This document shows, one piece after another, positions 1 through 64,000 of a DNA stretch of 64,000 nucleotides; the stretch's first letter is position 1, and the number at the start of each line of letters is the position of its first letter. The notes below the pieces were generated by a model, which was not told where the DNA came from, did not search any database, and saw only the letters and a program-made list of their open reading frames with translations. Origin of the DNA: Halobellus sp. LT62 (GTDB lineage: Archaea > Halobacteriota > Halobacteria > Halobacteriales > Haloferacaceae). The DNA is taken from the NCBI RefSeq assembly GCF_037031285.1, contig NZ_JAYEZO010000002.1, positions 248,001 to 312,000 on the forward strand, written 5' to 3'. Position numbers and translations under genes: made by a program.

Positions 1-382
1 CGAGATCGAGGTCCGGGATGTCGGGTTCCTGCCGGATCGAGTCGGGATCGATGAGCGCGAGCGTCGAGGAGAGGCCGTCCATCCGGATGTTGAGCTTCCG
101 AGTCTCCTCGTCGAGTTCGAGCTCGACGAGCTGATCGCCCGTGGCCATCCCGATGAAGTCCTCGAGCTTCGCGAGGTTGACGCCGATGACGCCCCCGTCG
201 GCCTCGTAGGACTCGAAGGCGGCGGCGTCGAGCGAGAGGTCCACCATTCCGACGTTCGCGGGGTCGACGGCCCGAATCGACAGTTCGTCCTCGTTCAGTC
301 GGATCTTGCACTCGTCGACCAGCACGCTCACCGAGTCGAGCGCGTCTTGGAGCGTAGACGCGCCTACGATGGCCTTGAACAT
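1..382 (-). CDS. pcn: DNA polymerase sliding clamp PCNA, N-terminal part
   Basis: This is the N-terminal half of the replication sliding clamp, a ring that tethers polymerase, FEN1, ligase and RFC to DNA. The minus strand reads [17 protein letters not shown] and then shows haloarchaeal PCNA signatures such as [12 protein letters not shown] and [14 protein letters not shown]. About 127 of the usual ~247 residues are present and the gene leaves the window at base 1. The start is the ATG at 380-382. It follows a TATA-like box at about 406-417 by the distance expected for a leaderless archaeal transcript. Identification is secure; only the C-terminal half is missing. Confidence 0.95.
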
Positions 383-405
383 ATGGAGCGTGCTACGGCA
401 GCGGG

Positions 406-417
406 CTTAAAAATACT
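406..417 (-). promoter_or_regulatory. TATA box of the PCNA gene
   Basis: On the minus strand this reads AGTATTTTTAAG, centred about 29 bases upstream of the PCNA start codon. That spacing fits an archaeal TATA box driving a transcript with almost no 5' leader. Confidence 0.6.
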
Positions 418-600
418 CGTGGTTCTTCCGCGCACTCGCCGAGGGTGTCCGAGGCGGCTTGACGATCGCGGCCGGGGCGTCCGAGGTGTCTCGACGATAT
501 CCGATGTCCCTTTCCGCTTCGGCGGCGTCACACCGAGTATGAACGCGAATTCGTCGGCGGTTCCGCTGTCGAACACGTCGGGAACACCGGTGAGTGAACG

Positions 601-1377
601 ATGACACGGAAAGACCACTACTACAACAAGGCCAAACAGGAGGACTACCGCGCCCGCTCGGCGTACAAGCTGAAGCAACTCGACGAGGAGGCGGGTCTGT
701 TCGGACCCGGAAACACCGTCGTCGACCTCGGCGCGGCCCCCGGCGGCTGGCTCCAAGTGGCCGCCGAGGCAGTCGGTGACCGCGGCACGGTCGTCGGCGT
801 CGACTTCCAGCGCATCCGCGAACTGGACCACGAGAACGTCGAGACGATTCGGGGCGATATGACCGACGAGGAGACCAAATCGAAGCTTCGCGATCGGATC
901 GGCGACGACGGCGCGGACGTGGTGCTCTCGGATATGGCCCCGAATATGACCGGCGAGTACTCGCTGGATCACGCGCGATCGATTCACTTGGCTCGACAGG
1001 CCTTCGAGGTCGCGCTCGACCTCCTCCCGGCCGGCGGCGACTTCGCCGCGAAGGTGTTCGACGGACAGGACCTCGCGGACCTGCGCGAGGATATCGAGAG
1101 CGAATTCGAGTACGTCCGGTCGATCCGCCCGGACGCCTCTCGCGACACCTCTTCTGAACTCTATCTGGTCGGGAAACACCGAATCACCGCGCCGGTCCGC
1201 GAGGGCGACGAACTCGACGTCGTCGTCGACGACGTCGGCAGCGAGGGCGACGGCGTCGTCAAGGTCGACGGCTACACGCTGTTCGTTCCCGGCGTCGATG
1301 CGGGCGATTCAGTCCGCGTCCGCGTCACCGACGTCAAGGCGAAGTTCGGGTTCGCCGAAGTCGTCGACGAGGACTGA
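601..1377 (+). CDS. rlmE: 23S rRNA 2'-O-ribose methyltransferase RlmE (FtsJ) with TRAM domain
   Basis: A 258-residue SAM-dependent methyltransferase predicted to modify a uridine ribose in 23S rRNA. The Rossmann SAM loop VVDLGAAPGGWLQV lies near residues 40-53. SDMAPN, AAKVF and SSELYLVGK supply the expected catalytic Asp, Lys and Glu of the FtsJ K-D-K-E tetrad. The last ~65 residues form a TRAM RNA-binding domain (EGDELDVVVDDVGSEGDGVV). This C-terminal fusion is usual in archaeal RlmE and absent from bacterial FtsJ. It is divergent from the PCNA gene. Confidence 0.93.
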   Translation: MTRKDHYYNKAKQEDYRARSAYKLKQLDEEAGLFGPGNTVVDLGAAPGGWLQVAAEAVGDRGTVVGVDFQRIRELDHENVETIRGDMTDEETKSKLRDRIGDDGADVVLSDMAPNMTGEYSLDHARSIHLARQAFEVALDLLPAGGDFAAKVFDGQDLADLREDIESEFEYVRSIRPDASRDTSSELYLVGKHRITAPVREGDELDVVVDDVGSEGDGVVKVDGYTLFVPGVDAGDSVRVRVTDVKAKFGFAEVVDED

Positions 1378-1395
1378 TTTTACGCAGCCGGCCTC

Positions 1396-2109
1396 TCAGT
1401 CGGCCGTCCACGCGTTGCCGCTCTCGTCGATGGTCGATCCGCCGAAGAAGGCCACGACGGCGTAGACGAACGGCGTGTCGACGAGCGCGATGAGCAGCTT
1501 CAGCAGGTACTGGCCGACGATCAGCGAGAGAATCACCGGAACCGGAAGGGGGTCGCCGAAGCCGAGCACCTGCGGCGCGAGGTAGAACGCGATGGCGACG
1601 AAAAGCACCGTGTCGATCGCTTGGCTCGTCGCCGTCGAGACGATGTTCCGCAGCCAGAGCATCGACGCGCCGGTCGTCTCGCGGATGCGGTGGAACACGA
1701 TCACGTCCCAGTTCTGGCTGACGAGGTACGCGAGCAGGCTGCCGAGCACGATGTTCGTCCCCGGGGCGAGCACCGCGCGGTACTGGCTGGCGGCGTCGGG
1801 GTTCGCCGCTGGTGCGAGGATCGTACTCCAGACGAGCGCGAGCAGGACGAAGTTCATCGCGAAGCCGACGTTGACCATCACCTGCGCCGCGCGACGGCCG
1901 TACAGTTCGGAGTAGCAGTCCGAGGCGAAGAACGTGAGCGCGTACGCCAGCGCCGCACCGGGCAGAATGATGTTCGCGCCGGTGACCGGGAGTTCGACCG
2001 GCAGTCCGAACGACAACAGCTTCGATGCCGTCAGCTGCGCCGTCGTCAGTGCCGTCACGAACAGCGCGACGAGCGCGATCTGACCGGCCTGCAGTCGCGT
2101 CTCACTCAT
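1396..2109 (-). CDS. VUT/YhhQ-family queuosine precursor transporter
   Basis: A 237-residue integral membrane protein with about six hydrophobic segments and the YhhQ-type signatures ANIILPGAALAYALTFFASD and YLVSQNWDVIVFHRIR. Bacterial members import 7-deazaguanine precursors. In archaea the likely use is supply of preQ0-type bases for archaeosine in tRNA. I start at the ATG at 2107-2109 (MSETRLQAG) rather than further upstream, because this leaves an 8-base overlap with the stop of the small regulator before it. The two genes are probably translated from one message. The family call is good; the substrate is inferred. Confidence 0.85.
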   Translation of the reverse strand: MSETRLQAGQIALVALFVTALTTAQLTASKLLSFGLPVELPVTGANIILPGAALAYALTFFASDCYSELYGRRAAQVMVNVGFAMNFVLLALVWSTILAPAANPDAASQYRAVLAPGTNIVLGSLLAYLVSQNWDVIVFHRIRETTGASMLWLRNIVSTATSQAIDTVLFVAIAFYLAPQVLGFGDPLPVPVILSLIVGQYLLKLLIALVDTPFVYAVVAFFGGSTIDESGNAWTAD

Positions 2110-2275
2110 CGTCGATCCGTCCGTGCCGCGAGTCGATTTCGTCGAGCACATCCAGTGTCTTGCGGATCGACGCACGGATCGCGTCGCTCCGGTTGACGAA
2201 CTTCCCGTCGTCGCCGACGTGGTCGTCGAGATCAGTGAGTAGTTCCTCGGGGATCTCTACGCTGATTTTGGGCAT
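2102..2275 (-). CDS. Small ribbon-helix-helix (CopG-like) regulator
   Basis: A 57-residue protein, MPKISVEIPEELLTDLDDHV and onward, with an N-terminal beta strand followed by two helices and a NRSDAIRASIRKTL helix, the standard RHH DNA-binding pattern. The start at 2273-2275 has AGGAGA a few bases upstream, and an AT-rich TATA-like stretch (GTATATTAA on the minus strand) near 2300. Its stop overlaps the start of the queuosine-precursor transporter, so it may regulate that transporter or its own operon. Target and ligand are unknown. Confidence 0.85.
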   Translation of the reverse strand: MPKISVEIPEELLTDLDDHVGDDGKFVNRSDAIRASIRKTLDVLDEIDSRHGRIDDE

Positions 2276-2468
2276 ATATTCTCCTAAGAATACCGGGTTA
2301 ATATACCAGCGGGATTCGAGCCGTCTGTGGCGATCATCGGCACACTCCGGGACGGTCGTGTAATCGCGTGCGTGACGGCTCTCAAACGCGACGTTCGCTT
2401 TTGCCGTGCGCCCAGCGACCGGTAGCTGTCGGGTTACAAAGTCCTCTCTTCGTGTCACCCAGTACCTG

Positions 2469-2669
2469 ATGACGTGTCCACGACTCGAATACAGAGCAGC
2501 CGACGACGAGCACGAGTTCGACCACCTGCGGCCCTACTGTACAGTGACCGAGGAGTTCGTCTCGCCAATGAAAGCCGACATCTGTAACGACCGGTTCGAT
2601 TTCCACCACGAAGACCACTGCGACGTGTTCCAAGCGGCCGTCGAGGCACCGGCGGCGGACGACGACTGA
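2469..2669 (+). CDS. Small Cys/His-rich haloarchaeal protein
   Basis: A 66-residue acidic protein beginning MTCPRLEYRAAD and containing YCTVTEEF, ADICND and HHEDHCDVF. The four cysteines plus histidines look like a zinc site, as in many haloarchaeal micro-proteins. I use the ATG at 2469 rather than an upstream start because the conserved-looking sequence begins there and a TTACAAAG TATA-like element lies about 30 bases ahead. It resembles conserved small haloarchaeal proteins I have seen, but no function is known to me. Confidence 0.65.
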   Translation: MTCPRLEYRAADDEHEFDHLRPYCTVTEEFVSPMKADICNDRFDFHHEDHCDVFQAAVEAPAADDD

Positions 2670-2917
2670 ACGGCTCGCGGGCGTCGACAGCGATCGTTCG
2701 GTCCGGAGACCTGACACGTCGCGAGCGGATCTCGTCCGTTCACCGGGGCCTCACCGACAGACTGACCGTCTGCGACGATTCCGCGCTCCCCGACGGCGTT
2801 CTCCGTCACTCTTCGCTCCCCCTGGTAAACGCGCGTTACTCGGGGTAACCGGGCTAATACAAAGCCGCCGTTCCGCCACCTGTCAGACGATCCCGGCGCT
2901 CGATTGGATCCGACATT

Positions 2918-3754
2918 ATGAGCTATCAGGACTATCTCGACGACAACAAGGTGATACTGACAGTGGCGACGACGGGCGGCATTCACGGCAAGAACGTCAA
3001 CCCGAACCTGCCCGAACAGCCCGATGAGATCGCAGAGCACGTGGCCGCCTGCGAGGAGCTCGGAGCCGCGATCTGTCACGTCCACGGCCGCGACGAACAC
3101 GGTGAGAACGACGCCAGTCGGCTCCAGGCGGTCAACGACGCGATCCGGGAGCGCTGTGACGATATTATCATCCAGAACACCACGGGCGGACAGAGCACGC
3201 TGGAAGCGCGGATCGAAGGGATCCGAACTGATCCCGCTCCCGATATGGCGTCGCTCGATATGGGGCCGTTCAACCGCGGCAAGCACATCATCACCGAACA
3301 CAACCGCCACAACATCCAGACGCTCGCTCGCGAGATGAAAGAGAAGGGGATCAAACCCGAACTGGAGGTGTTCAACAACGGCCACCTCAACGAGGTGTAT
3401 CAGTTGATCGAGACCGGCCTGCTGGAGGAGCCGTACTACATCAACCTCATCTTCGGCACCGGCACGTTCTCGATTCCCTCCCCGGAGAACGTGATGAACC
3501 TCGTTCGGAATCTCCCGGAGAACAGCGAGTTCAACCTGCTCGCGACCGGCCGGCATCAGCTGCCGTTGACGACGCTCGCTCCGATTCTCGGCGGTCACAT
3601 CCGCGTCGGAATGGAGGACAACCTCTACTACCGGCGTGGAGAACAGGTCGAGAGCAACGCGCAGCTGGTCGAACGGACGGCGACGATCGTCGATCTGCTC
3701 GAACGCGATCTCGCGACGCCGGGGGAAGCCCGCGACATCTTGGGGATGAGCTGA
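2918..3754 (+). CDS. Beta-keto acid cleavage enzyme (BKACE, DUF849)
   Basis: A 278-residue TIM-barrel enzyme of the BKACE family, which condenses a beta-keto acid with acetyl-CoA and cleaves it into acetoacetate and a new CoA ester. The founding member acts on 3-keto-5-aminohexanoate in lysine fermentation. The zinc ligands are visible: H54 and H56 in CHVHGRDE and E233 in GMEDN. LEVFNNGHL and LIFGTGTF are also family patterns. The length is normal. No CoA-transferase or lysine or carnitine catabolism gene is nearby, so the substrate cannot be predicted from context. Confidence 0.88.
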   Translation: MSYQDYLDDNKVILTVATTGGIHGKNVNPNLPEQPDEIAEHVAACEELGAAICHVHGRDEHGENDASRLQAVNDAIRERCDDIIIQNTTGGQSTLEARIEGIRTDPAPDMASLDMGPFNRGKHIITEHNRHNIQTLAREMKEKGIKPELEVFNNGHLNEVYQLIETGLLEEPYYINLIFGTGTFSIPSPENVMNLVRNLPENSEFNLLATGRHQLPLTTLAPILGGHIRVGMEDNLYYRRGEQVESNAQLVERTATIVDLLERDLATPGEARDILGMS

Positions 3755-4178
3755 GCGGTCGCGGCGTGTGCCGCTCCTCCGGCTCTCGACCGTGACACCG
3801 TCGTCCGTCGGCGATCGATACCGCCGTTCAATGGCCTCTTACGCATTGTATGGGGTCATTTCGAGGCGTTCGCCGGCGACTTCGATCACGCGAATCGTTC
3901 CGATTGATCCCCGTTTCGGCCCTCCAGATCCCCGCAGTCGACCGATTTCGACTCCCGTGAGAGAGACAGTCGTCGCCGCGAACCGCCGTGTCCGACGAAC
4001 TCGACTCTCTCGGACGATACCGAAGCGTATACAGGTTCTTCGGTGGGCTACGGGCTCCATACGCCTATCGAGCGATCATAGTCCGCTCTATAACTAAGCC
4101 GCAGATCGCACAATCGAGACTCACTGTGAGCCACCCGTTATCGAATTTCTCGGCGCGCGCTGGCGGAGGTGACCGGCA
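3755..4178. other. Intergenic stretch without a supported gene
   Basis: These 424 bases hold short open frames on both strands, but none has family similarity, a convincing start signal or strong haloarchaeal codon bias. The last ~100 bases are more AT-rich, with CTCTATAACTAAG near 4083-4095 and a small CTCACTGTGAG palindrome near 4120. These probably belong to the promoter and leader of the deacetylase gene that follows. Confidence 0.5.
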
Positions 4179-5105
4179 GTGGGAACGGTAGTTGTATCGA
4201 TCGATGCGGAACTCGGCTGGGGACACCACGACCTCACGGACCCCCCGTCAGACCGGGTCGAGGCTGGACGCGACGGCTGGCTGACGCTCCTCGACCTCCT
4301 CGACCGCTATGAGATTCCGGCGACGTGGGCGGTCGTCGGCCACCTGTTCCTCGAGGAGTGCGACCGAACCCACTCCAGACACCCGCTCGCCGGAGCGTGG
4401 TTCGAGCGGGAGCGAACCGAGTGGGCGGACCGGCCAGACCTCCTGTTTGCCCCCGAGTTGATCCGGCGGATCGCGGACGCCGGCGTCGACCACGAGATCG
4501 GCTGTCACTCCTTTTCGCACGTGATCTTCGGCGACGAGGGAACGACTATCGAGGTCGCCCGCGCGGAACTGCTCTCGGCGCTGGAGGCCGCCGAGCGCTC
4601 GCCCGTCTCGTCGGAGATGACGTCCGTCGTGTTCCCGCGTAACAGCGTCGGACACCGCGACGTCCTCGCCGAACTGGGATTCGCCGCGTACCGCGGCACT
4701 CGACCGGACGTCGACTCACTCGGCCTGAAGGCGTTGCAGAAGGTCGGAACGCCGCCGATCGTCTCCCCGACGATCGACGAGTTCGGCCTCGTCAACGTCC
4801 CCGCGTCGCTCTATCTGTTCGGCTTCGAGGGCGTCGCGCGTCGCGTCTGCGAGTGGCTCTGGGAGGACCCGATCGTCGCGCGAGCGCGCGCCGGCGTCGA
4901 CGCCGCCCTCGATGAAGACGGCGTGTTCCACGTTTGGCTCCATCCGAACAACCTGACGTCCGATCTCGACGTCGAGCGCCTCCGTCGGATCTTCGAGTAC
5001 GTCGCGGACCGCCGAGAGCGCGAGGGCCTCCGCGTCGAGACGATGGCCGGCGTCGCGAGGGCGACGCGATCCCGATCGAATCCGCTGGTCCCGGGATACC
5101 CGTGA
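4179..5105 (+). CDS. Polysaccharide deacetylase family protein (NodB-like)
   Basis: A 308-residue predicted carbohydrate esterase 4 type deacetylase. It begins VVVSIDAELGWG, giving the catalytic-base and metal Asp. IGCHSFSHVIF provides the two metal-binding His of the H-x3-H motif, and VFHVWLHPNN is the later family motif. It probably N-deacetylates a surface or precursor glycan. There is no signal peptide, so it would act in the cytoplasm unless exported some other way. The start is a GTG at 4179. A convergent GNAT gene and a flippase gene follow, consistent with surface polysaccharide work. Confidence 0.8.
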   Translation: MGTVVVSIDAELGWGHHDLTDPPSDRVEAGRDGWLTLLDLLDRYEIPATWAVVGHLFLEECDRTHSRHPLAGAWFERERTEWADRPDLLFAPELIRRIADAGVDHEIGCHSFSHVIFGDEGTTIEVARAELLSALEAAERSPVSSEMTSVVFPRNSVGHRDVLAELGFAAYRGTRPDVDSLGLKALQKVGTPPIVSPTIDEFGLVNVPASLYLFGFEGVARRVCEWLWEDPIVARARAGVDAALDEDGVFHVWLHPNNLTSDLDVERLRRIFEYVADRREREGLRVETMAGVARATRSRSNPLVPGYP

Positions 5106-5150
5106 CGCCGCTCCCCCGGATTCTCTATCTTCCGTGAACGCAGTCGCGAA

Positions 5151-6251
5151 TTAGAACCCGTTGTGCTCGGTGAACGTGAGCCGCCAGCTCTCCGGGTCGT
5201 CGAGGCGGATCCCGTTCAGCCGCCAAGACGGCTCCTCGCGACCGTCGAACAGCCGCGAGATGAGCACCGTCGGCGTCGTCACCCTCGACAGCGGTAGTCG
5301 GTCATCGGGGAGGAACCCGTACGCGTACAGGAGGGATTTCGGGATCACGCTGGACGTTGCGGTCACGAGATCCGCGTCCGCCTCCTCGGAAACGATCCGA
5401 TCGAGGAGCGCGGCCAACCCGCGCCGCCGACCGTCCCCGCCGACGAGCGGAACGACGTCTGCCAGCGCCACGACGTCGGTGTCGCCCTGTTCCTGTCGCC
5501 CCACGACGACGCCGGCGATCGGTTCGTCTGACGCTCGGTCCCGAGCGAGATACGTCTCGTACGCCCAGTCCGGGCGGTCGAACCGCCAGTCGTAGAAGCG
5601 CTCCTCGCGCAGGGCGTGGGCGGCGTCCGGGACCGACCGCTCGTACAGCGCCGCGAGCGTCGACGCGGGGACGTCGTCGTGACGGGTGACGCGCACGTCC
5701 GTCGGAACCGACGCCCGGAGCTGCCGAGCCCGTAGGCCCGCAGTGACGATCGGCGACAGCACCGATGCCGCCCGCGAGGCGAGACCGTCGGCGAGCGCCG
5801 CGGGGTTCTGCACGCGGTAGGCGGTCGGGAGTTGCCCCACCTCGCGACAGCCGAGTTTCAGGTAGCCGGGCCGCGACAGCGCGTTGGGGACGCTGAACGT
5901 CAGCACGTCCTCCGCGAGGTCGCCGTAGTACTCGAACGAGCGCTCGGTCATCCGCGTGAACAGCCCTCGTCGCTGGTGGTCGGGGTGGACCATCGTGTCG
6001 CCCGTCTGCAGCCCGAGCGGCGTTTCCTCGCCCATCCGCAGCCGAAACGCCATATACGGCCGCGCACCGACGAGGTCGCCATCGTGCTCGGCCACGAACA
6101 TCGGCACGTGCGAGACGTACGGGTTTTCCAGATACTTCCAGCGAAACCACGCCTCGCTTCCCCCGCCGAACACGTCGTCGAACAGTTCAAGAAACGCCGT
6201 TCGGTCCCCCGGTTCGTACATCCGGATCGCGTAGGGATCGTCGTTGCTCAT
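5151..6251 (-). CDS. GNAT family N-acetyltransferase, two-domain type
   Basis: A 366-residue protein. Its N-terminal ~150 residues carry a GNAT fold: the acetyl-CoA loop region reads HPDHQRRGLFTRM, followed by FSVPNALSRPGYLKLG. The C-terminal half looks like a second, degenerate acyltransferase domain, as in Eis-type or FemAB-like enzymes. Its position between a polysaccharide deacetylase and a flippase suggests acylation of an aminosugar. The acceptor cannot be read from sequence. Confidence 0.75.
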   Translation of the reverse strand: MSNDDPYAIRMYEPGDRTAFLELFDDVFGGGSEAWFRWKYLENPYVSHVPMFVAEHDGDLVGARPYMAFRLRMGEETPLGLQTGDTMVHPDHQRRGLFTRMTERSFEYYGDLAEDVLTFSVPNALSRPGYLKLGCREVGQLPTAYRVQNPAALADGLASRAASVLSPIVTAGLRARQLRASVPTDVRVTRHDDVPASTLAALYERSVPDAAHALREERFYDWRFDRPDWAYETYLARDRASDEPIAGVVVGRQEQGDTDVVALADVVPLVGGDGRRRGLAALLDRIVSEEADADLVTATSSVIPKSLLYAYGFLPDDRLPLSRVTTPTVLISRLFDGREEPSWRLNGIRLDDPESWRLTFTEHNGF

Positions 6252-6295
6252 AGGCAGACTCGGCCCGCCTCGGGAGATTGTTATGAGCCGGTTAC

Positions 6296-6372
6296 GTCAC
6301 GATATTACGGCATCACGACCTCACGGCGTCATAGTATCACGACGTCGCGGCGGCGCGACCTCACGCGAGCAC
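6296..6372. repeat. Short degenerate TCACG-rich repeat tract
   Basis: Between the GNAT and flippase genes the sequence repeats variants of TCACGA/CTCACGG about every 12-18 bases (for example TCACGATATTACGGCA, TCACGACCTCACGGCG, TCACGACGTCGCGG). It reaches the last codons of the flippase gene. It looks like an imperfect microsatellite. No hairpin of useful strength is evident. Confidence 0.45.
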
Positions 6373-7830
6373 GGCGCGGATGCGTTTGAGATCGAGGAGG
6401 CCGCCGAGCGTGGCGAGCACGCCCCAGACCGCGACGCCGACGCCGACAACGAGCACCAGCGAGACGACCCCCGAAACCATCGGGACGAGCAGTTGGACCA
6501 CCCCGCCCATCACGGCCGCAATACCGGCGACGGCGACGAGTAGCCGCGCGATCGAGCCGACGTTCAGCGCGAGTTCGGTGTGGATGACGTACACGTTCGC
6601 GACGGTGTAGACTGTGTAGGTAATCACCGTCGCGACGGCGGCCCCGACGACGCCGATCCGGGGAATCAACACCAGATTCAAGAGGAAGTTCGCCACCGCG
6701 GTCGCCGTCTTCACCATCGCCCGCTCGCGGGCCCGCCCGAGGAAATCGAGGCCGTCGCTTGTCACCTTGTTGATCGCGTTCACGAACATGAATCCGGCCA
6801 TCACCTGCAAGACGGGCGCGGCCCCGTCGTACTCCGGGCCGAACACGTGCGCGACGATCGGTCCGGCAACGAGGATCAGTCCGACCATCCCCGGTACGTA
6901 CAAGAGGAGGACGTACCGCAGCGAGGTCTCGTAGACGCGCCGCGCGCGGTTTCGGTCGTCCTTCGCGCGCTGTTCACCGACCGTCGGCGAGATCGTGTAC
7001 CCGAGCGACTTTGCCGGAATCGATCCGAACTCCGACACCTGCTTGGCGATCGTGTAGTAGCCGACGGCTGCGGGGCCCAGAAACAGCCCGACGAGCACCG
7101 TATCGATCCGCTTATCGAGCACGTTCGCCCCCCGGGTCGCGGTGAGCGGCACGCTGTACTCCAAAATCCGTCTGCGGAGTCCGTCGCGCGCCTCCGCCGC
7201 GCTCGGAAACGACGTGTACGACAGCCGGTAGAAGACGACGCCGCCGACGAGCGCGGTCACGGCGAATCCGACGACGTAGCCGCCGAGCGCCCCGGCCGCG
7301 CCGAACCCCGCGAGGACGAGCGCGACGGCACCGGTGAACCGGGCGATCCCGGAAATCGCCGTGAGCCGTCCGCTCCAGTCGACGCGGTTGACGGCCTGAA
7401 ACAGCCGTCCGAACGAGATTCGGAGCGTGTTGCAGACGACGTATCCCGCACCGAGGACGAGCAACGGCGCGAGTCCGGGTTCGTCGAGAAACGACGCGAC
7501 GTGCGGGCTCCCAACCGCCAGCACCGCGCTGATCCCAACCGAGAGCGTGAGGACGACGGCGACGCTGAATCGGATGACGTGTCGGACCTGACCCGGCGCG
7601 GTCTCCGCGAATTCAGTGACGTAGCGCGCCGCGGCCGAGGGGACGCCGAGGGTCCCGAAGATGGCGACGACGCCGATGATCGAGAGCGCGTAGTGCAGCA
7701 GCCCGAACTCCGCGGGCGTCAGCAGGTATCGGGCGAGGACGACCATCAACAACCCGTTCGCGACGGAATTGATCAGGTTCCCACCCAGACTGGCCCTGAC
7801 GCCGGTCGCGATCCGGTCCGTGAGCGACAT
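6361..7830 (-). CDS. Oligosaccharide flippase (Wzx/MATE-like polysaccharide exporter)
   Basis: A 489-residue protein with about 12-14 hydrophobic helices and the N-terminal pattern LINSVANGLLMVVLARYLLTPAEFGLL typical of the polysaccharide-exporter branch of the MOP superfamily. Members flip lipid-linked oligosaccharides across the membrane for S-layer N-glycans or exopolysaccharide. In haloarchaea AglR is a related protein. Neighbouring deacetylase and acetyltransferase genes fit the same pathway, but no glycosyltransferase lies in the window. The substrate is unknown. Confidence 0.82.
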   Translation of the reverse strand: MSLTDRIATGVRASLGGNLINSVANGLLMVVLARYLLTPAEFGLLHYALSIIGVVAIFGTLGVPSAAARYVTEFAETAPGQVRHVIRFSVAVVLTLSVGISAVLAVGSPHVASFLDEPGLAPLLVLGAGYVVCNTLRISFGRLFQAVNRVDWSGRLTAISGIARFTGAVALVLAGFGAAGALGGYVVGFAVTALVGGVVFYRLSYTSFPSAAEARDGLRRRILEYSVPLTATRGANVLDKRIDTVLVGLFLGPAAVGYYTIAKQVSEFGSIPAKSLGYTISPTVGEQRAKDDRNRARRVYETSLRYVLLLYVPGMVGLILVAGPIVAHVFGPEYDGAAPVLQVMAGFMFVNAINKVTSDGLDFLGRARERAMVKTATAVANFLLNLVLIPRIGVVGAAVATVITYTVYTVANVYVIHTELALNVGSIARLLVAVAGIAAVMGGVVQLLVPMVSGVVSLVLVVGVGVAVWGVLATLGGLLDLKRIRAVLA

Positions 7831-7910
7831 CTACCCGAAGCTCCCCCGCTCGGGGGTTTGTTAGCCGTCGTATACCGAACCGAAGACGCCGCGTAGCGGG
7901 CGACTATCCG

Positions 7911-10163
7911 TCAGATGTCGGCGCGAGAGGGTGAGAGGTCGCGCCGGCCGCCGACCGTGATCACGAAGAGGACGCCGAGGCCGATCCCGTAGGCGGCCAT
8001 CAGCGGGATCGTCACGAGGAACATCGTGAGCACGTCCGCCGGGGTGAAAAGCGCCGCGAACGCGAGGATGCCGACGGTCACCTCACGCCAGCGGCCGCGC
8101 ATCGTCCGGTAGCTGATCCCGGCGCTGTTGAGCAGGATCATCAGGACCGGCACGTCGGCGAGGAGCCCGATTCCCGCGGTGGTGAAGAAGATGAGCCAGA
8201 AGAAGTTGGTGATGCGATAGGCGATCACCATGTTCGCCATCACGGCGTCGTTGACGAGCCACGAGATGACGGCGGGCGCGATCGTCGTGTATCCGAGGAC
8301 GAAGCCGCCGATCAGCCCCGCCGCCAGCGCGCCGGTCCACAGGAAGACCGCGCTCTGGCGCTGTCTGATGATGTTCCGTTCGCGGAGCGCGGGCCACGCG
8401 TAGTACGCCAGCACCGGGAGCGTGACGATGGCGGCGATGATCGTCGAGAATTTCACCTCGAAGACGAGCGCTTCCATCGGGTGCAGCGCGACGACGTTGA
8501 GCACCTCGTCGGGCGTCACCTGCGCCGGGAGTCGACTCAGGAAGTCCTCGTAGACGCGTTTGATCCCGCCGGTGTAGAGCCAGCCGAACGTGCCCGCGAG
8601 CACGAGCATAAACAGCCCGACGATGCGGAACGCCCGCGACGTGACCGAATCGAGGATGAACGCGATGTCGGTGTAGTACCCCTCGAAGTCGCCGCCGTCG
8701 TCGCCCTCGTCGGCGGCCGCCCCGCTCTCCGCGTCGATTTCGTCTTCTTCTCCCCCGCCGCGGAACTCGTCGAGGAACGTGTTGCTGGCGCGCGAGAACC
8801 GATCGCCGATCGAGCCGCCACCGGTTGACCCGCTCGCGCTCGTCGCAGCAGCCTCTGCGCCGGCCTCGGGGCTCTCTTCGGCCCCGGTGCTTCCGTCGCC
8901 CTCGCCAGAACCCTCGGCGTCGAAGCGGTCGATGATCGCCTGTGCCTTTTCCTTGTCACCGGCGTCGATCGCGTCGCCCGCGGCGCCCATCGCCTCGTCC
9001 TCGGAGAGCGCCTCGAACACCTCGGGCGGGGCCGCGCGGACGCCTGCCGCGTCGAGCTCCGCGAGGTCGATTTCGGTCGGGTCACCGATTCCCGCCTCGA
9101 CGACCGCGAGTTCGCCGATGTCCTGATAGACGAAGTAGCCGACGGCGACGGCGGCGGCGGCGACGCTCGCGAGGAGCACGTAGCCCGTGAACACTCCCAC
9201 CGACGACGGCGCGAAGACCGCGTAGTCGCTCCCGATCGCGGCGAGCGCGTCGTTGACGTAGCCCACGCCGCCGCGCTCGAAGAACGCGTAGACGAACACG
9301 CCACCGACGACGCCGACGCCCGCGATGGTATTCCAGTGCGCCCGGACGCTGCCGACGACGTTCATTCGCTCGCTCCCGCGGCGCGCGGTCGTGACGATCT
9401 TCGCCAGATAGAGGCTGGCTCCGTAGAGGGCGAGCACCGGAATCGCCCACATAATCTGCGTGAAGGGGTCCGGCGGCGTGAACATCGCCCCGACGGCGAA
9501 GACGCCGACGGCGGCGTGCCGCCACTTGTCGCGGAACGTCTCGTAGGGGACGATCTCGGTGTAAGAGAGGATCGTCATCACCAGCGGCAACTGGCTCGCG
9601 AGGCCGAACGAGGCGGTGAGTAAGAAGATGAACTGCGCCCACTTCACGATGGAGTACGTCGGCGAGAACCCCGCGGAGATGGCGTTCTGCGCGAGGAAGG
9701 CGAACGTGAACGGGAAGAAGACGAAGTAGCCGTAGGCGACGCCGAGGACGAAGAGCGTCGCCATCCCGGAGAGGATGACCGCGAGCTGCCAGACCGGGAC
9801 CGGCGAGGAGGGCCACAGCCCGCGTTCGACGAGCGCGTCACGAGAAAAGTACAGAAACGGTGGGATCGCGAGAAGGACGCCGACGACGAGCCCGATCTTC
9901 GCCTGCAGGAGGATCACGTCGAATGGCGTCTGCGCGATGATCGAGACGTCGCCGCTCACCTGCGCCGACATCTGGGCTCTGGTGATTCGTTCGAGAAAGT
10001 CCCAGACGTAGAGCCGGAGCGCGTAGAACGTCCCGAGAAAGCCGATCAGAAAGAAGATGAAGACCTTCTGCAGATCCTTCTGCGCGGCTCGAAGCATCGC
10101 TCCGGCGGTCTCGCGACCGGCGTCGAGTGTCGCTCTCGTGTCCTCGTCGAGCGCGCTAGACAT
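7911..10163 (-). CDS. tatCt: Twin-arginine translocase TatC, tandem-fused form (TatCt)
   Basis: A 750-residue membrane protein made of two TatC units. The first runs roughly over residues 40-260 (FFLIGFLGTFYALRLYVWDF, TILSYTEIVPYETFRDKWRH). An extra hydrophobic part and an acidic Gly/Ser/Glu linker lie at about 385-500. The second unit spans about 510-740 (GGIKRVYEDFLSRLP, HPMEALVFEVKFS, RTMRGRWREVTVG). Haloarchaea export most secreted proteins folded through Tat, and TatCt is one of their two TatC proteins. I start at the ATG at 10161-10163 (MSSALDEDT) because the codons before it lack coding character. It is divergent from tatCo. Confidence 0.9.
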   Translation of the reverse strand: MSSALDEDTRATLDAGRETAGAMLRAAQKDLQKVFIFFLIGFLGTFYALRLYVWDFLERITRAQMSAQVSGDVSIIAQTPFDVILLQAKIGLVVGVLLAIPPFLYFSRDALVERGLWPSSPVPVWQLAVILSGMATLFVLGVAYGYFVFFPFTFAFLAQNAISAGFSPTYSIVKWAQFIFLLTASFGLASQLPLVMTILSYTEIVPYETFRDKWRHAAVGVFAVGAMFTPPDPFTQIMWAIPVLALYGASLYLAKIVTTARRGSERMNVVGSVRAHWNTIAGVGVVGGVFVYAFFERGGVGYVNDALAAIGSDYAVFAPSSVGVFTGYVLLASVAAAAVAVGYFVYQDIGELAVVEAGIGDPTEIDLAELDAAGVRAAPPEVFEALSEDEAMGAAGDAIDAGDKEKAQAIIDRFDAEGSGEGDGSTGAEESPEAGAEAAATSASGSTGGGSIGDRFSRASNTFLDEFRGGGEEDEIDAESGAAADEGDDGGDFEGYYTDIAFILDSVTSRAFRIVGLFMLVLAGTFGWLYTGGIKRVYEDFLSRLPAQVTPDEVLNVVALHPMEALVFEVKFSTIIAAIVTLPVLAYYAWPALRERNIIRQRQSAVFLWTGALAAGLIGGFVLGYTTIAPAVISWLVNDAVMANMVIAYRITNFFWLIFFTTAGIGLLADVPVLMILLNSAGISYRTMRGRWREVTVGILAFAALFTPADVLTMFLVTIPLMAAYGIGLGVLFVITVGGRRDLSPSRADI

Positions 10164-10235
10164 ACCCGAAGGGAACCGACTCGCGGTTATCAATCTTTTC
10201 TACCGGAGCGCCCCGATCCCCGCGCGAGACGATGC

Positions 10236-10252
10236 GGAAAGGCCTATAAGAA
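10236..10252 (+). promoter_or_regulatory. Promoter of tatCo
   Basis: The element GGCCTATAAGAACC lies about 30 bases before the TatCo ATG. The spacing fits a TATA box and a leaderless or near-leaderless transcript. Confidence 0.5.
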
Positions 10253-10274
10253 CCGGGCGGCGAAACTCTGGTGA

Positions 10275-12236
10275 ATGGCCGACGATTCGGAGGACGCCGA
10301 CCGGACGCCCGACGGAGACGACGTCGACGCGTCCGGTAGCGACGAGTCCGCCGCCGATTCCGAGACTGTCGGGTCTCCCGCTGGCTCCGAGGTCGACGGA
10401 CCTTCCGCCGACGCAGGGGCAGACAAGCGCGACGAGCCGAGTGGGGAGCGAAGCGAACCGGTAGAAGAGAGCGACGAGTCGGCAGGGGGTAGCGACGAGT
10501 CCGCCGATTCCGACTCGGGCGACCGCGACTCAGAAGACCTCTCGGACGACTCCGACGAAGCCGAGGCGACTGACGAACCGACGGAAGGCGAAACGGGCGA
10601 CGAGGCGGACGACGACTCGGCTGCGGACGACGATTCAGTCACGGGCGACACCAACATCGACGACTCGTCCGACGAAGACGATGCGAACGAAGACGAAACG
10701 GACGAGGGCGACACCGACGGTTCGTCGGACGAAAGCGACACCGACGAACCGGGTGAAGACGACGACTCAGACGAGTCGGCCGCGGACGGCGAAGACGCGG
10801 ACCGGCCGGAAGAGTCCGATTCGGGAGCGCTGGAGAATCTCGACGCTTCGGCCGACGACGAGGCGACCGTTACCGGTACCGACGGCGGCGCGCCGGGGAC
10901 GGCGAGTGATGCGTTCACCGACGAACCGGCGACCGAAAGCCCCGGCTCCGACCCGCTCGTCGCCGACGAGGACGAGACCGGGATCCTCTCGGACGGCCCC
11001 GAGACCGACGAGGAGATGCCGCTGGCGGATCACATCGAGGAGATGATCCGCCGTCTGGCCGTCGTACTCGGGATCGGCGGGCTGATCACGCTCCTGCTGT
11101 ACCCTGGGGCCGACTTGGTCAACTCCGCGTTCGGTCTCGATCTCGTGAGTTCGACGGAGGTCATCGACTTCCTCTGGAACAAGCACATCCCCGGCGCGCC
11201 CGAGATGGTCGACCGCCGCCCGCGGGTGTACGGTCCGCTCGAGCTCCTCCTGACGGAGCTGAAGGTCGCCGCCCTCGGCGGCCTCGTGATCGGGCTGCCG
11301 GCGTTCGTCTACGAGACGTACCTGTTCATGCGCCCCGGGCTGTACTCCAAAGAGCGCCGCTACTACCTCGCGGCGGTGCCGACGAGTCTCGTGCTCGCGC
11401 TCGTCGGGATCGCGTTCGCACACTTCCTCGTCCTGCCGGCCATCTTCGCGTACTTCACCTCCTACACGACGGGAACGGCCGTCGTGGCGTTCGGCCTCCA
11501 GGAGACGTTCAACCTCATCCTCATCCTGATGGGTTACAACGCCGTCATCTTCCAGATCCCGCTGTTCGTGATGCTGGCGATTATGATGAACCTCGTCACC
11601 CGGCGGTGGCTCGAAGACCGCCGCCTGCTCTTCTGGGGGACGTTCCTCGGGCTCGCGTTCCTCGTCAGTCCCGACCCGACCGGGATGGCCCCGATCATCA
11701 TCGCGCTGACGATGATCGCGCTGTTCGAGGGGACGCTGTTCGTGCTGCGGTGGACCGGGAGGGGGTCGCTGGCTCCCACCGCCGATGGACTGGCGGCCCG
11801 CCGTCCCCAAGCTGCCGTGCTCGCGGCGCTCGTCGGCTACCTCCTCAGCCCCCTGCCGGCCCCGACGGGCTATTACGACCTTCTTCCCTCGGTGGTCGTC
11901 GAGACGCTCGCGGCCAACGGCCTCGCGGTGTACACGCCGCTGATCATCGCGGGCGTCCTCGTCGGCGTGTTCGAACTCGTGTCGCTCCTCCTGCGCCGCT
12001 ACGGCCGCTCGCGGCGGATGCTGCGGGTCAGTCTCGCAGTCGACACTGCCCGCCGCCCGGTGTGGCTGGTCGCCGTCGTCGTTGGCTATCTCGGCAGCCC
12101 CGATCCGGCCGTCCTCCGGTGGGCCACTGAGCTGAATCTTCACCCGGCGCTGGCCGGCGGGATCGCGGTCGGGCTGGTGCTCGGCTACGAGGCGCTTCGC
12201 CTCCTGCTCGCGTCCCGCGAAGATCGTGCAGGCTGA
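10275..12236 (+). CDS. tatCo: Twin-arginine translocase TatC with long acidic N-terminal extension (TatCo)
   Basis: A 653-residue protein. Residues 1 to about 245 are almost only Asp, Glu, Ser, Gly, Thr and Ala and should be disordered in the cytoplasm. The TatC core follows, starting EEMPLADHIEEMIRRLAVVL, with LLTELKVAALGGLVIGLPAF, RPGLYSKERRYYL and MMNLVTRRWLEDRRLLFWG. After the six core helices there are about four further hydrophobic segments to the end. It pairs with the divergent tatCt. H. volcanii TatCo also carries an N-terminal extension; the one here is long and unusually Ser/Asp-repetitive. Confidence 0.9.
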   Translation: MADDSEDADRTPDGDDVDASGSDESAADSETVGSPAGSEVDGPSADAGADKRDEPSGERSEPVEESDESAGGSDESADSDSGDRDSEDLSDDSDEAEATDEPTEGETGDEADDDSAADDDSVTGDTNIDDSSDEDDANEDETDEGDTDGSSDESDTDEPGEDDDSDESAADGEDADRPEESDSGALENLDASADDEATVTGTDGGAPGTASDAFTDEPATESPGSDPLVADEDETGILSDGPETDEEMPLADHIEEMIRRLAVVLGIGGLITLLLYPGADLVNSAFGLDLVSSTEVIDFLWNKHIPGAPEMVDRRPRVYGPLELLLTELKVAALGGLVIGLPAFVYETYLFMRPGLYSKERRYYLAAVPTSLVLALVGIAFAHFLVLPAIFAYFTSYTTGTAVVAFGLQETFNLILILMGYNAVIFQIPLFVMLAIMMNLVTRRWLEDRRLLFWGTFLGLAFLVSPDPTGMAPIIIALTMIALFEGTLFVLRWTGRGSLAPTADGLAARRPQAAVLAALVGYLLSPLPAPTGYYDLLPSVVVETLAANGLAVYTPLIIAGVLVGVFELVSLLLRRYGRSRRMLRVSLAVDTARRPVWLVAVVVGYLGSPDPAVLRWATELNLHPALAGGIAVGLVLGYEALRLLLASREDRAG

Positions 12237-12317
12237 ACTGTCGGCTCTATTTCCGTACCCTACCGGACAGCCGAAACCGGCGTCACAACGTTCTGAGAAC
12301 CGGTTTCAGACGCGGCT

Positions 12318-13214
12318 TCACTCGCTAGCTGTCGGGTACTCGGCCGCGAACACGTCTTCGACGAGCGGCTCGTCGTCGCCGTTCGGGCTGACGCTTCCGG
12401 TCTGATACCCGTGTAGATCCAGCGTCACGTGCTCGAAGCCGAGCTCCGTGAGATGTTCGCGCGCGGCGACGACGAAGTCGCGGTTCAGTGCGCCATCTAG
12501 TTCTTCTGGCGCGATTTCGATCCGTGCGAGGCCGTCGTGATCGCGGACGCGGAACTGCGAGAATCCCCACTCTCTGAGCACCCGTTCCGCCTTCTCGATG
12601 CGCGTCAGGCGCTCGTTCGTGACTTCTAATCCGGTCGGAATCCGCGAGGAGAGACACGCCATCGAGGGCTTGTCCGCGACTGACAGCCCGAAGTCGTCGG
12701 CGATCTCGCGCACCTCGTCCTTCTCGATTCCGGCCTCCAAGAGCGGCGAGCGGACCTCTAACTCCTCGACTGCGCGAAGTCCCGGTCGGTGGCCCTCGCC
12801 CGGATCCGAGGCGTTGGTGCCGTCGCAGACCGTCTCGATACCCAGTTCGTGAGCGGCTTCGTACATCCGTCCGAGGCGCATCGTCCGGCAGTGATAGCAC
12901 CGCTCGCCGTCGTTCTGCACGAAGTTCGGATCGTCGAGCTCGGAGAACTCGACGACCTCGTGGCGGATCCCGATCTCCTCGGCGACGCGGCGGGCGTCGT
13001 CGAGTTCGGCGGCCGGGAGCGTCTCGGATTTGGCCGTGCACGCGACGGCGTCGTCGCCGAGAGCCTCGTGCGCGAGCGCAGCGACGACTGCGGAGTCGAC
13101 ACCGCCGGAGAACGCGACGAGGACGCCGTCGCAGTCGGCCAGCGACTCGCGGACGTCCTCGGCCTTCCCGGTGACATCGACGGGAGGCTCTTCCGCATCC
13201 GTCTGGGTTGACAT
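12318..13214 (-). CDS. larE: LarE-type sulfur transferase for nickel-pincer cofactor
   Basis: A 298-residue PP-loop ATP pyrophosphatase. The adenylation motif SGGVDS lies at residues 36-41. C187 in KPSMACLSSRIPTG matches the sulfur-donating cysteine of L. plantarum LarE. A CxxC pair, C106 and C109 (GERCYHCR), is also present, as in LarE proteins thought to hold a [4Fe-4S] cluster. LarE installs sulfur on the pyridinium dicarboxylate made by LarB to build the NPN cofactor of lactate racemase-like enzymes. larB lies 5.7 kb away at 18966-19757. I start at the ATG at 13212-13214 (MSTQTDAEE). Confidence 0.9.
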   Translation of the reverse strand: MSTQTDAEEPPVDVTGKAEDVRESLADCDGVLVAFSGGVDSAVVAALAHEALGDDAVACTAKSETLPAAELDDARRVAEEIGIRHEVVEFSELDDPNFVQNDGERCYHCRTMRLGRMYEAAHELGIETVCDGTNASDPGEGHRPGLRAVEELEVRSPLLEAGIEKDEVREIADDFGLSVADKPSMACLSSRIPTGLEVTNERLTRIEKAERVLREWGFSQFRVRDHDGLARIEIAPEELDGALNRDFVVAAREHLTELGFEHVTLDLHGYQTGSVSPNGDDEPLVEDVFAAEYPTASE

Positions 13215-13370
13215 ACCCGCTCTACCCAGCGCAACGGCAAAAGCGCGTTGTCGTTGGCCCGGTGAGCCCGACCGCGCTCGCGGGTCGGACTCGCGGTCAC
13301 GTCGGCGGGTCGGATCTCGACTCGATCGCACCCGTAACGTTTTGTCGGATCGGGAGCGAAGGCACCCCGA

Positions 13371-15422
13371 ATGCAGTTCGAGGCCATCCCCGGTGTCGGC
13401 GAGAAGACGGCGAACGCGCTGTCGCAACTCGACGACGCCGAGCGGGCGCTCAACGAGGGCGACGTCGCCACGCTGGCTCGCGCGCCCGGGCTCTCGGAGG
13501 GGCGCGCGGCGGTCGTCGCCCGCGGGGCGATCCGCCGCCGACACGGCGACGACGGCGACTTCCTCGCGACCGACCGGGCGCGAGAGGTGTACGAGGACGC
13601 GCTCGGACTCCTCCGCCGGCGGACGGTCACCGACTACGCCGCCAAGCGGATCGCCACGTTCTACCCGACGCGGTCGGCCTCGCGGATCCGTGAAGTCCGC
13701 GAGTTCGTCGACCGTGCGACCGACCACGACCCCGATCCCGCGGTTCTCGACGCGCTTTCCGGCGTCGAACCGCTCTCGTCACCCGCCGCCCGCCGGGTCC
13801 GTGACCGCTGTCTCGCGACCGCGGACGCCGAGCGATTCGCCGCCGCCGAGGAGGCGTTTCCCGAACTCTCCGTCGAGGTCGTCGAGGACGCCCGCGGCCT
13901 CGCCGAACTCGCCCGCTCGTACTCGACGGTGGTCGCGCTCGACGAGCAGTTCGCGGGCGTCGACGTCGAGGGCGACGTCCGCGTGCGACCCGACGCGCTG
14001 GAGAGCCCCGACGAGATCGTTCCCGAACGGGTCCTCGCCTTCTTCGCCGAGAACCGCTCGCGCATCCTCGCCGCGGCGGCGGTCCACGAGGCCGCGGGAT
14101 TAGACGCGTCCTGCGATCTCGACGCGCTGCGCGACGCGCTCGACCGGCTCGACGACGACGGGACCATCGTCGGCGACGCGGAGCTCGATCGGTTGATGAC
14201 CGCGGTCGACGACCTCGACGCTGCCGTTTCGACGGCCGAATCCGTCGCCAACGACCGTCTCCGCGAGGTTATCCGCGAGCGCGACGTGACGATCGAGGGG
14301 ACGGACTTCCTCTCGCTCGTCGAGCAGGGCGCGCGGGTCGACTCCCTGCTCGATCGGGAACTCGACGACGACTACGCCGCGGCCGTCGCCGCCGCGCGCG
14401 AGCACCTCGTCGACGCCTTGGACCTCCGGCCCGAGGAGGCCGACTTCGCCGAGCGGGCGTTCCCGGAGGACCCCGCGTTCCCGATCGAACACCACGAGAC
14501 GGTGATCTCGCGGCTCCGGACGGAGCTGAAAGCGGGACGGGACCGCCGCGCGGCCCGACTGAAACGCGAACTGGCGGCCGACCTCTCGGCGCTCCGAGAG
14601 CCCGTAGAGCGGCTCGTCCGCGACGCCCTCGAACTCGACGTCGAACTGGCGGTCGCGCGCTTCGCCGACGACTTCGACTGCGCGCTGCCGACGTTCGTCG
14701 ACCTCGACGGGGACGCGTCGGTCGACGGCGACAACGGGGCACCCGAGAGCGACGCGTCGGGGGGAACCGGTCCCCGAAAGCCGCGCGGTTTCGCCATCGA
14801 GGGCGGCCGCTCGCCTCTTCTGGACGTCGAGTACGGCGACGTCGACCCCGTCGACTACGAGGTCTCCGGCGTCACGCTGCTGTCCGGGGTCAACTCCGGC
14901 GGGAAGACGTCGACGCTGGATCTGGTTGCGCTGGTCGTCGTCCTCGCGCAGATGGGGCTGCCCGTCCCCGCCGAGCGCGTCGAACTCGAACGCTTCTCCG
15001 AGCTCCACTACTACGCCAAAACGCAGGGGACGCTCGACGCGGGCGCGTTCGAGAGCACGCTTCGGGACTTCCGGACGCTGGCGGACGGCGAGACGAACCG
15101 GCTCGTCCTCGTCGACGAACTGGAGAGCATCACCGAACCCGGCGCGTCGGCGAAGATCGTCGCGGGCATCTTGGAAGCGCTCGACGAGCAGGCCGCGACC
15201 GCCGTCTTCGTCTCGCATCTGGCCCGCGAGATCGTCGAGGCGGCCGACTTCGAGGTCGCCGTCGACGGCATCGAGGCGCTGGGGCTCGAAGACGGCAAAC
15301 TCGTGGTGAACCGCTCGCCGGTGAAAGACCACCTCGCGCGCTCGACGCCCGAACTCATCGTCGAAAAGCTCGCTGACGGCGACGACTCCGGCTTCTACGA
15401 CCGGCTGCTGACGAAGTTCTGA
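13371..15422 (+). CDS. MutS-family ATPase with N-terminal helix-hairpin-helix
   Basis: A 683-residue protein. Residues 1-60 contain helix-hairpin-helix elements (IPGVGEKTANALSQL, APGLSEGRAAVVARG). A helical middle matches MutS core and clamp regions. The C-terminal ~210 residues are a MutS ABC-type ATPase with Walker A SGVNSGGKTST near residue 508, Walker B RLVLVDELE near 580 and a switch region FVSHLAREIVE. There is no mismatch-recognition domain I and no Smr nuclease. Haloarchaea have several MutS paralogues, and this looks like an archaeal MutS5-type one. A role in recombination or repair is likely but unproven. Confidence 0.82.
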   Translation: MQFEAIPGVGEKTANALSQLDDAERALNEGDVATLARAPGLSEGRAAVVARGAIRRRHGDDGDFLATDRAREVYEDALGLLRRRTVTDYAAKRIATFYPTRSASRIREVREFVDRATDHDPDPAVLDALSGVEPLSSPAARRVRDRCLATADAERFAAAEEAFPELSVEVVEDARGLAELARSYSTVVALDEQFAGVDVEGDVRVRPDALESPDEIVPERVLAFFAENRSRILAAAAVHEAAGLDASCDLDALRDALDRLDDDGTIVGDAELDRLMTAVDDLDAAVSTAESVANDRLREVIRERDVTIEGTDFLSLVEQGARVDSLLDRELDDDYAAAVAAAREHLVDALDLRPEEADFAERAFPEDPAFPIEHHETVISRLRTELKAGRDRRAARLKRELAADLSALREPVERLVRDALELDVELAVARFADDFDCALPTFVDLDGDASVDGDNGAPESDASGGTGPRKPRGFAIEGGRSPLLDVEYGDVDPVDYEVSGVTLLSGVNSGGKTSTLDLVALVVVLAQMGLPVPAERVELERFSELHYYAKTQGTLDAGAFESTLRDFRTLADGETNRLVLVDELESITEPGASAKIVAGILEALDEQAATAVFVSHLAREIVEAADFEVAVDGIEALGLEDGKLVVNRSPVKDHLARSTPELIVEKLADGDDSGFYDRLLTKF

Positions 15423-15487
15423 CCGCTCGTCGCTCGAACCACAACCTATAGACCGCAAGCCCTACTGCATCCCGACGAACCTCGCAG

Positions 15488-16006
15488 ATGAGTCAGTCCT
15501 CCCTCCCGCACTCGACGCCGAAGGTCGCCCTCGTCGGGCTCGTCACCGCGCTCGCGCTCGTCGACGTCGCATTACTCGCCGTCTCGCCGACCACGTCGCA
15601 GATCGAACTGCTCCGACTGCTGCTGGCGGTCGGCGGGTTCGGCGCGGTCGTCCTCGCGCTCGTCGCCGGAATCGATCACAACCCGAGATACGCCCTCGGG
15701 GCTGCCCTTTCGGTTCCGTTCGTCGCGCTGTACGCGTATACCGGCCTCGTTCTCCCGTGGACGCAGCTTTCGTTCACGATCGCGCAGGCCGGGATCGAAC
15801 TGGCGCTCTCCGTCCCGGTCGTCGGCGACCCGCTGGCTTCCGCTCTGTTCGGCGGCTCCACGATCAGTCAAGCGACGCTGCAGGCCAGTTTCCGATACCA
15901 CTACGCGCTCGTCGCACTCGCGCTCGTCGGCGTCGTCACCGCTGTCGGAACGGTCGGGTGGCGACACCTCACCGCTGTCCGATCGGAGGAAACTCCCCGC
16001 AGCTGA
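15488..16006 (+). CDS. Four-helix membrane protein, cytochrome b-like tail
   Basis: A 172-residue protein with about four transmembrane helices (residues ~12-32, 42-62, 70-92 and 132-155). The loop and last helix, GSTISQATLQASFRYHYALV, resemble the cytochrome b segment that carries a haem-ligand histidine. No other paired histidines are evident, so haem binding is doubtful. It sits 65 bases after the MutS-like gene and before another small membrane protein. I do not recognise a named family. Confidence 0.7.
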   Translation: MSQSSLPHSTPKVALVGLVTALALVDVALLAVSPTTSQIELLRLLLAVGGFGAVVLALVAGIDHNPRYALGAALSVPFVALYAYTGLVLPWTQLSFTIAQAGIELALSVPVVGDPLASALFGGSTISQATLQASFRYHYALVALALVGVVTAVGTVGWRHLTAVRSEETPRS

Positions 16007-16048
16007 CCACCTCGTGGATTTTTGCCGCTGCGCTACGGAGCGCCGGGT

Positions 16049-16408
16049 ATGGCCCCCGACAACCCGTCTCGCCCCTCCGCGAGCTCCGACGCCGACGAAC
16101 CGGTCGCCGATCGCAGCGCCGACAAACCAACCGCCGACGGTGGCCGTCGCGAGGACGACGCCGTCGACGACGCGACGTACGACCTGATGTACCGCGCCGC
16201 CCGCGAAGCGATCTGGGACGTGCTCGGGACGGCCACGTTGATCCTCTTTCACTTCGCGTTGGCCGCGATCGCCGTCTCGATCGCCGTCGGCGGTATTGGC
16301 CCGTTCCTCCGCGGGTCGGCGTCGTACGCGTCGCTCGCCATCGGCGTCGTCGCGCTCGCGGTCGGGGTCTTCGCTCTCTTCCGCGTCTACCGGCTCGTGA
16401 CTGAATGA
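16049..16408 (+). CDS. Two-helix hypothetical membrane protein
   Basis: A 119-residue protein with an acidic, disordered N-terminal ~45 residues, a conserved-looking YDLMYRAAREAIWDVLGTAT stretch and two transmembrane helices. It begins at the ATG at 16049; the longer frame would need a TTG start. It lies 42 bases after the previous membrane protein, so the two may be cotranscribed. No function is recognised. Confidence 0.7.
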   Translation: MAPDNPSRPSASSDADEPVADRSADKPTADGGRREDDAVDDATYDLMYRAAREAIWDVLGTATLILFHFALAAIAVSIAVGGIGPFLRGSASYASLAIGVVALAVGVFALFRVYRLVTE

Positions 16409-16479
16409 CCGCGCGGGCGACTTCCGGGGGACGACGACGTGACGACGCGATGGCGCGTCGACACGGCGTGATCTGGGGA

Positions 16480-16491
16480 ACGGTTAAGTAG
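16480..16491 (+). promoter_or_regulatory. TATA box of the Orc1/Cdc6 gene
   Basis: ACGGTTAAGTAG lies about 28 bases before the ATG at 16514. It therefore favours that ATG over the in-frame GTG at 16502 as the start. Confidence 0.5.
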
Positions 16492-16513
16492 ATTCCTCGT
16501 CGTGATTGAACCG

Positions 16514-17638
16514 ATGAGGGACGACCCCGATGAGGGGATGCTGTCGTGGGACGAGACGGTCTTCCGCGACGAACACGTCTTCGAGATCGATTACGTCCCC
16601 GAGACGTTCGAGCACCGCGAGACGCAACTGGAGAGCCTGAAGTACGCGCTCCGGCCCGCCGTCCGCGGGTCACGCCCGCTCAACACGATGGTCCGCGGGC
16701 CGCCGGGAACGGGCAAGACGACCGCCGTCCAGAAGCTCTTCGGCGAACTCGGAGCCCAGAGCGGCGTCCAGACCGTCCGCGTGAACTGTCAGGTCGACTC
16801 GACGCGCTACGCCGTCTTCTCGCGGATTTTCGAGCACATCTTCGAGTACGAACCGCCGTCGTCGGGGATCTCCTTCAAGAAGCTCTTCGGACAGATCACC
16901 GACCGGCTCGTCGAGGAGGAGCAGGTGCTCGCGGTCGCGCTCGACGACGTGAACTACCTCTTCTACGAGAACGAGGTCTCGGACACGCTCTACTCGCTGC
17001 TCCGGGCGCACGAGGCGCACTCGGGCGCGAAGATCGGCGTCGTCGTCGTCTCCTCGGACCTCTCGCTCGACGTGATCGACGAACTCGACAACCGCGTCCA
17101 GAGCGTGTTCCGTCCCGAGGAGGTGTACTTCCCCGTCTACGGCGTCGACGAGATCGTCGACATCCTCCGCGAGCGCGTTCGCCGCGGGTTCCACGAGGGC
17201 GTCGTCAGCTCGACGGAGCTCGATCGCGTCGCCGAGTTGACCGCCGAGAGCGGCGACCTGCGGGTCGGCATCGACCTCCTCCGCCGCGCGGGACTCCACG
17301 CCGAGATGCGCGCGAGCCGGACCGTCAACGTCGAAGACGTCGAGGCGGCCTACGAGAAGTCCAAGTACGTCCACCTCTCGCGGAGCCTCCGCGGCCTCTC
17401 CGAGCGCGAGCGCGAACTCGTCCGCGTGATCGCCGAGCACGACGGCTCCCAAGCGGGCGAGGTGTACGACGCGTTCCACGAGGAGACGGATCTCGGCTAC
17501 ACGCGCTATTCGGAGATCGTCAACAAACTGGACCGATTAGGGCTCGTCGACACCGATTACGCCGAGATCGAGGGGCGCGGTCGGTCGCGGTCGCTCTCGT
17601 TGGCCTACGATTCCGAGGCCGTGTTAGAGCGACTTTGA
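16514..17638 (+). CDS. orc: Orc1/Cdc6 family replication initiation protein
   Basis: A 374-residue AAA+ initiator. Walker A is GPPGTGKTT, the Walker B region is LAVALDDVNYLF, and the initiator-specific and sensor regions are followed by a winged helix (GSQAGEVYDAFHEETDLGYT). Typical Walker B is hhhhDE; here it reads DDVN, a variant seen in some haloarchaeal paralogues, so ATP hydrolysis may be altered. The preceding intergenic space is only ~100 bases and shows no origin-recognition boxes. This is probably a dispersed paralogue, not the master origin locus. Confidence 0.9.
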   Translation: MRDDPDEGMLSWDETVFRDEHVFEIDYVPETFEHRETQLESLKYALRPAVRGSRPLNTMVRGPPGTGKTTAVQKLFGELGAQSGVQTVRVNCQVDSTRYAVFSRIFEHIFEYEPPSSGISFKKLFGQITDRLVEEEQVLAVALDDVNYLFYENEVSDTLYSLLRAHEAHSGAKIGVVVVSSDLSLDVIDELDNRVQSVFRPEEVYFPVYGVDEIVDILRERVRRGFHEGVVSSTELDRVAELTAESGDLRVGIDLLRRAGLHAEMRASRTVNVEDVEAAYEKSKYVHLSRSLRGLSERERELVRVIAEHDGSQAGEVYDAFHEETDLGYTRYSEIVNKLDRLGLVDTDYAEIEGRGRSRSLSLAYDSEAVLERL

Positions 17639-17712
17639 GACGGTCGCCCCGCTCGGTTCGAGGAGACGCGCAGAGCGGAAGCTTTGTGCCCCTCCTCGCC
17701 GAGACGACGCGT

Positions 17713-18405
17713 ATGAAGACGACCGGCGGAACCGACGACCAGAAGCGACGCGCGGGCGACCGCGCCGCCGAACTCGTCGCAGACGGCGACGTCGTCGGCC
17801 TCGGCACCGGCAGCACCGCCGCGCACGCGATCCGCGCGATCGGCCGCGCGGTCGAGGAGGGGCTCGACGTCCGCGGGATTCCGACGTCGTTCGACTCGCG
17901 ATCGCTCGCTCGGGAGGCCGAAATTCCGCTCCGCTCGCTCGACGACGTCGACGGCGTCGATCTCGCGATCGACGGCGCAGACCAGATCGACGCCGACTTG
18001 CAGGCTATCAAAGGCGGCGGCGCGGCGCACGCCCGCGAGAAGGTCGTCGACGCGGCGGCCGACCGCTTCGTCGTCGTCGCCGACCCCTCGAAGACCGTCG
18101 AACGGCTCTCGCGGGCGGTGCCGATCGAGGTCCTTCCCGACGCGTCCGCCGCGGTCGAACGCGACCTCGTCGCGCTCGGCGGCGAACCGTCGCTCCGGCG
18201 CGCCGAGCGCAAGGACGGCCCCGTCGTCACCGACAACGGCAACCTCGTTCTCGACTGCGAGTTCGGCGATATCGACGACCCGCAGTCGCTTTCGACGTCG
18301 CTGTCGGGACTTCCGGGAGTCGTCGAACACGGACTCTTCGTCGACCTCGTCGACGCGGTTTACGTCGGGACCGACGACGGAGTCGACGTCCGCCGACGGG
18401 GCTGA
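17713..18405 (+). CDS. rpiA: Ribose-5-phosphate isomerase A
   Basis: A 230-residue enzyme interconverting ribose 5-phosphate and ribulose 5-phosphate, a step that supplies PRPP. Characteristic motifs are present: GLGTGSTAAHAI for phosphate binding, AIDGADQID with catalytic Asp, IKGGGAAHAREK with the catalytic Lys region, and VVTDNGNLVLDCEF. Length and motif order are standard. A PRPP synthetase lies far away at 44925-45791. The start is the ATG at 17713, 74 bases after the Orc gene. Confidence 0.95.
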   Translation: MKTTGGTDDQKRRAGDRAAELVADGDVVGLGTGSTAAHAIRAIGRAVEEGLDVRGIPTSFDSRSLAREAEIPLRSLDDVDGVDLAIDGADQIDADLQAIKGGGAAHAREKVVDAAADRFVVVADPSKTVERLSRAVPIEVLPDASAAVERDLVALGGEPSLRRAERKDGPVVTDNGNLVLDCEFGDIDDPQSLSTSLSGLPGVVEHGLFVDLVDAVYVGTDDGVDVRRRG

Positions 18406-18483
18406 GCGGTCGCGTGGGCGACTGCGGCGTCGCGGGAGCGAGTCCGGCGTATCGAGAGTATGGCCGCCGCTGGTCGAGGTGGC

Positions 18484-18499
18484 GTCAATAAAAATTCGG
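18484..18499 (-). terminator. T-rich terminator of the histone-like gene
   Basis: Just past the stop codon of the small minus-strand gene, the minus strand reads CGAATTTTTATTG. This short T-run is of the kind used for transcription termination in archaea. Confidence 0.4.
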
Positions 18500-18515
18500 G
18501 ATCAGTAAACCCGAC

Positions 18516-18683
18516 TTACAGGTCGCGGGGCTGAACCGTCTTGCGGTCGTTATCTTCCGCGCGACGGGCAGCGTCTTCGAGCAGTTCGTTCACTTCTTCG
18601 TCGAGTGCATCGTAGAAGTCAGAGGCCACGTTCTTGTCTTGGAGCGCTTCCTTGACGGCTGCTTTGACAATAAGGTCTGCCAT
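18516..18683 (-). CDS. Small histone-fold protein (DUF1931-like)
   Basis: A 55-residue protein, MADLIVKAAVKEALQDKNVA through RKTVQPRDL. It has a short helix, a long helix rich in D/E (YDALDEEVNELLEDAARRA) and the KTVQPRDL end that matches the loop and start of the last helix in histone folds. It resembles the DUF1931 proteins annotated in haloarchaea. It is too acidic and short to be a normal DNA-wrapping histone by itself. A strong TATA element lies upstream and GAGGGTGG shortly before the ATG. Existence is well supported; function is unknown. Confidence 0.85.
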   Translation of the reverse strand: MADLIVKAAVKEALQDKNVASDFYDALDEEVNELLEDAARRAEDNDRKTVQPRDL

Positions 18684-18704
18684 ACACCACCCTCTATATC
18701 GGCA

Positions 18705-18716
18705 CTATATAAAAAG
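18705..18716 (-). promoter_or_regulatory. TATA box of the histone-like gene
   Basis: The minus strand reads CTTTTTATATAG, 22-33 bases upstream of the start codon at 18683. It is one of the clearest TATA boxes in the window and suggests strong expression. Confidence 0.65.
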
Positions 18717-18965
18717 ATTTTCCAAAACCCGGGCCTCTCCGTCCGTGCGTGTCGTCTATAGCGTTTTCTATGGGAATGATTTATATACTCGGGGATAGCA
18801 GTAGAAGAATCGCACTGATTTCATCGATTCGGTGCGTCTCGACGGATGCGTCGCCCGAACCGCGGTCGCCGCTCTCGCTCGATATCGCATCGCGTGGGAA
18901 CGGATCCGATTCGACGGGGCGCACCGAAGCGACAGGTACGAGTCGACCGGTTCCGACTACGGGGT

Positions 18966-19757
18966 ATGCGCGAAGTGCTCGAAGCGGTCGCGGCGGGTGA
19001 ACTCTCCCCGGCCGAGGCGGAGGCGCGATTGGCCGGATACGTCACGACAGAGGCAGGACGATTCGACGCCGCACGGGAACAGCGACGCGGAGCGCCGGAG
19101 GGGATCCTCGCCGAGGGGAAGACGCCCGACGAAATAGCGGATCTGGCGACGACTGCGCTCGATTCAACGGGTCGCGCGCTTCTCACGCGAGTCTCCGAGG
19201 CCGACGTCGAGGCCGTCGAAGAGGCTGTCGCCGAAACGGTGGATCTCGAATACGACGCCCGCGCCGGGACGCTCGTCGTTCGTCGGGCGGACTACGAACC
19301 GCCGACGCTCGATGCATCCGCGGCGGTCGTGACCGGCGGGACGGCCGACCGCGCGGTCGCGGGCGAGGCGGCGACCGTTCTCGACGCGATGGGCGCGACC
19401 GTCGAGGTGATCGAGGACGTCGGCGTCGCACACCTCGGCAGGATCCTCGACCACCTCGACGCCCTCCGCGCGGCGGACGTCCTCGTCGTCGTCGCGGGGC
19501 GCGAGGGCGCGCTGCCGACGGTCGTCGCCGGGCTCGTCGACACGCCGGTCATCGGCGTTCCGGTCTCGACCGGATACGGACACGGCGGCGAGGGTGAAGC
19601 CGCACTCGCGGGGATGCTGCAGTCCTGTACGGTCGTCTCGGTCGTCAACGTCGACGCCGGGTTCGTCGCGGGAACCCAGGCGGGACTCATCGCGCGCGCG
19701 GTGAGCGACGCCCGGGATGAAACCGACGACCGGGACGAAACTGCCAAAACAGACTAA
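18966..19757 (+). CDS. larB: LarB, nickel-pincer cofactor carboxylase/hydrolase
   Basis: A 263-residue protein. The N-terminal ~100 residues match the LarB-specific part (MREVLEAVAAGELSPAEAE). The C-terminal part is a PurE/AIR-carboxylase-like domain (AVVTGGTADRAVAGEAATVL, VVVAGREGALPTVVAGL, STGYGHGGEGEAALAGMLQS). LarB carboxylates nicotinic acid adenine dinucleotide and hydrolyses it to the dicarboxylate substrate of LarE. larE is in the same window; larC and larA are not. The start is the ATG at 18966, since the upstream open frame lacks similarity. Confidence 0.9.
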   Translation: MREVLEAVAAGELSPAEAEARLAGYVTTEAGRFDAAREQRRGAPEGILAEGKTPDEIADLATTALDSTGRALLTRVSEADVEAVEEAVAETVDLEYDARAGTLVVRRADYEPPTLDASAAVVTGGTADRAVAGEAATVLDAMGATVEVIEDVGVAHLGRILDHLDALRAADVLVVVAGREGALPTVVAGLVDTPVIGVPVSTGYGHGGEGEAALAGMLQSCTVVSVVNVDAGFVAGTQAGLIARAVSDARDETDDRDETAKTD

Positions 19758-19760
19758 TAG

Positions 19761-19835
19761 GGCTTCTCGCGTGCGCGGGAAGCCATATATGCGTCGCGCC
19801 CGTAGCGTGGGGCACCGGCAAATGGTGGCTGCCGG
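19761..19835 (+). other. Two hairpins between larB and the zinc micro-protein gene
   Basis: The first hairpin (19761-19784) pairs GGCTTCTCGC with GCGGGAAGCC around a 4-base loop and begins four bases after the larB stop, so it could act as a terminator or processing site. The second (19815-19835) pairs CCGGCA with TGCCGG and falls within the probable leader of the next gene, just before its ATG. An ATATAT element near 19785 lies between them and may be that gene's TATA box. Confidence 0.45.
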
Positions 19836-19843
19836 ACACACGC

Positions 19844-19993
19844 ATGCCAACCTGTGACCACTGCGGGTCACACGTCTCCGACAACTTCGCGCGCGTGTTC
19901 GCCGACAAAGAAGGGCGACTGCTCGCCTGTCCAAACTGCTCGGCGAACGCGGGGATCGCGGAGGTCGCGCGGCGTCGCACCCGCACAGCGTGA
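19844..19993 (+). CDS. Zinc-ribbon micro-protein
   Basis: A 49-residue protein, MPTCDHCGSHVSDNFARVFA onward. It has two CxxC pairs, C4/C7 and C29/C32 (ACPNCS), that would bind one zinc ion, followed by a basic tail RRRTRTA. Such single-zinc-ribbon micro-proteins are abundant in haloarchaea and some act as small regulators. The coding assignment rests on the clean ATG start, the zinc pattern and the position directly behind a plausible promoter. Function is unknown. Confidence 0.8.
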   Translation: MPTCDHCGSHVSDNFARVFADKEGRLLACPNCSANAGIAEVARRRTRTA

Positions 19994-20120
19994 CCACTGA
20001 AACGGCGATCGACCACCACGCGAAGCCGTACCCGTTTTGATCGGACGGACGAACCACCGTCCGGTCGCCTCGATGTCGACGACCGGAAGGGCTACCTGTC
20101 TCTCCGCGTAGATTCCAGCA

Positions 20121-21023
20121 ATGAGTAGGGAGCCGAGGATTCTCCTCACGAACGACGACGGCATCGACGCGCCGGGCATCGCGACCCTCCGAACCGAACT
20201 CACCGCGCTCGGTGACGTCACGGTCGTCGCGCCCGACGCGAACCAAAGCGGTGTCGGCCGGACGCGAAACCACATCGCACACGTCCGCGAGCATCCGTGG
20301 GGCTACCGCCTCTCCGGCACCCCCGCCGACTGCGTCGCGTACGGCCTCCGAGGGCTCGACACCGACTTCGACGTCGTCGTCTCCGGCGTCAACGACGGGC
20401 CGAACGCGGGCAACTACGTCGTCGGCCGGTCGGGGACCGTCGGCGCGGGCATCGAGGCGGCGTTCCTCGGGACGCCGGCGCTCGCCGTCTCGGCGTACCA
20501 CTCGACGGATTTCTTTCTCTCCCCGCCCGAGGAGTACGACTTCGCTCGACCCGCACGGATCGCTTGCCGACTCGTCTCCCGCGCGCTGGAATCCGGTGTC
20601 TACGACGACGTCGACCTCCTAAACGTCAACGCCCCGGTGGACGCGCCGTCGCCGCCGGTGATTCTGACCGACCCCTACCACGACTACGAGCAGCACGTCG
20701 AACCCGCCGATCCCGCCGACCTCGACGACGGCGCGCTCGGCACCGACGGCGGTGAGTCAGCCGGGGGCAGCGAACCGGCCGACGGCGGTACGCTGGCAGA
20801 CGACGAGCAGGTCGTCCACCTCCACGACCGGACGTGGCCCGGTGCAGTCGGCTGGGAGAACCCCTTCCCCGCGACAGAGGAGCACCGCGAGCGCTACCCC
20901 GTCGGCACCGACCGCCGCGCGATGGTCGACGCCGAAGTCAGCGTCTCGCCGCTCTCTGTAACGCACGCCTCCCCCGACAGCGCCGCGCTCGCGGAGGTTG
21001 TCGAGACGATCGACGTGGAGTGA
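20121..21023 (+). CDS. surE: 5'/3'-nucleotidase SurE
   Basis: A 300-residue metal-dependent nucleoside monophosphatase. [14 protein letters not shown] carries the metal-binding NDDG, and [12 protein letters not shown] and [10 protein letters not shown] complete the active site. An acidic Gly/Asp-rich insert lies around residues 195-235, before the C-terminal beta part, as is common in haloarchaeal versions. It removes phosphate from nucleotides and possibly short polyphosphate. Its end overlaps or nearly touches the GIY-YIG gene that follows. Confidence 0.93.
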
Positions 21024-21031
21024 GTGCGGCG

Positions 21032-21292
21032 ATGTCGGAGTCCGGTACCGAACACTACGTGTACGTCCTCGAATGCGCTGACGGTTCGCTGTACACGGGC
21101 TACACGACCGACGTCGACCGCCGCGTCGCCGAGCACGACGCCGGCGAGGGGGCGAAGTACACGCGTGGTCGGACGCCCGTCGAGTTGGTTCACGTCGAGT
21201 CGTTCGGCTCGCAGTCCGCGGCGATGTCCCGGGAGCACGAGATCAAGCAGTTCTCGCGCGGGGAGAAGGTCCGATTGGTCGACCTCGACTGA
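21032..21292 (+). CDS. GIY-YIG family nuclease-like protein (UPF0213/YhbQ type)
   Basis: An 86-residue single-domain protein. [20 protein letters not shown] supplies the GIY-YIG core, then the catalytic Arg in DRRVAEHD, and [16 protein letters not shown] supplies the usual Glu and Lys. Stand-alone UPF0213 proteins of this size act on DNA or RNA in some bacteria. An alternative GTG start at 21020 overlaps the surE stop codon. I prefer the ATG at 21032 but translational coupling is likely either way. Confidence 0.85.
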
Positions 21293-21313
21293 GTCAACGC
21301 CCGTCTCTCTCGG

Positions 21314-21850
21314 CTACCGCTCCGGATGCAGCCGCCGCGCCTCCTCGACGACGGCGACGCCCAACTCTTCGAGTCGGCTTCGAATCCCCTCGTCGGTGAG
21401 CGTGTCGCCGTCGAACTTCCGCGAGGCGCGTCGGATGCCGACCTGCTCGGGCACCGTGTGGCCGTGGACGCCTCTGACCGTGCTCCGCATATGCTCCAGG
21501 GTCGCGCCGTAGGAGCCGCCGCCGGCGGTCGCGACGAGGCCGACCGCCGTGTTCTCGAACTCGTCTTTCGAGCAGTAGTCGTGGAAGTTGCGGAACGTCG
21601 AGGAGTACGAGTCGTGATAGACCGGCGAGCCGAGAAGTACCGCCTCGGCGTCGCGGACGCGTCGGGTGAGCTCCGGGGAGTCGCCTTGCTCGTCGACGCT
21701 GGGGTGATACAGCGGGAGGTCGACCGCGCCGAGGTCGATCAGGTCGGTTGCGACGCCGTGTCCCTCGATGGCATCGAGGACGATCCCGAGAGACTTTCGG
21801 GTGTAGCTCCGCTCGCGCCGACTGCCGGAGACCGCGACGACGGTGATCAT
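21314..21850 (-). CDS. NADPH-dependent FMN reductase family protein
   Basis: A 178-residue flavodoxin-fold protein. VAVSGSRRERSYTRKSLGIV forms the phosphate-binding loop for FMN, and LLGSPVYHDSYSSTFRNFHD and ATAGGGSYGATLEHM are further flavin-contact motifs. It probably reduces FMN or quinone-like substrates with NAD(P)H. The start is taken at the ATG at 21848-21850, where family similarity begins. It is convergent with the GIY-YIG gene. Confidence 0.87.
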   Translation of the reverse strand: MITVVAVSGSRRERSYTRKSLGIVLDAIEGHGVATDLIDLGAVDLPLYHPSVDEQGDSPELTRRVRDAEAVLLGSPVYHDSYSSTFRNFHDYCSKDEFENTAVGLVATAGGGSYGATLEHMRSTVRGVHGHTVPEQVGIRRASRKFDGDTLTDEGIRSRLEELGVAVVEEARRLHPER

Positions 21851-22324
21851 TGTCCCCAATCGGAGCCGAACGGCGAAAAGAACCACGGGTACGCGTCGGC
21901 GCTCCGGTGTACGATAGACGCGACGCTCGTCGTGCCGGACATCGGACCGATCGGACCGAGGCGGAGGCCGCCCCCACGGCTGCCGAGTCGGCGAGTCGCC
22001 ACCTGCTCGCCGCTCAATCGCCGCCGTCCCGCCCGCTTTTACGGCTCTTTCGGCTGGCGAACAGTCGGCACCCGCACGAGAACTCCCGAGGTGGTTCGCC
22101 CCGTCGAACCGTTTCCCGGCTCTCTCCCTCCCACGCCGACGTGCCGAACAACCGCGAAGCGGCGCGGGCTGATACTTATAGTAGCATTTGCAACTGATTA
22201 CTCACACCCGGGATGGCCCCGCCATCCGATATGAACGTTCGTCTCCCGTCGATCCCGCTTCGTCGGTTCCTCGACCGCTCGATGTCGACGGGGATTTTTA
22301 TCCGATGCCGGGCTCAGTTCTGCT
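21851..22324. other. Intergenic region with a relic of the 39-kb palindromic element
   Basis: These 474 bases have no supported gene. They contain, at 22176-22203, a fragment nearly identical to one end of the nested palindrome at 39209-39292. The TATA box of the following phosphohexomutase gene (GATTTTTATCC near 22292-22302) lies close to its ATG. The rest is GC-rich non-coding sequence. Confidence 0.55.
22176..22203 (+). repeat. Truncated copy of a palindromic intergenic element
   Basis: The 17 bases TATAGTAGCATTTGCAA are identical to each inverted arm of the element at 39209-39292. The next 11 bases match its reverse strand with one mismatch, so 27 of 28 positions agree. The partner arm is missing here, so this is a solo end or relic. 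Confidence 0.8.
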
Positions 22325-23698
22325 ATGGACGAGATCTCTTTCGGGACGGACGGTTGGCGGGCGACGCTCGACACCTTCACGGACGATCGGGTGCGGATCG
22401 TCGGGCAGGGCGTCGCCGACTACCTCATCGAGGCGGGGTACGACGACCCCGTCTTCGTCGGCTACGACGCCCGCGAGACCTCGAAGGGGTTCGCCGACTC
22501 GCTGGCTGAGGTCCTCGCGGGCAACGGCTTCGACGTCCTCCTGCCCGAGCGCGACTGCCCGACGCCGCTCGTCGCCTACGCGATCGTCGACCGTGGGCTC
22601 TCGGGCGCGCTGATGATCACGGCGTCGCACAACCCGCCCGAGTACAACGGCGTGAAGTTCATCCCCTCCGACGGTGCGCCAGCCCTCCCCGAGGTGACCG
22701 ACGCTGTCGCCGCGTACCTCGCGAAACCGGATCTCCTCCCCGAAGCCGAGCGCGGAACGATCGAGACGGTCGACGTCGTGACGCCGCACTCCGCACGCGC
22801 CCGCGACCTCGTCGACGCCGACCTCTCGGGACTGACGGTCGTCCACGACGCGATGCACGGCTCCGGTCGCGGCGTCACCGACGAACTCCTCCGCTCCGCC
22901 GGCGCGGAGGTCGTCAGCGTCCGCGACGGGCGCGACCCCGACTTCGGCGGCACGCCGCCGGAGCCCAGCGCCGAGAACCTCGAACCGCTCGTCGAGGCGG
23001 TGGAGAAACACGACGCCGACCTCGGGGTCGCGAACGACGGCGACGCCGACCGCGTGGCGTTCGTGACGCCCGATCGGGGGCACTTAGACGAGAACCTCTT
23101 CTACGCCGCCCTCTACGACTACCTCCTCGAATCGGACTCGGGGCCCGCGATCCGGACGGTCTCGACGACGTTCCTGATCGACCGCATCGCGGAGGCACAC
23201 GGCGAGGAGGTCTTCGAGACCGCGGTCGGGTTCAAGTGGGTCGCGCAGGCGATGGCCGAACACGACGCGCTCATCGGCGGCGAGGAGTCCGGCGGCTTCT
23301 CGATCCGCGGGCACGTCCGCGAGAAGGACGGCGTCCTGATGGCGCTGCTCGGGGCCGCCGCGGCGGCCGAAGAGTCGATGGACGTCCGCGTCGACCGTCT
23401 GCTCGACACCCACGGCGACATCGTCTCCGATAAGATCAGCCTCGACTGCCCTGATTCGGAGAAGGCGCGCGTCATTTCCGACCTCGACGAGGCGCTCCCC
23501 GAGCGAGTCGCCGACCGCGATATCGCCGAGGTGGTGACGCTCGACGGGTTCAAACTCCTCCTCGAAGACGGGTCGTGGCTCCTCGTTCGCCCGTCCGGGA
23601 CCGAGCCCAAAATGCGGATCTACACGGAAGCGTCGAGCCAAGACCGCGCCGAGGCGTTGCTGGCGGCGGGGCGGGAGCTGGTCGAACCGCTCATCTGA
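22325..23698 (+). CDS. Phosphoglucomutase/phosphomannomutase family protein
   Basis: A 457-residue alpha-D-phosphohexomutase moving phosphate between C1 and C6 of a hexose. Four expected elements appear in order: FGTDGWRATL at the N-terminus, the phosphoserine loop MITASHNPPEYNGVK, the metal loop GVANDGDADRVAF, the sugar loop GGEESGGFS, and the phosphate-binding RPSGTEPKMRIY near the end. It would feed nucleotide-sugar synthesis for glycans. The exact sugar is not predictable. Its last 8 bases overlap the convergent GNAT gene. Confidence 0.9.
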   Translation: MDEISFGTDGWRATLDTFTDDRVRIVGQGVADYLIEAGYDDPVFVGYDARETSKGFADSLAEVLAGNGFDVLLPERDCPTPLVAYAIVDRGLSGALMITASHNPPEYNGVKFIPSDGAPALPEVTDAVAAYLAKPDLLPEAERGTIETVDVVTPHSARARDLVDADLSGLTVVHDAMHGSGRGVTDELLRSAGAEVVSVRDGRDPDFGGTPPEPSAENLEPLVEAVEKHDADLGVANDGDADRVAFVTPDRGHLDENLFYAALYDYLLESDSGPAIRTVSTTFLIDRIAEAHGEEVFETAVGFKWVAQAMAEHDALIGGEESGGFSIRGHVREKDGVLMALLGAAAAAEESMDVRVDRLLDTHGDIVSDKISLDCPDSEKARVISDLDEALPERVADRDIAEVVTLDGFKLLLEDGSWLLVRPSGTEPKMRIYTEASSQDRAEALLAAGRELVEPLI

Positions 23699-24188
23699 GA
23701 GTCCCGAACAGGCGGTCGTCGGTGTCGGCTTCCGCGTCGTCCGCGTTCTCGGCGGCGTCGCCCTCGCCGTTCTCTCGGTCGCCGTCACGACGGATTTCGA
23801 ACCCCAGCGCCGCGTAGAACGGCCGCACTCGCTCGTGGAACCTCGCGACGAGCGATCCCGCCGCGCGCGTCGCCGCCGCCTCGACGAGTGCGCGGCCGAT
23901 TCCGCGCCCGCGTCGAGAGCGGCGCACAGCGATCGATTCGATCTCGGTCGAGCCGCTGTCGGTCCCGGCGGTGGGGTCGCTGTCGTCGCTTTCGGTGCTG
24001 TCACCGTCGACGACGCCCAACACGCAGACTCCGATGACTTTCCCTTCCCCGTCGACAGCGACGAGCGCGTCGCCCTCGCTGACGCGCCGGCGCACCCGCT
24101 CGCGGTCGAACTCCAGCATTGCGGCGTCGAGCAGATACACGACGTCGTCGGCGTCGTCGGGCGTCGATTCGCGGATGTCGGGGGTCAT
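23691..24188 (-). CDS. GNAT family N-acetyltransferase
   Basis: A 165-residue acetyltransferase. The acetyl-CoA pyrophosphate loop is VRRSRRGRGIGRALVEAA, followed by HERVRPFYAALGFEIR, the usual beta-bulge and Tyr region. An acidic insert (residues ~67-85) and acidic C-terminal tail are haloadaptive. The start is the ATG at 24186-24188 (MTPDIRES). Substrate is unknown. Confidence 0.83.
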   Translation of the reverse strand: MTPDIRESTPDDADDVVYLLDAAMLEFDRERVRRRVSEGDALVAVDGEGKVIGVCVLGVVDGDSTESDDSDPTAGTDSGSTEIESIAVRRSRRGRGIGRALVEAAATRAAGSLVARFHERVRPFYAALGFEIRRDGDRENGEGDAAENADDAEADTDDRLFGTLR

Positions 24189-24210
24189 CGTCGAACTGTC
24201 CACACCTCGA

Positions 24211-24420
24211 CTACCGAGACGACCCGCCCTTGATGAGTCGGAGCACGCGCACGCGCTCGACTTCGACGGGCTGGTCCTCCGGCACGGGGCTGCCGTCGAT
24301 CATCACCGAGACCTCGTGCGGCGAGTAGCCGACGGCGCGGACGACGTCGGCGTACGTGTCGCTGTCGTCGACCTCGACTGTCTCCTCCCCTTCGCCGACG
24401 ACGTCAACGGTCACGCGCAT
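24211..24420 (-). CDS. samp2: SAMP2-like ubiquitin-fold small modifier with C-terminal tail
   Basis: A 69-residue beta-grasp protein. Residues 1-66 match haloarchaeal SAMP2 in length and pattern (TYADVVRAVGYSPHEV, VPEDQPVEVERV, VLRLIKGG). SAMP2 is activated by the E1-like UbaA, attached to protein lysines, and also serves in tRNA thiolation. In the H. volcanii protein as I recall it, the diglycine is the true C-terminus. Here GG is residues 65-66 and SSR follows before a TAG stop, so a protease would have to trim three residues before activation. rfcS lies divergently next door, as in other haloarchaea. Confidence 0.88.
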   Translation of the reverse strand: MRVTVDVVGEGEETVEVDDSDTYADVVRAVGYSPHEVSVMIDGSPVPEDQPVEVERVRVLRLIKGGSSR

Positions 24421-24504
24421 ATGTCCGATTCGGTCGCGGCGGGCTTTCCGGTTTCGCTTCCGGCGGCAGACGTCGACCGCGAATCGGTGACCGAAACGCG
24501 GGTG

Positions 24505-24513
24505 GTTTATGAG
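24505..24513 (+). promoter_or_regulatory. TATA box of rfcS
   Basis: GTTTATGAG lies about 27 bases ahead of the ATG at 24536. It supports that ATG rather than the upstream in-frame start, which would fall inside the promoter. Confidence 0.5.
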
Positions 24514-24535
24514 CCACCGGGACGCTTGCTCGGGT

Positions 24536-25516
24536 ATGAGCGAGGCCGACGATTCTGCGGGGACCCCGGCGGGACGCGAGATCTGGATCGAGAAGTACCG
24601 ACCGGAGACGTTCGACGACATCTACGGCCAAGAGGAGATCGTCGAGCGCCTGCGCTCGTACGTCGATCGCGACGACCTACCGCACCTGCTCTTTGCGGGC
24701 CCAGCCGGTACGGGCAAAACTACCTCGGCTACCGCCATCGCCCGCGCGATCTACGGCGACGACTGGCGGAACAACTTCCTCGAACTGAACGCCTCCGACG
24801 AGCGCGGTATCGACGTCGTGCGCGACCGAATCAAGAACTTCGCGCGCTCGTCGTTCGGCGGCTACGACCACCGGATCATCTTCCTCGACGAGGCCGACTC
24901 ACTCACGGACGACGCCCAGTCAGCGCTCCGCCGGACGATGGAGCAGTTCTCCGACAACACGCGTTTCATCCTCTCGTGTAACTACTCCTCGAAGATCATC
25001 GACCCGATCCAGTCGCGGTGTGCGGTCTTTCGCTTCTCGCCGCTCTCCGATGACGCGATCCGCCGGCAGGTCGAAGACATCGCCGAGGCGGAGGACATCG
25101 ACGTCACCGAGGACGGCCTCGACGCCCTCGTCTACGCCGCCGGCGGCGATATGCGACGGGCGATCAACTCCCTGCAGGCGGCGGCGACGACCGGCGAGGT
25201 CGTCGACGAGGAAGCCGTCTATCTGATCACGTCGACGGCGCGGCCAGAGGAGATCGAGGAGATGGTCCGGGCGGCGATCGACGGCGACTTCGCCTCGGCT
25301 CGCGCGCAACTCGAACACTTACTCGTCGACACCGGGATGGCCGGCGGCGACATCATCGACCAGCTGCACCGCTCGGCGTGGGACTTCGACCTCGACGAGC
25401 GCACGACGATCCGGCTGATGGAACGGATCGGCGAGGCGGATTATCGAATTACGGCGGGGGCGAACGAGCGGGTCCAGTTGGAGGCGCTGTTGGCCGCCCT
25501 CGCGGCCGAGGAGTAG
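24536..25516 (+). CDS. rfcS: Replication factor C small subunit
   Basis: A 326-residue AAA+ clamp-loader subunit that opens PCNA rings. Walker A is [13 protein letters not shown], Walker B is [12 protein letters not shown], the SRC arginine-finger motif is [10 protein letters not shown], and sensor 2 is [12 protein letters not shown]. It lacks the inteins that interrupt this gene in several haloarchaea. PCNA, its partner, is at the left edge of the window. Confidence 0.95.
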
Positions 25517-25573
25517 CCGCTCGCGCCCTGTACCCGGAACTGTTTTACCCGGCCGTGGGTCAACTGACGGGTA

Positions 25574-28342
25574 ATGAGTGAACTCGAAGCGGAGTATCGT
25601 CTCGAGTATTTCGAGGAGGAGGGGTTTTACCGGAAGCAGTGTCCGGTGACCGACGTCTACTTCTGGACGCGCGATCCCGACCGTGAGACGTGCGGCGAGC
25701 CGCCCGCGGACGACTACTCCTTCATCGACAACCCCGGCTTCGACGAGGAGTACACCCTCGAAGAGATGCGAGAGGAGTTCCTCTCGTTCTTCGAGGAGCA
25801 CGGCCACGAGCGCATCGAGCCGTATCCGGTCGCGGCGAACCGCTGGCGCGACGACGTCCTCCTGACGCAGGCGTCGATTTACGACTTCCAGCCGCTTGTC
25901 ACGAGCGGGCAGACGCCGCCGCCGGCGAACCCGCTGTGTATCTCTCAACCCTGCATCCGAATGCAGGATATCGACAACGTGGGCAAGACCGGCCGCCACA
26001 CGATGGCGTTCGAGATGATGGCCCACCACGCGTTCAACGCCCGCGAGGAGGTCGGCGACGAGTACGCCTACTCCGGGGAGGTCTACTGGAAGGACGAGAC
26101 GGTCGAACTCTGTGATCAGTTCTTCGAGCATATGGGCGCGGACCTCGAGGAGATCACCTACATCGAGGACCCGTGGGTCGGCGGCGGCAACGCCGGGCCC
26201 GCGTTCGAGGTGCTCTATCGGGGCGCGGAACTCGCGACGCTCGTCTTCATGTCGATGGAGCAGGACGACGAGGGCGAGTACGAGATGAAAGACGGCAACC
26301 GGTACTCGCCGATGGACACCTACATCGTCGACACCGGCTACGGCCTCGAACGTTGGACGTGGGTGTCACAGGGGACGCCGACGGTCTACGAGGCGGTCTA
26401 CCCCGAGATGATCGAGTTCCTGAAGGGGAACGCGGGCGTCTCCCTGAGCGACGAGGAGGCGGAACTCGTCCACCGCGCGGCGAAGCTCTCGGGGTATCTC
26501 GATATCGACGAGATAGACGATCTCACCGAGGCCCGCGCCGACATCGCGGGCGAGTTGGACGTCGACGCCGACGAACTCACGGAACTGCTGCACCCCCTCG
26601 AAACGATCTACGCGATCGCCGACCACTGCCGCACGTTGGCCTATATGTTCGGCGACGAGATCGTTCCCTCGAACGTCGGCACCGGCTACCTCGCGCGGAT
26701 GGTGCTGCGCCGGACGAAGCGCCTCGTCGACGACGTCGGCGTCGACGCCCCGCTCGACGAACTCGTCGATATGCAGGCCAAGCGCCTCGGCTACGAGAAC
26801 CGCGACACGATCCGCGACATCGTCCGCACCGAGGAGCGAAAGTACCGACAGACGCTGGAACGCGGGCGTCGAAAGGTCGAGAACCTCGCGGCCGAGTACG
26901 CCGACAGGGACGAACCGATCCCCGTCGACGAGCTCATCGAACTGTACGACTCCCACGGGATCCAACCGGAGATGGTCGAGGAGATCGCCGCCGACCGCGG
27001 CGCGAGCGTCGACGTCCCCGACAACTTCTACTCGCTCGTCGCCGAGCGACACGGCGGCGGCGACGCGTCCGCGGTGTCGACCGCGCGCGAGGAGCGGCTC
27101 GCGGACCTCCCGGAGACGGAGAAGCTCTACTACGACGATCAGGAGCGGACGGAGTTCGAGGCGGTCGTCCTCGACGTCATCGAGCGCGAGGAGGGCTACG
27201 ATGTCGTCCTCGATCAGACGATGTTCTATCCGGAAGGCGGCGGCCAGCCCGCCGACCACGGGACGCTCTCGACCGACGACGCGACGGTACAGGTAACCGA
27301 CGTACAGGTCCGCGATGGCGTCGTACTGCACCGCACCGACGACACCCCCGGTAAGGGCGAGTTCGTCCGCGGACAGCTCGACGTCGAACGTCGCCGTCGG
27401 CTGATGCGCCACCACACTGCGACGCACATCATCGGCTACGCCGCCCGGCAGATCCTCGGCGAGCACGTTCGACAGGCGGGCGCACAGAAGGGAACGAAGC
27501 GCTCGCGGCTCGATGTCCGACACTACGCGCGGATCTCCCGCGAGGAGGTCAAACAGATCGAGTTGGTCGCGAACGACCTCGTGATGCAGAATCGGACGGT
27601 CAAACAGCACTGGCCGGACCGCCACGAGGCCGAGGCCGAACACGGCTTCGACCTCTATCAGGGCGGGATCCCGCCGGGACAGAACATCCGGACGATCACC
27701 ATCGACGACGACGTGCAGGCCTGCGGCGGGACGCACGTGAGCCGGACCGGCGACATCGGCGCGATTAAGGTTCTCACGACCGAGCCGGTCCAAGACGGCG
27801 TCGAGCGCATCGTCTTCGCCGCGGGCGACGCCGCGATCGAGGCGACGCAACGGACCGAGGACGCCCTCTACGACGCGGCCGACGTGCTCGACGTCACGCC
27901 CGAGGACGTCCCCGACACGGCCGAACGGTTCTTCACCGAGTGGAAGGAGCGCGGGAAGACGATCGACCGGCTGAAGACGGAACTCGCGGAGGCCCGCGCG
28001 GCCGCCGGGGATGACGAAGTCGACATCGACGGCACCCCCGCGGTGGTCCGCCGACTCGACGGCGACGCCGACGAGCTCCGCGCGACGGCGAACGCGCTCG
28101 TCGAGGAGGGCAAGGTCGCAGTCCTCGGCTCCGGGGCCGGCGGTAGCGCCCAGTTCGTCGTCGGCGTCCCCGACGGCGTCGGGATCAACGCGGGCGAGGT
28201 CGTCGGTCGACTCGCCGCGGCGGTCGGCGGCGGGGGCGGCGGCCCGCCGGACTTCGCGCAAGGGGGCGGCCCCGATGTCAACGCGCTCGACGACGCGCTG
28301 GAGGACGCGCCGGACGTGCTCCGCGCCGTGCTGAGCGCCTGA
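25574..28342 (+). CDS. alaS: Alanyl-tRNA synthetase
   Basis: A 922-residue class II synthetase of the archaeal type. It has an N-terminal extension with [17 protein letters not shown] and a catalytic core with [14 protein letters not shown] and [10 protein letters not shown]. The editing domain has [13 protein letters not shown] and [13 protein letters not shown], whose His and Cys bind zinc. A C-terminal DHHA1 domain ends in a glycine-rich [15 protein letters not shown] loop. All parts needed for aminoacylation and for clearing mischarged Ser and Gly are present. The start is the ATG at 25574. Confidence 0.97.
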
Positions 28343-28493
28343 CCGACGTATCGATTTCGCCCCGTTCTGCGACGGTCTCAGCCGCTGGCTCCGATCCGAC
28401 CGCGACGAATAAGTGGGGTACTGCTCGACGGTCCGGCCGGTATCTGCGTCGTGTGACACAAGACTTATCGATATCTGTTGACAATCCAACACT

Positions 28494-29099
28494 GTGTCTT
28501 CGATAGCCCAAGCCGCAGCGCAGGTGGACGACGCTGCGAGCGTATTGGTCCTCCGTCCGCAGACAGCGGCTGTCGACGACGAAGCGGGCAGGCGGCACTT
28601 CGTCGACGACGAGGGCGGGGCGGAGCTGCTCGGTATCTCGTTCACGCAGCCGCCGTCGGCGTGGTACGACGCGTGGTGTGACACGCTCGACGGCGAGCCC
28701 GCCGCGGCGGCGATAATCACGACCCCCGAACTGGCCGAAGACGACATCGGCGACCGCCCGCTCGACGTCGATACGGTCGCGAACCCCTCGAACCTCACTG
28801 GCATCGGCGTCAAGTCGACGCCGTATCTGACCGACTGGACCGACGCGACGGTCACCGTGGACTCGCTCACGACCTTGCTCCAGTACGCGGACAAACAGCG
28901 CGTCTACCGCTTTCTGCACGTTCTCACGACCCGGCTTCGGGCCGCGGGCGCGACCGGACTGTTCTACTTCGATCCGACCGTGCAGGACGAACAGACCGTC
29001 GAACTGCTCAAGACGCTGTTCGACGCGGTCATCGAGTGCGAGTCCGCGGGCGACGACTCCGGGGAGTTCGAGTGGACGGCGCGGGTCCAGCATTCCTGA
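28494..29099 (+). CDS. DUF7504-like haloarchaeal protein (RecA/KaiC-like fold without Walker A)
   Basis: A 201-residue protein. It resembles the haloarchaeal DUF7504 group: an initial strand VLVLRPQT, SFTQPPSAWYDAWCDTL, then a Walker-B-like strand and helix VTVDSLTTLLQYADKQRVYR and LFYFDPTVQDEQTVELLKTL. The fold looks like a RecA/KaiC ATPase whose P-loop has been lost. The start is a GTG at 28494 placed about 27 bases after a GACTTATCGATAT promoter element. Members are often annotated as regulators but no activity is proven. Confidence 0.75.
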   Translation: MSSIAQAAAQVDDAASVLVLRPQTAAVDDEAGRRHFVDDEGGAELLGISFTQPPSAWYDAWCDTLDGEPAAAAIITTPELAEDDIGDRPLDVDTVANPSNLTGIGVKSTPYLTDWTDATVTVDSLTTLLQYADKQRVYRFLHVLTTRLRAAGATGLFYFDPTVQDEQTVELLKTLFDAVIECESAGDDSGEFEWTARVQHS

Positions 29100-29176
29100 G
29101 AGCGAGTCTCGTTTGTCCCCATCGACTCGACCTCGCGAGTCGAGACGCCTAAGGCGCGCTGCCCCGACCTCCCGCT

Positions 29177-29956
29177 ATGGCACGCGTCTCCGTGAACGGT
29201 GTCGACTGTTACTACGAAACGGCCGGATCGGGCGAGCCCGTCGCGTTCGTCGGCGACGTCGGCTACGGCGCGTGGCAGTGGAGTTGGCAGCACGCCGCGG
29301 TCGCCGGTCCCTATCGGAGCATCGTGACCGACCTCCGCGGCTGCGGTCGCTCGGACGCCCCGCCGGGACCGTACGCCGTCGGGGATCTCGTCGACGACTT
29401 CACGACGGTTCTCTCGGACGCGGGCGTCCGCTCGGCGCACGTCGTCGGCGCGGGGCTCGGCGGGATGGTCGCGCTGGAGGCCGCTCGAACCACCTCCCGC
29501 GTCGACAGCCTCGTCCTCGTCGGGACCGCCGCCCGCGGGGCCGGGCTCGACCTCGAACCGCTCTGGGCCGCCCCCGGCGACCCCGACGCGCTCGAACGCT
29601 CGCTCGCGGCCGGACTCTCCGACGCGTTCGTCGACGCCCACCCCGACGCCGTCGCGCAGATGGTCGAGTGGCGCGCCGCGGAGGACGCCGACCGGGCGGC
29701 GTGGAAGGCCCACGAAGCGGCCGTCGAGGGCTTCGACGTCTCCGATCGGCTCTACGAAATCACCGTTCCGGCACTCGTCGTCCACGGGGCCGACGACGCG
29801 GTCTGGCCCGCCAAACGGGGCGAGGCGTTGGCGGAGGGGCTCCCGCGCGGGGAGTTCCGCTCGGTCGACGAGGCGGGTCACCTCGTTCACGTCGAGGCCT
29901 CGAAACGCGTCAACGACGACCTGCTCGGCTTTCTCGCGTCGCTCGACGGTGATTGA
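29177..29956 (+). CDS. Alpha/beta hydrolase-fold protein lacking the nucleophile serine
   Basis: A 259-residue alpha/beta hydrolase-like protein. The acid region VVHGADDAVWP and the His region VDEAGHLVHVE are in place, but the nucleophile elbow reads VVGAGLGGMVAL. The expected Ser of GxSxG is Gly93, so classic serine esterase chemistry is not possible. It may be a non-hydrolytic member, for example one acting in binding or decarboxylation. It stands alone between the DUF7504-like gene and a glutamine amidotransferase gene. Confidence 0.8.
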   Translation: MARVSVNGVDCYYETAGSGEPVAFVGDVGYGAWQWSWQHAAVAGPYRSIVTDLRGCGRSDAPPGPYAVGDLVDDFTTVLSDAGVRSAHVVGAGLGGMVALEAARTTSRVDSLVLVGTAARGAGLDLEPLWAAPGDPDALERSLAAGLSDAFVDAHPDAVAQMVEWRAAEDADRAAWKAHEAAVEGFDVSDRLYEITVPALVVHGADDAVWPAKRGEALAEGLPRGEFRSVDEAGHLVHVEASKRVNDDLLGFLASLDGD

Positions 29957-30067
29957 CGCTCGATCGACGGCGACTGTTTTCGTTCCATCGCAACGACGCG
30001 TCACAGAGGTCGGCACGAACGCCCGCGGGCGCAAGGCATTTTTCGGCTCGTCCCGTTCGTTTCCACG

Positions 30068-30778
30068 ATGAGTCGGACCAATGACCGATTGCGAATCGCG
30101 CTCCTCGACGCCTCTCACGGCGACGAGCACACGCGGCGGAACTTCCGGCGCGAGCTCGACGCCGACCTCGTCGAGTTCGACGTGACGGCCGGCGAGCGCC
30201 CGGCGGGGTTCGACTTCGACGCCGTCGTCGTCACCGGCTCCCGATCGTCCGTCTACTGGGACCGCGATTGGATCCGACCGCTGGTCGCGTACGTCGCCGA
30301 GGCCGACGACCGCGGAGTGCCGCTTCTCGGGGTCTGTTACGGGCACCAAGTCGTCGCGACGGCCCTCGGCGGCCGCGTCGAGGATATGGGTGCGTACGAG
30401 ATCGGCTATCGCGAGATCACGAAAGTCGACGACGACGAACTGCTGGCGGGCGTCCCGGAGACGTTCACCGCGTTCACGACGCACTCGGATGCGGTCACCG
30501 AACTCCCGCCGGGAGCGACGCTGCTCGCCGAGAACGACTACGGCGTGCACGCGTTCCGTCGAGAGAACGCGTGGGGCGTCCAGTTCCACCCGGAGTACGA
30601 CCGTGAGACGGCCCGCGCGATCACGCACGAGAAAGAGCTCACAGCGGCACGCCGCGAGGAGGTTCTCGACGGCATCAACGACGAGAACTACGACGCGGCG
30701 TGCCGCACGAAGCGGCTGTTCGACAACTTCACCGACGCCGTTCGCGAGGAGCGGCGCGAGCGGATGTCCTTGGCGTAG
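30068..30778 (+). CDS. Class I glutamine amidotransferase-like protein
   Basis: A 236-residue GATase1-fold protein. The nucleophile elbow LGVCYGHQVVA puts Cys at residue 90, and VQFHPEYDRET gives His174 and Glu176 of the triad. Proteins of this type are stand-alone and hydrolyse glutamine or gamma-glutamyl bonds, or transfer ammonia to an unknown acceptor. It is not part of an operon with GMP synthase or carbamoyl-phosphate synthase here. Confidence 0.87.
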   Translation: MSRTNDRLRIALLDASHGDEHTRRNFRRELDADLVEFDVTAGERPAGFDFDAVVVTGSRSSVYWDRDWIRPLVAYVAEADDRGVPLLGVCYGHQVVATALGGRVEDMGAYEIGYREITKVDDDELLAGVPETFTAFTTHSDAVTELPPGATLLAENDYGVHAFRRENAWGVQFHPEYDRETARAITHEKELTAARREEVLDGINDENYDAACRTKRLFDNFTDAVREERRERMSLA

Positions 30779-30793
30779 GTAGCTGTTTGCCGC

Positions 30794-31279
30794 TCAGGAT
30801 TCGCCCTCCCAGTAGTCAACGTCGTCGTTCTCGCGGTAGTAGCCGGCGACGACCCGCTCGCCAGCGTCGCCGCCGGGCGGTGCGCCTGCGTAGACGCCGA
30901 TCTTCTCCGAGTCCGGGTAGACGGTCACGTCGGGGTCCCGCATCGTCGACACCGCGAGGTAGCGCAGCGGCTCGTCACCGTCGTTGTGCAGCCGGTGCGC
31001 GCCGTCGGGGTCGGCCGGAAAGCCGCAGAAATCGCCGGGCTCGATTCGGTCCTCGCCGTCGGGCGTCCGGAGCACGCCGGTCCCCGAGAGGACGTACACC
31101 GCCTCCGCGTTCGCGGTGTGAAAGTGATACGGCCACGACGACGACTCGGGCGGCAGTTCGTAGAGGCTCGCGCCGACCTCGTCGAAATCGGCGGCGCTGG
31201 CGAGTTTCTTTCGCTTGAAGTGGGTCCCCTCGCGTTCGGTTTCGCTCCACTCGACGTCTCGTTCGCTGACGCGGTTCAT
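30794..31279 (-). CDS. Cupin domain protein
   Basis: A 161-residue single-cupin protein. Motif 1 reads PYHFHTANAEAVYVLSGTG, with two His and a Glu for a metal. Motif 2 reads GDFCGFPADPDGAHRLHN. It could be a sugar-binding or small-molecule dioxygenase-like cupin; neither can be chosen from sequence. The start is the ATG at 31277-31279. It is divergent from the ferredoxin gene, with a long palindrome between them. Confidence 0.83.
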   Translation of the reverse strand: MNRVSERDVEWSETEREGTHFKRKKLASAADFDEVGASLYELPPESSSWPYHFHTANAEAVYVLSGTGVLRTPDGEDRIEPGDFCGFPADPDGAHRLHNDGDEPLRYLAVSTMRDPDVTVYPDSEKIGVYAGAPPGGDAGERVVAGYYRENDDVDYWEGES

Positions 31280-31307
31280 ACGCGTTCTCCCGCGGCGCAC
31301 GGCATAA

Positions 31308-31805
<498 letters not shown>

Positions 31806-31889
31806 GGCGGATCCCGAACGGTCGGATTGTCTCCAGTACGTCGATCCGACGACAGTATCTTGTCTGCGGCGACCATACGATCGATCGCT

Positions 31890-32342
31890 ATGGCTGATGA
31901 GGTAACCCGTTTGCTGCAGAAGGCGTATCAGGACGAGATCGAGACCGTGATGAACTATCTGACGAACTCGATCGTCCTCGACGGCGTCCGCGCCGAGGAG
32001 ATCAAAGAGTCGCTTCAGCAGGACATCCAAGAGGAACTCGGGCACGCCGAACAGCTCGGGAACCGGCTCAAGCAACTCGACGAGCACCCGCCCGGCTCCG
32101 CCGCCTTCGAGGCGAACCAGATGAGCCTGCAGCCTCCCGAGGACACCACGGACGTCCTCTCGGTGATCGAGGGCGTTCTCGACGCCGAAGAGGGTGCTAT
32201 CGAGACGTACCGTGCGCTGATCGATGCGGCCGAGGAGGCCGACGACCCGGTCACCGAGGACCTCGCCGTGACGCTCCTCGCCGACGAGGAAGCGCACAGA
32301 ACGGAGTTCCGCGGGTTCAAGAAGGAGTACAGCCAAGAGTAA
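31890..32342 (+). CDS. Ferritin-like di-iron protein
   Basis: A 150-residue four-helix-bundle protein. Di-iron ligands follow the usual order: E16 or E18 on helix 1 (YQDEIETVMNYL), E49 and H52 (EELGH), E101/E105 (EEGAIETYR) and E133 with H136 (EEAH). It could store iron or protect DNA from peroxide. It follows the ferredoxin gene by 84 bases in the same direction; the two may share regulation, but an in-between promoter is also possible. The start is the ATG at 31890. Confidence 0.85.
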   Translation: MADEVTRLLQKAYQDEIETVMNYLTNSIVLDGVRAEEIKESLQQDIQEELGHAEQLGNRLKQLDEHPPGSAAFEANQMSLQPPEDTTDVLSVIEGVLDAEEGAIETYRALIDAAEEADDPVTEDLAVTLLADEEAHRTEFRGFKKEYSQE

Positions 32343-32361
32343 CCCCGGACCACGCGGCGTT

Positions 32362-33114
32362 CTATCCCGTCCCGAGCAGGGTCGCCCCCGCGAGCGCGAG
32401 CGCGACGACCAATCCAACCGCGTCGATTCTCCCGAACCGGAGTTCCGGGAGCGTCGGATTCCACGCGAAACACCGGGCCCGGAGCGCGAGCGCCAGCCGG
32501 TCCGCGCGAGCGAAGGCCCGCCTGATCCCCGCGGAGCCGACGAGTCGCATCCGATCCCGGAGCGGCCGCTCCGAGCCGAGCCGCGCGGCAGAGGCGTCGC
32601 GGATCCGACGGAGATCGGCCCGGAGCAGCGGCAGGAAGCGGAACACGAGCGCGACGCCGACGCCGAGCAGCCGGCCGACGCGACCCGGAACGAGCCGCTG
32701 GATCGCCGCGCGGGAGTCGCGGACGGGCGTCGCGTGCAGATACACTGCCGAAACCAGCAGGATGAGGAGCACGCGATAGCTCGCCAAGAGCGGACCGACC
32801 GCCGCAGTGAGGTCGATGCCGAGACGCCACGCTGTCGGGTCACCACTGGAAGACCAGATACTGAGATCGACCTCGACGATAGAAACGAGCGGCCCGGCCG
32901 CCAGAAACGGCAGCGCCGGAAGGTAGCCCCGAACCGCTCGAACCGGCGAGAGCCGTCCGGCGGCGAGGAACGAGAAGGCGACGAGCGTGAGCCACGCGAG
33001 CCCCGACGGCGTCGTGTGCGCGAAGGCGGCCGCAGCGAAGGCGGCTTGGAGGAGCAACTTCGTCCGCGGATCGAGTCGATGCGCGAGCGAATCGCCGGGC
33101 TGGTACGTCAGCAT
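32362..33114 (-). CDS. bioN: ECF transporter transmembrane subunit (EcfT/BioN)
   Basis: A 250-residue membrane protein of the EcfT/CbiQ family. It begins GDSLAHRLDPRTKLLLQAAF, the family N-terminus, and has five or six helices and the coupling-helix Ala-Arg-Gly-like regions (SAARLGSERPL, ALRARCFAWN) that contact the ATPase. It overlaps the ATPase gene by 7 bases and, with bioY upstream, completes a biotin uptake system. Confidence 0.87.
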   Translation of the reverse strand: MLTYQPGDSLAHRLDPRTKLLLQAAFAAAAFAHTTPSGLAWLTLVAFSFLAAGRLSPVRAVRGYLPALPFLAAGPLVSIVEVDLSIWSSSGDPTAWRLGIDLTAAVGPLLASYRVLLILLVSAVYLHATPVRDSRAAIQRLVPGRVGRLLGVGVALVFRFLPLLRADLRRIRDASAARLGSERPLRDRMRLVGSAGIRRAFARADRLALALRARCFAWNPTLPELRFGRIDAVGLVVALALAGATLLGTG

Positions 33115-33884
33115 CGCGCGTTCGGGTCGAGATCGCGGCCGCCGTCCCGCCTATCGGCGGGCGTCGGAACCGACGCGTCGAACCGCTCCGGGACTCGCAC
33201 GTCGTATTCGGGCAGCGATTCGACGGCCGTCTCGGGGTCGGCGTCGACGACGACGCGCCCGTCTGCCATCGCCACGACGCGGTCGGCGGGACCCAGCACG
33301 TCGCGGAGGTCGTGCGTGACGACGACGACGCTCGTTCCTCCGTCCGCGAGGCTCCGCAGCCGATCAAGCACCGCGCGGCGCGCGGGATCGTCGAGCCCGG
33401 TGAACGGCTCGTCGAGCACGAGGTGATCGGGTTCCATCGCGAGCGCGCCCGCGATAGCGACGCGCTCGCGCTCGCCGCCGGAGAGTTCGTCGACCCGGTC
33501 GTCCTCGCGGCCGGCGAGGTTGACCGCCGAGAGCGCGGTGTCGACCCGGCGGTCGATCTCGTCTCTGTCGAGGCCGAGGTTCTCCGGGCCGAAGGCGACG
33601 TCAGCGCCGACCGTGGCCGCGACGAGTTGGTCGCGCGGCTCCTGGAACACCATTCCCACGGCCGTCCGCGCGGCGACGAGATCAGAGCCGACGCTGCGGC
33701 CGTTGACTTCGACCGTCCCCGCGTCGGGCTTCAACAGGCCGTTGAAGTGGCGAACGAGCGTCGTCTTGCCCGAGCCGTTCGCGCCTGCGACGACGGCGCA
33801 CTCCCCGTCGGCGATCGAGATCGAGACGTCGTCGACGGCGACGACATCGCCGTAACTGTGGACGAGCCCCTCGGTGCGAATCAT
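33108..33884 (-). CDS. bioM: ECF transporter ATP-binding subunit (EcfA/BioM)
   Basis: A 258-residue ABC ATPase. Walker A is GANGSGKTT, the Q-loop is MVFQEPRDQLVAATV with the ECF-type DQL, the signature is LSGGERERVAIAGALA, and Walker B is HLVLDEPFTGLD. It powers biotin import with BioN and BioY. The start is the ATG at 33882-33884 (MIRTEGLVHSYGD); the longer frame upstream lacks similarity. There is a single ATPase gene, so it probably forms a homodimer. Confidence 0.92.
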   Translation of the reverse strand: MIRTEGLVHSYGDVVAVDDVSISIADGECAVVAGANGSGKTTLVRHFNGLLKPDAGTVEVNGRSVGSDLVAARTAVGMVFQEPRDQLVAATVGADVAFGPENLGLDRDEIDRRVDTALSAVNLAGREDDRVDELSGGERERVAIAGALAMEPDHLVLDEPFTGLDDPARRAVLDRLRSLADGGTSVVVVTHDLRDVLGPADRVVAMADGRVVVDADPETAVESLPEYDVRVPERFDASVPTPADRRDGGRDLDPNARC

Positions 33885-33912
33885 CGGGTGACTCCGGCGC
33901 GCATCGCGACGC

Positions 33913-34494
33913 TCACGCGGCCGCTGCGGCATCGCTGCGGACGATCCCGACCGCAGCAGCGATCTTCACGGCCTCGAAGGGGACGAACGCGAGCGCGCTC
34001 ACCGCGAACGCTTGGACGAGGCCGACGTTCTGTACGATCGCGAACCCGACCGTGCCGAACGCATAGATGACGACCGTTCCGGCGAGCATCCCGACGACGA
34101 GTCGGGCGGTCCCCACCGCCTCGGGGGCGTCGAGGCCGTCGAACCCGTGGACGACGGCTCCGATCAGCGCGGCGGCGATCGGGTACGACCAGAGGTACCC
34201 CGCGGTGTAGCCGACGAGCGGGCCGAACCCGGCTTGGCCGCCGGCGAAGACCGGCGCGCCGGCCGCGCCCGCGGCGAGATAGAACGCCAGCGACGCGCCC
34301 CCCCAGACCGGGCCGAGGAAGATCCCGGCGAGGAAAACGCCGAGCACCTGCAGGCTCACGGGAACAGGCGAGATCGGATTGGGAAACGAGACGTACGCGA
34401 ACGCGCCGGTGAGCGCCGCGAACAGCGCCGCGCGCGCGACGTTGCCGACGACGTCCTCGCCGACGAGTTCGACCGGCTGCGACTTCGTGGACAT
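33913..34494 (-). CDS. bioY: Biotin transporter S-component BioY
   Basis: A 193-residue membrane protein with about six helices and BioY signatures (FPNPISPVPVSLQVLGVFLA, GPVWGGASLAFYLAAGAAGA, GPLVGYTAGYLWSYPIAA). It captures biotin and hands it to the BioMN module encoded directly downstream, giving a complete bioYMN operon. A BirA-type inverted repeat covers the promoter, pointing to repression by biotin status. Confidence 0.94.
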   Translation of the reverse strand: MSTKSQPVELVGEDVVGNVARAALFAALTGAFAYVSFPNPISPVPVSLQVLGVFLAGIFLGPVWGGASLAFYLAAGAAGAPVFAGGQAGFGPLVGYTAGYLWSYPIAAALIGAVVHGFDGLDAPEAVGTARLVVGMLAGTVVIYAFGTVGFAIVQNVGLVQAFAVSALAFVPFEAVKIAAAVGIVRSDAAAAA

Positions 34495-34507
34495 ACGTCA
34501 CCTTGTC

Positions 34508-34539
34508 TCGTAAACCCAAATGAATACTTTGGTTTACGA
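34508..34539. promoter_or_regulatory. BirA-type biotin operator upstream of bioY
   Basis: A perfect 9-base inverted repeat, TCGTAAACC then 14 bases then GGTTTACGA. Half-sites and spacing match the classical BirA box (TTGTAAACC-N14-GGTTTACAA) of bacteria and archaea. It starts 14 bases before the bioY start codon and overlaps the expected TATA position, so binding would block transcription. Confidence 0.85.
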
Positions 34540-34578
34540 CGGAAACGTTTGTACGTCGCGACCGCTTTTGGTCACCTG

Positions 34579-35292
34579 ATGGACGAGAAAACGGCCGAAC
34601 TCCGGGATCTCTTCGTGGAGGCGACGGGCGAGGACGCCGTGACCGAGTCGCAGTCGACGCCACGCGGCTCGCTGGAGCGTGATCTCGACGATGAGGCCGT
34701 CGACGACCGTCTCGACGAGCTCATCGAGACGATGCGGGAGCGCGACGACTTCTCGTCGTCGCTCTCCACTCCCGCTCTCCGCCGCGTCGTCCGCGCGTTT
34801 TTCGACCCCGACGCCGCGGGTGCCGATTCGGAGACGTGGTCGGCCGCGGCCGACGCGGCGCTCGCCTCGTCGCTGCCGAGCGAAAGCGAGCCCGAGGCGG
34901 CCGCAATCGACGCCGAGGACGTCTTCCGCGCGCGGATGGACCTCCACCTCGTCAGCGACGCGGACCGAGAGGGTCCGATTCCCTACGAAACGCTCCGCCG
35001 ACACGTTCTCGACGCCGTCGACGATGACGTCGGTTCCTCAGCGGTCGACAACGAGACACTCGCCGCCGAGTTGTCGGAGGCGGCGGACGCCGACGTCGCC
35101 CTCGAAACCGCGCGTCGCTATCGGCGAGTCGTCGAGAGCGACATCGCCTCGCGGCGCGTCAATCACCGCTTTCGCGACGCCTTCGCGGATCTCCTGACGG
35201 ACGCGGACCTCTCGACGCGGCTCGCCGAGGACGCCCGCCGCGACGGCCTCCGGGAGGCGACCGAGGACATCGAAACCGACGTGTCGCTCTGA
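34579..35292 (+). CDS. Conditioned-medium-induced protein 4 homologue (probable)
   Basis: A 237-residue soluble, acidic protein starting MDEKTAELRDLFVEATGEDA. It is helical, with no metal, nucleotide or membrane motifs that I can see. It resembles the haloarchaeal proteins annotated conditioned medium-induced protein 4, which regularly precede the MCM gene. It lies 91 bases upstream of mcm here. Its biochemical role is unknown; the gene order suggests a replication or growth-phase link. Confidence 0.75.
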   Translation: MDEKTAELRDLFVEATGEDAVTESQSTPRGSLERDLDDEAVDDRLDELIETMRERDDFSSSLSTPALRRVVRAFFDPDAAGADSETWSAAADAALASSLPSESEPEAAAIDAEDVFRARMDLHLVSDADREGPIPYETLRRHVLDAVDDDVGSSAVDNETLAAELSEAADADVALETARRYRRVVESDIASRRVNHRFRDAFADLLTDADLSTRLAEDARRDGLREATEDIETDVSL

Positions 35293-35383
35293 GAGCAGCC
35301 TTCTGCGTCCTCCGCTGGTAGTTCGTTCACTTTCGCTCTCCGTGGCGAAGACTCTTACCCGATGAGGACCCTACTCCGGTGCG

Positions 35384-37495
35384 ATGGCGCAGGCCCCCCA
35401 GGACTCACGCGACCTCACCGAGCGGTTCATCCAGTTCTACCGCAAGTACTACCGCGACGAGATCGGTACGCTCGCGCAGAAGTACCCGAACGAACAGCGC
35501 TCGCTGTACGTCGATTACGACGACCTCTACGCGTTCGACACCGAGTTGGCGGAAGATTACCGACAGAAGCCCGACCAGATCCGCGAGTACGCCGAAGAGG
35601 CGCTGCGACTCTACGACCTCCCCGCGGACGTCAAACTCGGCCGCGCGCACGTCCGGCTGACGAATCTCCCCGAGACGGTCGACATCCGCGGCATCCGCGT
35701 TCACGACGACCACATCGGGCGGATGATCGCCGTGCAGGGCATCGTCCGCAAGGCGACGGACGTCCGGCCGAAGATCACGGAGGCCGCCTTCGAGTGCCAG
35801 CGCTGCGGGACGATGACGTACATCCCGCAGGCCGACAGCGGCTTCCAGGAACCGCACGAGTGCCAAGGGTGTGAGCGTCAGGGGCCGTTCCACGTCGACT
35901 TCGACCAATCGGAGTTCGTCGACGCGCAAAAGGTGCGCGTCCAAGAGAGCCCCGAGGGCCTGCGGGGCGGCGAGACGCCACAGAGCATCGATGTCGACCT
36001 CGAAGACGACGTCACCGGCAGGGTAACCGCCGGCGACCACGTCATCGTGACCGGCGTCCTCCACATCGAACAGCAGACCTCCGGCAACGAGAAGACGCCG
36101 ATCTTCGATCTCTATATGGACGGGGTCGCCGTCGAGATCGAAGATGAGGAGTTCGAGGATATGGACATCACCGACGAGGACGTCGCCGAGATCGTCGACC
36201 TCTCGAACGAACCCGACATCTACGAGAAGATGGTCGACTCCGTCGCGCCCTCGATCTACGGCTACGAGCAGGAGAAGCTCGCGATGATCCTCCAGCTCTT
36301 TTCGGGCGTGACGAAACACCTCCCCGACGGCTCGCGGACCCGCGGCGACCTGCATATGCTTCTCATCGGGGACCCGGGTACGGGGAAGTCCGCGATGCTC
36401 CAGTACATCCGGAACATCGCACCGCGATCGGTCTACACCTCCGGGAAAGGTAGTTCCTCGGCAGGTCTCACCGCGGCGGCCGTCCGCGACGATTTCGGCG
36501 ACGGCCAGCAGTGGACGCTCGAAGCCGGCGCGCTCGTCTTGGCCGACAAGGGGATCGCGGCTGTCGACGAACTGGATAAAATGCGCTCGGAGGATCGAAG
36601 CGCAATGCACGAAGCGCTGGAACAGCAATCTATTTCCGTATCAAAGGCCGGCATCAACGCGACCCTGAAATCCCGGTGTTCGCTGCTCGGCGCGGCGAAC
36701 CCGAAGTACGGACGCTTCGATCAGTACGAGCCGATCGGCGAGCAGATCGACCTCGAACCCGCGCTGATCTCCCGATTCGACCTGATCTTCACGGTCACCG
36801 ACAACCCCGATCCGGAGTCCGACGCCAAGCTCGCAGACCACATCATCAACACGAACTACGCCGGGGAGTTGCACACGCAGAAGACGAAGGTGCCGAGCTC
36901 GGAGTTCACCGACGAGGAGATCGAGAACGCGACCGAGGAGGTCACGCCCGTGATCGACGCCGAGCTCCTGCGGAAGTACATCGCCTACGCCAAGCGCAAC
37001 TGCTATCCGACGATGACCGACGAAGCGAAAGAAGTCATTCGGGACTTCTACGTCGACTTCCGGGCGAAGGGAGCCGACGACGACGCCCCGGTTCCCGTCA
37101 CTGCCCGGAAACTCGAAGCGCTCGTGCGGCTCTCGGAGGCGTCGGCACGGCTCCGCCTCTCCGACACGGTCGAGCGCGAGGACGCCGTCCGCGTCACCGA
37201 GATCGTCGAGTCCTGCCTCCGCGACATCGGAATGGACCCCGAAACCGGAGAGTTCGACGCGGATATCGTCGAGACGGGGACCTCGAAGAATCAGCGCGAC
37301 CGGATCAAGGACATCAAGCACCTCATCGAGGAGCTCGAAGACGAGTACGAGGAGGGCGCGCCGGTCGACGAGGTTATCGATCGGGCGGGCACAGACCTCG
37401 GCTTGGACGAGTCGAAAGCCGAAGACGAGATCGAGAACCTCAAACGAAAGGGCGAGCTCTACGAACCGCGGAAGAACTACCTGAGGACGACGTAA
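35384..37495 (+). CDS. mcm: Replicative DNA helicase MCM
   Basis: A 703-residue AAA+ helicase forming a hexamer that unwinds DNA ahead of the fork. The N-terminal domain has a zinc ribbon (CQRCG and CQGCE, residues ~143-170). The AAA+ domain has Walker A GDPGTGKSAMLQYI, Walker B GIAAVDELDKM, sensor 1 LGAANPKYGRFD and the arginine finger LISRFDLIF. The C-terminal winged helix is at 630-700. It carries no intein, unlike some haloarchaeal mcm genes. Its stop codon shares a base with the next start (TAATG), so the following gene is coupled to it. Confidence 0.97.
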   Translation: MAQAPQDSRDLTERFIQFYRKYYRDEIGTLAQKYPNEQRSLYVDYDDLYAFDTELAEDYRQKPDQIREYAEEALRLYDLPADVKLGRAHVRLTNLPETVDIRGIRVHDDHIGRMIAVQGIVRKATDVRPKITEAAFECQRCGTMTYIPQADSGFQEPHECQGCERQGPFHVDFDQSEFVDAQKVRVQESPEGLRGGETPQSIDVDLEDDVTGRVTAGDHVIVTGVLHIEQQTSGNEKTPIFDLYMDGVAVEIEDEEFEDMDITDEDVAEIVDLSNEPDIYEKMVDSVAPSIYGYEQEKLAMILQLFSGVTKHLPDGSRTRGDLHMLLIGDPGTGKSAMLQYIRNIAPRSVYTSGKGSSSAGLTAAAVRDDFGDGQQWTLEAGALVLADKGIAAVDELDKMRSEDRSAMHEALEQQSISVSKAGINATLKSRCSLLGAANPKYGRFDQYEPIGEQIDLEPALISRFDLIFTVTDNPDPESDAKLADHIINTNYAGELHTQKTKVPSSEFTDEEIENATEEVTPVIDAELLRKYIAYAKRNCYPTMTDEAKEVIRDFYVDFRAKGADDDAPVPVTARKLEALVRLSEASARLRLSDTVEREDAVRVTEIVESCLRDIGMDPETGEFDADIVETGTSKNQRDRIKDIKHLIEELEDEYEEGAPVDEVIDRAGTDLGLDESKAEDEIENLKRKGELYEPRKNYLRTT

Positions 37496-37779
37496 TGGAT
37501 CGGATTTCCGCACTCCGGAACGTCGAAGAGGCGCTCGGCGACTTCGAGTCCGGCGACTCGGACCTCGCGGCGACCGAGCAGCGCGTCGTGACGATTCTCC
37601 GCACGTACGCGACCGAGTTCGAGAGCGAGGACGGACTCCGTGCGTACCAAGCGACCGGCGAGGGCCGAGCGCACGGCCTCGTCGTCGTCGCCGAGAGCGC
37701 CCCCGAAGCGCGCGAGCGGATTGCCGACCTGCTCGACGAGGACCCGGCCGTCCTCGACGTCGATATCTCTCCGGTGTGA
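37495..37779 (+). CDS. Small conserved haloarchaeal protein coupled to mcm
   Basis: A 94-residue acidic protein, MDRISALRNVEEALGDFE onward, with an alpha-helical start, a central strand AHGLVVVAESAPEARERIADL and an end VLDVDISPV. Its ATG overlaps the mcm stop by one base, which argues for cotranslation. I recall a haloarchaeal DUF (DUF7854 or near) with this neighbourhood but cannot confirm the number. Function is unknown. Confidence 0.82.
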   Translation: MDRISALRNVEEALGDFESGDSDLAATEQRVVTILRTYATEFESEDGLRAYQATGEGRAHGLVVVAESAPEARERIADLLDEDPAVLDVDISPV

Positions 37780-37836
37780 GTCGGTTTCGCCGATGTGGAT
37801 GGGTTTTTACCACCCCCGCGAAATAGGCTCGTAACC

Positions 37837-38175
37837 GTGTTGTTGGTGGTGACGTACTCGCGCCGGGCGCGCGAGACGCTGCGGAACGCCTGTCGATCGC
37901 ACGAGGAGACCGTCGTCAGACGGTTCGGCCGCGCCGCGCTGTTGCGGGAGACGGAGTACGGCGCGTTCTTGGCGTGTCGGCTTCGGGAGCGACACGCCGG
38001 GAACGTCCAGATCGAACGCACCGAGCCGTTCAACGAGTTCGCCGACGCGCCCGATACCGTTCGCGAGGCTGCGAGCGCCTACGAGAACCGCGAGTCGCCG
38101 AGCACGCCGTACGACAGGTTCGCTGCCGGGACCGATCATCCGACGTCCGACGCGATGCGAGAGCGGGAACTGTGA
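37837..38175 (+). CDS. Conserved haloarchaeal protein of the post-mcm cluster
   Basis: A 112-residue protein, LLVVTYSRRARETLRNACRS onward, with RRFGRAALLRETEYGAFLAC and the tail TPYDRFAAGTDHPTS. I start at the GTG at 37837, since the conserved-looking strand begins there. The upstream ATG frame is GC-poor and lies in promoter-like sequence (GGGTTTTTACC). Its stop overlaps the GTG of the next gene. No known domain. Confidence 0.8.
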   Translation: MLLVVTYSRRARETLRNACRSHEETVVRRFGRAALLRETEYGAFLACRLRERHAGNVQIERTEPFNEFADAPDTVREAASAYENRESPSTPYDRFAAGTDHPTSDAMREREL

Positions 38176-39140
38176 GTAGTGACGGGGCGGACGTCGGCGA
38201 GACGGTCGTTTCCGGCGTCCCGAGCTTCACGCTCCGCTTGCCGAACGGCCGCGTCGAAGACGGACCGGTCGTCGACCTCCGCGGCGACGCGTCCGAAATT
38301 CCGACGGGATCACAACTCCGGCGCGCAGTCCGGGTTGGCTGTCCGACCCGCCCGACCTCGCCGACCGTTTACTCCGTTCGCCCCGGTCGGGCTCACGCGC
38401 ACGTCGCCTCCCTCGGCCCTGATACCGCGATCCGATCGCGCGCCGCGCTCGCGGCGGTTGCAGTCGACATCGGGATCGAGACGCCGCACGACGACGACCT
38501 CGTCGACGCGCTGCGGTCGCTCCGAGCGCTCTCGCCCGCGCCGATCGACGACGCGGAACTGCGAGCGGCGCGCCGCCGGGCCGCCGTCGCCGGGGCCGAG
38601 ACCGACCGCCTTCGAGAGCGAGTCGCGACCGTCCGCGGTCGGGTAACCGCGCTCCGAGAGGCCGCGGCCGATGACGTCGCGGCCGATGACGCTGCGACTG
38701 CCCCGAGTCCCGACGAGGCGTTGACCGAGGCGGAGGCGGCGCTGTCGGATCTGACGCGACAGCTCTCGGAGGTGGCGACCGAACGGGTCGCGGCCGCACA
38801 GCGACTTCGATTGCTCGAACGACGGACCCGGTCCGCCCGCGATCAGCGCAATGCGCGGATTCGGCTCGAAGACCGCGTCGAAAACTGCAGGCGACGGGTT
38901 CGGGCCGCCCACATCGACGCCGTTTCCGACGCCTTTCGCGACGCGCGAGCGGAGCTGGATCGGTGGATCGTCGGCGACGTCGTTCCGGAGGCCGATACGT
39001 CGGAACTCCTCGATGCGCTCGCCGTGGCCCGGCTCGCACCGATCCGCGCACCGCTGCTCGTCGTCGGCGACGTCGCCGACGCCCTCGGCGGTCCCGACGC
39101 GGCGTTCGACCGACTCGGTGCGCCGCTGATACTCCGATAG
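38172..39140 (+). CDS. Coiled-coil protein of the post-mcm cluster
   Basis: A 322-residue protein starting at a GTG that overlaps the previous stop (GTGA). The N-terminal ~100 residues look globular (SGVPSFTLRLPNGRVEDGPV, SVRPGRAHAHVASLG). Residues ~135-250 are Ala/Arg/Glu-rich and predicted to form a coiled coil. The C-terminus is compact with LLVVGDVADALGGPDAAFD. No catalytic motif is seen. Coupling suggests a complex with the neighbouring small proteins. Confidence 0.78.
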   Translation: MSSDGADVGETVVSGVPSFTLRLPNGRVEDGPVVDLRGDASEIPTGSQLRRAVRVGCPTRPTSPTVYSVRPGRAHAHVASLGPDTAIRSRAALAAVAVDIGIETPHDDDLVDALRSLRALSPAPIDDAELRAARRRAAVAGAETDRLRERVATVRGRVTALREAAADDVAADDAATAPSPDEALTEAEAALSDLTRQLSEVATERVAAAQRLRLLERRTRSARDQRNARIRLEDRVENCRRRVRAAHIDAVSDAFRDARAELDRWIVGDVVPEADTSELLDALAVARLAPIRAPLLVVGDVADALGGPDAAFDRLGAPLILR

Positions 39141-39208
39141 CGCGCCGTCGACGGGTCGGCGGGCGTCCGCCGGAACCGCCATCGATCGAGCCGTCGACCG
39201 ACGCCGAC

Positions 39209-39292
39209 TATAGTAGCATTTGCAAGTCTTCGCCCATCCGATCGCACGACAGCGTGCGATCGGATGAGCAATCAGTTGCAAATGCTACTATA
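39209..39292. repeat. 84-bp nested palindromic element
   Basis: Perfect 17-base outer inverted repeats, TATAGTAGCATTTGCAA at 39209-39225 and its complement at 39276-39292, flank a perfect 13-base inner stem. CATCCGATCGCAC (39235-39247) pairs with its complement (39254-39266) around a six-base loop. It has no ORF. A one-ended relic lies at 22176-22203. The right arm adjoins a TATATTTATATA box that probably drives the gene at 39323. It is best explained as a non-autonomous mobile element or a mobile promoter/terminator module. Confidence 0.85.
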
Positions 39293-39300
39293 TTTATATA
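39288..39300 (+). promoter_or_regulatory. TATA box at the edge of the palindromic element
   Basis: TATATTTATATA overlaps the last bases of the right inverted arm and lies about 28 bases before the GTG at 39323. Insertion of the palindrome may therefore have created or reshaped this promoter. Confidence 0.55.
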
Positions 39301-39322
39301 CTATCGGGCGGCCAGAGCGGGC

Positions 39323-40234
39323 GTGCAACTCTCTCTCGACGCGACCGGTCCCGACGCCGCCGGTCAGATCGATGAACCGCGATCGCCCGGGAACGGTCCG
39401 CTCGAACCGACGGTTTCGACGCGGTCGGTCGCGGGTGTCACGCTCGTTTGGATCGAGCTCCGCAGTACCGTCGCCGTCGACGTGCGCGTCCGGATCCGGA
39501 ACGAACTTGACGGTCCGATCCTCCCGCCGCGAGCGGCTGGCGTTCCGGCGACCGGGTGGGACGCAGACGGCTTCAGTGGAGCCGTTCCGGGTTCCGGATC
39601 TCTCGGCGTCGGCTACGCCTGTCCGGCGTCGTCGCCGCCGGACGGATCGGACGCGACTGCCGTCTCGATCGAGGTTCTCGGTCCTGTAGACGGGTGTGAA
39701 CTGGCCTCGGACGGCACGGCGGACGAGAAATCGTCCGACTCGGTGACGGCCGCGATTCGTTCGCTCGGCCGCGCGCGACCGCCTGCCGATGTCGTCGTGG
39801 GAGAACCGGGGTTCAACGCGGACGACTCCCTCGTGGGTCTGGAACCGGACGAATCGGCTGGACGTGACGGGTCCGCTGCCGACGCGGTTCCGGTCGCGGT
39901 CGAAGCGTGGCTCGACGCCGTCGAAACGCGCGTCGAACACGCCGAACGGCTGACTGACGCCACGGCCGCGGACGCGACGGCGGTGCTCGCCGACCGCGGC
40001 GGTGCCGACGCGCTCGTCGGCCTCCCGGAGGCGATCGCGGCCGACGAAGCGACGCTGCGGGCCGTCGCGTCTCGCGTGGCCGACCTCGCTGACCGCGCCG
40101 ACGCGACTGACGCCGCGCCCGTCGTGTCGTCGCTGTCGGCAGCGGCCGAGACGCGATGCGATCCCAACGCGGAGTCGGCGACCGAGAGGCGAGCCGGCCC
40201 CGAGGCCGAATCGATGAGCGGAGGCGAGCCGTGA
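39323..40234 (+). CDS. Haloarchaeal protein preceding MinD in the post-mcm cluster
   Basis: A 303-residue protein starting at a GTG. The N-terminal ~120 residues are beta-rich (VAGVTLVWIELRSTVAVDVR, VRIRNELDGPILPPR, PGSGSLGVGYACP), like an immunoglobulin-type sandwich. The rest is Ala/Asp-rich and helical (AVEAWLDAVETRVEHAERL). No signal peptide is present, so it is probably cytoplasmic. Its stop overlaps the GTG start of the MinD gene by four bases, implying that the two act together. Confidence 0.78.
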   Translation: MQLSLDATGPDAAGQIDEPRSPGNGPLEPTVSTRSVAGVTLVWIELRSTVAVDVRVRIRNELDGPILPPRAAGVPATGWDADGFSGAVPGSGSLGVGYACPASSPPDGSDATAVSIEVLGPVDGCELASDGTADEKSSDSVTAAIRSLGRARPPADVVVGEPGFNADDSLVGLEPDESAGRDGSAADAVPVAVEAWLDAVETRVEHAERLTDATAADATAVLADRGGADALVGLPEAIAADEATLRAVASRVADLADRADATDAAPVVSSLSAAAETRCDPNAESATERRAGPEAESMSGGEP

Positions 40235-40899
40235 TCGTCGCCGTCACCGGCGGCAAGGGCGGCGTCGGCAAGTCGACGGTCTCGGTGGAGCTCGGTGCCG
40301 CGCTCGACGCCACTGTCGTCGACGCCGACCTCGGAATGGCGGATCTGCCGACCGGCCCCGGTCCGGACCTCCACGACGTTCTCGCCGATCGGGCGGATCC
40401 GGTCGAAGCGGTTCGGGAGGGATGCGGTCCCGTTCGGTTGCTCCCGTGCGGCCGCTCGCTCGCGGGCGCTCGGGCGGCCGACGTCGCCGCGCTCGACCGG
40501 ACGCTCCGCGCGATCGAGGCAGCCTACGGCGACGTCGTCGTCGACTGTCCGGCCGGGATGAAAGCCGACGCGGGCGTTCCCCTCGCCGTCGCGGACGCCT
40601 GCGTGATCGTGGCGTCGCCGCAGTCGTACGCGCTGGCTGACGCGGTCCGCTCGCGAGCGCTCGCCCGCGAACTCGACGCCGGACTCGTCGGCGTCGTGAT
40701 CAACCGGGCCGTCGACGATCCGCCGACGGAGGCGTTCGAGGACGTGCTCGGTGCGCCCGCCGTCGTCGTTCCCGCCGACCCGCGTGTGGGTCAGACGGTG
40801 GCCTCGTTCCGCCCGGTCGTCCGATCCGCGCCGTCGACGCGGGCGGCCCGCGAGCTGACGACCGTTGCGGATGCTGTGCGTCGGGCAAAGCGGGTCTGA
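40231..40899 (+). CDS. MinD/ParA family P-loop ATPase
   Basis: A 222-residue protein with an intact deviant Walker A, VTGGKGGVGKST, at the N-terminus, a switch I region VVDADLGMADLP, and the switch II-like VVVDCPAGMKADAGVPLAVA. Such ATPases dimerise on ATP and position cell-division, motility or chromosome machinery. The start GTG overlaps the previous stop. A C-terminal membrane-targeting helix is not obvious. The gene is last in a run that begins with mcm. Confidence 0.9.
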   Translation: MIVAVTGGKGGVGKSTVSVELGAALDATVVDADLGMADLPTGPGPDLHDVLADRADPVEAVREGCGPVRLLPCGRSLAGARAADVAALDRTLRAIEAAYGDVVVDCPAGMKADAGVPLAVADACVIVASPQSYALADAVRSRALARELDAGLVGVVINRAVDDPPTEAFEDVLGAPAVVVPADPRVGQTVASFRPVVRSAPSTRAARELTTVADAVRRAKRV

Positions 40900-40993
40900 G
40901 TTGGTCTGGCCTGACCCACGTTACTCCGCGAACTGAGACCTGAGACCTGAGAACTGCGTTCGTCGCTGCCCGACCGTAGTCGAAACTGTCGTC

Positions 40994-41088
40994 GTTACTC
41001 GCCGTCGCTGAAAACGGTCGCCGTTACTCGCCGTCGCTGAAAACGGTCGCCGTTACTCGCCGTCGCTGAAAACGGTCGCCGTTACTCG
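40994..41088. repeat. 29-bp tandem repeat, three exact copies plus a partial
   Basis: Exact copies lie at 40994-41022, 41023-41051 and 41052-41080. Each begins GTTACTCGCCGTCGC and ends ACGGTCGCC. A fourth, 8-base partial copy runs into the stop codon of the TFB gene at 41082. The repeat probably grew by slippage from the end of that gene. A weaker seven-base repeat (GAGACCT) occurs just before it near 40935. It is not a CRISPR array because there are no spacers. Confidence 0.9.
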
Positions 41089-41984
41089 TCTTCGCGGAGC
41101 TGTTGGTACGTCGACCGTAGCGTCACCGGCGTCACGTCCGCGACGTCGGCGGCCTCCTGTTGCGTCAGTCCCGCACCGAGGTCGCGCCCGGCGGTGTACA
41201 GGCACGCGGCCGCGACGCCGCCGGGATTTCTGCCGATCGAGATCCCGCGGTCGGCGGCTTCCTCGACGTAGTCGCGCGCGAGCCGTTCCACCTCGCCCGA
41301 GAGGTCGAGCTGGGAGGCGAACCGCGCGAGGTACTCCGCCGGATCGATCGGGCCGACCGGCAGTCCGAGTTCACGGTTGATCGCGTCGTAGGCAGCGGTC
41401 TGCTCGCTCTTCGTCGCTTTCGCGACGTCGGCGACCTCGCTCACCGTCCGCGAGACGCTGGCGACGCGGCAGGCGGCGTACACGGACGCCGCGGCGAACC
41501 CCTCCAGCGAGCGCCCGCAACAGAGATCCTTCGACTGGGCGGAGCGGAACAGCGAGCAGGCGTGGTCGCGGATCCGGTCCGGGAGCGAGAGGACGCTCGT
41601 GAGCCGACGGATCTCGGTGAACGCGTACACCTGATTGCGCTCGCGCTTCGTCGAGATCCGCGCGCGGTTGTGTTGCCGGCGCATCCGCGCGAGCTGTCGG
41701 CGCTTGCGACCCTTCACGCGCGTTGACCGACCGATTTTCGTCGAGAGGCCCTTGTCGTGTCGCGAGCGCGTCAGCGGCGCGCCCGTCCGCTTCGGGTCGG
41801 TGTCGGAGTCGGCGAAGGAGCGCCAGTCCGGGCCGTGGTCGATTCGGTACTCCGAGAGGACGAGCCCGCACTCGCCACAGAGCGTCTCGCCGCGGGCGGT
41901 CTCGGGGCGACCCCCGCACTCGGGACAGACGTTGGTCGTATTGGTTGCGTCGGCGGTGGCGTCGGCGGTGGGTGCTCCACTCAT
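41082..41984 (-). CDS. tfb: Transcription initiation factor TFB (TFIIB)
   Basis: A 300-residue general transcription factor. The N-terminal zinc ribbon has CPECGG and CGECG, the B-finger/linker follows (DWRSFADSDTDPKRTGAPLT), and two cyclin repeats begin near RRLTSVLSLPDRIRD and EYLARFASQLDLSGE. The second ends in the helix-turn-helix GLTQQEAADVADVTPVTLRS that reads the BRE. Haloarchaea encode many TFBs with different promoter sets. I start at the ATG at 41982-41984; a GTG lies one codon upstream. A strong TATA box precedes it. Confidence 0.95.
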   Translation of the reverse strand: MSGAPTADATADATNTTNVCPECGGRPETARGETLCGECGLVLSEYRIDHGPDWRSFADSDTDPKRTGAPLTRSRHDKGLSTKIGRSTRVKGRKRRQLARMRRQHNRARISTKRERNQVYAFTEIRRLTSVLSLPDRIRDHACSLFRSAQSKDLCCGRSLEGFAAASVYAACRVASVSRTVSEVADVAKATKSEQTAAYDAINRELGLPVGPIDPAEYLARFASQLDLSGEVERLARDYVEEAADRGISIGRNPGGVAAACLYTAGRDLGAGLTQQEAADVADVTPVTLRSTYQQLREDE

Positions 41985-42009
41985 CACAATTGAAACTCGG
42001 TCGCGAAGC

Positions 42010-42021
42010 CATATTTAAAGA
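42010..42021 (-). promoter_or_regulatory. TATA box of the TFB gene
   Basis: The minus strand reads CTTTAAATATGG, with its centre about 31 bases upstream of the TFB start codon. Confidence 0.6.
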
Positions 42022-42148
42022 CGTGAGAAAACGGGGCTTTGACCCACTATTCCGGGGTACAAACCAACCGGTAACCGGTGGGTTATAAAATTCAACTCTG
42101 ATAATAGGTGCGAACCCTCTTATCCGAACGGGTGGACACACGCACACG

Positions 42149-42670
42149 ATGGGTTTGTCGGAAATCGCTGCGGGGTTGGAACTGACGACGAAGCAGAGAG
42201 AGCGCGGCGTCGCGACCGTCGACGACACGGACGTCGACCTCGACGCGCGGCTCCGCGAGTACGAAGCGGACCTCCCGTGTACGGCCGCGGGAGCGGCGAC
42301 AGCTCTCGAAGAGTACAATGCGGGCGCGAGCGTCGGCGACGCTGGAGAGGCCGCGGCGCTCGCGCCGGTCACCGCGGCGAAGCTCCTGCACCGGTGCGGG
42401 TTCGAGGGCGTGACGCCGCTGTCGCCGACGGCCCGCCGCGTGCTCCGCGACTGGATCGACGGGCGAGTGTCGCGCGCGGACGCGCTGGAACTCACCGGCG
42501 CGGACGAGGCGGAGTTCGCCCTCGCCGCCTACGTCGAGACGCACGACCCGATCACCGAACTCGCAGAAGCCGTCCGACGCGACGCCTCCGCGCCGCTCGC
42601 CGGCGACGCCTTGGTGTCGAAACGCGACGCGCTCGCGGAGACGATGAGCGGCAGTGCCGATCTCCGGTAA
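42149..42670 (+). CDS. Conserved haloarchaeal protein of the post-mcm/TFB cluster
   Basis: A 173-residue acidic, mostly helical protein, MGLSEIAAGLELTTKQRERG onward, with CTAAGAATALEEYNAGASVG and HRCGFEGVTPLSPTARRVLR. It may contain a helix-turn-helix-like region around residues 75-115, but this is weak. It is divergent from TFB and convergent with a ParA-like gene. Probably one of the uncharacterised DUF785x-type haloarchaeal families. Function is unknown. Confidence 0.78.
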   Translation: MGLSEIAAGLELTTKQRERGVATVDDTDVDLDARLREYEADLPCTAAGAATALEEYNAGASVGDAGEAAALAPVTAAKLLHRCGFEGVTPLSPTARRVLRDWIDGRVSRADALELTGADEAEFALAAYVETHDPITELAEAVRRDASAPLAGDALVSKRDALAETMSGSADLR

Positions 42671-42700
42671 CGGCGTTTCTCGCGGGCGTTTCTGCCGGCG

Positions 42701-43459
42701 CTATCGGCCGATCAGCCCGCCTACGGAGCCGAGCAGTCCCTCGCTCTCGCCGCTCGCTTCGATCTCTCGTCCCGTCACTGCGGCGGCGACGCGCGCGACG
42801 CCACCGGCGAACGCGCTGTCGCGGTCGAGACACGCCGGAGCCGACGCGACCGCCGTCGCGTCCGTTTTCGGGATCGATATGTCGGCCGTCTCCAACTCGC
42901 CGCGAGTCGAGACCACGAGGTCGGCCTCGGTGCCGATGTCGGCCAGTCGCTCGTGGGTCTGTTGGACGGCCTCGGTCCCGCGGGCCGTCGCGGGTGCGAC
43001 GACGGCGACGTGATCTGCGGCGTTGACTGCGGCGACCGACTGATTCGCGGCGATCGGCGGCACGTCGAGCAGGACGTGATCGAACTGCCCGGCCGCGCTC
43101 GCGATCAGCGATTCGAGGCGTTGGGCGGCCTCGACGCTCTTGGCCCGCGCGAGTCGCTCGAAGGGCGCGTACGCCGGACAAGCGGCGACGTCGCCGGCGA
43201 CTGCTTCGTCGAGGTCGAGCGGTCGCAACCCGACCGACAGCGCGCGCCCGTCGTCGACGAGGAGCGCCGTCACATCCGGATCGATGGCCCCCGAAACGTA
43301 CTGTGCCAGCCCCTGCGTCGCGAACGCGGCGTCCAGAATCGCGACCGATCGGCCGTCGGCCGCGAGCGCCGTCGCCACCTCGACGACGGTCCGCGTCGTC
43401 CCCGCCCCGCCCGTCGCGCCGACGAACGCCACGACGTCCGTCGAATTCGTCTGAGACAT
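42701..43459 (-). CDS. ParA-like protein with degenerate Walker A
   Basis: A 252-residue protein with the ParA/MinD fold: FVGATGGAGTTRTVVEVATA at the P-loop, VAILDAAFATQGLAQYVSG, and HVLLDVPPIAANQSV at switch II. Both lysines of the standard KGGxGKT loop are absent (TGGAGTT), so normal ATP hydrolysis is unlikely. It may bind ATP passively or partner the intact MinD encoded at 40231-40899. A TTTTAAAG promoter element lies just upstream on the minus strand. Confidence 0.82.
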   Translation of the reverse strand: MSQTNSTDVVAFVGATGGAGTTRTVVEVATALAADGRSVAILDAAFATQGLAQYVSGAIDPDVTALLVDDGRALSVGLRPLDLDEAVAGDVAACPAYAPFERLARAKSVEAAQRLESLIASAAGQFDHVLLDVPPIAANQSVAAVNAADHVAVVAPATARGTEAVQQTHERLADIGTEADLVVSTRGELETADISIPKTDATAVASAPACLDRDSAFAGGVARVAAAVTGREIEASGESEGLLGSVGGLIGR

Positions 43460-43573
43460 ACCCCAGTTGGCCGCGTACTGGGCTTTAAAATATCCGGTCG
43501 ACCGCGTGTTTCTCCGGAACTGTTCGGTCTGGAGTCGGTCCTCTCACTCGCTCGCGAGTGTCTCTCTGCGGAC

Positions 43574-43999
43574 TCACTCGCCGGATTCGATCGCGGCGGC
43601 GATGTCGTCGAGTTCCCCGTCCGACAGCGACGGCCGTTTGCCGGCGACCGCGTGAATCGGGCCGCCGCCGTCGCCCTCGAACCGAGGGACGACGTGCACG
43701 TGCACGTGCGGGACTTCCTGCCCCGCCGCCTCGCCGTTGTTCACGCCGATCGTCGTCGCGTCGGCGTCGACGGCGGCCTCGATCTTCGGCGTCAGCGTTT
43801 GGACGGCCGCCCAGACGTCGGCGGCGAGGTCGTCGGGCATCTCGTCGAGGCGTTCGTAGGGCTCCTTCGGGACGACGAGGGTATGGCCGGCCGCGAGCGG
43901 GTTCGCGTCGAGGAACGCCGCGACGGTGTCGGTCTCGTGGACGATCCGCGCCGGGATGTCGCCGGCGACGATCTGCTCGAAGATGGTCGGCTCGCTCAT
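43574..43999 (-). CDS. HIT family nucleotide hydrolase
   Basis: A 141-residue protein of the Hint/HIT branch. The catalytic triad motif is HVHVHVVPRF (H-x-H-x-H) and TIGVNNGEAAGQEVPH is the preceding substrate loop. It likely hydrolyses adenosine phosphoramidates or dinucleoside polyphosphates. The length is standard. The start is the ATG at 43997-43999. Confidence 0.92.
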   Translation of the reverse strand: MSEPTIFEQIVAGDIPARIVHETDTVAAFLDANPLAAGHTLVVPKEPYERLDEMPDDLAADVWAAVQTLTPKIEAAVDADATTIGVNNGEAAGQEVPHVHVHVVPRFEGDGGGPIHAVAGKRPSLSDGELDDIAAAIESGE

Positions 44000-44270
44000 A
44001 GGCGACGTGTCGGGCGGATCGCCGAAGTAGGTTCGGGTCGATGCGTGTTTTCTTCGGTAGGGTGATGATCCCGCGAGGCCGCAGTGAACATCTCGGAAGC
44101 CCCCGCGTGCTCGACTCGGTGCGCTCGCCGAGGTTCTCGTCGCTCACTGCGTTCGCTCCTGCGGTCCTCGCGTCGCGCGCCTTCGCCGAGCACGCGGCCC
44201 CTTCCATCCCCGCCCGATCGGCTTTCCGTTCAGCTATCGCCTGCGGCATCTCGGTGTTCGACTCTCGCCC
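44000..44270. other. Intergenic sequence resembling a dispersed haloarchaeal repeat
   Basis: No gene is supported here. Read on the minus strand it contains repeated words of the kind GAGCGAACGCAGTGAGCGAC and a GCACGCGGGGGCTTCCGAG block. I have the impression of seeing these in many haloarchaeal intergenic regions. Only one copy occurs in this window, so the repeat nature cannot be proved from it. Confidence 0.4.
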
Positions 44271-44912
44271 TTAGGACGAGTCGCCGTCGAGCGCCTTCTG
44301 AATCGCGTCGTGGACCGCGGTTCGGTACTCGTCGGCGCTGTAGCCGAGTTGCGCCCGCCAGATGTCCTGATACGACGGGTGTAGGATCGGAAGAAGAGTC
44401 GTTCCGAGGCCGACGAGTTCGATCGGATCCAAAATGTGGTCGATGAAACCGTCCATTTCGCGGTTTTCGATCGCGAGTATCGTCGTCGTCGCGTGCTTGC
44501 CGGTCGCGACGATCACCATCGGCTCGACGGTCTCGATCTCGGTTCGGAGGTGCGCCCGACAGTTCTCTCGCTCCGTTTCGGTGGGTTCGCGGTTCGAGCC
44601 CTCCCCGTCGCAGGGAAAGCACTTGACCGCGTTCGTGACGTAGGCGTCGGGCCTTTCGATCTCGGCGAGAAGCTCTCGGACGCGACGTCCCGAATGTCGC
44701 GCGGTGTACGCTTTCCCCGTCCAGTTGCCGCCGCGCCACGTCTCGGCCTCGGGGTTCCCGGCTCCGGGCGCTTCGCCGACCACCATCACGTCGGCAGCGA
44801 GGTCACCGGTGCCCCACGAGATCTCCGTTCGGCAGTCGACGAGCGCGGGACAGCGCGTGCAGTCGGCTTCGAGTACGTGCCGTTCCTCGGGAAACTGTAG
44901 ACCCATTGACAT
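44271..44912 (-). CDS. udg: Uracil-DNA glycosylase, family 4/5 iron-sulfur type
   Basis: A 213-residue glycosylase that removes uracil from DNA. Cysteines C18 and C21 (ADCTRCPAL) and two later ones (KCFPCDG, ENCRAHL) can bind a 4Fe-4S cluster. Motif 1 is VVGEAPGAGNPE and motif 2 is LPILHPSYQ. It starts at the ATG at 44910-44912, with an alternative Met two codons in. It is 12 bases from the PRPP synthetase gene, which reads in the same direction and upstream of it. Confidence 0.88.
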   Translation of the reverse strand: MSMGLQFPEERHVLEADCTRCPALVDCRTEISWGTGDLAADVMVVGEAPGAGNPEAETWRGGNWTGKAYTARHSGRRVRELLAEIERPDAYVTNAVKCFPCDGEGSNREPTETERENCRAHLRTEIETVEPMVIVATGKHATTTILAIENREMDGFIDHILDPIELVGLGTTLLPILHPSYQDIWRAQLGYSADEYRTAVHDAIQKALDGDSS

Positions 44913-44924
44913 TCGAAGTCGGTG

Positions 44925-45791
44925 TTACGCCGACTCGACCGCGTCGACGGCGGCCGCGACGATCGGTGCGACCGAGACGGCGCTCACGTCGCGCTCGACG
45001 GTGTCGGTGCCGACGATCCGTGCGATGCCCGCTCGTTCGAGCTTCGTCCGGGCATTTCGCGCGAGCAGCGGATGGACGCACGTCGCGAAGACTCGGGCGG
45101 CCCCGCCGGCGTCGAGGTGGGTGACAGCCTCGCTCATCGTCGAGCCGGTCGCGACGATGTCGTCGACGATGACGACGTCGCGACCCGCGGGGTCGGCGTC
45201 ACTCGGCGTGATCTCGACGTCGGTCCCGGAGTGCCGAACTTTCTGGAAGTAGTCGATCTCGCCGATCCCGTAGGCGTCTCTGGTCGCCTCGGCGAGTTCG
45301 ACCGCGCCCGAGTCGGGCGAGAGAAAGAGCGGCTCGACGAGGTCGTCGGGGAGCGGTTCGGCGAGGACGCCCGCGGCGTCGCAGATAGTCACGTGCGCGT
45401 CGAAGAAATCAGCGACGCCGTCCTCGTGGGGGTTCACGAGGACGACGCGGTCCGCCCCTGTCGAAGCTGCTCGCGCCATCGCCCGCGCGGAGACCGGATG
45501 CCCCGGCTCGAACGCCTGATCTTGTCGCGCGTAGCCCATATACGGGATGACGGTGACGACCTCTGTTGCCCCCGCCTCGCGGACGGCGTCCTGCAGTTGG
45601 AGCAGTTCGACCCACGCGTCGTTCGAGTCCGTCGTCGCGACGACGACCGCGCGGTCGGCGTCGAAGTCGGGGACGGCCGCGAGCGTCTCGCCGTCGGGGA
45701 AGCGGTCGTACTCGACGGCCGCCAGCGGTTCATCCAGTTCGTCCGCGAGCGCGGCCGCCAGAGCCTGCGAGGATGCGCCGGGTACGATCAT
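44925..45791 (-). CDS. prs: Ribose-phosphate diphosphokinase (PRPP synthetase)
   Basis: A 288-residue enzyme making PRPP from ribose 5-phosphate and ATP for nucleotide, His and Trp synthesis. The catalytic stretches are ELLQLQDAVREAGATEV, YMGYARQDQAFEPGHPVSA and the PRPP-binding loop VVIVDDIVATGSTM. It is shorter than the bacterial enzyme, as normal for archaeal type III. The start is the ATG at 45789-45791. Confidence 0.94.
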   Translation of the reverse strand: MIVPGASSQALAAALADELDEPLAAVEYDRFPDGETLAAVPDFDADRAVVVATTDSNDAWVELLQLQDAVREAGATEVVTVIPYMGYARQDQAFEPGHPVSARAMARAASTGADRVVLVNPHEDGVADFFDAHVTICDAAGVLAEPLPDDLVEPLFLSPDSGAVELAEATRDAYGIGEIDYFQKVRHSGTDVEITPSDADPAGRDVVIVDDIVATGSTMSEAVTHLDAGGAARVFATCVHPLLARNARTKLERAGIARIVGTDTVERDVSAVSVAPIVAAAVDAVESA

Positions 45792-45886
45792 ACCCGAACC
45801 CTCTCGACGCGCGGTAAAACCCCTTTCCGTCTGGGTTTCTGCTTCGTTTCGCTCGCGGTTCGCGACGACGCTGCACCCCGCACCGC

Positions 45887-46834
45887 TCAGACCGCCGCGG
45901 CGGCGACGTCTCTGACGCCCAACTCGCGGTGCCGCCACTCCTCGCCCGGCAGTCGGACCGCTATTGTCCCCTCGGCAGTGACCGCGTACGACGCGTCGAC
46001 GCCGTGCGTCACGGCCACGACGTCGCCATCGATGGGGAGCGGCGATTCGGCCCACGTATCGTCACCGTCGGTGTCGCCGGTTCCGGCACGTCCGTTTTCG
46101 GTGTCGCCAGTTTCGACACGCCCGATTTCGGCGTCGTCGGTTCCGGCGCGTTCGTAGAGTATCCCGTCTCGGACAGCGAGCCCGCGCTTCCCGGCGGCGT
46201 CGACGGCGTCCACCGGCCCGTCGAGGACGTCCATCCAGCCGTTGCCGAGCTTGTACAGCCCCGATCCGGTCGCGACGAGCGGTTCGGCGTCGACGTCGCG
46301 CGCGTCGTCGAGCCCGGCGTGCGTGAGGCCGGCGGACCCGACGCGGTAGGCGCCGTCGGCGGCCGCGACGAGCCGTCCGTCGATCGCGCGGACGGGGGCT
46401 GCGGTTCCGACGTCCGCCCACGCGGCGTCGCTTCCTTTGACGGCTCCCATTTCGACGCGTCCCTCGTCGTCACCCGCGAGCAGCGTGTCCCCGTCGAAAC
46501 CGACGGCGGTGGCCGGACCGAACCCGGTCGCCGCGAAGTCGAGGTCGCGGTCGTTCGCGACCGCAGCGCCCGCCTCAGCGTCGCCGCTCTCCTCCGTGTC
46601 GTCGCTTTCATCCGCCGCGCTTCGATCCGCGAGCAACACGTCCTCGTCGGTCGCGACCGCGACGAGCGCTCCGGCGGTCGCGACGTCCCGAGCGCGACAC
46701 CGATGGACGACGCCGAACTCGCCGATCAGGTCGTCGGAGACGGAGACGGCGACGACACCCAGCTCCGCCGCGAGAAAGACCGTTTCGACGCCCGAGTTGT
46801 CGGTGTACACGCGCTTCTCGTCGATCGTGGGCAT
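45887..46834 (-). CDS. HVO_0234-family beta-propeller-like protein
   Basis: A 315-residue protein starting MPTIDEKRVYTDNSGVETVF. It shows repeated short strand units (LVAVATDEDVLLADRS, AVGFDGDTLLAGDDEGRVEM, GLYKLGNGWMDVLDGP) that suggest a WD40-like propeller. A low-complexity GxxDTENGRAGTGDTD insert sits near residues 240-258. It matches the haloarchaeal HVO_0234 family, whose role is unknown. There is no signal peptide, so it is cytoplasmic. Confidence 0.82.
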   Translation of the reverse strand: MPTIDEKRVYTDNSGVETVFLAAELGVVAVSVSDDLIGEFGVVHRCRARDVATAGALVAVATDEDVLLADRSAADESDDTEESGDAEAGAAVANDRDLDFAATGFGPATAVGFDGDTLLAGDDEGRVEMGAVKGSDAAWADVGTAAPVRAIDGRLVAAADGAYRVGSAGLTHAGLDDARDVDAEPLVATGSGLYKLGNGWMDVLDGPVDAVDAAGKRGLAVRDGILYERAGTDDAEIGRVETGDTENGRAGTGDTDGDDTWAESPLPIDGDVVAVTHGVDASYAVTAEGTIAVRLPGEEWRHRELGVRDVAAAAV

Positions 46835-46884
46835 TGTCGGATGTTCGCCGAGCGGCGGTAAAAACGGTGTGGACAGCGAGAGCG

Positions 46885-47418
46885 TTATAAGAACTCTCGG
46901 ACCTCGGAGTACCACATCTCGTGGTGGTCGACCTCGCCGATCCGCTCGGCGATCGCGACCGCGAGGACGTGCCAGCAGCGCTCGGTGGGGTCTTCGGGAT
47001 CGAGGTTGTACTCGCTGTCCTTGCAGGTGCAGCCGCCGTTCTCGACGACGTACTCGTCCGCGTGGCCGACGACCACCGTGAAATCTCGGTAGCGCTTGAC
47101 CCGCCCCTCCGAGACCGATTCGATAGCGCGCGCGCCGCGGCCGTCGTGTCGCGAAACCAGCGTGTCGACCGCATCGGGAGTCAACTCTCCCGCCTCGGCC
47201 AACTCCCGCCGCCAAGCGGTCTCGGTCTCGCTGTCGGTCTCGGTGGGGACGACGTAGGCGTCGCTCGGGTTGGGGCCGTCGGCGCGCTCGTCCGGTTCGG
47301 CGTCCGCGGGTTCGCCCAGATCGGCGTCCGCGGGTTCGTTCGAGTCGGCGTCGGCGGGCTCGCTCGGCTCGGCGTTCGCGCCTTCGTCCCGATCGCCCAC
47401 GTCGTCGCCATCGCTCAC
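46885..47418 (-). CDS. SWIM zinc-finger protein
   Basis: A 177-residue protein. Its first ~55 residues are acidic repeats of the EPADADSN type. The C-terminal part carries a SWIM finger, [21 protein letters not shown], with C-x-C and C-x-H ligands, preceded by [23 protein letters not shown] fingers bind DNA or proteins. I start at the GTG at 47416-47418; a longer frame would need a TTG start. It lies 50 bases upstream of the HVO_0234-like gene in the same direction. Confidence 0.82.
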
Positions 47419-47538
47419 GACCGAGTCTTCCCTCGGGCCCGACAAAACGCCACCGGTCAGCGAGGCCGGCGGTCAGCGTTGACGGCGCGCTCGCAACGCA
47501 TCGCATCGCTTTTCGCGGCGGAGCGTTCGACTCCCCCT

Positions 47539-48654
47539 ATGGACGTTCGTGAGGGCGACGTCGAGGTGTCGGTGCCGGACGCCCGCGACGGGGCCTCGGA
47601 GGGCGCTGGCGACGGCGTGTTCTACAACCCGACGCAGGAGCTCAACCGCGACGTGACGGTGGCGACGCTGCGCGCGTACCGCGAGCGCGAGCCGCGCGCG
47701 AGTTCGTACCTCGACGCGATGGCCGCAAGCGGCATCCGCGGCGTCCGGGCCGCCGCTGAGGGGTTCGACGTCACCTGCGTCGACGTCGACAGCGACGCCG
47801 TCGACCTCGCCCGCGAGAATCTCGCGCGGAACGATCTCTCCGGAGAGGTCGTCGAGCGCGACGTCAACGCGCTGCTGCACGAGTCCGTGTTCGACGTCGT
47901 CGACCTCGACCCTTTCGGGACCCCCATTCCGTTCGTCGACGCGGCGGTCGCGAACACCCGAAACGTCGTCTGCGTCACCGCCACCGACACCGCGCCGCTG
48001 TGCGGGGCGCACCAGCGCTCGGGCGTCCGCAAGTATTCGGCGCTCCCGCAGAACACCGACTATCACCCCGAGATGGGGCTTCGCGTCCTCCTCTCGGCGC
48101 TCGTTCGAACGGCCGCGCGCTACGACAAGGCCGCGGTCCCGATTCTGTCGCACGTCACGCGGCACTACGCCCGCGCCTACCTCGAACTCGACGCCCGCGC
48201 CACGCACGCGGACGAACTAATCGACGAGCTGGGCTACGTCCACCACTGCGAGGACTGCCTCCACCGGACCCACGAGTTCGGGCTCATCGCGCACCCGCCG
48301 GACGCCTGCGGCGCGTGCGAGAGCGATCGCCTGCTCTCTGCGGGGCCGCTGTACCTCGGCTCGATCCGCGATGCCGACTTCGTTCGCTCGGTCCGCGAGC
48401 GCGTCACCGACGAGATGGGCGAGGCCGCCCGCGCGCGTCGGATGCTCGACACGCTCGAAGGCGAGATGGACGCCCCGACGCACTACGACCAACACCGACT
48501 GTGCAAGCAGTGGACCCGACCCGCGCCCGCGATGGACGACTTCCTCGAGGACCTTCGAGGGGCCGGATTCGAGGCGACGCGCGCGCACTACTCGGGCACG
48601 GCGTTCAAGACCGACGCCACCGTCCCGGAGATCCGCGACGCCACCGCGGAGTGA
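47539..48654 (+). CDS. trm1: tRNA (guanine26-N2)-dimethyltransferase Trm1
   Basis: A 371-residue SAM methyltransferase making m2,2G26 in t[39 protein letters not shown] (SAM motif I) and [17 protein letters not shown] (catalytic DPFG) are diagnostic. A C-terminal zinc site is formed by CEDCLHR and CGACES. Length and order match archaeal Trm1. The start is the ATG at 47539. Confidence 0.95.
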
Positions 48655-48725
48655 GCGTCGCCACCGTCGGGTTACGGATCCGAGGGGCCGAGTGATTCTT
48701 GTGTCGATCCACCGAACCGTTCACC

Positions 48726-50018
48726 GTGAGCGCTCCGACACCCGATCGACTCGCCGTACCGCGCTCGATCGTCTCGACCGTCCGTGAGCGGGAGGTGACG
48801 TTCCTCGCGGCGGGTATCTCCTACTATATCCTCGTCTCGTTGGTCCCGCTTCTCACGCTGGCGGTCGTCGTCGCGACGATCGTCGGCGGGGCCGACCTCG
48901 CCGCGGCGGTCCAGTCGATAGCCGAGCAGTACCTCCTTCCGACAGGTTCCGACCTCGTTTCGAGCGCGCTCACGGACCCGACCGGCCGCGGAACGATCTC
49001 GATCTTCAGCCTCCTCCTGACGGTTTGGGGGACGCTGAAACTGTTCCGCGGCGTCGACGTGGCGTTCGCGAAAGTGTACGGCTACCCGACCGGCCCGATA
49101 CTCGAACAGCTCTCGGACGGGGTCGTCACGCTCGCGTCGCTCGGTGCGGCGACGCTCGGCGTCATCGTGACGACCACGGTGTTGGCTATCGCCGACGTCC
49201 CGTTCGTCGAGGTCCTCAGCGCGCTCGTCCTCTTGGGCTTTCTCGTCGTCTCGTTCCTCCCGCTCTACACCGTCATCCCGGACGTCGAGGTCGGACTTCG
49301 GCGCGCGCTACCCGGAGCGCTGTTCGCCGCCGTCGGGTGGACCGTCCTGAGCACCGGGTTCGGCATATATGCGCGGATGTCCAGCGGTGTGGCCGGCGCG
49401 CTCGGCGCGGTGTTGCTGCTCGTCACGTGGTTCTACCTCTCGGGGATTCTCGTGCTCACCGGAGCCGCCGTCAACGCGGTCCTCGCCGGGCAGGTCGGCG
49501 ACGTAGACCGGCAGCTACAACACCCGCCGGGGAGACGTGCCGAGCAGACGATGAGTGCGGACGACGCGACGACCGACGACACCGACTCTAGCCCCTCCGA
49601 CACCGACTCTAGCTTCTCCGACACCGACGTCGAACCCCGCGGTGCGCCCGACATCGAACAGCTCGACCGCCGCATCGAGGAACTGCGTGCCGACCTCGAC
49701 ACCTTCGAGTCCGACGTGCAGTCTCGGACGGTCGAGCGCCCGGACGTCGAATCGGAGATGCGCCGCTACGTCCGCGGTCGACTCCGCCGCGGCAAAGCCC
49801 GCGGCTGGGGGCCGTATCTCGTGCTGCTCTACGGGACGGCGGCGACTATCGCGGCCTTTTACCTGCTCGACGACGACCTCCTCGCGGTCGCGGCGATGGT
49901 CGTCATCTACCTCTCGACGCTCGGCCTGTACGCGCTCTTCGTGATCTTCGGCGTCGGCCTGAACGCCCTCGGCGTTCCGGGCAGACTCGTCGACTGGGTC
50001 CGAGACCGCCGGTCCTGA
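48726..50018 (+). CDS. YihY/BrkB family membrane protein
   Basis: A 430-residue protein. Residues ~25-275 form the six-helix YihY core (FLAAGISYYILVSLVPLLTL, GTLKLFRGVDVAFAKVYG, RALPGALFAAVGWTVLSTGF, GAVLLLVTWFYLSGILVLTG). An acidic Ser/Asp/Thr-rich linker with a helical segment follows, then two more transmembrane helices. The C-terminal addition is typical of haloarchaeal members. Role unknown; once mislabelled RNase BN. I prefer the GTG at 48726 over the upstream TTG. Confidence 0.83.
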   Translation: MSAPTPDRLAVPRSIVSTVREREVTFLAAGISYYILVSLVPLLTLAVVVATIVGGADLAAAVQSIAEQYLLPTGSDLVSSALTDPTGRGTISIFSLLLTVWGTLKLFRGVDVAFAKVYGYPTGPILEQLSDGVVTLASLGAATLGVIVTTTVLAIADVPFVEVLSALVLLGFLVVSFLPLYTVIPDVEVGLRRALPGALFAAVGWTVLSTGFGIYARMSSGVAGALGAVLLLVTWFYLSGILVLTGAAVNAVLAGQVGDVDRQLQHPPGRRAEQTMSADDATTDDTDSSPSDTDSSFSDTDVEPRGAPDIEQLDRRIEELRADLDTFESDVQSRTVERPDVESEMRRYVRGRLRRGKARGWGPYLVLLYGTAATIAAFYLLDDDLLAVAAMVVIYLSTLGLYALFVIFGVGLNALGVPGRLVDWVRDRRS

Positions 50019-50061
50019 GATGCCGTAACGCTGTTACCGTCGTGCTGCGTTTCCGCCGGTG

Positions 50062-50223
50062 ATGGTCTCCACGGACTCCCTAACCGTCACCGTGTTCGCC
50101 GTGATCGGGGTTGTGCTCTGGTACGCGTCGACGTCGGTCACCGACAGCTCGGCGATCCGACTCGCGGTTCTCATCGGCGTCGGCGTCGTCGTCCCGGCGC
50201 TCATCAACCAGTACCGCGCGTGA
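50062..50223 (+). CDS. 53-residue two-helix membrane protein
   Basis: MVSTDSLTVTVFAVIGVVLW onward, ending LIGVGVVVPALINQYRA. It has two short hydrophobic helices separated by a polar turn (YASTSVTDSSAI). Clean ATG start, high coding bias and position between two membrane-protein genes support it. Its stop overlaps a possible GTG start of the PAP2 gene. Confidence 0.7.
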   Translation: MVSTDSLTVTVFAVIGVVLWYASTSVTDSSAIRLAVLIGVGVVVPALINQYRA

Positions 50224-50294
50224 TCGCGGCCGTGACTCCCGTCGAATCCGGTTTCCCGCAGCTATTTGGTCTTGGACCGGTGACCGAACGGGCA

Positions 50295-51194
50295 ATGACC
50301 GTACCAGTCGCGCCGCTGGCGACCCGCGGTATCGGCGAGATCGCCTTCGCCGAATCGCTTCCGGAGGTGGTAACGACCGTCTTTTGGTGGCTCACCCACC
50401 TCGGAAACCCGTACCTGCTCTTGGCTTGTGTCGCCCTCGCGTACCTCCTCGGCGACCGCGTCGGCATCTCGCGACGCGGCGCGGCGTTCGCGCTCGTGCT
50501 CGGACTGTGTGCGATCGGGCTCACGGTCGGATTGAAACACCTCTTCGGCCTCCCGCGGCCGCCGATCTCCTACCGGGACGGCCTCGGTTTCCCCAGCGGG
50601 CACGCGCTCGGATCGACGGCGTTCTGGGGCGGCGTGGCCGTGCTCGCGAACCGGGGTGCGTGGCGGCAACGACTCGCCGTCGCGGCCGCCGTCGTCGTGA
50701 CTGTCTCGCTCTCGCGCGTTCTCATCGGCGTCCACTACATCGCTGACGTCGTCGCCGGAGTCGCGATCGGGACCGCGTTCCTCGCTGCGGTCTTCGCGCT
50801 CGGCCCCGGATTCGCGACCGAGACCCGCGACGGTCCGCTCGCGGACCCGACGCATCGACACGTCACGGCGCTGTTCGGCCTCGCGCTGGTCCTCGGCCTC
50901 GGTGCGCTCCTCGTCGCCCCCGGCGAGAGCGAACTGTTCCTCGGTGTCGGCACCGCCGCGGGCGGCGTCGTCGCGTGGCACCGCTTCGGCGAACGGGCCG
51001 CGACCGCGACGATCGAACTCACGGGACGCACACTGGCCGTCGGCGGTGGCGGCCTGCTCGTCGCGCTCGGGGCGATGAGCGGCGTCGCGGAGTTCGTCGA
51101 GAGCGGGCTGTTGATCGTCGTCGTCGCCGTCGTCGGCGGAGTCTGTCTGCTCGCGCTTCCCCTTGCTGTGGCTCGGGGCGCGACGGTTGGGTGA
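50295..51194 (+). CDS. PAP2 family membrane phosphatase
   Basis: A 299-residue membrane protein with about eight helices. The phosphatase signature is complete: KHLFGLPRPP (KxxxxxxRP), FPSGHA and SRVLIGVHYIADVVAG. It probably dephosphorylates a polyprenyl or phosphatidic lipid, which would fit recycling of glycan carrier lipids. A GTG at 50220 overlapping the previous stop would add 25 residues; I favour the ATG at 50295 because GCTATTTGG at about 50261 could be its promoter. Confidence 0.85.
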   Translation: MTVPVAPLATRGIGEIAFAESLPEVVTTVFWWLTHLGNPYLLLACVALAYLLGDRVGISRRGAAFALVLGLCAIGLTVGLKHLFGLPRPPISYRDGLGFPSGHALGSTAFWGGVAVLANRGAWRQRLAVAAAVVVTVSLSRVLIGVHYIADVVAGVAIGTAFLAAVFALGPGFATETRDGPLADPTHRHVTALFGLALVLGLGALLVAPGESELFLGVGTAAGGVVAWHRFGERAATATIELTGRTLAVGGGGLLVALGAMSGVAEFVESGLLIVVVAVVGGVCLLALPLAVARGATVG

Positions 51195-51278
51195 GCGCTC
51201 CCGCTCGCGACGGTCGACGTAACGGCAAGCGGAACACGGAAAACCGCGAAAAACCGGTCGTCAGCGCGAGGGGAGGAT

Positions 51279-52652
51279 TCAGTACGTCTCGAGGTAGCGG
51301 TCGAGTTCCCACTGGGAGACGTCGATGCGGAACTCGTCGTACTCTTGGGTCTTCGCCTCGACGAACTTCTCGTAGACGTGCTCGCCGAGCGCGTCCTGAA
51401 TCGCCTCGTCCTCTTCGAGCGCGGCGACGGCCTCGCCGAGGTTGGCGGGGAGCGTGTCGATGCCGTACTCCTCGCGCTTGGCCTCGTCGAACTCGTAGAT
51501 GTTTTCCCTGACTGGGTCGGGCGCTTCGAGGCCCTCCTCGATGCCGTCGAGCCCGGCGGAGATGATCGCGGCGAACGCGAGGTAGGGGTTACACGACGGG
51601 TCGGGCGAACGGAGTTCGATGCGCGAGGCCGCCGGGATGCGGGCGGCCGGCTTCCGGATCAGCGCCGAGCGGTTGCGGTCGGACCACGCGACGTACACCG
51701 GCGCTTCGTAGCCGGGCACGAGGCGCTTGTAGGAGTTCACCGTCGGGTCGGCGACGGCCGTGATCGCGGGGGCGTGTTCGAGGACGCCCGCGAGGAACGA
51801 GTGCGCCGTCTCCGAGAGGTTGAACTCGTCGTCGTCGTCGTGGAAGGCGTTGTTGCCGTCCTCGTCGAACAGCGAGACGTGCGTGTGCATCCCCGATCCG
51901 TTGATCTTCGGGATCGGCTTGGGCATGAACGTCGCGTGCAGATCGTGCTGGGCCGCGATGGCGCGGACGACCGTGCGGAACGTTCCGACGTTATCGGCGG
52001 TGGTGAGCGCGTCGTCGTACTCGAAGTTGATCTCGTGCTGCCCTTCTGCGACCTCGTGGTGGCTGGCTTCGATCTCGAAGCCCATCGATTCGAGACCGTA
52101 GATGATGTCGCGGCGGACGTCAGAGGCGAGGTCCTTCGGCGCGAGGTCGAAGTAGCCGCCGGCGTCGTTGGTCTTCGTCGTCGCGCGCCCTTCCTCGTCC
52201 TCCTCGAAGAGGAAGAACTCCGGTTCGGGGGCGACGTTGACGGTGTAGCCCATCTCTTCGGCGCGTTCGAGCGTCTTCTTCAGGACGGTCCGCGGATCGC
52301 CCTCGAACGGCTCGCCGGTTGAGGTGTTGATGACGTCACAGATGAGGCGGCCCGAGCGGCCGTCGCGCCACGGCAGGATCGCGAACGTCTCGGGGTCGGG
52401 CTTGAGTCGCATGTCCGACTCCTGAATCCGCACGAACCCCTCGATGCTGGACCCGTCGAAGTAGATTCCGTCGCTGAAGGCCTTCTCGGCCTGCGTCGCG
52501 GGAACGGCGACGTTTTTTACAGTCCCGAGGATGTCGGTGAACTGGAGACGGAGAAAGTCGACGTCTTTCTCCTCGATCTCGTCGATTACGCGCTGTGCTT
52601 CGGCGGAAAGGCCGCCGTCTGTGGCGGCGACAGATTCGTTTTCGTCCGTCAT
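51279..52652 (-). CDS. glnA: Glutamine synthetase, type I
   Basis: A 457-residue ammonia-assimilating enzyme. [88 protein letters not shown] and [18 protein letters not shown] are the catalytic and metal-binding stretches in order. The C-terminal region lacks the adenylylation-site sequence of the bacterial I-beta type, so control is likely by effectors or PII proteins. It is divergent from an lrp gene, as known in Halobacterium. Confidence 0.97.
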
Positions 52653-52778
52653 ATCCTAGACAATCGAATCCGAACACTCCCAGTATAAAGACGTTATCGC
52701 TTAGTGCAAATGCCCCTAGTCGCATTCTGAATTGGATATTCGTAAAATTCTAATGCCCTCGAACACATTTCCATTGTA
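52653..52778. promoter_or_regulatory. Divergent glnA-lrp promoter region
   Basis: The 126 bases between the genes hold a TATA box for glnA (AGTATAAAGA on the plus strand at 52682-52691) and an AT-rich promoter zone for lrp. A GAATT-N12-AATTC inverted pair at 52729-52750 lies over the lrp side and is a possible Lrp binding site. Shared control by Lrp is likely. Confidence 0.55.
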
Positions 52779-53237
52779 ATGACGTATGAAAACCTCGACG
52801 CAAAATTGATCAATGCACTACTCGGCGACGGTCGAGCGAGCCTGCGGAGCCTCGCGGAGGAACTCGACGTGTCGGTCACGACGGTCTCGAATCACCTCCG
52901 CGACCTCGAAGACGCGGGCGTGATCGAGGGGTACACCCCGCGCGTGAACTACGACGCGCTCGGTTACGACGTGACCGCGATCATCCAGCTGAAGGTCGAG
53001 GGAAGCGCTCTCCCTGACATCACCGAGCGGTTGCAAGGTCACAAGCAGATGGTGACCGTCTACGAAGTCACCGGCGACTACGACGTCATCGCGGTCGGGA
53101 AGTTCGAGGACACCGACGGGATGAACGACCAGATCAAAGAGCTCCTCACCGACGCGGACATCCGCGAGTCGAACACGAGCGTCGTTCTCAACGCCGTCGT
53201 CGAGAACGCGCAGTTCGACCTCGACATCAGGGAGTAA
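52779..53237 (+). CDS. lrp: Lrp/AsnC family transcriptional regulator
   Basis: A 152-residue regulator. The HTH domain at residues 1-60 ([40 protein letters not shown]) is followed by a RAM ligand domain ([18 protein letters not shown]). Lrp proteins form octamers that respond to amino acids. Being divergent from glnA it is a candidate regulator of nitrogen assimilation, as described for the equivalent pair in Halobacterium salinarum. Confidence 0.93.
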
Positions 53238-53317
53238 GGTTCCGACGGCGTCGCGAGTCGTTCTCGCCCGCCGTTCACGCGGCGAGAGTCCCGCGAGCGA
53301 GTGGACTCGGCCGGAGG

Positions 53318-54229
53318 TCACTCCTCGAGGACGTCGTCCTCGGCGTGCGCGCGCACCCACAGTTGTCCGATCCGGGAGAGCCGCGTCCGGTAGGATTTCC
53401 CGCGCTCCTCCTGTTCGATGTAGCCCTTCCCGCCCGGGCCGAGCCGATCGACGTTGTAGATCACCTTCGATCTGAACGAGTCGGTGTACTCCTCGTTCAT
53501 GTCCCGGGCGAGCGTCTCCGCCAGTTCGGACACGGAATCGAACTCGCCGTACTCGCCGAGTTCGTAGAGGATGACCTCCTCGAAGGGTTTGACGTTCTGA
53601 AAGGACGCCACCGGCAGTTCGACGACGTGGCTGTCGCCGATGCGTTTCGCGCCGATAGTCGTCCCGCGCTCGTCGAACTCCGCGAGGATGTCCGTCGCCG
53701 ACTCGTGGCGCTCGCGGATGCGCTCGTCGTCGACGTCCTCGCCCGACAGCAGTTCGTCGAGCAGGGCTTTGGCCTCGCGGACCTCCTCTGCGAGTTCGGT
53801 TTCGAGGTACTTCTCGGGGGCGGTGTAGTAGGTGTGAATCCGGTCGCGATCGGCCTGTCGCTCGACCATAATCGAGTGTGCGGCCGTCGCGAACGCGAAG
53901 GAGACCGGCCGCGGCATCGCCGAGACGTTCACCCACACCTCCGAATCCGCAGCGGCGTCCAGTTCCTCGTTGATGAGGTCGTAGGCCTGCTCGAAGGCGG
54001 CGTCGTAGTCGTAGACGTCGGCGACGACGACGCGCTCGGTATCTGCCCCGAGGAGGTTCTGAAAGTCCTTTTCGAGCTTCTGTGAGAGGTGCTGAGAGTA
54101 CTCGACGTTCGACTCGCTGCCGACCGCGCCCTCCAAGAGAATCACCCGGTCGACGTCCCGCTGGTCCCGGATGAGGGGCGCGATGAGCCGGTCGTAGTCG
54201 AAGCCGACCGGCACGATATGAGTCTGCAT
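53318..54229 (-). CDS. HFX_2341-family regulator: CARF-like domain plus winged helix
   Basis: A 303-residue protein. The N-terminal ~150 residues (MQTHIVPVGFDYDRLIAPL, VADVYDYDAAFEQAYDLINE, VWVNVSAMPRPVSFAFATAA) form the DUF6293/HFX_2341 domain, which has a CARF-like Rossmann fold. The rest is helical and ends in a winged-helix region (PFEEVILYELGEYGEFDSVS, RLSRIGQLWVRAHAEDD). CARF domains bind cyclic oligoadenylates in CRISPR systems, but no CRISPR genes are here, so the ligand is unknown. It is probably a transcriptional regulator. Confidence 0.83.
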   Translation of the reverse strand: MQTHIVPVGFDYDRLIAPLIRDQRDVDRVILLEGAVGSESNVEYSQHLSQKLEKDFQNLLGADTERVVVADVYDYDAAFEQAYDLINEELDAAADSEVWVNVSAMPRPVSFAFATAAHSIMVERQADRDRIHTYYTAPEKYLETELAEEVREAKALLDELLSGEDVDDERIRERHESATDILAEFDERGTTIGAKRIGDSHVVELPVASFQNVKPFEEVILYELGEYGEFDSVSELAETLARDMNEEYTDSFRSKVIYNVDRLGPGGKGYIEQEERGKSYRTRLSRIGQLWVRAHAEDDVLEE

Positions 54230-54307
54230 ACGCCGCCGTAGGTTCGACTGGGTGTTAAAGCGACCGTCACCGATCTCCTCCGCTCGTCCGCCGATTCACG
54301 ATGTCTC

Positions 54308-55810
54308 TCAGTCCGCTCGCGCGCCGACCGCGAACGTCTCGCTGCGCTCGTCGGGAGCGGCGGCGGTGACGAGCGAGACGCCGACGGTGAGCACCAGCGA
54401 GAGGATCATCCCGTAGAGCGCGAAGTCCCACGTGAAGTACGTCGACCCGAGGACCGACACGCCGCCAACCGTCACAGCGGGCACGAAAACGTGGGCGACG
54501 TAGAAGAGTTGTGAGCCGAGGACACCGGCGAACATCCCCTGTCGGGTCGTCCGCGGCCAGTAGAGCGCGACGATCACCGGGAAGGCCAGCTGGGCGTACC
54601 CGCCGAACGCGGTGTCGCCGATCTCGATGAGCGTGCCCGGTCGGAACAGACTGGCGACGAACGTCCCGATCGCGAACGCGGCGACGCCGACCCGGGCGAT
54701 CCACGCCTCGCGCTCGTCGCTCGCGGTCGGGTTCACGAACGGTCGATAGAGGTCCCGCGTCAGGTACGACGATCCCGAGAGCAGCATCGAATCGGAGGAA
54801 GACATCATCGCCGCCATCGCGCCGGCGACGACGAGCGCGGCGAACCACGCGGGCGTGTAGGCGTTCAACAGCACGGGCACGACGTTCGCGCCCTCCGGCA
54901 CCGACACGCCGAGACCCGCCGCCCACGACCCCAGCAGGAACGCTGGCACGAACAGCAGCACGACCAGTATCGGCCACAGCGCGAACGACCGTTTCAGCAC
55001 GCGGGCGTCCTTGGCGACGAAGAAGCGCTGATTGATCTGGGGGAACATCGCGACGCCGAAGGCGATCGTCACGGCCTGGGCGATCATCCACTGCGGCGAG
55101 TAGAGGCCGCCGCCGAGGCTGAGGAACTCGGGGTTCGTCTCCGCTAGGGAGGCCGACACCGCGTCGAGTCCGCCCGCGGCCGCGAGCACCCAGCCGACGG
55201 CGATCCAGACGATTCCGAGCATGAAGACACCCTGAATCGTGTCCGTCCACGCGACGCCGCGAAGCCCCGCGAGGACGACGTAGACGATCATAAACAGCGT
55301 GATCGCCGCCGCGCCGATCCAGTAGGGGATCGCACCGTTCGTGAGGCCGACGATCGCCTCACCGGCACCCATCTGCTGGAGCATCACGTACGGGAACAGC
55401 CAGAAGATCGAGACGCCCGCGACGAGCGCGCGGAGGCGCTTCGAGCCGAAGCGATCGCCGAGCATCTCGCCCAGTGTGACGTAGCCTTGGGCCTTCCCGA
55501 TGAGCCACTGCCGGTAGCCGATCCCGTACCAGAGGATCGCAAAGAGGATCCCGTCCATCAGGCCCATCACGAGGATCCACTCGGGGCCGGACGCGTACGC
55601 GAGGTTCGGCCCGCCGAAGAACGTGAACGCCGAGAGCAGCGTCGCGAAGGTCGTAAACAGGAGCACGCCGGTCCCGATCGATCGACTCGCGAGGTAGTAG
55701 TCCTCGGCGTCGCGGCCGGTCACCCGGTACGCGAAGACGCCGACCGCGAGCGCGACGACGAGATACGCCCCGACGACGCCGAGTTGGACGAGGAGCGCGG
55801 ACTCAACCAT
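54308..55810 (-). CDS. Sodium:solute symporter family protein
   Basis: A 500-residue SSS-family transporter with about 13 helices. Patterns include DYYLASRSIGTGVLLFTTFA, LLSAFTFFGGPNLAYASG, YVTLGEMLGDRFGS and VAGAMAAMMSSSDSMLLSGS, the last matching the sodium-site region. It resembles pantothenate/monocarboxylate symporters, but the substrate cannot be assigned. The preceding DUF3311 gene overlaps by 8 bases; such small partners regularly accompany this symporter type. Confidence 0.88.
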   Translation of the reverse strand: MVESALLVQLGVVGAYLVVALAVGVFAYRVTGRDAEDYYLASRSIGTGVLLFTTFATLLSAFTFFGGPNLAYASGPEWILVMGLMDGILFAILWYGIGYRQWLIGKAQGYVTLGEMLGDRFGSKRLRALVAGVSIFWLFPYVMLQQMGAGEAIVGLTNGAIPYWIGAAAITLFMIVYVVLAGLRGVAWTDTIQGVFMLGIVWIAVGWVLAAAGGLDAVSASLAETNPEFLSLGGGLYSPQWMIAQAVTIAFGVAMFPQINQRFFVAKDARVLKRSFALWPILVVLLFVPAFLLGSWAAGLGVSVPEGANVVPVLLNAYTPAWFAALVVAGAMAAMMSSSDSMLLSGSSYLTRDLYRPFVNPTASDEREAWIARVGVAAFAIGTFVASLFRPGTLIEIGDTAFGGYAQLAFPVIVALYWPRTTRQGMFAGVLGSQLFYVAHVFVPAVTVGGVSVLGSTYFTWDFALYGMILSLVLTVGVSLVTAAAPDERSETFAVGARAD

Positions 55811-56036
55811 CGAATCCCACCTCCTCGGGGTCGACGTGCATCAACCGATCCCACGCCCCGCGGCTGAACAGCGCGAAGGCGAGCGACGCGATCACCATCC
55901 AGCCGATGTGCCACCACAGCCAGACCGGCAGTCCGAGCACTGTCGCGGCGTCACCCCAGAGGAACCACGGAATAGCGAACGCGACGAGTACCGCGAAGAC
56001 GCCGATCCAGAGATAATCCGTCTTCCGTCTCTTCAT
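55803..56036 (-). CDS. DUF3311 small membrane protein, symporter partner
   Basis: A 77-residue protein with two helices (FAVLVAFAIPWFLW and the stretch ending FALFSRGAWDRLM). It matches the DUF3311 family found in front of SSS symporters, where it may be a subunit or insertion aid. Its coding end overlaps the symporter start, so the two are cotranslated. AGGAGAG precedes the ATG at 56034-56036 at ribosome-binding-site distance. Confidence 0.85.
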   Translation of the reverse strand: MKRRKTDYLWIGVFAVLVAFAIPWFLWGDAATVLGLPVWLWWHIGWMVIASLAFALFSRGAWDRLMHVDPEEVGFDG

Positions 56037-56389
56037 CGAATTGCTCTCCTCACTCGGAGTATGTAAAAATTACTCTTATAACTTCGAAATAGAGATACGA
56101 AGAAATTATTTCTACAAAAGTCAGGGGTGGTAGATTCTGTTGATTAACAACGGTCTCGAATCGCCGTATCCGACCGTGCTGCCGTCGGCGTCGGCCGTGT
56201 GAGACGCGTCGCAGTTGTGAACCGGCTCGACACCATCGCCGTCCGGGAAAAAATCGCTCTGATCGGCGTGCGCTGTGATATCCCGGGTACGATAGCTATT
56301 TGCCGCGAGCGACCCATCTATACGGATGTCATCGGGTTTCCCATGACGCGCATATCACCATCATCCCGCCCCTCCGGGGGTATTCACCA
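56037..56389. other. Intergenic region with the symporter promoter and dnaG leader
   Basis: No gene is supported in these 353 bases. The first 80 are AT-rich and hold, for the minus strand, a TATA box GTTATAAGAG (56073-56082). Just upstream of it is an inverted pair CTTCG-N11-CGAAG (56082-56102) next to AGAAATTATTTCT, which look like an operator. The remainder leads to dnaG. Confidence 0.5.
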
Positions 56390-57994
56390 ATGGAAGACAC
56401 CGAAAAATACCTCATACACGCAGCGATCACCGCCGACGGCATCGTCGAGCGGTCCGACGTCGTCGGGGCCATCTTCGGCCAGACCGAGGGACTCCTCGGC
56501 GACGACTTGGACCTGCGCGACCTCCAGCAGTCGTCGAAAGTCGGGCGAATCGACGTCGAAATCGACTCGCAGAACGGCCAGTCCTTCGGGACGGTCACCA
56601 TCGCGAGCAGTCTCGATCGGGTCAAGACCGCGATCCTCGCCGCCTCCCTCGAAACGATCACGCGCGTCGGTCCCTGCCGGGCCACCGTCGAGGTAACCGA
56701 CATCGAGGACGTCCGCGAGGCCAAGCGCCGCGAGGTCGTCGAGCGCGCGAAGGAACTGCTCTCGGACTCCTTCGACGAGAGCGTGATCTCCTCGACCGAA
56801 ATTTTAGATGAGGTCAAAGAGAGCGTTCGCATCGAGGACATCAGCGAGTACGAGGGGCTCCCGGCGGGCCCCAACGTCGCCGACTCCGACGCGGTCGTCG
56901 TCGTCGAGGGCCGCGCCGACGTCCTGACGCTCCTGAGCTACGGGATCAAGAACGCCATCGCCGTGGAGGGGACTAACGTCCCCGAAACGGTCGCGAACCT
57001 CACCCAAGAGCGGACGACGACCGCCTTCTTCGACGGCGACCGCGGCGGCGAGCTCATCCTCCGCGAACTGCGGCAGGTGGGCGACGTCGACTACGTCGCG
57101 TTCGCGCCGGAGGGACGCTCCGTCGAGGACCTCAAGCGCCACGAGGTGTTCGCGGCGCTCCGCGATAAGGTTTCGATCGACGCCTACGAGTCCGCAGAGC
57201 ACGCTCCCACGGTCGACGAGGACGCCGAAACGACCGAGGGCGAACGACCGGCTGAGGGCGAGCGATCGACGGAGGGTGAGCGGCCGGACCCTCCGCGGGG
57301 GTCGCCGACGACTGATTCGGCGACCCCATCCGAACCGACGGAGCCGACGACCCGCGGCCGACCGGAAGAGCACGTAGACGCCGCTCCCGAGGACGCTCTC
57401 GACGAGCCCATCGATTCGCCCACCGGCGAGGAGCGGTCCGGCGGTCGCGATGCCTTCGCGCTCTCGACGAACGACACCGCCGGAGACCGCGGAGACCCCG
57501 TCGCCAACGGCGTCGAAACGACGTCTGCTGAGGCGTCTTCCGGCGACGACGAGACCGATGCCTCGACCGGACTGAGCGATGCGACCGACGACTCCGCGGA
57601 CGGCGCGGAGGGCGGTGAGGCCGGAACGGACGCCGAGGCGAAGCCCGAACCCAGTAATGACGCGACGGACGCCGAAACTCCCTCGCCGCGCTCGCTCAGA
57701 GATCACGTCCGCGAGGTCATCGACGGGAACACCGGGACGATCCGTCTGCTCGACGAGGAGCTCTCGACGGTCGAAGAGGCGTCTGCCGAAGACGCCTTCG
57801 AGACGCTCGCCGACGCCGACCCCGCGCCGTACGCGGCGGTCGTCGACGGGGAGTTCACTCAGCGGCTCCTTGACGTCGCGTCTCAGCGGGGAGTCGAACA
57901 CGCGGTCGCGCGATCGACCGGCGAGTTCGTCAAGAAGCCGGTCGGTGTGCGACTCCTGACGGCGGATCAGCTGGCGCAATCCGTCGCGAACTGA
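56390..57994 (+). CDS. dnaG: Archaeal DnaG primase-like protein
   Basis: A 534-residue protein. The N-terminal helical part begins MEDTEKYLIHAAITADGIVE. A Toprim domain at about residues 165-255 has VVVVEGRADVLTLLSYGIKN and TTTAFFDGDRGGE for metal binding. A disordered Glu/Thr/Asp-rich region (~270-440) includes EGERPAEGERSTEGERP. A conserved C-terminal domain holds RSLRDHVREVIDGNTGTIRL. In archaea DnaG associates with the RNA exosome and has primase activity in vitro; PriSL is the main primase. The start is the ATG at 56390. Confidence 0.93.
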   Translation: MEDTEKYLIHAAITADGIVERSDVVGAIFGQTEGLLGDDLDLRDLQQSSKVGRIDVEIDSQNGQSFGTVTIASSLDRVKTAILAASLETITRVGPCRATVEVTDIEDVREAKRREVVERAKELLSDSFDESVISSTEILDEVKESVRIEDISEYEGLPAGPNVADSDAVVVVEGRADVLTLLSYGIKNAIAVEGTNVPETVANLTQERTTTAFFDGDRGGELILRELRQVGDVDYVAFAPEGRSVEDLKRHEVFAALRDKVSIDAYESAEHAPTVDEDAETTEGERPAEGERSTEGERPDPPRGSPTTDSATPSEPTEPTTRGRPEEHVDAAPEDALDEPIDSPTGEERSGGRDAFALSTNDTAGDRGDPVANGVETTSAEASSGDDETDASTGLSDATDDSADGAEGGEAGTDAEAKPEPSNDATDAETPSPRSLRDHVREVIDGNTGTIRLLDEELSTVEEASAEDAFETLADADPAPYAAVVDGEFTQRLLDVASQRGVEHAVARSTGEFVKKPVGVRLLTADQLAQSVAN

Positions 57995-58011
57995 TCGGGC
58001 GTCGGCGACGG

Positions 58012-58062
58012 ATTTTCGGACGTTGGAACGGCTTTCGGACGCTGGAACCGTTTTTCGAACGG
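58012..58062 (+). repeat. Short near-tandem repeat after dnaG
   Basis: Three imperfect copies of TTTCGGACGTTGGAACGG-like sequence, each about 19 bases, follow the dnaG stop codon. They end in TTTTTCGAACGG. They lie between convergent genes and carry T-runs, so they may help termination. Confidence 0.4.
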
Positions 58063-58069
58063 CGGTTGG

Positions 58070-58504
58070 CTACTCGGGGACGTCGTACGCGTACACTACT
58101 GCGTCGACCGCGCGTTCCCCTCCTTCAATCTCGTAGAACCCCGATTGCCGACCGATCTCCTCGAACCCTACCGATTCGTACAGCGACCGCGCGGCGTCGT
58201 TGTCCACGGCGACCGTCAGGGTCAGCCGCGCCCCCGGCTCCCGATCCGCAATCACCGCTCGGAGTAAGGCCCGGGCGCGCCCCTCCCGGCGATACGCCGG
58301 GTGGATCGCCACCTCCGCGATGTGTGCGTCGCCGATGACGAGCACATAGCCGACCGGTCGGTCTGTCCGTCCGCCGCCGGCGACGGAAACCAGACAGGTC
58401 CCGAGCGCCGGCACCGACGCGAGCAGCTCCGGCGCGGGCGCGGCGAGATACGACTGAAGCTCGGTGAGGGCGTCGAGATCGGCCGAATGCGCGGGACGGA
58501 TCAT
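58070..58504 (-). CDS. RimI-like GNAT acetyltransferase
   Basis: A 144-residue single-domain acetyltransferase. The loop EVAIHPAYRREGRARALLRA binds acetyl-CoA and TVAVDNDAARSLYESVGFEE is the RimI-type end. Likely protein or small-molecule N-acetylation; target unknown. It lies 54 bases upstream-to-downstream from the DUF92 gene that reads the same way. Confidence 0.82.
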   Translation of the reverse strand: MIRPAHSADLDALTELQSYLAAPAPELLASVPALGTCLVSVAGGGRTDRPVGYVLVIGDAHIAEVAIHPAYRREGRARALLRAVIADREPGARLTLTVAVDNDAARSLYESVGFEEIGRQSGFYEIEGGERAVDAVVYAYDVPE

Positions 58505-58558
58505 AAGGGACGGGACGTGGTTAGCGAGCGGACGTGAATGCGGGTGGCTGCGAACGAT

Positions 58559-59863
58559 TCACAGGAGCGCGAGGGCGGTGACGGCGCTGACGACCGCACC
58601 GACGAGCGTCGCCGCGAAGTTGACGGCCTCGTTGCCGAACGCGGGGCCTTCGATCGTCGCTCCGAGGACGCTGTCGGCGGTCATTCCGAGGAAGCCACCG
58701 ACGGCGATGACGGTCGCGCCGAACGACGAGACCCCCGGGAGGAGAGCCAGTGCGACGACGGCGACGACGGCCGCACCGAGAAAGCCGAATAGCTCTCCCT
58801 GCCACGTGACGCCGCCGTCGGTGCCCGGCGAGACGGGTTCCAGCGTCGTGATGAGTCGGGGATTGTCGTAAAGGCCGCCGAGCTCCGAGGAGAGCGTGTC
58901 GCTCAGGGCGGCCGCCATCGATCCGGCGAAGGCGTACTGGAAGATCACCCCGTCGATCGGGACCGACCGACTCGCGGCGAAGCAGATCACGCAGAGTACG
59001 GCGACGGCCGCGTTGCCGAGGACGTTTCCGGTCCCCCTCGCTCCCTCGTTCTCTTCTGCGATGCCGCGGCGTTTCTTCTCGTCGTACTTGTACTTCGTCG
59101 AGAGCGAGCCGACGCCGAAGAAGCTGATCAGGACGGCGAACCAGCCGATCCCGCCGAAGACGATCACGAGGAGTCCGAGGAGGACGCCCGAGAGCATTCC
59201 GGCGACCGAGGCCGCCCCGAGCGCGTACGAGACGTATCCGAGGCCGACAGTGACGGCGAGCGCGGCGGCTACGTCGACCGTTCCGACCGAGACCGCGAGC
59301 GCGTCGAACAGCCACAGCAAGAGCCCGGTCGAGAGCATCACGAGCGGGTCGTCGCGCTCGAAGAGCATCTCCCGGAAGAGCGCGGCGACGAGCGTGCCCG
59401 CAACGGCGAGAAAGACGAACCGAGGGGCGAGAATCGGCGACTGCGACAGTGCGGCCACTGCCGCCTGTCCCCCGACCCCCGCGACGCTTCCCGCGACGAT
59501 GAACCCCGTCGCGCCGAGGAACGGGTTGTCCGTCGACTCGGCGACGAGGCGCTTGCCGAGGTTCCCGTACGCGAGAACCACCACCGCGGCGACGAACAGC
59601 GAAACGGGGAGGCCGATTTCGGTCGCCAACAGCGCGAGTCCGGCGGCCGCGAGCGCGAATCCGGTGAGCCCGTTCAGCCGCCCCTCGCGTCTGTCGGCCG
59701 GTCGGGCGAAGAGCTCGAACAGCGGCCCGTCCGTCACGCCGAACGCCGCGACGGCGGCGATCACGGCGAACGGAGCGAACGCCGCCCGCCCGAGCACCGG
59801 GGCCGCGAGTGCGAGGGTCCCCACCAGGGCGAATCCGCTCGCCCGCCGGAGCGTCGGTTGCAC
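58559..59863 (-). CDS. DUF92 membrane protein (TMEM19/phytyl-phosphate kinase-like)
   Basis: A 434-residue membrane protein with about twelve helices. The C-terminal ~220 residues are the DUF92 domain (FVLGAASVAG-type GALGAASVAGMLSGVLLG-like stretch, SFFGVGSLSTKYKYDEKKRR, AASLSDTLSSELG-like AALSDTLSSELGGLYDNP, GFLGMTADSVLGATIEG). Plant VTE6 of this family phosphorylates phytyl phosphate, so an isoprenoid-phosphate kinase role is possible. The N-terminal half is a related cytidylyltransferase-like hydrophobic domain. The start is a GTG at 59861-59863. Confidence 0.8.
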   Translation of the reverse strand: MQPTLRRASGFALVGTLALAAPVLGRAAFAPFAVIAAVAAFGVTDGPLFELFARPADRREGRLNGLTGFALAAAGLALLATEIGLPVSLFVAAVVVLAYGNLGKRLVAESTDNPFLGATGFIVAGSVAGVGGQAAVAALSQSPILAPRFVFLAVAGTLVAALFREMLFERDDPLVMLSTGLLLWLFDALAVSVGTVDVAAALAVTVGLGYVSYALGAASVAGMLSGVLLGLLVIVFGGIGWFAVLISFFGVGSLSTKYKYDEKKRRGIAEENEGARGTGNVLGNAAVAVLCVICFAASRSVPIDGVIFQYAFAGSMAAALSDTLSSELGGLYDNPRLITTLEPVSPGTDGGVTWQGELFGFLGAAVVAVVALALLPGVSSFGATVIAVGGFLGMTADSVLGATIEGPAFGNEAVNFAATLVGAVVSAVTALALL

Positions 59864-59929
59864 ACCCCCGGATACCGCCGACGCGCACTTAACCCTCCCG
59901 ACATCGCGTCCCCCGATTCCGCGGCCGTC

Positions 59930-60739
59930 TCAGAGCGTTTCTGTCACCTGCTCTGCGCTCGCGACCTCGGGAATGATCACCTCGTCGGCCCCGGCGCGTC
60001 GCGCGAGCGCCTCGTACATCTCGTCGCCGACGCGAACGATCTCTCTGACAGTCGGGGCGATCTGACTCGCGGCCATCGCGATCTGGATGTTCGCGTTCGA
60101 GTCGTCGATCGCGCCGACGACGGTGGCCGCCCGTTTGACACCGGCTTCCCGAAGCACCTCCTCACGGCGCGCGTCGCCCTGAATCGCCAGCAGATCGTCG
60201 TCGAGCGCGCGCTGGAACTCCGCGTCCGCCCGCTCGATCACGACCACCTCGAGATCGTGGGTCTGCAAGGCCCTTCCCACCGTCTTTCCGAACGTCCCGT
60301 ATCCACAGATGATGATATGCCCGTGCAACTGGTCGATGTCGCGTTCGATCTGCATCTCTCGTAACTCCGATTGAATCCGTCCGCCGAAAGCCGCCGAAAA
60401 CACGGTCTCTCCGATCCAGAGACCGACGACGATGAGTCCCGATAACACGACGACGGCGTAGCCTTTCGTCAGCGTCTCCGGGCCGCCGTGCGCTTGGAAG
60501 TGCAACTCGATGCTCGTCGGATCGAGGAGCCAGAACAGCGCGTCGACCACGCCGACACCGCCCAGCGAACTGAACCCGATGACGCCGAGCGTGACCACGG
60601 CGAGAAACGCCGCAACCGGCCGTAGGAGCCGCCGCATCAACGGTCGTCCGAGGATCGCCCGGAGCGACTGCCCCGGCTGTGGGGTCACCGTTCCCACCGA
60701 GCCCCGCTCGACTCTCGGATGGTGGTTTCTGTAACGCAC
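59930..60739 (-). CDS. TrkA-N (NAD-binding) membrane protein, channel-like
   Basis: A 269-residue protein with two transmembrane segments (residues ~40-62 and ~95-116) followed by a Rossmann NAD-binding RCK domain (HIIICGYGTFGKTVGRALQT, VVVIERADAEFQRALDDD, VGAIDDSNANIQIAMAA). The layout is that of a two-helix potassium channel, but the pore loop (DPTSIELHFQAHGGPETLTK) has no TVGYG selectivity filter. It may be a non-conducting or different transport regulator. The start is a GTG at 60737-60739. Confidence 0.8.
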   Translation of the reverse strand: MRYRNHHPRVERGSVGTVTPQPGQSLRAILGRPLMRRLLRPVAAFLAVVTLGVIGFSSLGGVGVVDALFWLLDPTSIELHFQAHGGPETLTKGYAVVVLSGLIVVGLWIGETVFSAAFGGRIQSELREMQIERDIDQLHGHIIICGYGTFGKTVGRALQTHDLEVVVIERADAEFQRALDDDLLAIQGDARREEVLREAGVKRAATVVGAIDDSNANIQIAMAASQIAPTVREIVRVGDEMYEALARRAGADEVIIPEVASAEQVTETL

Positions 60740-60879
60740 ACTGATACTCTGAATTTATCCGACATCGTGTTCTTATTTCCACTATTAGTTCATTGAAGGG
60801 ATATAATAGCGCTTTCTATGACACGAACGAACACGAAAGAGCGTCGCATCGGACGGGTCGACGCGCAACCGAACCCGGA

Positions 60880-60890
60880 GGCATATAGCC
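60880..60890 (+). promoter_or_regulatory. TATA box of the cis-prenyltransferase-like gene
   Basis: GGCATATAGCC lies about 27 bases before the GTG at 60912, fitting a leaderless transcript from that start. Confidence 0.5.
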
Positions 60891-60911
60891 CAGCGGGACG
60901 CACGCCCTCGC

Positions 60912-61520
60912 GTGGGACTGTACGACCGCTATCTCGCCCTCCGGCACCGGCTTCACGACGCCGACGCGCCCGCGCACGTGGCCGTCGTCATCACCGAGCG
61001 CGACCTCCTCGAACAGGGCGCATACGAGACGCTCTCGACGTTTCTGGGCTGGGCGTTCGAGTACGGCGCGACGCGCGTCACCGTCTCGGTGAGCGTGCTC
61101 GACGAGGCCGTGATCCCGACGCTCTCGCGGGAGTTGCGAGCGATCGACGCCCCGCGCCCCGTCGCCGTCCGCGAACCGGGCGACACCGAGCGCGCCGACG
61201 CGCCGATCCGCATCAACATCGGTCTGGGGGGCAAGCGGGAGTTCGCTGCCGCCGTGCGACGGATCGCCGAGTCCGTCGAATCGGGCGAACTCGCGCCCGA
61301 GGACGTCGACGCCGACGAGGTCGAAGAGCGGCTGGTGTTCGACGACGAGCCCGATCTGTTGATCAAGACGGGTGCCGAGCGGCTCTCTGATTTCCTTATC
61401 TGGCAGTCGGTCTACTCCGAACTGTACTTCACCGACGTCAACTGGCGGGACTTCCGCAAGCGCGACTACCTCCGCGCGGTCCTCGACTATCAGAACCGAC
61501 AGCGTCGGTTCGGTCGGTGA
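60912..61520 (+). CDS. Cis-prenyltransferase-like subunit without catalytic Asp (NgBR-type)
   Basis: A 202-residue protein with the undecaprenyl diphosphate synthase fold. Where active enzymes read HVAxIxDGNRR, this one reads HVAVVITERDLL, so the catalytic Asp is gone. The C-terminal half is well kept: IKTGAERLSDFLIWQ, SELYFTDVNWRDFRKRDY and the tail RQRRFGR with an RxG motif (R199-G201). This is the residue pattern of the accessory subunit in heteromeric cis-prenyltransferases (human NgBR, yeast Nus1). The convergent gene 31 bases away encodes the complementary subunit. The start is a GTG at 60912. Confidence 0.85.
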   Translation: MGLYDRYLALRHRLHDADAPAHVAVVITERDLLEQGAYETLSTFLGWAFEYGATRVTVSVSVLDEAVIPTLSRELRAIDAPRPVAVREPGDTERADAPIRINIGLGGKREFAAAVRRIAESVESGELAPEDVDADEVEERLVFDDEPDLLIKTGAERLSDFLIWQSVYSELYFTDVNWRDFRKRDYLRAVLDYQNRQRRFGR

Positions 61521-61551
61521 CGCCCCGGGGCAGGCGTCGCCCCGCGGCCGC

Positions 61552-62493
61552 TCAATCCGCGCGCTCGCCGGTTTCTGCGCCGCGCTGGCGTTCCAACTCG
61601 GCCGCGACCTCGCGAGCGCCCGCGGAGGGAAGCTTCGTTCGGAGCCGTCCCGCGACCGTCCGCGCGTCGGCGAGCTCTGTCTCGGCCACCGCGCGGAGGA
61701 GCGCGACGGCGCGCTCGGTGCGGGAGTGCTGCCACGACTGCTCGCGGGACTCGTAGGTCCGGAGGCCGCGGAGGAAGTCGGCCTTCGAGAACTCCGGCCA
61801 GTACGGCGCACAGAAGTAGACCGCCGCCTCGTTGCCGTTGGCGTGCCACGGGAGGAAGTTCGAGGTCCGCTCGTCGCCGCCGGTGCGGATGATGAGATCG
61901 ACGTCTCGGGTCGTGTGCTCGGAGAGGCGGTCCTCGACGACGTCGACGTCGACGCTCTCGGCATCGATATCACCGTCAGCGACGTCGCGAGCGACGGCTC
62001 TGGCCGCGCCCAACAGTTCCGATCGACCACCGTACGCCAGCGCGATGTTCAGTCGGAGTGAGTCGTACTCGGCCGTCCGCGACTCGGCGTAGTCGACGGC
62101 GTCGCGGACCCGCTCGGGGAGCCGCTCGACGTCGCCGATCGCGCCGATCCGCACGCCGTTCTCGTGGACCCGGTCGGCGTCGGCGAACTCGTAGAGCTTC
62201 GACTCCAGCAGGTCGAAGAGCGGCTCCAGTTCCTCCTCGGGACGATCGAAGTTCTCCGTCGAGAAGGCATACAGGGTGAGCTCTTCGACGCCGAGGTCGT
62301 CGCACCACTCCAGCACCCGCTCGGTCGTCTTCGCGCCCTCGCGGTGGCCCTCGGGGGCGTCGTCGCCGTGTTCGCGGGCGTATCGCCGGTTCCCGTCCTG
62401 AATGATCGCCACGTGGGTCGGCGCGGTGTCGAGCTGTCGGCGGAGCATCCGCTCGTAGGCGTCGGAAACGCGTCGATGGAGCCACCGCATCAT
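61552..62493 (-). CDS. uppS: Cis-prenyltransferase catalytic subunit (UppS-like)
   Basis: A 313-residue protein with the catalytic HVAIIQDGNRRYAREHG (Asp33) and TLYAFSTENFDRPEEE and LNIALAYGGRSELLGA. It makes long-chain cis-polyprenyl diphosphate, the precursor of dolichol-type glycan carriers. The C-terminal active-site part is altered: IIRTGGDERTSNFLPW and no RxRRxG end after SREQSWQHSR. A helical tail of ~50 residues follows. It therefore looks like the catalytic half that needs the RxG of the adjacent subunit. Confidence 0.9.
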   Translation of the reverse strand: MMRWLHRRVSDAYERMLRRQLDTAPTHVAIIQDGNRRYAREHGDDAPEGHREGAKTTERVLEWCDDLGVEELTLYAFSTENFDRPEEELEPLFDLLESKLYEFADADRVHENGVRIGAIGDVERLPERVRDAVDYAESRTAEYDSLRLNIALAYGGRSELLGAARAVARDVADGDIDAESVDVDVVEDRLSEHTTRDVDLIIRTGGDERTSNFLPWHANGNEAAVYFCAPYWPEFSKADFLRGLRTYESREQSWQHSRTERAVALLRAVAETELADARTVAGRLRTKLPSAGAREVAAELERQRGAETGERAD

Positions 62494-62637
62494 ATCTACT
62501 CGCACTCCGCCCTCGGGTATGTGTCTTTTCGTTGTGACCCCTCCGGGCTCCGGTCGCGACCGCACGTACCGGATTCCGGTCGTCACCGCACGCGCGGATG
62601 CGACACGGTTTTGCCGCATCCCGAGGAATCGGTTCGT

Positions 62638-64000
62638 ATGATCGGGAGACAGTTCCTCCGCGAGAACCCCGACGTGGTTCGCGCGGCCCTGGAACACAAA
62701 GGCGTCGAGGACGTCGATCTCGACCGCGTCCTCGCCGTCGACGAGGAGTGGCGCGAGCTCAAACAGCGCGGCGACGACCTGCGGCACGAGCGCAACGAGA
62801 TCTCCTCGAAGATCGGCGACCTGAAAGCCGCCGGTGACGACGAGGCCGCCGAGGAGGCCATCGAGCGCTCCCAAGAGCTCAAAGCCGAACTCGACGACGT
62901 CGAGGCCCGCGCCGAGGAGCTCGAGGCAGAACTCGAAGCGTCGCTGCTCGAAATCCCGCAGATCCCCGACGACGACGTGCCGATCGGCGAGGACGAAGAC
63001 GAGAACGTCGAGCGCCGCCGCGAGGGGTTCGACGACCTCCGAACGCTCCCCGAGGAGATCGTCCCGCACTACGACCTCGGCGAGGACCTCGAAATCCTCG
63101 ACTTCCAGCGCGGCGCGAAGGTGACCGGCGGCGGATTCTACTTCACGAAGGGCGACGGCGCGCGCCTCGAACACGCGCTGATCCAGTTTATGCTGGACAT
63201 CCACCGCGAGCAGAGTTACGTCGACGTCTTCCCGCCGATTCCGGTCAACTCCCGCTCGATGACCGGGACCGGACAGTTCCCGAAGTTCACCGAGGACGCC
63301 TACCGGATCGGCGGCGCGAACGAGGAACCGTGGGACGACGACGACCTGTGGCTCTGTCCGACCGCGGAGGTGCCGGTGACGAACATGTACCGCGACGAGA
63401 TCCTGCTGGACGAGGACCTGCCGCTGAAGCTGCAGGCGTACACGCCGAACTTCCGTCGGGAGGCGGGAGAGCACGGCACCGAGACCCGCGGAATCGTCCG
63501 GGTCCACCAGTTCAACAAAGTCGAGATGGTGAACTTCGTCCGGCCGTCGGAGAGCGAGGAGCGCTTCGAGGGCCTCGTCGACGAGGCCGAGGAGGTGCTC
63601 CGACGCCTCGAACTCCCCTACCGCATCCTCGAAATGTGCACGGGCGACCTCGGCTTCACCCAGCGCAAGAAGTACGACATCGAGGTCTGGGCTCCGGGCG
63701 ACGAGATGGACGACGGGCCCGACGAGGGCGGTCGCTGGCTCGAAGTCTCCTCGGTCTCGAACTTCGGCGACTTCCAGGCGCGGCGCGCCGGCCTCCGCTT
63801 CCGACCCGAGCGCCACGAGTCCGCGGAGTACCTCCACACCCTGAACGGCTCGGGGCTCGCGATTCCGCGCGTGATGGTCGCGATTCTCGAATACTACCAG
63901 AACGACGACGGGACGGTGACGGTCCCCGAGGCGCTCCGTCCGTATATGGGCGGTCTCGAAGTCATCGAGGGCCACGATCCCATCGGCGAATCCGCGGTCG
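62638..64000 (+). CDS. serS: Seryl-tRNA synthetase (3' end outside window)
   Basis: About 454 residues are present, running off the right edge just before the expected end (~460). The N-terminal long antiparallel coiled coil that grips tRNA-Ser spans residues ~35-105 (ELKQRGDDLRHERNEISSKI). The class II core has motif 2 NFRREAGEHGTETRGIVRVH and motif 3 GSGLAIPRVMVAILEYYQ. It is the common (bacterial-type) SerRS and not the methanogen type. The start is the ATG at 62638, divergent from uppS. Confidence 0.96.
   Translation, partial: MIGRQFLRENPDVVRAALEHKGVEDVDLDRVLAVDEEWRELKQRGDDLRHERNEISSKIGDLKAAGDDEAAEEAIERSQELKAELDDVEARAEELEAELEASLLEIPQIPDDDVPIGEDEDENVERRREGFDDLRTLPEEIVPHYDLGEDLEILDFQRGAKVTGGGFYFTKGDGARLEHALIQFMLDIHREQSYVDVFPPIPVNSRSMTGTGQFPKFTEDAYRIGGANEEPWDDDDLWLCPTAEVPVTNMYRDEILLDEDLPLKLQAYTPNFRREAGEHGTETRGIVRVHQFNKVEMVNFVRPSESEERFEGLVDEAEEVLRRLELPYRILEMCTGDLGFTQRKKYDIEVWAPGDEMDDGPDEGGRWLEVSSVSNFGDFQARRAGLRFRPERHESAEYLHTLNGSGLAIPRVMVAILEYYQNDDGTVTVPEALRPYMGGLEVIEGHDPIGESAV

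Follow-up and report, generated by a model that had tools for sequence, protein, structure and literature searches.

SAMP2 with residues beyond the diglycine in Halobellus, and the association of such tails with the desampylase JAMM1 among haloarchaea

The samp2 locus and its genome

We examine the samp2 gene in a window (the whole stretch of DNA analysed, 64,000 nucleotides) of the Halobellus sp. LT62 genome, together with the genes that could process and activate its product. Coordinates are collected in Table 1. Minus-strand translation from 24420 to 24211 gives MRVTVDVVGEGEETVEVDDSDTYADVVRAVGYSPHEVSVMIDGSPVPEDQPVEVERVRVLRLIKGGSSR and then a stop: the product begins MRVTV, ends VLRLIKGGSSR before TAG, and carries its diglycine at residues 65-66. 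The original prediction had read the end of this ORF as LIKGG, SSR and TAG, which the translation bears out, with the strand now fixed as minus. The same interval read on the plus strand translates, in that frame, into an unrelated sequence.

Table 1. Features of the samp2 locus (window coordinates) and of related genes elsewhere in the genome
Feature	Position	Strand	Evidence or remark
samp2, SAMP2 (putative precursor), 69 aa and TAG stop	24211..24420	minus	translation, Pfam, NCBIfam, phmmer
Predicted mature SAMP2 core, residues 1-66, ending in the diglycine	24223..24420	minus	GG = 24228-24223
C-terminal extension SSR, read as propeptide	24214..24222	minus	TCG TCT CGG
TAG stop codon of samp2	24211..24213	minus	
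GNAT acetyltransferase, downstream neighbour of samp2	23691..24203	minus	same strand as samp2; conserved in haloarchaea
Putative replication factor C small subunit, divergent, upstream of samp2	24509..25516	plus	P-loop AAA sequence, read by eye
UbaA-type E1, one copy	G000 C1:212100-212804		equivalog NF047750, 1e-160
JAMM1 desampylase, one copy	G000 C1:375670-375987		equivalog NF041370, 7e-46
SAMP3-like modifier	C2:353654-353911	minus	same genome

That the gene encodes a SAMP2 is borne out by family models and by alignment with known structures. The product matches Pfam PF21965 (1.8e-29, 102.4 bits, cut-off 27) and the NCBIfam equivalog NF041919 (8.6e-32, 109.5 bits, cut-off 70), and phmmer pairs it with the H. 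volcanii SAMP2 structures PDB 2l32 and 4hrs. In the NF041919 match, residues 1-66 correspond to model positions 1-66 of 66, and the model stops precisely at GG. The original prediction had the H. volcanii protein ending at GG, which is consistent with 4hrs, whose sequence stops there in the alignment. The encoded Halobellus chain runs past this point; an end at GG is typical of SAMP2 but is not demanded by the family models.

The GNAT gene next to samp2 is a familiar neighbour, since a GNAT association is listed for the SAMP2 family in Halobacteria by Makarova and Koonin (PMC2948915). For the putative replication factor C gene on the other side, a later ATG at 24536 may be the true start codon. 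A megablast of the samp2 region against plasmids gave no match.

Elsewhere in the genome, the single JAMM1 scores 155.4 bits against NF041370 (cut-off 130) and has an intact catalytic JAMM zinc motif, with the upstream Glu in SEEICG and HTH-x7-S-x2-D in HTHPTGPVHPSDTD. A second JAB protein is JAMM2-like (HSHPNGVLRPSDAD) and, by inference only, the orthologue of HvJAMM2. The genome also encodes three SAMP1/MoaD-like Ubls, two of which end at GG. The third, which by its FPPVAGG end and by comparison with H. volcanii SAMP3 we take to be SAMP3-like, continues after that diglycine into a 27-residue tail, SADGCESTAADGSTSIPTARASKESTS. A ThiS-family protein (C2:919991-920113, minus strand) ends in NPFMFCL and has no diglycine.

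Tails and fused domains in haloarchaeal SAMPs

Twelve genomes of the genus gave a match, and in them the diglycine is followed by SSR (the gene in the window), SSRR, SSPR (four genomes), SSGATLGPPS, SSGVDPDSPP, AE, TR or no residue. Two further genomes of the genus, at 98-99% completeness, yielded no SAMP2 that passed the family cut-off; loss, divergence or missing sequence are all possible. Outside Halobellus, SAMP2 tails of 1-17 residues occur in a scattered fashion, and haloarchaeal SAMP2 extensions as a whole span everything from one residue to entire fused domains (redoxin, acetyltransferase). The tail is therefore not peculiar to this organism, contrary to what the original prediction implied: among haloarchaea, SAMP2 and SAMP3 genes commonly carry tails or fused domains.

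The fusions take several forms. Halorussus and Halopenitus have a redoxin domain (AhpC-TSA, PF00578, 5e-18 and 1.5e-16) encoded in the SAMP2 frame beyond GG. Such in-frame fusions to a peroxiredoxin-like protein were read at six Halorussus loci (one of them L039:2501-3349), at two in Halopenitus and at four further loci, with a low-complexity linker between GG and redoxin. In Haloarchaeobius (two loci) the redoxin is a separate gene whose start lies inside the samp2 stop codon, and in some Haloferax it is a separate gene adjoining samp2. Two other genera have SAMP2 and the GNAT acetyltransferase that follows it as one continuous frame. In four genomes that have JAMM1 (genus codes g3, g9 and g2), a SAMP3-like Ubl is fused after FPPVAGG to a neighbouring small protein ending KAMRAGG, that is, a single chain with two diglycine-ended modules. 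The KAMRAGG protein resembles, by C-terminal motif and neighbourhood only, the GG-ended arCOG06308 (PMC2948915). A structure model of the Halorussus fusion (8 sequences, mean pLDDT 65) has two ordered parts and a disordered link from residue 63, beside GG, which weakly favours the precursor reading.

Tails and JAMM1 across genomes

If residues after GG need to be removed, genomes that lack the enzyme should have none. Of 391 haloarchaeal genomes drawn evenly, each at least 90% complete, 287 have JAMM1 and 104 lack it. Desampylation by JAMM1 is therefore not universal in haloarchaea, about a quarter of these genomes lacking it. SAMP2 C-termini were read in 80 of the 104 JAMM1-lacking genomes (23 genera) and in 80 JAMM1-having ones (66 genera), the latter chosen for genus diversity before the tails in the draw were seen. 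All 160 have SAMP2, unlike the two same-genus genomes mentioned above.

The outcome is one-sided. Without JAMM1, SAMP2 stops precisely at GG in every genome (80/80, no tails), whereas with JAMM1 a tail is present in 23 of 80 genomes (19 of 66 genera): short tails of 1-11 residues, four redoxin fusions and two GNAT acetyltransferase fusions. Fisher's exact test gives 3.8e-8 by genome and, for 19/66 against 0/23 genera, 0.0023. Tails are unevenly distributed among families, one family (f1) holding 14 of the 23 tailed genomes and another (f2) showing no SAMP2 tails in its 9 JAMM1-having genera. An independent-pairs test on a tree of the 66-residue SAMP2 core, which is poorly resolved, left only 3 supported pairs, and family-stratified exact tests were used instead: for all SAMP2 tails to lie in genomes with JAMM1 they give a probability of 0.008 by genus and 0.0004 by genome. 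The SAMP1 and SAMP3 genes of 80 genomes behave in the same way, with tails in 24/51 with JAMM1 and 0/19 without (family-stratified exact probability 0.0016 by genome). In a first sample, which overlaps the later draw, JAMM1 was found in all 31 searchable genomes with a tailed SAMP2, and 5 of the 18 genomes without a tail lacked it. What these counts suggest, a dependence of tails on JAMM1, is a correlation, with family controlled and phylogenetic dependence only partly removed.

A JAB-family protein persists in every JAMM1-lacking genome (at 27 of the 30 loci examined it is a JAMM2-like orthologue, with 54-69% identity to the Halobellus one), and yet these genomes have no tails; that any JAB protein would explain the tails is therefore rejected. 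The tails are tied to JAMM1 rather than to JAB proteins in general, and the JAMM2-like protein alone permits none. This fits H. volcanii, where purified HvJAMM2 alone is reported not to be functional while HvJAMM1 acts alone (PMC4895103).

GG is invariant in all 160 haloarchaeal SAMP2, including all 23 with a tail, and the LRLIKGG end is equally conserved in tailed and tail-free proteins. Directly after GG, 56 of 72 distinct SAMP1/2/3 tails have Ser, Ala, Gly, Thr or Cys (expected fraction 0.40-0.45), and Glu, Lys, Gln, Leu, Tyr and Pro are found there in none of the 72. The bias matches the site preference of C. subterraneum Rpn11, whose processing of pro-ubiquitin is blocked by Glu after GG and sped by Gly (PMC6043591), but it is only suggestive, since mutation of a stop codon likewise favours Ser, Arg and Gly.

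A candidate propeptide and its known counterparts

We think it very probable, on comparative grounds, that SSR is a propeptide which JAMM1 cuts off before UbaA activates SAMP2; both the removal of SSR in Halobellus and JAMM1 as its agent are what we infer from genomes. In outline, samp2 would encode a pro-SAMP2, JAMM1 would hydrolyse the peptide bond after Gly66 and release SSR, and the diglycine carboxylate so exposed would be adenylated by the E1-like UbaA, the activated SAMP2 then serving protein conjugation and tRNA sulfur transfer. On the scale of genomes, one that has JAMM1, an enzyme that cuts behind the GG of SAMPs in any case, could afford to lose the stop that follows GG, so that short tails and neighbour-gene fusions could accumulate there; a genome without JAMM1 would have to keep its stop immediately after GG. 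The original prediction that SSR implies a processing step is supported, by the restriction of tails to JAMM1 genomes and by the known activity of HvJAMM1, as far as the step itself goes, but not in making it special to this organism. A JAMM protease of the same genome, which it had put forward as a candidate, is favoured by the comparison and by the published action of HvJAMM1 on linear SAMP1 fusions; an unknown enzyme need not be invoked, given that the known desampylase would serve.

Other accounts of the tail deserve consideration. Short, unconserved tails that vary within a single genus might be neutral clutter, trimmed by the proteasome, a carboxypeptidase or general proteases, and their association with JAMM1 a by-product of shared ancestry, as tails and JAMM1 both cluster in families (f1 above being an example). 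However, the association survives family stratification in two separate gene sets, and the fused domains, 114-220 residues long, are likewise found in JAMM1 genomes only, where trimming residue by residue is implausible; we regard this account as improbable. We give even less credence to the idea that SAMP2 stays unprocessed and works differently, with UbaA accepting the tailed protein or the modifier acting without covalent chemistry. The one hint in its favour, an indirect one, is that SS(P/R)R is conserved in several Halobellus species, which could mean that the tail has a function. Against it, one would hardly expect GG and LRLIKGG to be conserved regardless of a tail in proteins whose glycine carboxylate stays masked, and there are no tails wherever JAMM1 is absent. 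A modifier put to a different use had been the other option of the original prediction, and the invariance of GG in every tailed protein argues against it.

A misread or misassembled stop codon could in principle have produced the tail, TAG and TCG being one base change apart. Yet in other Halobellus assemblies (L005/L017, L006/L016, L007/L018, L008 and L009) the same place reads TCG TCG, CCG or CGA, CGG or CGA, TGA, a serine codon followed by a longer tail. Because these sister assemblies carry extra residues at the same codons, a base error, which had been raised as a caveat, is excluded, and we assign it a negligible chance.

The propeptide reading can be widened, with odds that we put only slightly better than even: JAMM1 may be a general maturase of haloarchaeal Ubls, the tails its genomic footprint, and the fused genes natural SAMP polyproteins that are split into co-produced parts. 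If so, the SAMP2-redoxin, SAMP2-acetyltransferase and SAMP3-GG-protein polyproteins would parallel the fusions of ubiquitin to ribosomal proteins, and the fused domains hint at partner proteins of SAMPs. Redoxin is of interest among them because SAMP conjugation responds to oxidants (PMC5587910).

Processing of precursors is an event of known kind for archaeal Ubls. H. volcanii JAMM1 cuts a linear SAMP1-MoaE fusion precisely after GG, in vitro and in vivo; the cleavage in vivo depends on jamm1, and molybdopterin synthase function returns once SAMP1 and MoaE have been freed (PMC4443979). Crenarchaeota and bacteria have Ubl-MoaE fusions of natural origin (PMC4443979). In the open-access literature, outside which key papers lie, no account turned up of SAMP2 or SAMP3 being made naturally as precursors in haloarchaea, nor of redoxin, GNAT or GG-protein fusions of SAMPs. 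That such precursors are widespread in haloarchaea, that the fusions occur naturally and that both are confined to genomes with JAMM1 thus appears unreported.

The usual description has SAMPs made ready for use, with GG as their last residues, and JAMM1 serving in deconjugation. Should the tails be propeptides, JAMM1 would in many haloarchaea also act at an earlier step, before conjugation, and a tailed SAMP2 would work only with jamm1 present, in a group where H. volcanii is genetically tractable. The H. volcanii SAMP2 (HVO_0202) is the closest point of comparison: it belongs to the same family (PF21965, NF041919), has the same LRLIKGG end and lies in a homologous neighbourhood with a GNAT gene, but it stops at GG where the Halobellus protein adds SSR. 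Because SSR follows GG, the Halobellus protein must be a precursor if it is activated at all. The protease that acts on SAMP1-MoaE has a family member in the Halobellus genome, and the predicted reaction is the same peptide-bond cut right after GG; the difference is that SAMP1-MoaE is an engineered fusion, whereas the haloarchaeal candidates are natural SAMP2 and SAMP3 proteins with short tails or fused domains.

Caldiarchaeum subterraneum likewise has archaeal Ubls with residues after GG and JAMM-type trimming, CsJAMM cutting SAMP precursors and Rpn11 cutting pro-ubiquitin (PMC6043591, PMC5654768). We found no genome-wide dependence of tails on the protease described in these two papers. Caldiarchaeum belongs to another lineage, and its ubiquitin, which works with E2 and E3 enzymes, is a Ubl of another kind.

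In eukaryotes, ubiquitin, SUMO and NEDD8 are made as precursors, and ubiquitin also as fusions to ribosomal proteins, in which a protease exposes the masked GG before E1 activation. The tailed haloarchaeal SAMPs resemble them in that GG is masked by a tail or by a fused protein, and the genomic marks of a pro-ubiquitin-type system are found together here: residues after an invariant GG, a GG-specific protease in the same genome, and no tails without it. If the propeptide reading is right, precursor logic of the eukaryotic type would be widespread in archaea beyond ubiquitin systems of the Caldiarchaeum type, with one difference in the enzyme, eukaryotic Ubl processing being mostly the work of cysteine proteases and the haloarchaeal candidate a zinc JAMM protease.

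Follow-up and report, generated by a model that had tools for sequence, protein, structure and literature searches.

Background

What is the 84-bp palindrome at 39209-39292 in the gene run behind mcm of Halobellus sp. LT62, and how did it come to stand directly in front of a TATA box? An earlier note, made on the 64,000-nucleotide stretch analysed here (the window), had seen in it either a non-autonomous, MITE-like element or a mobile regulatory module that now carries the promoter of the next gene. Our analysis indicates that the 84 bp very probably consist of an 80-bp non-autonomous MITE, of the IS630/Tc1-mariner kind that targets TA, with one copy of a duplicated TA on either side.

Results and discussion

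Structure of the palindrome

The 17-base outer arms described in the earlier note are indeed perfect (39209-39225 and 39276-39292). They enclose a central hairpin (39235-39266) with the core GATCGCACG-N4-CGTGCGATC, which is common to elements with other arms. The hairpin stem is perfect as well, at 14 bases rather than the 13 first reported (39235-39248 and 39253-39266, loop ACAG). Between the two 40-base halves of the palindrome complementarity is 88%, and neither half of the 84 bp forms a separate hairpin. Folded as single-stranded DNA, 39209-39292 reaches -35.7 kcal/mol, against a mean of -9.3 for shuffled sequences (z -13), and none of 200 shuffles equalled it. No Rfam family reached its gathering score at the site; mir-341, RNA-OUT and mir-35 were rejected, their scores being far under gathering and reflecting the hairpin shape.

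Each end of the 84 bp is a 28-bp module: a right-type end, TATAGTAG-N13-TCGCCCA, on the forward strand (39209-39236, including the arm 39209-39225), and a left-type end, TATAGTAG-N13-TTGCTCA, on the reverse strand (39265-39292, including the arm 39276-39292). The arm core TAGCATTTGCAA occurs three times in the 64-kb window at up to two mismatches, against 0.21 expected. A solitary end of the same family stands on the forward strand, with 27 of its 28 bases as in the end 39265-39292. This match had been recorded before, at 22176-22203, which we correct to 22177-22204; the supposed relic is one 28-bp end module of the element family.

Copies within the genome

A search of this genome and of other Halobacteria with the arm, as the earlier note had proposed, returned 53 places of the element family in the 3.23-Mb genome and copies in other haloarchaea. 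With a 15-base arm (at most two mismatches), 79 matches were found in the genome (43 + 36), compared with 2 for the reversed pattern. Both arms stand in register at 38 of the 53 places; the arm statistics omit the other 15, several of which are by eye full out-of-register copies and about seven one-ended. Exactly 84 bp long are 34 of the 38 in-register copies, and their consensus is TATAGTAGCGTTTGCAACTGATTGCTCATCCGATCGCACG-CTGT-CGTGCGATCGAGTGAGTGAAGACTTGCAAACGCTACTATA, from which the mcm-cluster copy differs at 6 positions. Pairwise identity among the 34 copies averages 83%, that of nearest neighbours 91% (best 97.6%), and on either side sequence conservation breaks off abruptly at the outer TATA. 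The copies are mostly non-coding: among those in fetched loci, 33 of 37 lie outside predicted genes, against 17% expected, a count made with a simple ORF picker and in which stop codons of the element can interrupt ORFs. The places are also clustered, with 8 neighbouring pairs at most 2.5 kb apart against 2.1 expected. Short (80-84 bp), without a transposase gene, present at 53 places and ending in terminal inverted repeats (the 17-bp arms, perfect in the mcm-cluster copy), the element has the general characteristics of a MITE.

The left and right arms within a copy differ by 54 mismatches in total, compared with 78.5 for shuffled pairs. Where a position is altered in both arms, the change is the same in 17 of 19 cases. 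Nine of these 17 shared changes are one G-to-A variant, which may represent a subfamily; the remaining paired changes may have arisen either through hairpin-templated repair or as copies moved repeatedly under matching transposases. Both CTGT (12) and its reverse complement ACAG (7) are found as the central loop, a sign that the centre may have been inverted.

The insertion downstream of mcm

The genes around the site are, in order, mcm, a short ORF, DUF7855, DUF7856, DUF7857 and a ParA/MinD-like ATPase. The upstream neighbour of the palindrome is the DUF7856 gene (38160-39140 on the forward strand, frame as scanned; Pfam PF25254), and the downstream one the DUF7857 gene (39323-40234, forward strand; Pfam PF25256), whose start codon is conserved. 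The TATA box seen earlier next to the right arm is present at 39293-39300 on the forward strand, directly after the arm and 30 nt before the GTG at 39323. The wider post-mcm region (35384-42670) contains the uncharacterised haloarchaeal families DUF7855, DUF7856, DUF7857 and DUF7858 together with the ParA/MinD-like ATPase and a TFIIB-like gene.

Seventeen genomes of the genus were searched for this junction, and 11 syntenic junctions were fetched, the other genomes giving no syntenic match. The earlier note had recommended such an empty-site comparison, and had held that conservation of the sequence at this position would point to a resident regulatory RNA or operator. The element is present at the position in none of the 11 relatives, and all 11 have a TATA-like box and a start codon. 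Since box and start are conserved in relatives without the element, the promoter was not brought by it, and a promoter supplied by the element was rejected, contrary to what had been supposed. The TATA box being ancestral, the element sits immediately upstream of it and changed only the sequence 5' of the box. In archaeal promoters the region 5' of the TATA box holds the BRE.

An operator or RNA resident at the DUF7857 promoter would account for a palindrome directly upstream of a TATA box. Such a resident element is, however, very hard to credit when 11 of 11 syntenic relatives lack it with TATA box and start intact, when it recurs at dozens of unrelated locations and when no Rfam family reaches its gathering score. 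To judge from the aligned junctions, the mcm-cluster copy is instead an insertion specific to this lineage, next to a promoter that was already there. The junction of the nearest relative reads GCGAC-GT-TTTATATAC, compared with GCCGAC-[84 bp]-TTTATATAC in this genome, so only two junction bases would belong to the target. These are GT in the nearest relative, not TA; the length of the junction also fits TA insertion with a 2-bp duplication.

Signs of a TA duplication

That no clear target-site duplication had been seen in the earlier note is understandable, because the duplication is apparently just TA and merges with the palindrome; an apparent TA duplication is nevertheless present. In Halobellus sp. 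DFY28, a plasmid copy separates what are annotated as two pieces of a single sugar-nucleotidyltransferase gene. When 82 of the 84 bp are removed and one TA is kept, the frame reads HVFEQLVGLGIS and aligns gap-free with HCFEQLAELGAD of Halorussus salilacus. In Haloferax gibbonsii, the flanks of a copy, CCCGC-TA[...]TA-GTCTTGCAC, match CTTCTA-C-GTCTTGCAC at one Haloferax locus (L423) and CCCTCTA at another (L422); a third Haloferax relative (L413) has CTGA at the corresponding site. The split gene and the Haloferax empty site, few sites as they are, fit both the target-site duplication of MITEs and the TA insertion of IS630/Tc1-mariner elements, with an element of 80 bp. From these two cases and the mcm junction we infer TA copies at 39209-39210 and 39291-39292, and the mobile element proper, a near-complete palindrome, would be 39211-39290. 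When plasmids were searched for other empty sites, no usable one was found for the H. mediterranei and Halomontanus copies, the Haloarcula copy in the plasmid search is common to both H. hispanica strains, and a second Haloferax search gave no across-junction match from an element-free genome.

At any single site, an element of 80 bp that duplicated TA looks just like an 82-bp unit without a duplication. An 82-bp unit beside TA would look the same if it were a REP/REPIN-like palindrome, moved by a Y1 transposase (RAYT or IS200/IS605-type) that leaves no duplication, and the element does resemble REP/REPIN sequences in being a dispersed, intergenic palindrome with GTAG near each end. It differs from them in having terminal repeats of 17 bp that are symmetric, TATA at either outer end, 28-bp ends of the DDE type resembling IS630, signs of TA duplication, and halves that do not each have a REP hairpin of their own, and we regard this origin as quite improbable. 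The 80-bp element with a TA duplication is favoured over the 82-bp unit because its ends are symmetric.

Likeness of the ends to IS630

In Halobellus limi, two transposons that encode a DDE_3 domain (PF13358) were aligned with each other; they have about 1,060 bp between ends that read TATAGTAG-TGGTTAGAAATAG-TTGCTCA and TATA(G/A)TAT-CCGGTAGAATTTT-TTACTCA; the H. limi plasmid record [RefSeq:NZ_CP031313.1] annotates the gene as an IS630 family transposase. The left end of the element, TATAGTAG-CGTTTGCAACTGA-TTGCTCA (here 39265-39292), agrees with the first H. limi end at 21 of 28 positions. It also agrees at 21 of 28 positions with the consensus of 24 IS630 end pairs, and none of 200,000 shuffles reached its match beyond the first two bases; this consensus is biased, since the selecting pattern largely fixes positions 1-8 and 22-28, and counts one IS630 twice (L377 and L103 denote one place). 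The H. limi copies are free of the pattern bias, their limits being set by their own alignment. As to polarity, the left end fits the left and right IS630 consensus alike (21/28), while the right end matches the right consensus at 19 positions and the left at 18; the homology of polarity is therefore weak.

The element thus shares with haloarchaeal IS630, such as that of H. limi, ends of the form TATAGTAG/T-N13-TTGCTCA or TTACTCA with the same spacing. In contrast to these transposons, with their roughly 1,060 bp and a transposase gene, the element has 80 bp and no gene, and the middle of the end is GTTTGCAA instead of GTTAGAA. For ISY100, a bacterial relative of IS630, PMC2170065 describes a transposase that acts alone and inserts almost only at TA, duplicating it, and gives 24-bp ends as the likely minimum. 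Many haloarchaeal IS630 copies (for example, L103:1438-2452) have an open frame of 175-187 aa and, after it, the DDE domain in a different frame, and this arrangement may represent a frameshift-expressed transposase.

We propose that a transposase supplied in trans would recognise both 28-bp ends (TATAGTAG-N13-TTGCTCA type), excise the element and insert it elsewhere at a TA. Here that TA would have stood just before the TATA box of the gene that follows mcm-DUF7855-DUF7856, and the helper would be an IS630-type gene with TATAGTAGCRTTTGCAA at its ends. We infer such cut-and-paste chemistry, the kind of transposase involved and any influence that the insertion may have on the next gene.

Search for an autonomous partner

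PF13358 has no match in this genome; 11 of the 17 genus genomes have one. With the H. limi IS630 protein as query, 188 of 391 class genomes match, this genome not among them, and none of the 30 loci returned has the arms as transposon ends. The IS630 loci of the genus, scanned for the arms at up to three mismatches, gave just scattered 3-mismatch matches, about the chance expectation, and the divergent IS630 loci from three plasmids include no transposon with the element's arms. Over the length of the element, identity among the H. gibbonsii copies is about 95-99%; PF13358 has no match in this species or in several Haloferax genomes with copies. Phage sequences gave no match to the element either. 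The full-length transposon with the same ends, for which the earlier note had suggested looking, was not found among the loci examined, where IS630 ends are similar (21/28).

Two arm pairs were considered as autonomous partners and rejected. The pair 2.2 kb apart (G245, L125) consists of separate short elements around other genes, and the pair 1.7 kb apart (L193) of separate short elements around a tyrosine-recombinase gene. The best match of this recombinase in the LT62 genome (C1:1585221-1586471) is outside every tabulated place of the element, so it was rejected as helper.

With no helper found here, the element could also be compared to the small mobile repeats (SMRs) of Haloquadratum walsbyi, which have inverted termini and no target duplication and would be unrelated to IS630. 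In PMC3119063, SMR-A and SMR-B resemble the element in size (80-110 bp), inverted ends and high copy number; they are described there as having no target duplication and ends unrelated to transposons. In the present element, by contrast, a TA duplication fits the split gene and the Haloferax site, and the ends resemble IS630. An SMR-like origin is accordingly unlikely. The HqIRS MITEs of the same species, compared by their description in that paper, are like the element non-coding, with inverted ends and a target duplication, and some can move without a functional transposase in the genome; the element differs in being almost wholly palindromic with a conserved centre. In a keyword search of openly licensed literature PMC3119063 was the sole directly relevant one among the matches listed, and no haloarchaeal paper printing the arm or centre sequences was found there.

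The suggestion of a MITE-like, non-autonomous element is supported by the dispersed copies, the 11 orthologous junctions with an ancestral TATA box and no element, the gene-splitting copy and the other TA-fitting case, and the IS630-like ends. Counting against an IS630 MITE are the lack of a transposon with exactly these arms among the loci examined, the absence of PF13358 from this genome, GTTTGCAA in place of GTTAGAA, the small number of TA sites, CTGA in one Haloferax relative and GT at the mcm junction.

Spread and modular build across haloarchaea

Of the 391 class genomes, 38 contain the exact sequence GTAGCRTTTGCAA, as do 19 of 86 genera, some single matches surely being chance, and the exact 17-mer arm was found in 102 stretches of the species-genome collection. 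Among 114 exact arms in haloarchaea, 70 belong to the 84-type, 33 to a 111-type and 5 to longer forms, and 6 are single. Thus 108 of 114 are paired, whereas all 16 non-haloarchaeal matches are single. The 111-bp sister form, found in Halalkalirubrum, archaeon SHRA6 and Halomicroarcula (L127, L128, L144, L126), has the same 17-bp arms around another foldable centre; the central hairpin accompanies none of its 33 arms, compared with 64 of the 70 arms of the 84-type.

The centre GATCGCACG-N4-CGTGCGATC (at most one mismatch) occurs in 48 of 391 class genomes and the reversed pattern in none, in a centre-first search that selects for the centre. At 21 of 29 centre loci, arms stand at the expected distance with at least 11 of 17 bases complementary; 8 fall below. 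Arms around the shared centre include TATAGTAGAAGTTGAAA and GATACGGACAGTTGTAG, and plasmid copies in Haloarcula, Natronorubrum and Halomontanus combine a similar centre with arms ending TGAAA.

Two kinds of rearranged copy were noted in Halobellus inordinatus. A different short palindrome (TAGGGA...TCCCTA) is nested inside element copies at L166:7128-7292 and L244:2170-2334, and its flanks in L166 suggest a TCA duplication. At L211:864-1011, a copy's right end is repeated 64 bp downstream together with about 20 of the bases that follow it, in the manner of a small tandem duplication.

Most unusual is that one set of arms is found around different centres and one centre between different arms, as though ends and centre were separable modules. 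It is conceivable, though we offer it tentatively, that the elements form an old, Halobacteria-wide modular set with a fixed centre and 84-bp geometry. Their paired arms would have been exchanged or remodelled (TTGCAA, TTGAAA and TTGTA types) to match different transposases, and the centre would persist because it does something itself, such as uniting the ends of so short a DNA or binding a host protein.

Conclusions

This analysis points to a likely mechanism behind a repeat that many haloarchaea carry, and it warns that such palindromes should not be taken for regulatory RNAs. With a shared centre and differing ends, the family would present a case of transposase-less elements that persist when the helper changes or disappears.
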